DNA of 35,023 nucleotides from Microcaldota archaeon. Lineage in GTDB: Archaea; Micrarchaeota; Micrarchaeia; Micrarchaeales; CABMGC01. The stretch covers positions 1-35,023 of the forward strand of contig JAJZIU010000006.1 of assembly GCA_021810455.1 (NCBI GenBank), read 5' to 3'. The notes beneath the pieces are model-generated. The model was given only the letters and a program-made list of their open reading frames with translations. It ran no database searches and had not been told where the DNA came from. Both the position numbers and the translations under genes were made by a program. Shown piece after piece: positions 1-35,023 of the stretch; the stretch's first letter is position 1; each line of letters opens with the position of its first letter.

Positions 1-98
1 CAGCTCCGTCTATGCCTTCAATGCAAAAGAAGAATCCCATCAGTTTCACAGCAAATTGTAATCTTTATATACATGCTATGTTATATTTTTATCTACTT

Positions 99-173
99 GC
101 TCCTATCGTCTAGTCCGGCCAAGGACGTGGGGCTTTCAACCCCGCAACTCGGGTTCAAATCCCGATGGGAGCA
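99..173 (+). tRNA. tRNA-Glu(UUC), integration target of the adjacent element
   Basis: Acceptor GCTCCTA/TGGGAGC, anticodon loop CTTTCAA (TTC), T-arm CTCGGGTTCAAATCCCGA; upstream A/T-rich TATA-like sequence. Confidence 0.95.
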
Positions 174-174
174 A
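115..174 (+). repeat. Left att copy (3' part of tRNA-Glu)
   Basis: CCGGCCAAGGACGTGGGGCTTTCAACCCCGCAACTCGGGTTCAAATCCCGATGGGAGCAA, repeated at 6022-6081. Confidence 0.92.
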
Positions 175-1073
175 ACGAAATCTACGACGACAAAAGTGGG
201 TTCAAATCTCGGAGAAAGCGAAAGAAAGAAAAGCTAGGTGGGTTCAAATCCGAAAACGTATCCGAATACGGAAAGCTTATAGACACCATGTATTCGGTCT
301 TGCCCAAGCTAACGCATCACCAGATCAAAGAAGTCAAGCGCATAGTACATAAACAGTTCCTAAAGAAGTTCGCAAGGAACCAGCCTCCGAAATACGGAAG
401 CCTCAACAAAGGCTTCACGGAACAGGAGGTACAGTCTTTCTTCCGAACGATAAACAATCCGAAGTTGAGGCTATTATTCTACTACCAAGCGCAGCTTGGC
501 CTCAGAATAGGCGAAGCGGTAAAGGTAAACGTCAAGGACATAGACTTCAACAGCAGGGAGTTGAAAATACGTACAGAGAAGGCACATACTCTCAATACTC
601 TTATTGTCCCGATGCCTCTCTTCAAGCTAACCTTGGAGTACATCCAGCAGTACGAGCAGTACATCCAGAAGGACGGCTACCTCTTCTTCAAGGAAGAGGG
701 CAAATACAGCCATAGGGATGAGCCGTACCTAAGCACTGATTACGTAAGGAACAGCTTCCGGTACTACGTCCAGAAGGCAGGTCTGGACGAGGTATACGAT
801 TCCAGCGACGAGACCAATTACAGCAGGACTCCCAGAAGGCTGCACAGGTTAACCACCCACAGCCTACGCCATTACGCTATAACCAGCTTCGCCAAGCAGA
901 CTAACGGGAACGTGGTGCTGACCAGCAAGTTCGCTAGACACAGAAGCACGGGTGTAACGCAAACCTACATCAGCACAACCAAGCAGGAGCTATACCAAGA
1001 GATAGACAATACCTTCTCCCAGCAAGCCGAGAGGCTTAAACGGCGTATCATAGATATGGAAGGCCAGAAATAG
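165..1073 (+). CDS. Tyrosine recombinase/integrase (archaeal, probable C-terminal part of an SSV-type split integrase)
   Basis: RIGEAVKV, THSLRHYAITSFA, LTSKFARHRSTGVTQTYI fit the R...HxxR...H...Y signature; ATG lies inside the tRNA att core. Confidence 0.9.
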   Translation: MGANEIYDDKSGFKSRRKRKKEKLGGFKSENVSEYGKLIDTMYSVLPKLTHHQIKEVKRIVHKQFLKKFARNQPPKYGSLNKGFTEQEVQSFFRTINNPKLRLLFYYQAQLGLRIGEAVKVNVKDIDFNSRELKIRTEKAHTLNTLIVPMPLFKLTLEYIQQYEQYIQKDGYLFFKEEGKYSHRDEPYLSTDYVRNSFRYYVQKAGLDEVYDSSDETNYSRTPRRLHRLTTHSLRHYAITSFAKQTNGNVVLTSKFARHRSTGVTQTYISTTKQELYQEIDNTFSQQAERLKRRIIDMEGQK

Positions 1074-1079
1074 GAGCAT

Positions 1080-1367
1080 GTAGAGAAAAATGGCCTTTCA
1101 TGTAGAGTTTTTTGACCTATTTCGGCAAAATTTCGAGACGTTTGTCGTCGATTTACTCCCCCTTAGTCGTTTTTCGGCTATCAGCATAGCGGTTTTGCAA
1201 AATCGTGTAGAGTAAAGACAAAAACTCAATCGAGTAGAGTTTTTGGGGCATTTGAGTAGAGTAAAATGCCCTTTCCTGACACGATTTTAAGTGGTTTTCC
1301 CTCGTAAAACTCACCATTAGTCGCAAAACCGCATATTTCACGAGATTTTTGGGAAATCGAGTAGAGT
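1080..1367. repeat. Degenerate 154-bp tandem repeat with six GTAGAG(T) motifs (iteron-like)
   Basis: Motif starts 1080, 1102, 1207, 1234, 1256, 1361; spacing 22/105/27/22/105. ACTCnCCnTTAGTCG also recurs at the 154-bp offset (1155-1169 and 1309-1323). Confidence 0.7.
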
Positions 1368-1370
1368 TGA

Positions 1371-1555
1371 GCCTACGCCACCTCGCACCCTTCGGGTGCG
1401 TCGAAGCTTATGCTTCGGACGGTGGCTACGGCTGCTCAAAGAGGCGTTTTGCCCCCACCCAAAACGCCGAGAGGTGCCTTAATCTGCTAGGTTGCTAGCT
1501 TGGGAGCCCCTCGTGAGCCTTGCGAAGCAAGGCGATAGAGCTGGGCGACCCCAAG
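1371..1555. other. Highly structured noncoding region (possible replication origin or ncRNA)
   Basis: Nested stems: GCCACC/GGTGGC enclosing CGCACCC-TTC-GGGTGCG and CGAAGC-TTAT-GCTTCG; GGCGTTTTG-8nt-CAAAACGCC; CTTGGG/CCCAAG enclosing GCCTTGC-GAA-GCAAGGC. Confidence 0.6.
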
Positions 1556-1563
1556 GAAAAGAT

Positions 1564-1998
1564 TCAGAGTTTTTTATTTTGAGTAAACAGTAGGTGTATC
1601 GCTGCACCATGATAAGAGCCAAAATTGTTCTCTGCAATATCTGCTGGAACTTCGAGGTATGCAGACAGTGCATAACCTCCTTTTAATGTTACATCCGGTA
1701 TCGGTTCTCTACCATTCTTGTTAAAATTGTACTCAATCTTCTGTTCGTAGCCTCCGTTAATTATAGTTAGTATCAATTTACCTCTTTTGGCAAATTCATA
1801 GTACGGAGGGACTATTATATTTTCAAGAGTGAGTTCACGTTTGAATGGCACATAAAAGACGCCATCAGTGAAATTCTCGTGCTCTTCCATATGTTCCGCG
1901 CGTATCGAAATAGGCCATTTCGTCATGCCTCTTGTGTTACTTTCAGCATGCAACAGCAATTTTCTATATCCTTGTCCTTCGTTTTCTGATCCAGGCAT
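1564..1998 (-). CDS. Hypothetical protein of the integrated element
   Basis: 144-aa ORF with protein-like composition, upstream of and codirectional with the structured region; no family recognised. Confidence 0.55.
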   Translation of the reverse strand: MPGSENEGQGYRKLLLHAESNTRGMTKWPISIRAEHMEEHENFTDGVFYVPFKRELTLENIIVPPYYEFAKRGKLILTIINGGYEQKIEYNFNKNGREPIPDVTLKGGYALSAYLEVPADIAENNFGSYHGAAIHLLFTQNKKL

Positions 1999-2023
1999 TC
2001 CAACACCTAAATATCAAACTCTT

Positions 2024-2464
2024 TCATTTCTTCTTACCGAAAAGTGCATTTAAAACTAAATATGCTATTGCACCTACACCAACCAACGCAAGACCTCCAA
2101 TAATCGCATCCGCAGATTCATTTTTTATCCTTAGTTCATGTGTCTTTGTGTCTACAATAATGCTAAGAGGATTTAGAATATCTAATCCTATAAGGATATC
2201 CTTTGCCTTTGCGCTGACAGCCACTCTGGCGAGATAGTTTAGGTTGTTAAGAAAAGGAAATCTGATATTTACTACCGCTACATCTGCAACGTCGCCTAAT
2301 CCCTCAAACGCTCCTCCTAGAGATTGTGTTTCGCCAGTATACTTGACCCCTATTTTATCTGCAATATTCTTAGGAAGTAGGGTTACTGAGGCACCTGTGT
2401 CTATTAGAGCATCCACATTCTCCTGTCTAGATCCTTCAATTATCAATTTCTTTCTTATTTGCAT
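2024..2464 (-). CDS. Retropepsin-like aspartic protease domain protein with C-terminal TM segment
   Basis: ALIDTGASVTLLP active-site motif, ILIGLDILNPLSIIVD second motif, C-terminal hydrophobic IIGGLALVGVGAIAYLVLNALFGKKK. Confidence 0.75.
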   Translation of the reverse strand: MQIRKKLIIEGSRQENVDALIDTGASVTLLPKNIADKIGVKYTGETQSLGGAFEGLGDVADVAVVNIRFPFLNNLNYLARVAVSAKAKDILIGLDILNPLSIIVDTKTHELRIKNESADAIIGGLALVGVGAIAYLVLNALFGKKK

Positions 2465-2733
2465 ATTAGCACCTAGGCGGGGCGATCACAAGTGTAAGAG
2501 ATAGAGAATGGCAAGGACTATTATAAAAGCAATGCCTGCCTTTGTTACGCTCTTTAATATTAAAAAGAGAATAAGGAACACAATCAATGCTCCGCCAGCA
2601 GCAGCTTCAATCGGTGAAACTATCATGATATCACATTTACCCTAATTTCTCTATCTTCGGCCCCGTAATATTGTATTCAACATACATCTATTTAAAGCTT
2701 TACGTTTTATGTAATACGTAGTAGGTGAACTAG

Positions 2734-3435
2734 ATGGATGTGATGCAGCGAAGCAAGGGGATTGATATCTTGTTGTCTTTAATAGAAAAACCTAAATTCG
2801 TTCAGGAAATTCAGAGTGAAGTGGGTGGAAGTGCTACTACTGTCGAAGATCGCATAAATGAGCTTGTGAAAGAAAAACTTGTTAATGAAGAAAATGCAAA
2901 GGATTTTCCATTCAAACGGATGCTTCAGCTCACTGAAAAGGGAAAGGGCATTGCAGAAATGGTTAGAACAATTGAGGGTGCCTTCAAAAATAATATGTCT
3001 GATCTCAAATACAAATGGGTGATTGCGCTTCTCTATACTCTCGGGGAGGTAAGGGGCATTACAAGACTTGAAAAATTATTATTTATGTTAAAATATGACC
3101 TTAATGTAGCTATTAAAGATTTTTTTGTTTTTGCACCACAAAAGTATGGTCCATATTCAGAGGAGATTACTTATGCTACATTAGAGCTAAAAAAATTAGG
3201 GCTTGTTGAAATATCAGAAACAGTGTTTAAACCATTCAATTCAGAACAAGAAGAGGTTAGAAGAATGGACTTTTCATTAACAGAATATGGTAAGGAGACA
3301 GGGAAAGCAATAGCAAAAAGTATAAATAAAAATACTGAGGAATCCCTACAATCACTTAAAAAGTTTAACGAGATGGATCTAAAAAAACTTCTAGATTATG
3401 TGCATGAAAAACATAAAGATTTTGTTCTCTCTTAA
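2734..3435 (+). CDS. Winged-helix protein fused to a Panacea/YwgA-like domain
   Basis: N-terminal wHTH; then ITRLEKLLFMLKYDL...FVFAPQKYGPYSEEITYATLELKKLGLVEI, resembling the KLxK(L/I)xF...YGPYS...L..GL pattern of that family; next to R-M genes. Confidence 0.55.
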   Translation: MDVMQRSKGIDILLSLIEKPKFVQEIQSEVGGSATTVEDRINELVKEKLVNEENAKDFPFKRMLQLTEKGKGIAEMVRTIEGAFKNNMSDLKYKWVIALLYTLGEVRGITRLEKLLFMLKYDLNVAIKDFFVFAPQKYGPYSEEITYATLELKKLGLVEISETVFKPFNSEQEEVRRMDFSLTEYGKETGKAIAKSINKNTEESLQSLKKFNEMDLKKLLDYVHEKHKDFVLS

Positions 3436-3446
3436 CCTGTGATATT

Positions 3447-5135
3447 ATGAAAATTCCGCCATCGTCAAAGAAATTGCGTGGCTGTTATTATACGCCAATG
3501 CCTATTGCAAATTTTATAGTAGCTTGGGCAGTAAATTCACGTGGAATTAAAGTTTTAGAACCAAGTGCAGGAGATGGTAACTTCTTAGAATCAGTAGTAA
3601 ATAGACTAGATACTTTAGAGTCTAATAAAAAAGCAAGTTCCGGGAGTGTGGTGGGAATTGAAATTGATCTTGACGAGTCAAATAGAGCACGAAATCGCAT
3701 AAAAAAATTAGGTATTAATGAATCAGAAGCACAAATTATTACTACAGATTTTTTCAAATTCTGTAACGAACAACTTAAAACAGATAATAATTTTGACGTG
3801 ATAGTTGGTAATCCACCGTTCATACGTTACCAAAACTTTCCAGAGGAACAAAGAATAATAGCTTTCAATATCATGCGTGCTGCTGGATTGCACCCAACAA
3901 AGTTGACAAACGCATGGGTGCCATTTTTGGTCGGATCAACACTTCTTCTTGGAAATCACGGCAAGATAGGGATGGTAATACCTGCTGAGCTATTGCAAGT
4001 AAGTTATGCATCAGAATTAAGACAATTTCTGAGCGAAAGATTAAGCCGATTGACCTTAGTCACATTCAAAAAACTGTTATTTGACGGAGCACAACAAGAG
4101 GTAATATTACTTCTTGGTGAAAAAAACGGAAATGAGCGTAGGGGTATACGAACTGTTGAAATGGATAATATGGAAAATCTAGCTTTCTATAAACATCCAT
4201 CATTTTCTGAAGATGAATTAAAGCCTCTCGATCATACAAATGAAAAATGGACCCAATATTTTCTCAACATAGAGGAAATATCGCTTATACGTAAATTACG
4301 TTCTGACCAACATCTGAAGAGACTAGGTGAGCTAGCCGAGGTTGATGTAGGAATTGTTACTGGTCTTAATGACTTTTTTGTTATGAATAAGCAGAAAATC
4401 ACAGATACTAAACTTATAAAGCATACAATACCGCTCGTTTCACGTTCAGCGCATTTATCTGGAATAATATTCTCAGATACAAATTTGAAATCAAATATCG
4501 AAGAGAACTATCCTGCATTCTTGCTTAGTGTACCTAGTATACCTTCTAAAAATCTTTCATTAGAATTACAAGAATATATTGAAAATGGTGAAAGGTTGGG
4601 AATAAATAAAGGATATAAGTGTAGGATACGTAATTATTGGTATTCTATTCCTTCAATTTGGGTGCCGGACGGCTTCCTTCTTCGACAAATAAATAACTAC
4701 CCTAAATTGATCTTGAATAATTCTGGTGCGACTTGCACCGATACAATTCATAGAGTAAAGTTCAAGAATAATATTGAACAGAAACTTGTCGCTGCTGCCT
4801 TCTTAAATTCAGCGACGTTTGCTTTTTCTGAGATACTAGGTAGAAGCTATGGAGGTGGTATTTTAGAACTTGAACCTAGAGAAGCAGAGAGGCTACCAAT
4901 ACCAACAATAGGGGCATCTAGATTAGATATAAATCACATTAACAAATTCTTAGCAGAAGGTTCGATATATGATGTTTTGGAAGTGAACGACGAAATCCTA
5001 CTTTACGAGGGACTTGGACTTACTAGAAAGGAAGTTAAATCCGTAAGAGGAATATGGGAAAAATTAAGAGACCGTAGAAACGGAAGACGCTCAGAAACCA
5101 ATAAGAATAAGATGATTGCTCAAGCAGTATTATGA
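3447..5135 (+). CDS. TaqI-like gamma-class N6-adenine DNA methyltransferase
   Basis: GCYYTPMPIANFIV (motif X), VLEPSAGDGNFLE (motif I), DVIVGNPPFIRYQ (motif IV), C-terminal target-recognition-like region. Confidence 0.9.
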   Translation: MKIPPSSKKLRGCYYTPMPIANFIVAWAVNSRGIKVLEPSAGDGNFLESVVNRLDTLESNKKASSGSVVGIEIDLDESNRARNRIKKLGINESEAQIITTDFFKFCNEQLKTDNNFDVIVGNPPFIRYQNFPEEQRIIAFNIMRAAGLHPTKLTNAWVPFLVGSTLLLGNHGKIGMVIPAELLQVSYASELRQFLSERLSRLTLVTFKKLLFDGAQQEVILLLGEKNGNERRGIRTVEMDNMENLAFYKHPSFSEDELKPLDHTNEKWTQYFLNIEEISLIRKLRSDQHLKRLGELAEVDVGIVTGLNDFFVMNKQKITDTKLIKHTIPLVSRSAHLSGIIFSDTNLKSNIEENYPAFLLSVPSIPSKNLSLELQEYIENGERLGINKGYKCRIRNYWYSIPSIWVPDGFLLRQINNYPKLILNNSGATCTDTIHRVKFKNNIEQKLVAAAFLNSATFAFSEILGRSYGGGILELEPREAERLPIPTIGASRLDINHINKFLAEGSIYDVLEVNDEILLYEGLGLTRKEVKSVRGIWEKLRDRRNGRRSETNKNKMIAQAVL

Positions 5136-5144
5136 GGTAATAGA

Positions 5145-5858
5145 ATGCCATTACTCAGCCCAATGCCGAAAATAAATATACCGCAGTCTAAACTTGCACC
5201 GTTTGGTGCCAAATGGAAACAGAACGGCGGTAGCCTAAAACGAACCCCACCATATTCTTCATCGGAATTAGGTGGATTGTTTGATGATGCAATCGGAGAC
5301 GCACTTGCAAAGATGCTTGGTAGTATATCTGTAGTTAAACCTAATAGTACATCTTTGACACCACCACAACCAAATTGTGTCGAAGTTGGCCCTATGCGGG
5401 TAATTGGAGGTGTTAGGCCACAAAACTTTGATGTTGGTTATCGCCCCGATGGTGTTCGCTTTGCGCATGACACGAAGACGTTAAATGATACAAAAAGTGT
5501 AATGAAGAACTGGCAAAATATGGTTAATGATATATCTACAGAGGCCACCACTGTGCACTCTAGGTTTCCACACGCACTAGTAACTTTTGTTGTAGCCATA
5601 CCGAAACCTTGTGCAGCAAAAGTGCAATTATCCGCAATAACTGAGACACTTGAGCGACTCGCTAAAAGAGTGAATGTTAATAATGGATTATATATGGCTG
5701 AAGCGATAGCGTTAGTCCTATGGGACCCAGCAACTGGAAATATTGATTCGCATGCACCAGAGCCTAGCTCGCCACTTAGAATAGAAGGATTTTCAAAACA
5801 AGTTGAACAAATATATTGGAATCGTTATAAAGGATTGCCACCACATGCTCGTGAATGA
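5145..5858 (+). CDS. Probable type II restriction endonuclease (candidate PD-DxK)
   Basis: Immediately downstream of the methylase; RPDGVRFAHDTKTLNDTKSVMKNWQNMVND contains a PD...DTK arrangement. Confidence 0.6.
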   Translation: MPLLSPMPKINIPQSKLAPFGAKWKQNGGSLKRTPPYSSSELGGLFDDAIGDALAKMLGSISVVKPNSTSLTPPQPNCVEVGPMRVIGGVRPQNFDVGYRPDGVRFAHDTKTLNDTKSVMKNWQNMVNDISTEATTVHSRFPHALVTFVVAIPKPCAAKVQLSAITETLERLAKRVNVNNGLYMAEAIALVLWDPATGNIDSHAPEPSSPLRIEGFSKQVEQIYWNRYKGLPPHARE

Positions 5859-5927
5859 CTAATAAATGGGCAAAACTATGGATTCGAACTCTCACGAATT
5901 CGAACCGTCTAGGCTTAAATAACCTCG

Positions 5928-6081
5928 ATGAGTTATATGGTGGGTTCAAATCCGCTAGGATCGCTGGCGAATTTTTATCCAAAATTCGGTGCTAGAATGG
6001 AGCTAGAAAACGACGACAAAACCGGCCAAGGACACGGGGCTTTCAACCCCGGAACTCGGGTTCAAATCCCGATGGGAGCAA
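5928..6081 (+). other. Candidate N-terminal segment of the split integrase (intN)
   Basis: ORF MSYMVGSNPLG...GHGAFNPGTRVQIPMGA enters the att core in the same frame as the integrase (…VQIPMGANEIYDDK…). Confidence 0.5.
6022..6081 (+). repeat. Right att copy (truncated tRNA-Glu 3' part)
   Basis: Direct repeat of 115-174 without the tRNA 5' portion. Confidence 0.92.
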
Positions 6082-6123
6082 CTTATCTTTGGGTTTATTA
6101 TTACAAAAATGCATAGCAGAAAG

Positions 6124-6481
6124 CCCACGATTTCCAATCGTGGGATGAATGCGAATGCTTTTATAGTCTGCCGTCATAATATCATCAATGTCAGTTGCGT
6201 ATGTCTGAAATACATCCGAAAGGAGTATCCAGAATTAAGCGCAACCTGCGTCAGGTTAATGGACTGTGGCATGAAATCCACAGTAGGGAATGTTCCAGTA
6301 TCCATCCAAAGATGCTGATTAAGAACATGTCCCGATTGCATACAGACAGGGATGTATGCAAAGGGAGCACTGATACTCCTAAAAAGGCAACGCAAGGATG
6401 CTCTGCGACCTTGAAATTCGCAAGGTTCTGTAAACGTAGTGGTCATTGAATCACCCAGAACCCCACGATTTGAATCGTGGG
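6124..6481. mobile_element. Decayed IS200/IS605-family-like remnant with terminal hairpins
   Basis: Hairpins CCCACGATT-TCC-AATCGTGGG (6124-6144) and CCCACGATT-TG-AATCGTGGG (6462-6481); interior has only short frames, one (…DTPKKATQGCSATLKF…) vaguely TnpB C-term-like. Confidence 0.5.
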
Positions 6482-6487
6482 AGTATG

Positions 6488-7723
6488 TCAGAATCCGAAG
6501 AACTCTTCAAATGCATCTTCTAGTTTCTTCGGATTGCCCAACCCTATAAGTGCAGTTTCTCCTTCCTTGAGTTTCATCAACCTGCTTACAAAATCTATTT
6601 CGTACTTTTTCACATTCCTGTGTGGACTTTTTGTTGTAAAGGCCACGCATCCATATTTGTCGAATATGCTGTAGTCTATGTTTTTATCAGGCACGTCATC
6701 CAACTTTATTGCCAATGCCTTATTGCCTCCGAATATCTGGTTTGCAATTGCTGGATTTTTGTTTTTTGCAAATGCTCCAGTAATGTCATATATTGTTATT
6801 TTTTCCAGCTTTTGCTTTGAAGTTATTCTTTCAGGAACTGCCGAATAGTATTTTTGAAGAATTATGCCTGCAGTGATAAAGATTGCAGATAATACATAAT
6901 AAATTCTGATTGGCGTGTTAAGAATAACTGCAGAAAGAATGAATGTGCCAAATGGAATTACAAGCAAAGCATTGCCAACCATCTGCGGTCCGTACATCTT
7001 TATCGAATGGTAATACAGATTTGTAGCTATCCCAAAACCGAATATGCCGAAGAATGCCACTGAAAAAACTGCTGAAACAGGAAAACTAACAATCAAACTC
7101 GTATGTGTTGTCATGGCTAGCAATCCCATGAACACAAGCGAAGCAAGGTTGAAAAGGACAGTTGCTCCATAAATGTCAAATGTGTATTTGCTCATTGCGA
7201 GTGTTGCAAACGCACTACACATTGCAGAAATAAACACGAATCCCATGTATGGGGCTTGTGCATAATCAAAACTTAGCAGGGTTCCACCGCTTACTACGAT
7301 ATACACTCCTATGAAGCCTATTAGTATTGCAAACATTTGCATCCTGTTTATTTTTTGTTTCAATACAAGGGGGGTAAGCAGTGCGACAACGATGAGCCAA
7401 CTGCGTTGTATTATGGAAGATATGCTGGGATTTGTACCAAGAGTCCCTTCACCTAGCAAGAACCTATTCAATGCATTGTTTACTATGCCTACAACAATTA
7501 TTGCCACGAGTATCTTCGGTTTGCTTATCATCGAAACAAGACCCCTTCCTCTATCCATAATAAGACTGATTGTCAGAGAAGCCGCAAAACCCAACAAGAA
7601 AGCATAAAATAGTTGAGGAATAAGCCCTATCGTGCTTCCGCCTATCTGTAGCAGTATCGTGTATAACGTGTATATGGATACTATCGAAGCAAGAGCAAGC
7701 AAAGGTTTGTATCCTGAATCCAT
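6488..7723 (-). CDS. EamA/DMT-family transporter with extra C-terminal soluble domain
   Basis: About ten hydrophobic segments, duplicated EamA-like architecture (QMFAILIGFIGVYIVVSGG), ~110-aa polar C-terminus. Confidence 0.7.
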   Translation of the reverse strand: MDSGYKPLLALASIVSIYTLYTILLQIGGSTIGLIPQLFYAFLLGFAASLTISLIMDRGRGLVSMISKPKILVAIIVVGIVNNALNRFLLGEGTLGTNPSISSIIQRSWLIVVALLTPLVLKQKINRMQMFAILIGFIGVYIVVSGGTLLSFDYAQAPYMGFVFISAMCSAFATLAMSKYTFDIYGATVLFNLASLVFMGLLAMTTHTSLIVSFPVSAVFSVAFFGIFGFGIATNLYYHSIKMYGPQMVGNALLVIPFGTFILSAVILNTPIRIYYVLSAIFITAGIILQKYYSAVPERITSKQKLEKITIYDITGAFAKNKNPAIANQIFGGNKALAIKLDDVPDKNIDYSIFDKYGCVAFTTKSPHRNVKKYEIDFVSRLMKLKEGETALIGLGNPKKLEDAFEEFFGF

Positions 7724-7836
7724 AATACTCAGTGGTCTTTTTAAGTTTTAAAACCACTGCTTTTATCGAAATTTATTTACATTATTTTAGGATTTCAGTA
7801 CCAACTTTTTTATGTTTAATAGTAAACGAATAATAT

Positions 7837-8844
7837 ATGGTGGAAGAGTTTGATTTGACAAATAGGGAAAAACTCATACTCAAAGAACTAAGTGCGTATT
7901 CTAGAACAAGCCTGGCACGCTTGGCAACCCTTGCTAATTGCTCTCCGGCAAAGGCAAACAAACTGTTAAATCGATTGGTGGATAAGTTAGGCATCAGGTT
8001 TACGCTTGAAGTAAATATGGATAAGATGGGTTTTGAAGAGAAACATCTCATAATGGTAAAATTTGGCAAAAAACCAAACGAGTCATTTCTTATCGACTTT
8101 TTCAAGAATGATCTTTATTCACAAAATGTATACATGGCTAAAGGTGGTTTTGATCTATTCATATTTGCTGCTGCCGACACATCTGATAACTACATACAAT
8201 GGGAAACCAATCTGGCATCAAATCTTTCAGAGTATTTGCCTGAACTATATCCATCAAGTTATGTGCAAGTGCATCTAGGATACATGCCCATGAATGATAA
8301 TTTTGCAGAATTTGTCAAAGGGATTGATAGTAAAGATAAACAAATACTAAAGCTTCTTAATGAAAATTCTCGGATTAGTTACAGAGACATTGGTAAAAAA
8401 TTAGGAATAAACGAAGACACAATAAGATATAGGGTGTTCCGACTTTCTAAAGAAGGAGTAATAGAAAGATTTACGATTGCAATACAGGATCCTCCAGGTT
8501 TCCTTGTCACTTTTCTAACGAGATACAGATTCAATAAGAATACTGTCGGTGAACTTTTTCCTGCGATACGAAAACATAATCAAAGCGAAATAGAAACGCC
8601 TCCCCTCATAAACGCCACTCCGCTTGTAGCAGTTTTAAGTGGTAGTTCACGTTTGTGTGTGTTCAATTATGGGAGAACTCTCGACGATGCACTTAATTTC
8701 GGAGTTAAATGGTACTCACACCTTCTAAGAAACAACAATCCACATATAACACGTGCGATAATTCTAAAGCCTGTAAAAGGCTTGCTTCCTTTGAGAAATC
8801 TCGATCCAAAACGATATTACAAATATATGTGGAACATAAAATAA
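7837..8844 (+). CDS. Lrp/AsnC-like transcription regulator with two HTH units
   Basis: SLARLATLANCSPAKANKLLNRLVDKLGI and IDSKDKQILKLLNENSRISYRDIGKKLGINEDTIRYRVFRLSKEGVI. Confidence 0.75.
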   Translation: MVEEFDLTNREKLILKELSAYSRTSLARLATLANCSPAKANKLLNRLVDKLGIRFTLEVNMDKMGFEEKHLIMVKFGKKPNESFLIDFFKNDLYSQNVYMAKGGFDLFIFAAADTSDNYIQWETNLASNLSEYLPELYPSSYVQVHLGYMPMNDNFAEFVKGIDSKDKQILKLLNENSRISYRDIGKKLGINEDTIRYRVFRLSKEGVIERFTIAIQDPPGFLVTFLTRYRFNKNTVGELFPAIRKHNQSEIETPPLINATPLVAVLSGSSRLCVFNYGRTLDDALNFGVKWYSHLLRNNNPHITRAIILKPVKGLLPLRNLDPKRYYKYMWNIK

Positions 8845-8930
8845 GACTATAGGGCATTTAGACATTCTTTCTCAATAAACTGCTACTGAAATCCGAAATA
8901 TTAGTAAATAAATTCGGAAATAAAACAATC

Positions 8931-8938
8931 TATATAAA
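8931..8938 (+). promoter_or_regulatory. TATA box for the downstream structured RNA
   Basis: ctatataaat about 25 nt upstream of the GTTGGG stem at 8961. Confidence 0.5.
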
Positions 8939-8960
8939 TGTCAAAAATCACAATGTTCTT

Positions 8961-9085
8961 GTTGGGACTAGAGTGGGGAATCTGGTAATGCCAAGTGAAA
9001 ACTACTTTTCACACACCCTCAAATTTGGCATTTCTTCTGAATGACTCTACTCCTGCCCAACTTATAATTACGTACTGGCATTACC
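8961..9085 (+). ncRNA. Structured RNA / riboswitch-like leader with alternative stems
   Basis: GTTGGG(8961-8966)/CCCAAC(9056-9061); GTGAAAA-CTAC-TTTTCAC (8995-9012); AATGCCAA(8987-8994) can pair with TTGGCATT(9025-9032), or GGTAATGCCA(8984-8993) with TGGCATTACC(9076-9085). Confidence 0.55.
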
Positions 9086-9182
9086 TCTTTATATTGCTTT
9101 GACTAAACAGATGGCTCTAAACCACTCTAGCACAAAACATGCTTATTTAAAGATAAACTACGCACACTTACAGTGTCATTCC

Positions 9183-9725
9183 ATGAAAGTAACACATTAT
9201 CCATTGTCAAGGTTCGCAAGGATCACATTACTGTGCGGACTTATAGTAAATATTATAGCACTTTTAATTTTTGCTCATTATTATCAAATGTTACCCAGTA
9301 CCATACCTAACCACTTGAACTTAAATCATAATGCTTTGGGTCCGAAAACCTCACTGTTGGTCATACCTGCAATATTTTGGACAGTGTTTGTACTGTTTTT
9401 GGTAATAATACATTTCAGATATACATTATTGGAGAAATATCCCTATCTGATAAATCTTCCATCATTCGTATACAGATTAGGCATGGAGAAGAATCCAAAA
9501 CTTGAAGGTGAAGTGATAAACAAGGTATTCACTGTATACTCTCTAACGATGTTATATGTGCCTATAGTTAATCTCATACTTACCCTGTCATTACTTCCTA
9601 ATGCTGGGCACGGTTTGTATGCAAGGACCATTCTTCCATTCATCTTTATTACTGTTGCAATATTCGTAATAGCTGTTTTTGCATTGTACAGGAACATATA
9701 TCGGAGTTTTGCAAAAAGAAACTGA
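9183..9725 (+). CDS. DUF1648-like integral membrane protein
   Basis: MLPSTIPNHLNLNHNALGPKTSLLVIPAI pattern and five to six hydrophobic segments; the 9099 start of the ORF track is less likely. Confidence 0.6.
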   Translation: MKVTHYPLSRFARITLLCGLIVNIIALLIFAHYYQMLPSTIPNHLNLNHNALGPKTSLLVIPAIFWTVFVLFLVIIHFRYTLLEKYPYLINLPSFVYRLGMEKNPKLEGEVINKVFTVYSLTMLYVPIVNLILTLSLLPNAGHGLYARTILPFIFITVAIFVIAVFALYRNIYRSFAKRN

Positions 9726-9817
9726 ACTAAATCAAAAACCAGTGCCTGGTACTTGTAATCATTTGCCACAGTGTCTTTCGGTGAACTATTTCTAGTCCTT
9801 TACAATTGCATTGTTGT

Positions 9818-11254
9818 CTACTTCACTATCTCTTTCTTTGTTTCGTGCAGTGAGCCCGTATGCGCCAATCTGTGCTGGTTCAGACCTCCTGCCATTAGGA
9901 TGCTTACAGTCAGCCCTGCCACTTTCGCAGCACTTATGCCCTGATCATGCGCGTCTATTCCGATTATCGCTTCGCACTCGTTTCTTTGCTGTGTCCTTAT
10001 CCCTTCTACTCCCCACTCGAAGTTTCTTATGCTAAGCGTGTACTCTACTCCTCTTACATTTCTTCTTTCGGTTTCCCTTGCTTCCACATTTATCACTGAA
10101 GATACGAATGCAGGGCTTGCCGGCCTTATTGCCCTGAACAGCGCATCAAGTATCTCATTCTCCATGCCTGTGTGCGAATTCGCTCCTTGGAAATCCGTCC
10201 ATCTGTGGTACTTGGAATCGTGCATTTCACAGAACTCTGAAATAGATATGCCTGGCATCATCACCTTTCTTTCTCCATTTACCGTTTCTCTGACTTCAAA
10301 TTCTCTCATGAGATATTCTCCTGGCAGGAATAATGTACCGCTTACGTTTCTTCCACGTACGTTCCTTACTGCGGGTCTCAGATCTCCATCCTCTCCACCG
10401 GCAAGCCATAGTGTTTTGTACTCTATTCCCAACGAATTAAGTTTAGGTATTATGTGACTTTCCATCAACTTTCCGGTTATTCCTGTTGCGGCCTCGTGTC
10501 CAAACGAATTTCCAAACATTTCGTATATGAAGTTTATCGAAAGTTCTACATCATAACCTGAGTTTATCTTGTTGAATGTCAATTCGGCCAATCTTCCATT
10601 TATGCACTCGACTTTTCTGCTGCCCGTTTTAAGTAAGTCTTCGTAGAAATTCTCTTCTTTCAAAGCCGCAATCGCAGCGTTTGCATCGTACGTGGAATTG
10701 AACTTCATTGTTGGAGATCTTGTTGCCCTAGAAGTTTCATCTATTGTGACGCTTACTTTCCCGTGCTCTCCGTAATTTCCCAACTTCTTTATCATTGTCA
10801 ATCCATAGCTTACTCCTTCCACTACTCCCTGTCTTACCGGACTTAACGGAACCATTCTTTCAAACGAGTATATTTCTCCCTCTTTTCTTTTTCGCACTTC
10901 AGCTGCAACAGGTCCTACTATGCTTATTCCGTCACCTCCGAGATACTGCGCTATTATTGGTATCTGGTTTCCCTTCTCAGATGTTATCACTGGGCATGCC
11001 AAAGCCGAATTTCTTAGGTAAGGCAGCTGCACTTCGTACTTCTCTTCAATAAATCTTCTTACGGCTTCAGCCGCATGCCCTCTGTAAAAGCCTTCTGTAT
11101 TGGCGTGCCTTTGTCTCTGTGAATCATTCATCGGATATAATTGCTTTAATCTATCCGAAACCTTGTGCAATTGGAGTTCTCCTCTCATCAGTTCTGATAC
11201 GACGCTCTTCATCGATCCGCTTCTTTCAAGTTCTCTGTCTTTTTTGTATATCAT
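9818..11254 (-). CDS. Divergent HMG-CoA reductase-fold protein, probably catalytically inactive
   Basis: Colinear with archaeal HMGR (LMRGELQLHKV; TRSPTMKF; LAGGEDGDLRPAVRN...LPG; GANSHTGMENEILDALF; TLSIRNFEWG...TQQRNECEAIIG; LTVSILMAGGL) but catalytic motifs replaced. Confidence 0.65.
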   Translation of the reverse strand: MIYKKDRELERSGSMKSVVSELMRGELQLHKVSDRLKQLYPMNDSQRQRHANTEGFYRGHAAEAVRRFIEEKYEVQLPYLRNSALACPVITSEKGNQIPIIAQYLGGDGISIVGPVAAEVRKRKEGEIYSFERMVPLSPVRQGVVEGVSYGLTMIKKLGNYGEHGKVSVTIDETSRATRSPTMKFNSTYDANAAIAALKEENFYEDLLKTGSRKVECINGRLAELTFNKINSGYDVELSINFIYEMFGNSFGHEAATGITGKLMESHIIPKLNSLGIEYKTLWLAGGEDGDLRPAVRNVRGRNVSGTLFLPGEYLMREFEVRETVNGERKVMMPGISISEFCEMHDSKYHRWTDFQGANSHTGMENEILDALFRAIRPASPAFVSSVINVEARETERRNVRGVEYTLSIRNFEWGVEGIRTQQRNECEAIIGIDAHDQGISAAKVAGLTVSILMAGGLNQHRLAHTGSLHETKKEIVK

Positions 11255-12126
11255 CTATTCACCATTCTTATGAATTCCAAAACCTCATCAGGCTTCCTCG
11301 CTATTCTCGCATTAGCCTTTCTGAGTTCTGCTTCCTTGCTTGCCATCGATCCTGCACCATTGCTTATTATGGCTCCTGCATGTCCCATTCTTTTTCCTTC
11401 AGGCGCTGCGCTTCCTGCCATGTAGGCTATCAGCGGCTTTGTGAATTTACCATCAATAATGAGCTTTGCAGCCTCCTCCTCCTGGCTGCCTCCTACCTCT
11501 CCTATCATCAGCACACATTTTGTATCATTATCTTTTTCGAATTCCAGTAAGAGGTCAGCGAACCGGGTTCCTATTACAGGATCTCCTCCAACTCCGACGC
11601 ATGTTGATTGCCCAAATCCTGCCGTAGTCATTCTGGACACCAGTTCGTACATCAGTGTTCCGCTTCTTGAAATAACTCCAACATTCCCTTCCACAAAATA
11701 CCTGTTTGGCACGAATCCTATCTTGCACCTGTATTTTGGAACTATCAGTCCTGCCGTATTCGGTCCTATAACTTTCGTTCCTTTTGATTTTGCATATTCC
11801 ACTATCTTCAGTGCGTCATGAAGAGGCACATATTCCGGTATTATTACAAGAAGTTTTACTCCTGCGTCTATCGCTTCGAATGCCGCTTCCTTAGCTGCCT
11901 TTCCTGGTACAAACAACGCGCTTGCGTTTGCACCGGTTTTTTCAACTGCTTCCTTTACTGTGTTGAATACTGGCACGTTATAAATCGTTTCTCCTCCTGC
12001 ACCAGGGCGCACTCCTGCAACTACCCTTGTTCCGTACTCAAGCATCGTCCTCGTGTGCTCCTTTCCGGCATTGCCCGTTATTCCCTGAACTATCAATTTT
12101 GTTGAATCATCTAACAGTATTGCCAT
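11251..12126 (-). CDS. sucD: Succinate-CoA ligase (ADP/GDP-forming) alpha subunit
   Basis: VQGITGNAGKEHTRTMLEYGT, GVGGDPVIGT, phospho-His motif MGHAGAII. Confidence 0.93.
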   Translation of the reverse strand: MAILLDDSTKLIVQGITGNAGKEHTRTMLEYGTRVVAGVRPGAGGETIYNVPVFNTVKEAVEKTGANASALFVPGKAAKEAAFEAIDAGVKLLVIIPEYVPLHDALKIVEYAKSKGTKVIGPNTAGLIVPKYRCKIGFVPNRYFVEGNVGVISRSGTLMYELVSRMTTAGFGQSTCVGVGGDPVIGTRFADLLLEFEKDNDTKCVLMIGEVGGSQEEEAAKLIIDGKFTKPLIAYMAGSAAPEGKRMGHAGAIISNGAGSMASKEAELRKANARIARKPDEVLEFIRMVNR

Positions 12127-13246
12127 TCGTAATCACCTTGCTTACTTCAGCAACCGCTTCCTCCAGGGAGCGTATGTTCCTTATTCCCGCATTTTTCAGT
12201 ATCTCAGCACCTTTTTCCTCCTGATTTCCAACCATTCTTACTACTACCGGGATGCTTCCTTTGTTCTCATTCGCGAATTTCACTATTCCTTCTGCCATCG
12301 AATCGCATCTGTTCAAACCTGCGAAAAGATTTACGAACATAACGCTGATTCCCGATTTCTTTTTCAGTATGTTGAATGCTTTGTATATTCCTTCTCCATC
12401 TATCTGCGCAACATCAAGAAAATCAGCAGGCTTGCACCTGTTTTCATTCAACAGGTCTATAGTTGCCATGCACAATCCCGCACCGCTGCACACTATCCCT
12501 ACGTTTCCTTCAAGATCTACGTAATGCCAGCCAGCCTCGTTCATCTCTTTTTCATAAACCGTGACCGCTTCTTGTTTCTTTATATTGTTAAATTTCTCAT
12601 GCTTGAACAGCGAATCATCATTAACCGTTAGCACCGCATCAAGCGCAACCAGCTCTCCGTTTTTTGCAAGAGCCAGGGGATTTATTTCTATCAATTCTGC
12701 GTCCATTTCCGAGAATATCTTCCACAGTGTCTTTGTAATTTTTATTATTCCTTCTTCCAATTCTCCTAATCCTGCCTCCATTATGGTTCTCTTCACTTCT
12801 TTTTCATCTATTCCTTCAATAAGTCCTATGTGCAACTTTTTCACACTGTTCCTATTTTCAATTGCTATTTCCTCAATTTCCATGCCTCCGGAAGGACTGA
12901 TTATCAGCACAGGTTTTCCAACCTCGAAATCTATTGCAATTGCTACGTAAATTTCCTTGAACATCCCTATTTTTTCCTCAATTATTATTTCATTGATCAC
13001 TGTTCCATTGAATGTTTTTCCCAATACCTTGTTTGCAAACTCTCTTACCTGTTCTTCTTTGTTTGCAAATGAAACCAAGCCTGTCTTTCCCCTTTTCTTT
13101 ATGCCTATTGGTTTTAGTACTACATCTTGCCCAAGCTTGTTGAACAGTTCGTTTGCTTCATCAATGTTTCTTGCAATGCCTCCTCTTGGCACTGCTATCC
13201 CTTCCGCTTTGAAAATTTCCTTTGCTTCATTTTCACGAAGATTCAT
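12107..13246 (-). CDS. sucC: Succinate-CoA ligase beta subunit
   Basis: ATP-grasp N-terminus (MNLRENEAKEIFKAEGIAVPRG), AELIEINPLAL, GNVGIVCSGAGLCMATIDLL. Confidence 0.93.
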   Translation of the reverse strand: MNLRENEAKEIFKAEGIAVPRGGIARNIDEANELFNKLGQDVVLKPIGIKKRGKTGLVSFANKEEQVREFANKVLGKTFNGTVINEIIIEEKIGMFKEIYVAIAIDFEVGKPVLIISPSGGMEIEEIAIENRNSVKKLHIGLIEGIDEKEVKRTIMEAGLGELEEGIIKITKTLWKIFSEMDAELIEINPLALAKNGELVALDAVLTVNDDSLFKHEKFNNIKKQEAVTVYEKEMNEAGWHYVDLEGNVGIVCSGAGLCMATIDLLNENRCKPADFLDVAQIDGEGIYKAFNILKKKSGISVMFVNLFAGLNRCDSMAEGIVKFANENKGSIPVVVRMVGNQEEKGAEILKNAGIRNIRSLEEAVAEVSKVITNGNTVR

Positions 13247-13408
13247 TGTGCACTCCTTGCGCTAAGCATGAATTGATTAGCGTTAAGAGAAGTCTTTGTC
13301 ATCCTCTTTAAATACTATCAGAATGTTCGTCTATTGCCATATTACAGTACGTTGAAACGTAAATCCACTGTTTTATCGTAAATTGGTTAATACCTTTCTA
13401 TTCAATGT

Positions 13409-14371
13409 ATGTCTGAGGAGATTTTGATGGAAAAGAAAATGAAAGCAATTGTGATACACGGGTATGGGGATTCAAACGTGCTTACTCAAGAGCAAGTGGA
13501 TATTCCCGAATTAAAACCTGATGAAGTTCTTATAAAAGTTCATTACACAAGCGTCAATCCTGTGGATTGGAAGATGAGATCTGGTTTGTTAAAGGATCAC
13601 ATGCCTTTAAAATTCCCCGCAATACTCGGAATCGATGTTGCAGGAACAATCGAGAAAACAGGTTCGGATTCCAAAAAATTCAAGGTTGGAGACAAGGTAT
13701 TCTGCAGGGCAGATGTATCAAACGGTGGAAGTTATTCCGAATACGTCGCAGTAAATGAGGACAATGTTGCTCATGCTCCTGAGAGCATATCATTAAAGGA
13801 AACCGCAGCCCTTCCTGTTACTGCGGGAACCGCATGGAGTTCCCTTTTCGATACTGCCAATCTTAACTCAGGGCAGAAGGTTCTCATAACTGGCGCATCT
13901 GGTGGTGTAGGTATAATGGCCGTGCAATTTGCAAAGAAGGCAGGCGCATACGTCATATGCACTACATCAAAACCGAACATTGAACTTCTGAAAAGCCTCG
14001 GTGCTGATGAAGTTATCGATTACACTGAAGGTGATTTTAGCCTGAAGGTTTCAAATGTTGATGTGGTTCTAGATACTGTTGGTGGTGAAACACTGCAAAA
14101 AGCTCACACGGTTTTGAAGAAAGGCGGCATTCTTGTCGCTATTGCAGGGCAACCTGATATTTCACTTGCTGAGAAGCACGGTATAAAAGCAACACGATTG
14201 TCAGTTCAGACTGATGGTAAGAAACTTGGGGAAATCGCAAGAGCTATCGATGAAGGAAAACTCAAGGTTGTGATATACAAAGAGTTTCCTTTGGAAAGAA
14301 TTGCTGAGGCGCATGATCTTAGTGAAAGCAGAAAGGCAGTTGGGAAGATTGTTGTTACTGTGTCTGAGTAG
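13409..14371 (+). CDS. Zinc-free medium-chain NADP-dependent oxidoreductase (quinone oxidoreductase-like)
   Basis: NPVDWKMRSGLL, GIDVAGTIEKTG, VLITGASGGVGIMAVQFAK. Confidence 0.9.
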   Translation: MSEEILMEKKMKAIVIHGYGDSNVLTQEQVDIPELKPDEVLIKVHYTSVNPVDWKMRSGLLKDHMPLKFPAILGIDVAGTIEKTGSDSKKFKVGDKVFCRADVSNGGSYSEYVAVNEDNVAHAPESISLKETAALPVTAGTAWSSLFDTANLNSGQKVLITGASGGVGIMAVQFAKKAGAYVICTTSKPNIELLKSLGADEVIDYTEGDFSLKVSNVDVVLDTVGGETLQKAHTVLKKGGILVAIAGQPDISLAEKHGIKATRLSVQTDGKKLGEIARAIDEGKLKVVIYKEFPLERIAEAHDLSESRKAVGKIVVTVSE

Positions 14372-14396
14372 CTTTCTGGCTTAGTCGTGGTTATAA

Positions 14397-16889
14397 ATGG
14401 ACAAGAGGATTGAAGCTATACAAAATATAGATATGAAAGACGTATGGCAAGGTAAAAAATCCGGAGTAGAAGAAAATGTAAAAATAAAGATAGTTCTTCC
14501 TCTGCTACAATCTCTCGGCTTCAACCCAGCAAAAGACATGGATTTTGAGCATTTTGTTGAAAACAAACGTGCTGATATAGCTATTCTAATTAATGGAAAG
14601 CCAAAAATAGTGGTAGAATGCAAGAGCCCCGAAAAGAATCTTGATGATGCTATAAGTCAGGCTCTCAATTACGCAATAAAGCAACAAATTCCCTACATTC
14701 TCCTTACAAATGGTATAGAGTTTAGACTATACAAACCATTCATCGAGAACCTTGTTAATCCAGAAGATAGATTGCTTGCAAAAGCTACGCTACAAACACT
14801 TGTAAAGGGATATCTAGATCTTTCAGATTGGATATCTCATGACAGTTTGACAAAAGATAGGATAGACAAGAAGGCCAAGAAAGTTATCGAAGAGCGTAGA
14901 GATGCAATAACTGCAAAGACGCTTATTGAAAATCTTAGAGAAGCTAAACAAATATTAATTGATGATGCCAAGACAAAAATATTACCTAAATTCAAATCTG
15001 ATACTACTTTCAGAGATCTAGTTGATAAATGGGTTAAGGACAGTGAACTTGACATTACAAAACCTGATAAATGGGTTGATATACTTGCTAATGAAATTGC
15101 TTACTCCTTCATAAACAAGCTCTATTTTTATAGGATTGCTGAAGACAAAAAGATAGTAGCACAAAAATTAAATAAACAAGCAATGAAAGGAATACCAAAA
15201 TGGCTTGGTTATGGAGATATGGTAAAACTGTCCTTTGCTGAAATAAGAAAGATTGATTATGCAGTAATATTTGACCACGACATCTTTGATATGATAGAAT
15301 TTGGTGAAAGAAACCTCAAGAAGATCGTAGATAGTTTATCAGAATATAACTTTGCTTCAATAAGTAGCGACATTATAGGTAAGATATACGAATATCATGT
15401 AACTAAAGATGAAAGGAAGAGACTGGGACAATTCTACACGCCATCTGAGGTAATTAATTATATATTTGATAACATTCCTCTAAAAGAATCAGACAAACTG
15501 ATAGACCCTGCTTGTGGTTCTGGGGGATTCTTAATAAGAGCTTATGATAGGTTTCTCAAAGTATCAAAAGACAAAAAGAAAAAGAATCTACATAAACAGA
15601 TTATAGAAAACAACTTATTTGGTTACGACATCAATCCTTTTGCTGTTCATATGACTGGTATGAATCTAGCTCTAAGAAACATAGAAGACAAAACAGACGT
15701 GATAAACGTAACAGAAAGAGACTCACTTACCAAGGACGCTAATTCTCAAAAGTTCGATATAATTATAGGCAATCCTCCTTATTTCAACCTTAATCAAGAT
15801 ATTATAAAGAAACAATATGCTGAGGAAGGCTTTGAAAAAATCTCATCAGGGGTAGTAAATATTGCTGCTCTATTTCTCAAAAAATATATTTCTCAGCTCG
15901 AACCAGCTGGATATCTTGGATTTGTTCTACCTAAGTCAATAACGTATACTGACTCTTGGGAAGGAATAAGAAAATATGTCTTGGAAGAAGCTGAAATAGT
16001 AAAGATATTTGATATCCACGAAGCGTTTGACGGGGTCTTGCTTGAAGAAGTTGTCCTTATAGTAAGGAAAAAACCATGCGACAAACTAAAACAAGTAGAA
16101 GTTACCTATATCAAATTGCCTTATACTAAAGACAATGAGACAGCCAAGCACATGGTTGATAGCTCTCTATTTAACAGTACTATGTTTCCAATCTATCTAT
16201 TTTCTAAAAACAAGGAGATATTTGACGCAATGAATAAAGACACAAAACTAGTGAATGATATTTCAGAACCTGTATTTAGGGGATCTCCAATTCAGAAGTT
16301 TGAATATTTATTTACAGATAAAAAAGTAACATCTGATGACCTGCCCATACTACGCGGTGCAAATATCGATCAATTTGCTCTAAAAGATAAGATTCAGTAT
16401 GTTAGTTGGAAGAGAACAGAATTTAAAGCGTATGAAAAGTCAATACGGCGATTACAAAAACCAAAGATAATGGGTCAACGACTTATTGCTCAAACAGGAA
16501 ATCATATGAAAATGATAGCGACTATTGATGAAAAGGGAGAATTTCTCGAAGTAGATACAATAAACAACGTTATACTAACTGACGATTCCTTTAATTTGAA
16601 ATATGTACTCGGAATAATCAATTCTAAACTCGCTTCTTACTACATGTATAATTTCATATTCAACAGAGCTGTAAGAACTGTTGATTTTGGTTATGTATCA
16701 AAACTACCAATAAAGATAATGCCTCACTCAAAACAGCAGAAAGTGATTGGTTTGGTTGATAAATTACTCAAAGAAGATGCAGATTCAAGTAATGCAAAAG
16801 ATCTTAGGGATAAAATAGACGAAGAAGTCTATGCAATCTATGGTATAAAGCCAAAAGAGATAGACATGATAGAAAGCAATTACAAGTAA
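14397..16889 (+). CDS. Type IIG-like restriction-modification enzyme (HsdR_N-type nuclease + N6-adenine methylase + TRD)
   Basis: RADIAILINGKPKIVVECKSPEK (PD-ExK), GQFYTPSEV, LIDPACGSGGFLIRAYD, IIGNPPYFNL, C-terminal specificity-like region. Confidence 0.88.
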   Translation: MDKRIEAIQNIDMKDVWQGKKSGVEENVKIKIVLPLLQSLGFNPAKDMDFEHFVENKRADIAILINGKPKIVVECKSPEKNLDDAISQALNYAIKQQIPYILLTNGIEFRLYKPFIENLVNPEDRLLAKATLQTLVKGYLDLSDWISHDSLTKDRIDKKAKKVIEERRDAITAKTLIENLREAKQILIDDAKTKILPKFKSDTTFRDLVDKWVKDSELDITKPDKWVDILANEIAYSFINKLYFYRIAEDKKIVAQKLNKQAMKGIPKWLGYGDMVKLSFAEIRKIDYAVIFDHDIFDMIEFGERNLKKIVDSLSEYNFASISSDIIGKIYEYHVTKDERKRLGQFYTPSEVINYIFDNIPLKESDKLIDPACGSGGFLIRAYDRFLKVSKDKKKKNLHKQIIENNLFGYDINPFAVHMTGMNLALRNIEDKTDVINVTERDSLTKDANSQKFDIIIGNPPYFNLNQDIIKKQYAEEGFEKISSGVVNIAALFLKKYISQLEPAGYLGFVLPKSITYTDSWEGIRKYVLEEAEIVKIFDIHEAFDGVLLEEVVLIVRKKPCDKLKQVEVTYIKLPYTKDNETAKHMVDSSLFNSTMFPIYLFSKNKEIFDAMNKDTKLVNDISEPVFRGSPIQKFEYLFTDKKVTSDDLPILRGANIDQFALKDKIQYVSWKRTEFKAYEKSIRRLQKPKIMGQRLIAQTGNHMKMIATIDEKGEFLEVDTINNVILTDDSFNLKYVLGIINSKLASYYMYNFIFNRAVRTVDFGYVSKLPIKIMPHSKQQKVIGLVDKLLKEDADSSNAKDLRDKIDEEVYAIYGIKPKEIDMIESNYK

Positions 16890-16897
16890 GTGGTGGC

Positions 16898-17593
16898 ATG
16901 CGTATCTCAGCAAAGGATTTAGGTTGGCTTGCAGTTGATGATTTCTGTCATAAATGTTTCTGGATAGAACGTCACACTAAAGGCCTTCCTTATCAGATAG
17001 GCTTTCCTGACATCTTTTTCTCTATTTATGCTTATACCGAGAATATAGTCGAAAGATATGTCCGAAAGAACGAAGAACTACCTAAATGGACGGATGTTAT
17101 TGGATACATAAAACGTATAGTAACTGTAAAATCTTCTAAGTTTAAAACAGAAAAAGAAAACATAACGCTAAGTGGAATACTTGATCTATTATTCAAAAGA
17201 CGCAATGGCGATTTCATTATAGTGGATTACAAAACAGCTAAATATACTGACAATCAAGACCAGCTTATGCCTATTTATCAAATTCAACATAATGGTTATG
17301 CTTATATTGCAGAAGCAATAGGCTACAAACCCGTAAAAGACCTATACTTAGTGCATTTCGAATCTCCTCACAAGGAAATGTACGAAGCAATAACTGACGG
17401 ATATACTAACGGAAATGGGTTTGAAATGCCATTTAAGCCTAAAATTCATAAGACTAAGAGAGATAATAAAGATATAGACCGATTACTCGAGAAGGCAAGC
17501 AATATATACGAGCAAGGAAATGCACCAGAAGGACTAGTGGAATGTAAAGATTGTAAAAGACTTGAGAATCCAATTAAAATAGCTAGTATTTGA
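16898..17593 (+). CDS. RecB/Cas4-like PD-(D/E)XK nuclease with CxxC pairs at both ends
   Basis: FCHKCFWIE N-terminus, SGILDLLFKRRNGDFIIVDYKTAK, YIAEAIGYKPV, C-terminal ECKDCKR. Confidence 0.75.
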   Translation: MRISAKDLGWLAVDDFCHKCFWIERHTKGLPYQIGFPDIFFSIYAYTENIVERYVRKNEELPKWTDVIGYIKRIVTVKSSKFKTEKENITLSGILDLLFKRRNGDFIIVDYKTAKYTDNQDQLMPIYQIQHNGYAYIAEAIGYKPVKDLYLVHFESPHKEMYEAITDGYTNGNGFEMPFKPKIHKTKRDNKDIDRLLEKASNIYEQGNAPEGLVECKDCKRLENPIKIASI

Positions 17594-17597
17594 TTTA

Positions 17598-18407
17598 ATG
17601 GCAACTCAAATAAACTTCGATAAAGAAAAATTAGATATAGAACAAAGTTTTACTTTAGTTTATTCTGGACCTTCTTTCGAAGAAGGAATAAAAGTAGATA
17701 GATTAATTGAAAATCTTAAGTCAATAGAAGAATTAGTTTATGTAATAACTGATGTTAATTCTGAATATCAAAGTGGGTATAATAAAAAAGACGAAATCAA
17801 ACATATAAAAATAATTCCCAGAGCGGGAAGTATAGAAGAAGAAATATTAATCATGTTCTCAAAACCTGAAGTCAGAGATCTTGTTTTTAATATATTTCTA
17901 AACATATTCTTTTATCTATTGGGTAAAAAAGATAATAAAAACGATGCTAAAAATACTGATAAAAAGTTAGACAAGATAGAAGCAAAAATTGAAGAGTTAA
18001 TTGCAAGAGATCAGAGCAAAAATATCAAAAATCTTTACGTACCTTTAGAAAAAAGTGAGGATAAACTTAGTATAATGGGAGACAATAAAACCGAATTAGA
18101 AATAGGATATAACCAAATTGAGGTTCTTGATAATTCAATTAAAAAGGTCGAGTATGATCTAAAAGTTGAAGAAACCACAGAGGAGCTTAATGGGCGTATA
18201 TCTGCAATAAATATAGACACCAACTATCTAAAATTTCATGTAAATGGGATGGAATATGCATACCAACTTTATTCTGATAAACCCACAGCTGAGTTATTAC
18301 AAGTAATTGCTGTGGAGATTAGAGCAAAAGTAAAAGTAAGAAAAATAAAAAATAAAATCAAAAATTTCTATTTAATAGATTATAAAAATCTTCAAAAAAA
18401 ACTCTAG
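17598..18407 (+). CDS. Hypothetical membrane-associated protein of R-M island
   Basis: 269-aa ORF 5 nt after the nuclease; one hydrophobic segment LVFNIFLNIFFYLLG, then charged coil and C-terminal beta-rich region. Confidence 0.65.
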   Translation: MATQINFDKEKLDIEQSFTLVYSGPSFEEGIKVDRLIENLKSIEELVYVITDVNSEYQSGYNKKDEIKHIKIIPRAGSIEEEILIMFSKPEVRDLVFNIFLNIFFYLLGKKDNKNDAKNTDKKLDKIEAKIEELIARDQSKNIKNLYVPLEKSEDKLSIMGDNKTELEIGYNQIEVLDNSIKKVEYDLKVEETTEELNGRISAINIDTNYLKFHVNGMEYAYQLYSDKPTAELLQVIAVEIRAKVKVRKIKNKIKNFYLIDYKNLQKKL

Positions 18408-18695
18408 GACCACCATCCTATTCCATATTCTTCCACGTGATTTTTACTGCACCTATTAAATAGTGGCCAATATAATACAAGAAACTGATTCATGCCTGCG
18501 ATAGCTGCGGAAATAAATAAAATACACAGGAAAGCTAAACAGCGAGTAAATACATTTCAATTACTTTTTTTATTTGCCTTTTCCTTAAATATCTCCTGTA
18601 TTACTTGCAATAGTTTTTGACTACTTCTGGGTCTCTAAGGGACTCTGTTATTGCATCCTTAACATCGACCTCATAACTCTAAGCTATAGTTAAAC

Positions 18696-18920
18696 TCAAA
18701 GGATATCCATATGGGTGACATAATTTGTTGCCTGCTTCATTCTCCTTATCACATCTTTTACATTTCTGGCCCTTAGTTTCGTTACTACAATTTGCTCAGG
18801 CACTTTGCCTCTTGAGCTTATGCAATGTGCTCTGATATCTAATTCAAACAGATGGATGTATGTACTCCAAAGCAGGACTGGTTTTGGTGCAGGGTCTATC
18901 TGTCTAAGAGTAACCACCAT
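18696..18920 (-). CDS. Possible divergent Alba-like nucleic-acid-binding protein
   Basis: KPV-(21 aa)-RGK spacing followed by LRARNVKDV resembles Alba (KPV..RGR..VRNRF); no other support. Confidence 0.3.
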   Translation of the reverse strand: MVVTLRQIDPAPKPVLLWSTYIHLFELDIRAHCISSRGKVPEQIVVTKLRARNVKDVIRRMKQATNYVTHMDIL

Positions 18921-19056
18921 GTGATGCTCTTTCTAACTAGTGCAATTATACGATTTTTAGCTGCTTTTGCACGGCAACTTGAAATGGTAAGTTAACCGTC
19001 TTTTACGCGAAGCTCTTTTGCATAAGTTTAAATAGGTTAACTTTGTAGGGGTATTG

Positions 19057-20268
19057 ATGGTGGAAATGGGAAGTTTGTCAAAGTTAGCTCCATATTGGTT
19101 TCTTTTGTTTACTATAGGATTCGGATGGTTCGTGCTCGCGCCTCTTGTTCCTGCGCTTACGCAGGCTCTTGGTGTCGGTACGGCTCCGATACTTCTAATC
19201 GTGTCAACATACGGCTACACGATGGTCGTACTCGGTCTTCTCGCAGGATGGATATCCGCGAAGTTCACTGTTAAGAGTGCACTCTATTCAGCAGCAATAA
19301 TCTCAGTTATAGGATTGTTCGGAAGGGCGATATCATCGAACTATATTTCATTTCTGATTACTGGTGTAATAGCAGCAATTGCTTATCCGCTTGCCATGGC
19401 ACCCGTTGGTAGCGTATCAGAATCTATTTCAAAGGAAAGGTCTCACACGATAATAGGGGTTAGCGTAGGTCTTCTGTTTCTTGGAATGGCGTTCGGCGCG
19501 TTTGTCGGACCTGGACTCTTCTCAAGCATAGGACTTTATGGCACTCTGTGGATTACCGTAATACTGTCAATACTCGCTGCAATATGGATTGCATTCGGCA
19601 TAAGGGACTACCCTGTCAACTACAAGGGAAGATCATTGAAGGGTGTGTTCAAGGTTGGTATGATAAAGAACTGGTACGTCGGATTGTCAATATCCGCAAT
19701 GTCCGTAATGTTCGGTGGCATAGCATCAACTGTGCTGTTGCTCAACCACTTTGAGTTTGCAACGGCTCTTGCTTACGGCGGACTGTTCGGTGGTCTTGCA
19801 TTTTTGGGTTCTGCCCTAGGCGCTATAATACTGCCTTCATTGTTCGAACAGTACAAGATGTTCAGAACGGGCTTGGTGATAACCGGTGTGCTCATGTTCG
19901 TCTTCGTTGCAGTTATGGCGTTCAGCCTCTCATACACAACGATGCTACTGCTGATGGCCATAGGATTCTTCTTCTTTGGCTTTTTCGGCAACGCGTACTG
20001 GTCAATGGCAATGACGTCAACTACGAACTACGTTTCGGATCCCGCACAGGCAGGATTTGCAACGTCAATGTTCAGCGTGTTGACAAACCTTGGCGTAGCT
20101 TTCGTACCTGTGTTCCTCGGGCCTGCATTCTCAAGCATGACTACCATCGGCATTGGCGTGTTTGTTGTACTATTGATAGAGTTCGTGTCAATGATACTTG
20201 CACCTACTCTAATGGTAAGGAAGGCAAAGGCACCTGCTGCAAAAGCAACTACAAGAAGGAGAAGGTAA
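19057..20268 (+). CDS. MFS transporter
   Basis: Twelve-TM-like hydrophobic pattern; GLLAGWISAKF between TM2 and TM3. Confidence 0.85.
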   Translation: MVEMGSLSKLAPYWFLLFTIGFGWFVLAPLVPALTQALGVGTAPILLIVSTYGYTMVVLGLLAGWISAKFTVKSALYSAAIISVIGLFGRAISSNYISFLITGVIAAIAYPLAMAPVGSVSESISKERSHTIIGVSVGLLFLGMAFGAFVGPGLFSSIGLYGTLWITVILSILAAIWIAFGIRDYPVNYKGRSLKGVFKVGMIKNWYVGLSISAMSVMFGGIASTVLLLNHFEFATALAYGGLFGGLAFLGSALGAIILPSLFEQYKMFRTGLVITGVLMFVFVAVMAFSLSYTTMLLLMAIGFFFFGFFGNAYWSMAMTSTTNYVSDPAQAGFATSMFSVLTNLGVAFVPVFLGPAFSSMTTIGIGVFVVLLIEFVSMILAPTLMVRKAKAPAAKATTRRRR

Positions 20269-20274
20269 ATCCTT

Positions 20275-21144
20275 CTACCTTCTTTCTTTTATTTTTTCCA
20301 ACTCGTTTAGCGCAGCCTTTTTCATAATGTTGTAATCGGTGCTCTTTCCAGTGAATAATTTGAAGGCAACAACTCCCTGGTTTACAAGCAGTTCAAGCCC
20401 GTTGATCGTATCGCATCCTGCAAGTCTTGCTTCTTTTAACAATCTGCTTTCGAAAGGAACATAATTCGCGTCAAACACTGTCATTTTCCTGTTCAGCATA
20501 CTCCTTGGTATTGGTGTTCTTGTGCTGTTCTCAAGCGTTATGTTCGTCGCGTTTATTACGAATCTTGATTCCTTCACAGATCTCTCCATCTCCCTGCTTC
20601 CTAACATGCACGAATCCATGACTGCATTTGGGTAATATCTGCTTGCGTTGTTTTGAAGTTTCTTTGCATTATTCATGGTTCTGTTGATAATGTGTATGCG
20701 TGCCCTTGGATTGTAATTAAGTATTGCAAATACGAAAGCCCTGGCAGCTCCCCCTGCTCCTACAACCGCATAAGGTCCTGTTTTTGCATTAACCTTCCTC
20801 ACTGTTTTCAGAAAACCCGGAGAGTCCGAATTGTAACCCATCAGCTTCCCGTTTTTGTTTACTATCGTGTTTACTGCTTCAATCTCTTCTGCGAATTTGT
20901 CTACATTGTCCACGTATCGGTGCGCTTCCTCCTTGTGCGGACTTGTGAGCGTCAGTCCGCTTATTCCAAAAGCCTTCATTCCTTCTATAGCTTCCATGAG
21001 TTTGTCCTTTGGCACGTCAAACGCAAGGAACACTGCATTTATGCCCTCCTTTTCAAACGCTGCATTGTGTATTGCTGGCGACAGTGAGTGGTGCGCAGGC
21101 ATTCCTATTATGGCGAAAAGCTTTGTCCTGTTGCCGACTTTCAT
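20275..21144 (-). CDS. aroE: Shikimate dehydrogenase
   Basis: FAIIGMPAHHSLSPAIHNAAF, TSPHK, EAVNTIVNKNGKLMGYNSDSPGF, VVGAGGAARAF, GLELLVNQG. Confidence 0.9.
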   Translation of the reverse strand: MKVGNRTKLFAIIGMPAHHSLSPAIHNAAFEKEGINAVFLAFDVPKDKLMEAIEGMKAFGISGLTLTSPHKEEAHRYVDNVDKFAEEIEAVNTIVNKNGKLMGYNSDSPGFLKTVRKVNAKTGPYAVVGAGGAARAFVFAILNYNPRARIHIINRTMNNAKKLQNNASRYYPNAVMDSCMLGSREMERSVKESRFVINATNITLENSTRTPIPRSMLNRKMTVFDANYVPFESRLLKEARLAGCDTINGLELLVNQGVVAFKLFTGKSTDYNIMKKAALNELEKIKERR

Positions 21145-22454
21145 ATAATCGCACCTTGCGAACTCAGCCTTTTTTGAAGCTCCTTCACATCAACTTCCTT
21201 CGCCTTGCAACTGTTTCTTATCATTAGAAGAGACGCTGTTGCAGCAGCCTGACCCATAGCCATAGCTGTGCCTGTTACTCTTGCACTCGCCTGAGCCTCG
21301 AACTCTGCGCTTAGACATCTTCCTACAACAAAAAGATTGTCAACATCCCTGACAACTATCGCGCCATATGGTATATGATACCATGAACCGTCACCTCCGT
21401 TGAGATGCTGGTAAACTACTCCCTTATCTGGATCGTGTACTTCTATAGGATGGCCGCACCTTGCTATCGCATCATCAAATCTTTTATTTTCCATCACGTC
21501 GCTCTTTTTCAGCACATACTCTCCAACTGCTCTTCTTGTTTCCCTAAGGCCTATGTACGGAGACGAATCGATCAGATACGCGTTTTCGAAACCAGGTATG
21601 TTCCTCGTTAAGAATTCCACAGAAGAAATCACCTGATCTCGTGCATCCTCCATCGCTTCAGCAATCAACTTTCCAGATGTAAAGTCACTTATGTCAACAT
21701 GTGTCGCATTGCACACGAACTCTCCCTTCCTGCTTGTGTTGAAAAGAAACTCGCTGTTGGCGTGCGGAAGATACAGATTGTGCTCCTCTTTTGCTTTTTT
21801 TACCAAAGGATCCTTTACCCTTATCCTTGTAAGCTTGTTGTTAAGCAATACGACACCCAATACATCCTGATGCGTGTTTGCATACTCTATTACTTTTTCC
21901 TCGTTTATGTTCGCCAGTCTGAATGGAACAGTCGCTTCCTGATGCACCCCGTTTCCTTCCATTCCCATCATGGTTTTCAATCCGATCAACTGGGCCGTAT
22001 CAGCATCTCCTGAAGAATCAATGAACGCCTTTGCATCAATCCTTCTCTGCCCGTCCTTTCCCGTTGTAATTATGCTCATTACCTTGCTTTCAGCCTTTTC
22101 TATCCCACTAACCAGTGTGTTAAGGTACACGTCTATGCCCAGCTCCTTTGCTGTTCTTCCAAGCATGTCCTTCATTTCCTCAGGTCTGAATGGCACAAAG
22201 TTTCCTACTTGGCCATTCGTGCCATTGTAACGTTTCAACCTTTCTATAACCTCATCAGCTACTCCTCCGACTATTTTCTGGGAGCCGTCATACGTGTACA
22301 CTCCAAGTATCGAAAGCACATAGCCATTGGTCCAGTTTCCTCCAAGCGAAGAGTGCCTCTCTACTATCGCGGTTTTCAATCCGTTCTTCGCAGAAGTAAA
22401 TGCGGCACCTATTCCTGCAGGTCCCCCTCCGATAACCAAAACGTCATATTTCAT
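21141..22454 (-). CDS. FAD-dependent oxidoreductase (FAD_oxidored type)
   Basis: YDVLVIGGGPAGIGAAFTSAKNGLKTAIVERHSSLGG; AFIDSSGDADTA; VVGRCLSAEFEAQASARV. Confidence 0.9.
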   Translation of the reverse strand: MKYDVLVIGGGPAGIGAAFTSAKNGLKTAIVERHSSLGGNWTNGYVLSILGVYTYDGSQKIVGGVADEVIERLKRYNGTNGQVGNFVPFRPEEMKDMLGRTAKELGIDVYLNTLVSGIEKAESKVMSIITTGKDGQRRIDAKAFIDSSGDADTAQLIGLKTMMGMEGNGVHQEATVPFRLANINEEKVIEYANTHQDVLGVVLLNNKLTRIRVKDPLVKKAKEEHNLYLPHANSEFLFNTSRKGEFVCNATHVDISDFTSGKLIAEAMEDARDQVISSVEFLTRNIPGFENAYLIDSSPYIGLRETRRAVGEYVLKKSDVMENKRFDDAIARCGHPIEVHDPDKGVVYQHLNGGDGSWYHIPYGAIVVRDVDNLFVVGRCLSAEFEAQASARVTGTAMAMGQAAATASLLMIRNSCKAKEVDVKELQKRLSSQGAII

Positions 22455-22534
22455 TTTCCCACTAACTCTGCTTGAATATTAAAAATTATAAATGCATAGC
22501 GGAAAAATTCCTTTCTTTAAGGTAAAATATAAAG

Positions 22535-23344
22535 TCATGCTTGTGCTTTCTTCAATCCAAGCCACTTCATGAAGTCTTTAACTGCAGGTACCGCAACAGA
22601 TCTATGGTCTTCATTTTCGTATATCCTTATTTTAACTTCATTTGTTTTTTCCGGAAACATCCTAATTATTTTTTCATAATACGTTATCGAGTTTTTGTAG
22701 TTTATCGAAGCGTCCTCTGTGCCATGGGCGACGAACAGCCTTGCCCTTTCTAGATACTTGATGTTTGATAATGGTGCAAGTGAATCTTTGTCTTGCAGAT
22801 GCCTTACCCATTCCTTTCTGGTTATCCCTCTGTAAAGATGTATGTACCCGTTCTGTTTCATTGCGTTCATGAAGTCTTCCGTGCTCTCTTCATTGTTCCT
22901 TGTTTTGTAGCTTCCTGTGTTGAGTGCAGGGCATACTATTCCCAATTCTTTTATGGTATTGTCGAATTTCGGTAGCAATGGTATGTACCTCCCCCCGAAA
23001 CTTTTTCCGATGAACACTATGCGTTTGTACTTCATTCTTTTTTTCACATGTCCGTAGTAGTTTGTACCAACTGTGCCATTTTTGAATTCCCTATTCAGCG
23101 TTGTGAAAGTGATCACGCAATTTTTTGGAGTGAATGTGCCATCGCTCCTTGCAAAACCTATGTAATCCGGTGCGAACATGTCGCACCTGTACTTCATTAT
23201 TTCATCTGCCTCTCGCATGTTTCCTGTATCCTGATTCGTTGGCGCTCCGCCTGCGTATATTATCAGTGTGTGATTTTTTCTGTCGTTTGAATAAAACATT
23301 CCACCTATTGTTTTTACTCTTAGGAATTGGCTCTTATAATCCAT
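22535..23344 (-). CDS. Alpha/beta hydrolase
   Basis: HTLIIYAGGAPT, IVFIGKSFGGRYIPLLPK nucleophile-elbow-like region, RLFVAHGTEDASINY, ENEDHRSVAVPAV. Confidence 0.75.
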   Translation of the reverse strand: MDYKSQFLRVKTIGGMFYSNDRKNHTLIIYAGGAPTNQDTGNMREADEIMKYRCDMFAPDYIGFARSDGTFTPKNCVITFTTLNREFKNGTVGTNYYGHVKKRMKYKRIVFIGKSFGGRYIPLLPKFDNTIKELGIVCPALNTGSYKTRNNEESTEDFMNAMKQNGYIHLYRGITRKEWVRHLQDKDSLAPLSNIKYLERARLFVAHGTEDASINYKNSITYYEKIIRMFPEKTNEVKIRIYENEDHRSVAVPAVKDFMKWLGLKKAQA

Positions 23345-23352
23345 GCGCGCAC

Positions 23353-24060
23353 CTACGCGATAATATCAATTCTCATGAGGTTCTTTAATGTATCTATCCT
23401 GCTTGCAACCCTGAGCAATTGGGGAAGCCTTTCGGCTTGTATGAATATGCCATCATGGCCTACAATGTCCGGTATCCTCTGATAGAAAGTTGCATAGTTC
23501 TTCACTATCTCCATCACTATGCCTCTGTCGGCATTGCCTATCCTCATTATATCCTTGGCAAGTTCTCTTACATAAGAATTGTCCGGCAATCTTTTACCAG
23601 CCCCTGCCTCATCCAGATGCCTATTTATGATGCTTATGAGGTGCGATGGGCTTTCCGGTTCCTCTGTCTGTTTTCTTGTATCTACAAATCTTTCTATTCC
23701 TTGATCTATCTCACTCATCAGTATGTGTCTGTGTTCATCAATATTGCATGCGCTCTCTATTCCTCTTTTATATACATCACTATGCATCATTAACAATTGC
23801 ACATCTTTTTGAGAAGGTTCCTTCGAAAGCAAAACTCCGCGGTCTGCAAACACTGTAGTGAGACTTATTCCGACTCCATTACTTTTCATGTGTTCTGCAA
23901 TCGCATTTATTGTTGATACATAAGCAATGAACTTTCCGTACACTCTCGTCCTTTCGTCTATTTCTCCAGCAGCAACCAATTCCGTACCATTGAGATTTCC
24001 ACTGTATAACGGACAAAGGACAACGAGCATGTTTACCTTTTCATTATTTATTTCATGCAA
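23353..24060 (-). CDS. Hypothetical protein (N-terminus uncertain)
   Basis: ORF with protein-like sequence; listed start is TTG and the frame stays open to about 24213. Confidence 0.6.
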   Translation of the reverse strand: MHEINNEKVNMLVVLCPLYSGNLNGTELVAAGEIDERTRVYGKFIAYVSTINAIAEHMKSNGVGISLTTVFADRGVLLSKEPSQKDVQLLMMHSDVYKRGIESACNIDEHRHILMSEIDQGIERFVDTRKQTEEPESPSHLISIINRHLDEAGAGKRLPDNSYVRELAKDIMRIGNADRGIVMEIVKNYATFYQRIPDIVGHDGIFIQAERLPQLLRVASRIDTLKNLMRIDIIA

Positions 24061-24409
24061 GTTTGCAGTTTTGGCCCTAACTCCTTCTATTGTTTCTACA
24101 ATCGCAGCCAGGCTTGCCGTATTCTCTGTTCTTCTTGCATCTGCAACGATGCGCTTTTCTGCTCCATCACGCGGACCCGATCCGCTCTTCTTGCCACCGT
24201 CCAGTGTTCCTATTCATCATGTTCATGTTTACACCATTAGTAGAATATACGACTCCAGCTGCAATTGCCGATAATTCAGGAGAAGTTTCATGCGAAGGTG
24301 AGATTAGCCTTGAGTTAAATCCTGCACTACATGTGCCACCGTTGTGCCTTTTCTATTCGCATGTTAAACGTAATTGTTTAATTCTAAAAATATATATCTC
24401 TTATGTAGG

Positions 24410-25309
24410 TTAAGGTTGCGTGTATCCATTATACCAATTGCTTGTGAATACTACATTTGTTGGTACACCATTGTTGTTGTTTCCCGAATAGTCGTTCGCA
24501 TTGCCATTCAATGGCCACCACGCAACAAGATTCTGCAAGTCTATCGGGACTCCTCCTACCCCGTTCTGATAAATGGAGCTAATCGTTGAACTAGAAAATG
24601 AAACATTGTATATCTGGATGTTTGCTAGTTGTCCATAAAAATAATCTCCATTGTAATTAGGATCCCTTCCTATGTTTATTGGATGACTACTCGATATCGA
24701 ATTTACTGCATTCACATGCGTATCAATAGGTTTTCCGTTAAGAAAAACTGTCGTATTTCCCGTAATACCACTATAAGTTCCCGCATACATATACCATGTA
24801 GAAGTAGAAAGTTGTTTGTTCCATCCTGCATATGAGTTCTTGAGTGATGTCGCATTCCCAACACACCAAGCACCGCTTCCACCTCCATTATTTACAAACA
24901 ATTCGAATCCATTGTCCAATGATCCGTCCGGCTGTCCATTAGCTATAATTCTTGGATTTCCAGACGAAAATGTTGATGCTTTGAACCACAGAATCACTGT
25001 AATCTGTGGTGTATTTACCGGAATTGATACGTTAACGTAACTATTTCCATTGAACTGCGCCACATACTGCGGCACCTGGTTGTTGCAGCTTCCTACCAGA
25101 TTGCTTATCCCTAATTGTGTATTCTTCACGATCTGACAGCTTCCTGGATTTGCTTTTGGAGCAAATGTTATTGGATTGAATATGCCTAAGAACGACAGCG
25201 CACCCAACACTACTGCAATAATGAGTATTGACCATCCATAGGTCATCAGATATTCCATTGCGGATTGATTTTTAATAAAACTTTTCTCAAAAGTTTTCAT
25301 AATCATCAT
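24410..25309 (-). CDS. LamG/concanavalin-like domain protein with class III (pilin-type) signal peptide
   Basis: KNQSAMEYLMTYGWSILIIAVVLGALSFLG N-terminus; LamG-like core; ...YSGNNNNGVPTNVVFTSNWYNGYTQP end. Confidence 0.8.
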   Translation of the reverse strand: MMIMKTFEKSFIKNQSAMEYLMTYGWSILIIAVVLGALSFLGIFNPITFAPKANPGSCQIVKNTQLGISNLVGSCNNQVPQYVAQFNGNSYVNVSIPVNTPQITVILWFKASTFSSGNPRIIANGQPDGSLDNGFELFVNNGGGSGAWCVGNATSLKNSYAGWNKQLSTSTWYMYAGTYSGITGNTTVFLNGKPIDTHVNAVNSISSSHPINIGRDPNYNGDYFYGQLANIQIYNVSFSSSTISSIYQNGVGGVPIDLQNLVAWWPLNGNANDYSGNNNNGVPTNVVFTSNWYNGYTQP

Positions 25310-26190
25310 GGTTGTGTGTATCTATTATACCAGTCACTAGTGAAAGTTACATTATTTAAATTTCCATTGTATTTATTTCCAGAATAGTCATTCGCATTGC
25401 CATTCAACGGATACCAAGCAACAAGATTGTTCAAGTCGATCGGCACCCCGCCTATTCCTTCGTGATACAATGTTTCTATTGATGAATTTGTTAATGATGT
25501 GTTGTATATCTGCACATTTGCTATCTTTCCATCAAAGTAAGAGTACTGTTTCCAAATTGATCCTATCGAACTTCCAGTAGCACCTGTCACTACTGAACCG
25601 TGGAAAGTCTCGGTTGATTGATTTTGTCCGTTCATCCATATCGAATGAGATGTCGTTACTGTAGAACTCGAATATCTTACCGTTTGTGCCACCATGTACC
25701 ATTGACCCCCTGCCACTACCGTGGTTGAAAATGCTTTCGAATCAGATGTTCCATTGTAAATATAACTGATTATCTGTCCGGAAGGTGTGAACTCCAACTT
25801 TTCCCCGTTAATATCATATGTATATATTCCTGCCGACAACGTGGTTTCTTGTATCCACATGACAATTGTGTATGTGGTCATTGTGCTTAGTTGTTTGTAT
25901 GGCAGGTCTACATAGTTATACTTCTCATCAAACTGCGCAACGTACTGCGGCACCTGGTTGTTGCACGCACCTTCCAAATTACTTACTCCCAATCCTGTGT
26001 TTCTGATTACCTGACAACCACCGGCACTTGCCTTAGGTGCAAACGTCAACGGATTGAACACTCCAAGAAACGACAGCGCACCCAACACGACTGCAACGAT
26101 AAGTATAGACCATCCATAAGTCATCAAGTACTCCATTGCACTTTGCGACTTACTTCGTTTGCGTTTCAATGATTCGCCTTTCGCATACAT
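25306..26190 (-). CDS. LamG-domain pilin-like protein, paralogue
   Basis: KSQSAMEYLMTYGWSILIVAVVLGALSFLG and ...GNANDYSGNKYNG...GVPIDL...RYTQP; overlaps the next gene by 4 nt. Confidence 0.8.
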   Translation of the reverse strand: MYAKGESLKRKRSKSQSAMEYLMTYGWSILIVAVVLGALSFLGVFNPLTFAPKASAGGCQVIRNTGLGVSNLEGACNNQVPQYVAQFDEKYNYVDLPYKQLSTMTTYTIVMWIQETTLSAGIYTYDINGEKLEFTPSGQIISYIYNGTSDSKAFSTTVVAGGQWYMVAQTVRYSSSTVTTSHSIWMNGQNQSTETFHGSVVTGATGSSIGSIWKQYSYFDGKIANVQIYNTSLTNSSIETLYHEGIGGVPIDLNNLVAWYPLNGNANDYSGNKYNGNLNNVTFTSDWYNRYTQP

Positions 26191-26313
26191 GTCCTCTAAC
26201 TAAACGTTTCAAAATAAAGTCTTTACTGGAAAACTTTATTGCAAATCACTTCAAATAAACGTAATTTCATATAAACGTCTAAAGACGTGAATTTTAATAT
26301 TTACCAGTCCAAA

Positions 26314-26416
26314 TATGCAGACTCTATATACATATGCACATCCCCGGTGCATATCACTTCTGACGAATGAAAACTACTCCAAATATGCACATCGCTTATC
26401 CCTATTCATGTGCATA
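26314..26416. promoter_or_regulatory. Array of TATGCAC/GTGCATA inverted sites upstream of pilin genes
   Basis: TATGCAG 26314-26320; TATGCAC 26333-26339 and 26384-26390; GTGCATA 26347-26353 and 26410-26416. Confidence 0.5.
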
Positions 26417-26482
26417 TCGGATTACGCTTATTGTCTATTGCACAACCATGTCAAAATAAACATCAAACGCGCAGTTTGGATC

Positions 26483-27343
26483 TCATACGAGAAGGAATAT
26501 CACGTTTCCGAAAAGCAGCGCAACCACTATTCCTATCAGTACGAAAAGTGCAAGAGGCGCCGAGTTTCTATACACGGGCACTTTCTTCCTCACGTTTCTC
26601 GTATCACTTATCAGCTTTCTTGTAACTAGCCTTCCAAATGATTTCGATTGTTTCTTGAAGTATTGCACATCCTTTTTGTCCATCAGATTTACTGCAATCA
26701 TATCCCCTTCTTCAAGCGTCTTTATGTACTCCAACGATACCATCCTCATGTTTATCAGCTTCTCGTACATGACAACTATCGCGGAAGGTATCGCGATGAT
26801 CAGTAGCAAAACTGCCGCGTAAGGGGTTACGCCTATTGTCATTTTCAGCAAAACGCCAAGAGCAGCATATGCTGCAAGAAGCACTCCAGCCATTACAACC
26901 TTTTGGCTTCCAAGCCTGAAATTTTTCTCCAACTGCGTTTTCTTTGATATTAATAGATAATATACTACTATGAGAAGTGCTGAAACGTAACCGGTAACTA
27001 TGAATACCGAAACTATAAACGGAATTGTCGATTGTATCGAATTTATCAGTATGGGGTTTGGTTGAAATGGAAATATCATGCTTATGGCAGCGAACTCGAA
27101 AACGTCTCCTGCACCAAGGAATCCTGTCCTGTACACCACGTAACCCAGCGCTCCTATTGCTATTGCAAACAGTGCGCTCATTTCTATTGTAGACACATCA
27201 TACGTAAGCGTTACTATCACTGCGATGAGCGTTGTAACATAGACGAACGCGTTTGGCACATTCCTCTTGTTAAATACGTCGAACACTGCGTATAGCGTCG
27301 CTATTATTAGAAGTATTCCAACTCTTAAGAACAAAGGTAACAT
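26483..27343 (-). CDS. Type IV prepilin/preflagellin peptidase (A24, GxGD protease)
   Basis: N-terminal YAVFDVFNKRNVPN, GFLGAGDVFEF (GxGD), multiple TMs, adjacent to pilin-type genes. Confidence 0.8.
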   Translation of the reverse strand: MLPLFLRVGILLIIATLYAVFDVFNKRNVPNAFVYVTTLIAVIVTLTYDVSTIEMSALFAIAIGALGYVVYRTGFLGAGDVFEFAAISMIFPFQPNPILINSIQSTIPFIVSVFIVTGYVSALLIVVYYLLISKKTQLEKNFRLGSQKVVMAGVLLAAYAALGVLLKMTIGVTPYAAVLLLIIAIPSAIVVMYEKLINMRMVSLEYIKTLEEGDMIAVNLMDKKDVQYFKKQSKSFGRLVTRKLISDTRNVRKKVPVYRNSAPLALFVLIGIVVALLFGNVIFLLV

Positions 27344-27545
27344 GATATACGCTTAATCCTTTTTGTAGAAAAGATTTAAATATCATGCGCGTATTAATCA
27401 ATTCAGTAGTGCGAGTGTATTGTAATGCAAACTATGGCGCATCTCATGTCAAGGTTCTTCTTGATAGTAGCGATAGCACCAAAGTTTACATATAATAACG
27501 CTCCCGCTGCATAAGGGCAAAAAATCTCTTTTTTTGTGGTGTCCT

Positions 27546-27863
27546 ATGCAAGCGGCAAAAACTATTAGTACTGTGTTCTTTGAGCGTATTAGTGAGAAGG
27601 AACTGACTATACTCTCTGAGATCGGATTCGATCAGATTCCTACCGCTACTAGCCTAGTTGCTTATGTGGCAGAGAAGTATGAGGTGTCTGCAAGCGGTAT
27701 CTGGTATACGCTGAAAAAACTGAAGAAGATGGGAATGCTGGATTTCATGGAAAAAGGTGAGTCCTACAAACCATTGATGCTTACTGAGAATGGCAAGTCG
27801 ATTCTTAGAAATAGGACGAACAATGCCATGCAGTACAGACAGGTTATGAGGGCAATGGTGTAA
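27546..27863 (+). CDS. Winged-helix DNA-binding protein
   Basis: SLVAYVAEKYEVSASGIWYTLKKLKKMGMLDFMEKGESYKPLMLTENGKSIL. Confidence 0.7.
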   Translation: MQAAKTISTVFFERISEKELTILSEIGFDQIPTATSLVAYVAEKYEVSASGIWYTLKKLKKMGMLDFMEKGESYKPLMLTENGKSILRNRTNNAMQYRQVMRAMV

Positions 27864-27924
27864 GGGTGTGTTGAGGGTGGGGAAACTTTAAACACGTTTG
27901 GCATCCTTGGCATGTTTCGGCATG

Positions 27925-28521
27925 TCAAGGGTGTCTTCCGAGCCTCGATCCTTTATCATAAAGCTCTTCAAGAAACTTGTCAACCTCTATTCCGAGTTCC
28001 TTCATGCTTCCTTCATTGACCAGCATGTAATCGGCAAGGGTAAACGCAGCTCCGAATCCCCATCCGAGTTCTTTTTCATCTCGCCATACGAAGCTTTTGT
28101 AATCCTTCATGTCCCAATTCAAACCTCGTTTTGACAAGCGCTTGAATCTTGTTTTAGGACTTGCGTAAAGTGATAACAGTATCGTTCTCCCTTTAATACT
28201 CTTCTTGTAAACCTCCATCTCCTTAAGCGATTTTATCGAGTTTATTACTACTATGTCTGCATCATCGAATGCCTTTTTCACTATAGGGAGGGATTTCCTT
28301 GCTATTATGTTGTATCCGTACTTGTTTCTCAGTTCCGTTGCGGTTTCCCTCAAGGTTTTGTTTGTTATTGGCAGACCTCTCTTTTTTATCTCGTTTTCAA
28401 CTATGTGCCTCAACTGTATTGTTTTGCACTTTCTCTTTTTTGACAGCAGTGCTATTGTTGTATCCTTTCCACTGCCTCCCAAGCCGCACATTCCTATAAG
28501 TATCTTCTCTTTTTTTGGCAT
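27925..28521 (-). CDS. P-loop kinase (UPF0200/dephospho-CoA kinase-like)
   Basis: LIGMCGLGGSGKDTT Walker A, LRHIVENEIKKRG, VVINSIKSLKEMEVYKK. Confidence 0.75.
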   Translation of the reverse strand: MPKKEKILIGMCGLGGSGKDTTIALLSKKRKCKTIQLRHIVENEIKKRGLPITNKTLRETATELRNKYGYNIIARKSLPIVKKAFDDADIVVINSIKSLKEMEVYKKSIKGRTILLSLYASPKTRFKRLSKRGLNWDMKDYKSFVWRDEKELGWGFGAAFTLADYMLVNEGSMKELGIEVDKFLEELYDKGSRLGRHP

Positions 28522-28529
28522 AAAAGCAC

Positions 28530-28859
28530 CTAGTGCACCTTGCTTCCGTTCTCTATTGTTTTGTCAACCGATAACAGGGCAAGGCTTGCAGTACCTTCAG
28601 CAGCAAGAACCATTCCGTTCGATTCCACCCCCGCGACAGATTTCGGATCAAGATTGACTATGCAGACTACCTGCCTATCAAGGAGTTGTTCCTTTGTGTA
28701 AAGGTCCTTTATTCCAGCAACTATCGTCCTTGTTCCTATCTCCTGTCCGAAATCGATTGTCAGTTTGTAAACAGGCTTCCTTGCTTTCTCTATGTCCTCT
28801 ACATTCTTCACGGTTCCTACTCTGAGGTCCAGTTTTGAGAAATCATCTATGCTTGCCAT
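28530..28859 (-). CDS. tRNA-binding OB-fold protein (MetRS C-terminal/CsaA-like)
   Basis: DDFSKLDLRVGTVKNVEDIEKARKPVYKLTIDFG, NLDPKSVAGVESNGMVLAAE. Confidence 0.9.
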   Translation of the reverse strand: MASIDDFSKLDLRVGTVKNVEDIEKARKPVYKLTIDFGQEIGTRTIVAGIKDLYTKEQLLDRQVVCIVNLDPKSVAGVESNGMVLAAEGTASLALLSVDKTIENGSKVH

Positions 28860-28916
28860 AGAATCATTATCTCTTCCACGGTAAGGTATATAATATTAGG
28901 GCTTCACTTTTCTCTC

Positions 28917-29465
28917 ATGAGATTGTTCATCGCTATCGAGATTCCCGAATCGGTGAAGGACGCACTTGAAAATGTATCGAAGGAACTGCAGCGTGGTGTG
29001 GCGACTCTTGTTAAAAGGGAAGCATACCACATAACGCTACAATTCCTTGGAGATGTTGATGATTCAAACCTTGGTCTAGTAAAAGAATCGATTTCAAACG
29101 CGTGCAGAGGAGTTTCCCCGTTTGAAGTCGAGATCAAGGGTCTGTCACATTTTGGAGGACACTCTCCACGGGTTCTGTTCGCAAATGTTGCAAAGGGTTC
29201 AGACATGGTAAACTACATTTACTCTAACATAAGCGTTGAACTTTCCAAAAACCGGATAGATTTTGCAAAAGAGGAGAGGTACACTCCTCATGTCACCATT
29301 GCAAGAATAAAGAGTCACAAGGTAAGTGATGAAGTACACGGGCTTGAGACCGAATACTCTGCACAATCATTTGGCTCATTCGATGTAACCGGAGTATCAC
29401 TAAAAGGCAGTGTTCTTTCATCAAACGGGCCTAGTCATTCACTGATTTACGAAGCCAAGTTTTGA
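28917..29465 (+). CDS. thpR: RNA 2',3'-cyclic phosphodiesterase
   Basis: MRLFIAIEIPESVKDAL, HITLQFLGDV and HVTIARIK (two HxT motifs). Confidence 0.92.
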   Translation: MRLFIAIEIPESVKDALENVSKELQRGVATLVKREAYHITLQFLGDVDDSNLGLVKESISNACRGVSPFEVEIKGLSHFGGHSPRVLFANVAKGSDMVNYIYSNISVELSKNRIDFAKEERYTPHVTIARIKSHKVSDEVHGLETEYSAQSFGSFDVTGVSLKGSVLSSNGPSHSLIYEAKF

Positions 29466-30032
29466 AATCTTTTCACTGAACTGTTGCTTCGTCACGGTGT
29501 TTGCCAACTCTGTTGGCCTGTATATTCTGTTCAATAGCAAGAGGTCGTACAGTGCACCTGTTTTGAGATCCATTGCAATATTCCTCACGTTGCTTCCAAA
29601 AATGTCTACTTCGATTAGCCTTCCCTTCTTAAGCATGTACATCGCCTTGACAACATCGGCCATGCTGTCATCATTGTTCTGCATCCCTACTATCCTCGCC
29701 TCTATGTTCGGTTTTTTAAGGTTTGACAATCGCCTGTTTATCTGTTCTATTGAGTTCTTGTCAAGATCTGCTGAAGGTCTTATCAGTAGCGCACTCTGTG
29801 AATTGACATCGTAAAAAGAGATCAAAACGTCAAACGTTATGTTCTTAATTAGAACGTATCTCATATCTTCTCTGTACTTTATCATCATCGCACTGTTCAT
29901 CTGTAGTTCCGTGCTTCTGTCTTCTATCATTTCCAGAGATGCGTGATGCCTATCGAGAGTGTTAAGAAGCACCCGTTTCGATGGGAAGTCGAGGTTATTG
30001 CTCAATCTTATGCACATGTCCCAAAAATCCAT
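29439..30032 (-). CDS. Hypothetical protein
   Basis: 197-aa ORF with protein-like composition, convergent with thpR and divergent from rpoD. Confidence 0.6.
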   Translation of the reverse strand: MDFWDMCIRLSNNLDFPSKRVLLNTLDRHHASLEMIEDRSTELQMNSAMMIKYREDMRYVLIKNITFDVLISFYDVNSQSALLIRPSADLDKNSIEQINRRLSNLKKPNIEARIVGMQNNDDSMADVVKAMYMLKKGRLIEVDIFGSNVRNIAMDLKTGALYDLLLLNRIYRPTELANTVTKQQFSEKISKLGFVNQ

Positions 30033-30110
30033 GAGTTTCTCTGGCTTTGAGAATATTTAAATATATTGCTGACAATATCCTTATCTGCATGTCTAATTTT
30101 AGTTGATGAC

Positions 30111-30680
30111 ATGAAAGTAAATATACTTGAAAACACGGACAATATTGTGCGATTCAGACTCGATGAGGTTAGTCACACCTTTGCAAACGCACTACGAAGA
30201 CTAACTATTACATCTGTGGAGTGCTTTGCTGTTGACACTGTAACATTCTATGAGAATTCAAGCGCGATGTTTGATGAATACATAGCCCACAGGATAGGAT
30301 TGATTCCAATAACGACTCCGAAAGGCTATGACGAAAAGGACGAGATACTGTTCTCATTGGAAGCAAGCGGTCCGTGCACGATATACTCCAAAGATCTGAA
30401 GAGCAGCGATAAGAACGTTCAGGTAGCTAATGAAAACATTCCCATAATGAAACTTGCAGAAGGGCAAAACTTGAGAGTCGATGCAAAGGCTATAATGTCC
30501 AATGCCAAGAGAAGCTCAAAATTCCAACCTGGCATAATTACCTACAACGAAGTGGAAGGAGGGAAGGGCTTTGAGTTTTATGTTGAATCATTTGGTCAGA
30601 TGCCTGCCATTGACATAGTGACAAGGGCGTTAGGTATAATAAGCAATGACATAAAAGAAGTACATAAGGAATTGAAGTAG
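30111..30680 (+). CDS. rpoD: DNA-directed RNA polymerase subunit D
   Basis: VRFRLDEVSHTFANALRRLTITSVECFAVDTVTFYENSSAMFDEYIAHRIGLIPI. Confidence 0.95.
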   Translation: MKVNILENTDNIVRFRLDEVSHTFANALRRLTITSVECFAVDTVTFYENSSAMFDEYIAHRIGLIPITTPKGYDEKDEILFSLEASGPCTIYSKDLKSSDKNVQVANENIPIMKLAEGQNLRVDAKAIMSNAKRSSKFQPGIITYNEVEGGKGFEFYVESFGQMPAIDIVTRALGIISNDIKEVHKELK

Positions 30681-30691
30681 TGTTAGTGTGA

Positions 30692-30778
30692 GCGGGGGTG
30701 GCAGAGCTTGGCCAAATGCGCAGGATTGAGGTTCCTGTAGCTTTAGAGCTTGCGTGAGTTCAAATCTCACCCCCCGCA
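30692..30778 (+). tRNA. tRNA-Leu(GAG)
   Basis: Acceptor GCGGGGG/CCCCCGC, anticodon arm CAGGA-TTGAGGT-TCCTG, long variable arm, T-arm GTGAGTTCAAATCTCAC. Confidence 0.95.
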
Positions 30779-30795
30779 TATTAAAGGTTGTTATA

Positions 30796-31134
30796 ATGAT
30801 CGAAAAGAAGAATATTGACGAGTGGCTTAAGCTTCTTGGTGACGTTAAGGAAGGAAGCAAGAATTACGGTCTTTCACAAAGATTGTACAAGATTGCCAAA
30901 CTGCCAAGAAGGAAAAGAGTATCCGTTAATCTTAGAAAGCTTAACGAGCATGCGCTCGATTCCAACGTCATAGTGCCTGGGAAGGTGCTTGGCAGTGGTG
31001 AACTAACAGGAAAGTTCAGCATAGCCGCACTCGAATATTCTGATGAGGCCGAGAAAAAGTTGAAGGAGGCTGGCTGTCAAATCATAAAGCTCGGCGAAAT
31101 GATTAAGAAGGACAGCGTGAAAATTATTGTGTAA
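30796..31134 (+). CDS. rpl18e: Ribosomal protein L18e
   Basis: SQRLYKIAKLPRRKRVSVNLRKLNEHALDSNVIVPGKVLGSGELTGKFSIAALEYS. Confidence 0.92.
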   Translation: MIEKKNIDEWLKLLGDVKEGSKNYGLSQRLYKIAKLPRRKRVSVNLRKLNEHALDSNVIVPGKVLGSGELTGKFSIAALEYSDEAEKKLKEAGCQIIKLGEMIKKDSVKIIV

Positions 31135-31566
31135 GTGATTTCTGTGGAGCATGTTATAAACGGAGAAGGATTGGTTCTAGGAAGGCTTTCAAGCCAGGTA
31201 GCGAAGATGCTGCTCAACGGAGACAGCGTTACTGTTGTCAATGCTGACAAGCTTCTGGTAAGTGGTCATGTTCATGATCTAGTTTCAAAGTACAAGAGAA
31301 AGATAGAGCTCAAGGACAAGGGAAATCCTGAACACTCTCCTTACATTTCAAGAAGACCCGACATGTTCGTAAAGAGGATAGTGCGGGGAATGCTTCCTTA
31401 CAAGAAGCCTAGCGGAAAGAGCGCTTACAAGAGATTGAAGATATACGTCGGAGTCCCAGAAGCGCTTGATGGAAAGGCAAAAACTATGGAATCGAAACAT
31501 GCTGATGAGGTTTTCGAGAATGTAGTCACTGTCAAGAAACTAACTGAGATGCTTGGATACAGGTGA
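31135..31566 (+). CDS. rplM: Ribosomal protein L13 (uL13)
   Basis: LVLGRLSSQVAKMLLNGDSVTVVNADKLLVSG...RRPDMFVKRIVRGMLPYKKPSGKSAYKRLKIYVGVP. Confidence 0.95.
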   Translation: MISVEHVINGEGLVLGRLSSQVAKMLLNGDSVTVVNADKLLVSGHVHDLVSKYKRKIELKDKGNPEHSPYISRRPDMFVKRIVRGMLPYKKPSGKSAYKRLKIYVGVPEALDGKAKTMESKHADEVFENVVTVKKLTEMLGYR

Positions 31567-31570
31567 ACAA

Positions 31571-32149
31571 ATGGCAGAAGCAACAAAAACAAATGAAACT
31601 GTTTCAAACGAAAAAGGAGTCGAGAATCTCGATAAGGAGATAAACGACTTTATGCAGACACTTCCTAAGACACAGGCGGCACCAGCAAAATCTGCGCCTA
31701 AGAAAGCAAGAATTCAGAAGAAGAAAGCGCCTGTCAGAAAAATAAGCGTGATGAAGGGAAAAAGAAAGGAGGCTGTTGCAAGAGCCAGTGTAGTTCACGG
31801 AGAAGGGACTGTAAGCCTTAACGGAATGGATGTCAATCTTCTCAGACCTCTCGAATTCAAGGAAATAATAATGGAGCCCATAAGGATCTCCAAGGATGCC
31901 GAAGATATATTCAAGGAATCAAGAATAAGAATAAACGTTTATGGCGGCGGAGCGATGGGTCAGGTGCAAGCGGCAAGAAATGCCTTGGCCAAGGCAATAG
32001 TTGATGCTGCAGGAACGAAAGGAGAAAAAATCAAAACGCTGTACATGGATTACGACAGGAATATGCTTGTTGATGATACAAGGAGAGTAGAACCTAAGAA
32101 GTTCAAGGGCCCTAAGGCAAGAGCAAGGTTCCAGACCTCATACAGATGA
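31571..32149 (+). CDS. rpsI: Ribosomal protein S9 (uS9) with ~60-aa N-terminal Lys/Ala/Pro-rich extension
   Basis: GKRKEAVARASVVHGEGTVSLNG..., C-terminal KFKGPKARARFQTSYR. Confidence 0.95.
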   Translation: MAEATKTNETVSNEKGVENLDKEINDFMQTLPKTQAAPAKSAPKKARIQKKKAPVRKISVMKGKRKEAVARASVVHGEGTVSLNGMDVNLLRPLEFKEIIMEPIRISKDAEDIFKESRIRINVYGGGAMGQVQAARNALAKAIVDAAGTKGEKIKTLYMDYDRNMLVDDTRRVEPKKFKGPKARARFQTSYR

Positions 32150-32158
32150 AGTGATACT

Positions 32159-32359
32159 ATGATGATACCAATACGATGCTTCTCATGCGGCCAAGTCGTT
32201 GCCGATAAATGGGAGGAGTACAACGAACGTGTTAACAAAAACGGCGAAGATCCCGTAAAGGTCTTTTCCGATCTCAACGTCAAAAGATACTGCTGCAGAA
32301 GAATGCTTGCTGGTCATATCGATCTCATAGACGAGATAATAAGCTACAGCAGAAAGTGA
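32159..32359 (+). CDS. rpoN: DNA-directed RNA polymerase subunit N
   Basis: [20 protein letters not shown]...[22 protein letters not shown]. Confidence 0.97.
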
Positions 32360-32394
32360 GGTTATTTAAAACATGAAGGCAATATATAGACTGC

Positions 32395-32498
32395 GGGGTC
32401 GTCTGCTAGTCTGGTCAGGCTCTGTGCTTAGGGAGCACATGACCCGAGTCTTTTATATGCGGGAATTCAAAAGGTCACTGAAAATCTCGGCGACCCCG
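32395..32498 (+). tRNA. tRNA interrupted in the T-loop (apparent anticodon AGG, Pro; identity uncertain)
   Basis: Acceptor GGGGTCG/CGACCCC, anticodon arm TGTGC-TTAGGGA-GCACA, T-stem CCGAG/CTCGG separated by 37 nt instead of 7. Confidence 0.6.
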
Positions 32499-32510
32499 AA
32501 CGGTGAATAA

Positions 32511-33125
32511 ATGGCAAACGAACTGTTGACAACACAGGAAGAGTATCTTGAGGCCGGAGTGCACATAGGCACTAAGGTCAAGACTCCAGGAATGAAACGT
32601 TTTATCTACAAGATAAGAGAGGACGGTCTTTATCTCCTTGAGCTTAACACAATAGATGAAAGAATAAAGCTTGCAGCTAAGACTCTGGCAAGGTATGATC
32701 CTAAAGACGTTGTTATAACAGCTTCGAGAATATACGCCATAGCAGCAGCGACAAAATTTGCCGAAATAACAGGAGCAAAATTGATGACCGGAAGAGTTAT
32801 GCCTGGAATATTTACGAATCCTAACAGAGAGGACTTCATCGAACCTGAGATAATAATCATAAGCGACAACAGAAACGAACGCCAAGCAGTAAAAGAAGCA
32901 AACAAAACCAACATACCTATAGTCGGACTCTGCGATACCGACAATTGGATAAAGTTCATAGATCTCATAATACCTTGCAACAACAAGGGAAGAAGATCTC
33001 TGTCTCTGATCTACTTTTTGCTTGCCAGAGAATTCATGAAGGAGAAAGGATTAATAAAGTCTAACGAAGAGTTTACATACAAGATCTCCGATTTCGAGGC
33101 AAAGACGGAGATAAAGGCGAAATGA
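32511..33125 (+). CDS. rpsB: Ribosomal protein S2 (uS2)
   Basis: AGVHIGTKVKTPGMKRFIYKIREDGLYLLELNTIDERI...GRVMPGIFTNP...DTDNWIKFIDLIIPCNNKGRRSLSLIYFLLAREF. Confidence 0.96.
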   Translation: MANELLTTQEEYLEAGVHIGTKVKTPGMKRFIYKIREDGLYLLELNTIDERIKLAAKTLARYDPKDVVITASRIYAIAAATKFAEITGAKLMTGRVMPGIFTNPNREDFIEPEIIIISDNRNERQAVKEANKTNIPIVGLCDTDNWIKFIDLIIPCNNKGRRSLSLIYFLLAREFMKEKGLIKSNEEFTYKISDFEAKTEIKAK

Positions 33126-33650
33126 TTGAAAGCACAGGCTGCGATTGACTTTCTATCTTCTTATGGCATAGCCATAATAATAATCTCAATAGCTATAGTC
33201 GTAGTTTACAGACTCAGTGTTTCCGATCAGTACATCTTTTCGTCTTCATGCACTGCTTTTCCCGGATTCGCCTGCAGTTTCTATTCCATCGATACAAATG
33301 GCATACTTCACATTTCATTGTCTCAGGCAACAGGAGGTCCGATACACATCAACGGCATCGCCTGTTCTACAACGATAAACTCTACTAAAAATGCACCTGC
33401 GTATGGCAACACTTATGTATCGAATAGCGTAACATACTATCCTTCTGGGAATTACATAGGCTCTGGAATTACTCTGAACAGCGGTTCAACAGAACTGCTC
33501 ACTTCCTATTGCTACAACGTAAAAGGTGTTGCTTCAGTTCCTCAACTCGGGACATCATTCACTGGTTATGTATGGATGAATTACACTATTCCATCAACTA
33601 GCATTGACGTGACACAGGTAGTTGCATCTGTGACAATGCCTTACACATAA
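33126..33650 (+). CDS. Pilin-like secreted protein (class III signal peptide)
   Basis: TTG start directly after the rpsB stop; KAQAAIDFLSSYGIAIIIISIAIVVVYRL resembles class III signal peptides; Ser/Thr-rich body with Cys. Confidence 0.65.
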   Translation: MKAQAAIDFLSSYGIAIIIISIAIVVVYRLSVSDQYIFSSSCTAFPGFACSFYSIDTNGILHISLSQATGGPIHINGIACSTTINSTKNAPAYGNTYVSNSVTYYPSGNYIGSGITLNSGSTELLTSYCYNVKGVASVPQLGTSFTGYVWMNYTIPSTSIDVTQVVASVTMPYT

Positions 33651-33711
33651 ACTCTTCTCTCGTCAAAATGCTTATAAATATGCTTGTTTATATAATTGCA
33701 CTGGTGGAGCG

Positions 33712-33942
33712 ATGACCACAAACGAAAGACCATTTGATTTGCTAAACAAATCAATAGGCAAACAAGTAATGATTAGATTGAAGAATGGAACCGACATAAG
33801 AGGAAAAATAGTCTCTTTTGACGTGCACATGAACATAGTGCTTGATACTACCGAAGAACTTGAAGAGGGAGGTAGCGTAAGATCAAGACTGGGCACGATA
33901 CTTCTCAGAGGAGGAAACATACTCTTTGTTTCACCAGCCTAA
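33712..33942 (+). CDS. Sm-like (LSm) protein
   Basis: RPFDLLNKSIGKQVMIRLKNGTDIRGKIVSFDVHMNIVLDTTEE...GTILLRGGNILFVSP. Confidence 0.95.
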   Translation: MTTNERPFDLLNKSIGKQVMIRLKNGTDIRGKIVSFDVHMNIVLDTTEELEEGGSVRSRLGTILLRGGNILFVSPA

Positions 33943-33957
33943 AATTTTCTGATTAAT

Positions 33958-34058
33958 GGGCTCCTGGCGCAACGGTAGCGCGCCTGCATGGCATGCAGGA
34001 GGTTGCGGGTTCAAATAAATCTTGCCTATGCAAGACTTGGAAAATCCCGCGGAGTCCA
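33958..34058 (+). tRNA. tRNA-Ala(GGC) with ~29-nt insertion (putative intron) in the T-loop
   Basis: Acceptor GGGCTCC/GGAGTCC with G3:U70, anticodon arm CCTGC-ATGGCAT-GCAGG, T-stem GCGGG/CCCGC split by AAATCTTGCCTATGCAAGACTTGGAAAAT. Confidence 0.85.
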
Positions 34059-34067
34059 TTATGTTTT

Positions 34068-34907
34068 TTACGGCTGCGTATATCCACCATACCAATCACT
34101 AGTGAATACTACATTTGTAGGTACACCATTGTTTTGATTGCCAGAGTAGTCATTCGCATTGCCGTTCAACGGCCACCAACCTGTAAGATTCTGCGGGTCT
34201 ATTGGCACTCCTCCTATTCCCTCCTGATAAAGTGCCTGTATTGAAGAACCTGTTAATGAAGTGTTATAAATTTGTACGTTAGATATTGACCCATTAAAAA
34301 TATATCCGTTGGAATCCGATTGCGAACTTCCTATCCTCAAATCCTCAGTGTACTGGTACGAATTTGTAAAACTGTACGGTCCGTACTCCGCTCCATTCAC
34401 GTAAAGTATTACGTTACTGCCGACGTTATTTACAGCAACTACGTTTATGAATCTCTTGGTTGACAACGTTGGCCCTTGTCCTATGTTTGCAACTAAAGAT
34501 TCTGCAAATTCTAAATTACATGGTTGCAAATAAAACACATAGCTATCCGATCCATGTGCAACTATGCCATCAGCTCCACATGCGTTAAGCGATATCCATG
34601 CAGAAATAGTTATTGAATCTCCATTGCCTACCTTAAATTCTTGCGGATTTCCTAAATCTATATAACTACTCTGACCATTAAATTCTGCAACATACTGCGG
34701 CACCTGGTTGTTGCAGCTTCCTACCAGATTGCTTACTCCCAATTGCGCATTTTTTATAACCTGACATCCTCCTGCACTTGCCTTAGGTGCAAACGTCAAC
34801 GGATTGAACACTCCAAGAAACGACAACGCACCAAGGACAACCGCAACGATAAGTATAGACCATCCATAGGTCATCAGATATTCCATTGCGGATTGAGATT
34901 TAAACAT
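34068..34907 (-). CDS. LamG-domain pilin-like protein, third paralogue
   Basis: KSQSAMEYLMTYGWSILIVAVVLGALSFLGVFNPLTFAPKASAGGCQVIKN start and GGVPIDPQNLTGWWPLNGNANDYSGNQNNGVPTNVVFTSDWYGGYTQP end. Confidence 0.82.
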   Translation of the reverse strand: MFKSQSAMEYLMTYGWSILIVAVVLGALSFLGVFNPLTFAPKASAGGCQVIKNAQLGVSNLVGSCNNQVPQYVAEFNGQSSYIDLGNPQEFKVGNGDSITISAWISLNACGADGIVAHGSDSYVFYLQPCNLEFAESLVANIGQGPTLSTKRFINVVAVNNVGSNVILYVNGAEYGPYSFTNSYQYTEDLRIGSSQSDSNGYIFNGSISNVQIYNTSLTGSSIQALYQEGIGGVPIDPQNLTGWWPLNGNANDYSGNQNNGVPTNVVFTSDWYGGYTQP

Positions 34908-35023
34908 GAAATTACACAGATCATATCTAATTCAATCAAGCCTATAAACATAAGCCAAATCCTAAAAGTGCAATAATGAATAATAAAAGTTTGATATTTC
35001 AACTTTTTATTGAAAATAAGCAA

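Follow-up and report, generated by a model that had tools for sequence, protein, structure and literature searches.

In a 0.79-Mb archaeal genome assembly, part of a tRNA-Glu gene recurs about 5.9 kb downstream of the intact gene, and the reading frame of an integrase runs through both copies, which raises the question of whether this integrase carries its own attachment site and is cut in two when it integrates. The locus lies within the window, by which we mean the whole 35,023-nt stretch of Microcaldota archaeon contig JAJZIU010000006.1 that was analysed. ARAGORN places a tRNA-Glu(TTC), the target gene that would be rebuilt at attL, at 98..174 on the forward strand (Rfam tRNA, 56.9 bits), and direct-repeat comparison matches its last 60 nt (left att copy, 115..174) to a right copy on the same strand at 6022..6081, which is recognized as a 3' fragment of tRNA-Glu by a partial Rfam match (26.7 bits). 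The two copies agree at 57/60 positions and are spaced 5,907 nt apart, such that the tRNA gene and its partial copy form the borders of a 5,907-bp element, in line with the tRNA-Glu-integrated element of about 5.9 kb proposed in a preliminary description of this DNA. G+C content is 40% both within and outside the element. We put at roughly 90% the probability that it is an integrated mobile element belonging to a Micrarchaeota family whose Xer-like integrase has attP in its own 5' end.

The reading frames at the two borders fit this view. An ORF on the forward strand at 165..1073 encodes a tyrosine recombinase (PF00589, E 9e-14), which we refer to as int(C), the catalytic part of a split enzyme as judged by Pfam, alignment and an AF2 model. 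Its ATG at 165 falls within the left att copy, and its frame is open back to position 114, within tRNA-Glu. At the right att copy the matching frame is open from 5919 and contains ORF 5928-6116, in register with int(C); joining the att copies anywhere within their identical block yields a 327-aa integrase with no stop, reading MELENDDKTGQGHGAFNPGTRVQIPMGA followed by NEIYDDKSGFK.... The preliminary description had noted ATG 165 in the att core and a shared frame through both copies, and these points held; its choice of start codons did not. Because N-termini are conserved across targets in related elements, we place the start at ATG 5997 rather than 5928, and int(N), comprising the start and the first 28 codons, spans 5997..6081 on the forward strand, with an in-frame ATG at a conserved distance and an MxLEN motif; codons ~9-28 fall in att. 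ATG 5997 (MELENDDK...) is thus the probable true start, and ATG 165 was rejected as a genuine start since it is not conserved among relatives (AAG in L051). In the window element, initiation of int(C) at ATG 165 is conceivable in principle.

In the mechanism that we propose, the free circle would carry a promoter and ATG 5997, about eight codons, a 60-nt mimic of tRNA-Glu serving as att, and the catalytic gene as a single 327-aa frame. Recombination by the active integrase between attP and the tRNA-Glu gene, with the exchange probably in the T-arm, would restore a whole tRNA at attL. After integration, int(C) would follow the tRNA and lack both promoter and start, while int(N) and the promoter would remain at attR, 5.9 kb away; because int(C) would be parted from its promoter and start, the reaction would itself cut integrase expression. 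Excision would require the intact enzyme in trans, as has been reported for SSV2 and pTN3 (PMC8371274).

The att copies themselves indicate where the exchange may have occurred. Their mismatches (127, 128 and 145) all lie 5' of a perfect 29-nt block (146-174, equal to 6053-6081) that contains the T-arm and the acceptor 3' strand. The window tRNA-Glu is identical at 77/77 positions to the integrase-free tRNA-Glu of a same-genus genome, G001:C6; because the G001 tRNA matches the left copy, the right copy appears to hold the element's bases at the mismatches, which would place the exchange 3' of 145. Across related elements the identical att run lies most often over the T-loop (26-27 of 29), and a T-arm crossover is probable. 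The tRNA-Glu genes of G001 and G002 also have the same divergent tmk-like neighbor as the window and no integrase, which supplies the left half of the empty site that the preliminary description envisaged; the right half was not recovered, as the G001 contig extends just 42 nt beyond the tRNA and no tRNA accompanies the right-flank orthologues in other genomes.

If the layout is that of an SSV-type element, as the preliminary description named it, one might expect the enzyme to be of the same kind. With regard to mechanism the name is apt: the elements with such type I (suicidal) integrases, SSV1 (D-335), pSSVi, pXZ1, pT26-2 and pTN3, likewise have attP in int, target the tRNA 3' end, leave int(C) behind the tRNA and int(N) at the far end, and encode an enzyme of ~330 aa, and their att, a 3' tRNA part of ~40-60 bp, resembles the 60 nt of tRNA-Glu used here. 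With regard to family it is not. Alignment of int(C) reveals the conserved residues R114, K139, H232, R235, H259 and Y268 and a catalytic box of R114..H232-S-L-R235-H..Y268, namely HxxRH, with neither KxxR nor YxxR; the box of SSV/pTN3/pT26-2 integrases is R..KxxR..Y (PMC8371274). All 22 aligned members match PF00589, whereas PF16795, which the reference SSV1, pXZ1, pT26-2 and pGE2 integrases match at E 1e-42 to 1e-61, was found in 0 of the 22 members and 0 of 31 related genomes. Profile comparison with hhalign gave probabilities of 97.3% for Xer-like and 0.3% for SSV-type enzymes, and matches to the PDB by sequence and structure were headed by XerA, integron integrase and XerH, SSV1 Int being absent from the best 50 structure matches. 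By these comparisons, the closest kin of the integrase are Xer recombinases and not SSV1/pT26-2 integrases. The domain, catalytic-box and profile tests led us to reject membership of the SSV/pTN3/pT26-2 suicidal lineage, and a member diverged past recognition is an improbable account despite the similar layout and a catalytic-part tree in which the two groups, each monophyletic and on long branches, are weakly joined (88/21), too weakly to place one relative to the other.

The Xer-like integrase also differs from its nearest matches. Archaeal XerA (P. abyssi 4a8e, T. acidophilum 5hxy) and integron integrases are the best profile and structure matches and share the HxxR box, but XerA acts at dif to resolve chromosome dimers and has no tRNA link, while the window enzyme scores 61.1 bits against the XerA model NF040815, under the curated cut-off of 220 bits, and its core-binding part consists of just two helices. 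In the AF2 model (mean pLDDT 76), int(C) residues 1-29 are disordered and are followed by these two helices and then the catalytic domain, so that every folded part comes after residue 29 and att is predicted to occupy a disordered N-terminal tail. In SSV1, by contrast, att covers ~codons 64-78 at the end of an N-terminal PF07935 domain (residues 7-74), and the window enzyme has no PF07935-type domain. Because the folded parts follow residues 1-29, the split would remove the promoter, start and flexible tail and no folded domain. Likewise, with att in a predicted disordered tail, a swap of the tRNA-derived stretch would alter which target is mimicked and leave every folded domain unbroken, and this position may account for the many tRNA targets of the family, whose members differ in the frame in which the T-loop is read, all three frames being represented.

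These targets became apparent from a wider survey. Integrase homologues are present in 29 of 40 related genomes and in 116 of 295 genomes sampled across the phylum Micrarchaeota, with up to eight or nine matches in some genomes, and nearly all named homologues are from Micrarchaeota MAGs. Among 105 distinct Micrarchaeota integrases, 74 lie directly downstream of a tRNA that ARAGORN calls and several others adjoin tRNA ends that it does not call; the targets are Glu, Gln, Leu, Ala, Val, Arg, Pro, Lys, Asn and Ser tRNAs, the isotype names being uncertain for some that contain introns. In 67 of 71 intact int(C) genes beside a tRNA, no stop interrupts the frame between the tRNA 3' end and the integrase, compared with 1/67 and 4/67 for control frames. 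The far att copy lies within the DNA read for 32 of the 105 integrases, 28 of which have an in-frame upstream ATG, and of the 29 elements with both a far att and a called tRNA, 26 carry an upstream ATG whose distance to the tRNA 3' end in the far copy is 81-85 nt (~2.3 expected). The resulting int(N) starts are conserved across targets, mostly as MxLEN or MARN (MELEN, MKLEN, MELET, MKLET, MARN): MELENDDK occurs in the window (tRNA-Glu) and in a Val element, MKLENDAK and MELENDAK in Glu elements, MELEIDDK in a Pro element, MELETSEA and MKLETRET in Gln elements and MARNIGVK in a Leu element. DNA conservation in the start region (GCTAGAA, GACGACAAA) may partly reflect protein-binding sites.

The survey bears directly on whether the enzyme could instead be a classical integrase of the pNOB8 or lambda kind, with attP placed just ahead of a complete gene beginning at ATG 165 or farther downstream and with an incidental frame across att. 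Elements of the pNOB8 type (type II) also integrate at the tRNA 3' end and have int beside the tRNA, every folded part of the AF2 model is in int(C), ATG 165 exists, and in 38 of 67 int(C) genes the tRNA part, or the stretch ahead of the core-binding helices, contains some in-frame start. However, the other 29 of the 67 lack any in-frame start ahead of these helices, ATG 165 itself is missing in relatives, and neither the open frame at the tRNA end, set against its controls, nor the conserved ATG and motif at the far att would be expected of an incidental frame, which makes this explanation very unlikely. The pNOB8-type gene moreover remains intact, with a box of R..YxxR..Y (PMC8371274), whereas the window integrase loses its start and first codons to the far att and has an HxxR box. 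Taken together, the sequence comparisons strongly support an attP inside int and a gene that integration into tRNA-Glu has divided in the window, with the same arrangement in dozens of related elements at many tRNAs, in keeping with the layout that the preliminary description put forward from one integrated element; the related elements, too, were observed in the integrated state alone. Several att copies behind a single tRNA in L055, L056 and L067 make serial integration visible.

The fused N-terminus that the preliminary description had suggested looking for in free relatives did not turn up: no free circle or unsplit gene was found in viral contigs, plasmids and phages, databases that hold few free Micrarchaeota elements, or among the Micrarchaeota loci read, and an overlapping-end test identified no circular short contigs. 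With no free circle found, we infer the splitting upon integration from integrated elements. One candidate for an unsplit integrase, L222, was rejected, having the 3' half of a tRNA-Gln without the 5' half.

How does this family relate to what has been described? A 2021 review attributes suicidal integrases to a single event marked by PF16795 and makes no mention of DPANN (PMC8371274), and the open-access literature that we searched yielded no prior description of a split integrase from Micrarchaeota or any other DPANN lineage. Cryptic integrated elements of Thaumarchaeota are similarly small and integrase-defined, some with restriction-modification (R-M) cargo, and one of them, NitEve-E3, has a split SSV1-like integrase (PMC6563490); they differ in phylum and integrase, and in Micrarchaeota the split design is found in nearly all traceable members. 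We consider it likely that self-splitting integrases have a second origin, in a Xer-like DPANN lineage in which an att placed in the disordered tail and read in any frame opens up many isotypes, and whose elements share a noncoding hairpin region with a loop that occurs in either orientation. That an unrelated second lineage shows this design suggests that splitting of the integrase by its own integration is a solution reached repeatedly. With a natural series of tRNA-derived tails attached to a single catalytic family, target choice and switching can be tested directly. The elements also represent a class of small mobile elements that is widespread and in some cases carries defense-type cargo, in tiny archaea that depend on hosts and whose mobilome has barely been described.

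The cargo of the window element includes an intact methyltransferase gene. On the reverse strand lie an ORF of 144 aa (1564..1998) with no Pfam match, a clan AA (gag-type) aspartic protease (2024..2464; PF13975, E 1.9e-9; TIGR03698 below cut-off) and, by sequence alone, a hydrophobic 46-aa ORF that is a possible membrane protein (2486..2626). On the forward strand, an HTH protein with an HxlR-like N-terminus (2734..3435; PF01638, E 2.7e-7), a possible regulator of the R-M genes, precedes a type II N6-adenine DNA methyltransferase similar to M.Eco57I (3447..5135; PF22837, E 2.9e-38; PF02384), which PADLOC matches over its full length as MTase_II (E 1e-196). The 237-aa product of 5145..5858, also on the forward strand, matched no known family and no known nuclease family in Pfam, other family profiles and PADLOC; it is the probable cognate endonuclease by virtue of its position and of a 45% identical homologue that, on one Mesorhizobium plasmid, is separated by ~3 kb from a related methyltransferase. 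Of the R-M system named in the preliminary description, the methyltransferase is thus clear and the nuclease is suggested by this linkage.

Comparison of the window element with L179, whose integrase is 84% identical, reveals 82% identity over the left 1.4 kb and 89% over the right 180 bp, with a different middle that encodes MazF-like and MazG-like proteins and a DUF2075-type helicase (named by ORF inspection). Because L179 shares its ends and not its middle with the window element, the ends appear conserved and the cargo is, on this sequence comparison, swapped between related elements. A dead island in which leftover frames coincide by chance is a very unlikely explanation, since the int(C), methyltransferase and int(N) frames of the window are intact and intact integrases 92% and 84% identical occur elsewhere, one with swapped cargo, even though some related integrases are truncated or pseudogenes.

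Beyond the integrase, the element contains noncoding DNA with two parts. The first (1074..1370), which shows DNA similarity to other elements, holds six GTAGAG repeats, at 1080, 1102, 1207, 1234, 1256 and 1361. The second (1371..1556) is a conserved hairpin-rich region, supported by its fold, profile matches and covariation, with a C/G-loop hairpin at 1443-1468 and a GTTG-loop hairpin from 1486; the fold of 1205-1564 is better than that of shuffles (z -4.8). A profile search found such a region, 150-330 nt long and downstream of int on the int strand, in ~50 elements, while Rfam gave no match. In the two-hairpin core (20 sequences), 99.4% of cells are paired, with few G-U pairs, and 40 cells are compensatory against 8.6 in shuffles; RNAalifold over the entire noncoding region recovered just 13 pairs because modules vary between elements. 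Beside the core, a perfect 9-12-bp stem carries either the loop CCCCCACC or its reverse complement GGTGGGGG in otherwise alike elements, with 36 of the C-type and 15 of the G-type. The flipped loop and the scarcity of G-U pairs favor a role as DNA over a role as RNA, and our guess would be, for example, a replication origin.

The noncoding region 3′ of the integrase gene int (window 1371-1556) is conserved and rich in hairpins, and we found such a region also at the homologous Micrarchaeota loci L059, L057, L141 and L146 and at about 45 others. Covariation within it is strong, and Rfam holds no family for this hairpin-rich region. It is preceded by iteron-like repeats, which read GTAGAG in the window and consist of different motifs in other elements. 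At window 1443-1468, a perfect inverted repeat encloses the loop CCCCCACC, which other elements carry as its exact reverse complement, GGTGGGGG, the opposite orientation being found at L128, L053, L055, L154 and L209. The two orientations often separate nearest neighbours, and the change between them is, judging from these sequences, a flip-flop of the hairpin loop.

Short repeats also surround att, the 60-nt tRNA-Glu 3′ repeat. The T-arm sequence GGGTTCAAATC occurs at window 151-161, 198-208, 240-250, 5942-5952 and 6058-6068, on either side of att and both within and upstream of the integrase frame, while GACGACAAA lies on both flanks of att (186 and 6012); by sequence, these repeats are possible extra integrase-binding sites. 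The 5′ end of the tRNA, together with its flank (85-106), and the end of int (1070-1091) form an inverted repeat of 22 nt (91%), which may be due to chance. Adjoining attR, the right att copy, a stretch of about 350 nt (6135-6482) with hairpins CCCACGATT..AATCGTGGG at its bounds is single copy within the genome; its ends resemble L085 and L163, and it is possibly an insertion sequence remnant.

Among the homologous loci, the elements at L063, L181, L228 and L238 are very small, with 1.6-1.9 kb between att copies and scarcely any content beyond integrase and ends. More distant homologues of the same class (family f7, L118-L126) begin near GGGCCC tRNA ends that are partly antisense to int. A conserved integrase subgroup found in several genomes (L060, L133, L212, L213, L217, L220 and L236) has no adjacent tRNA and is maybe domesticated; its members have their own start, VVAMKNN...
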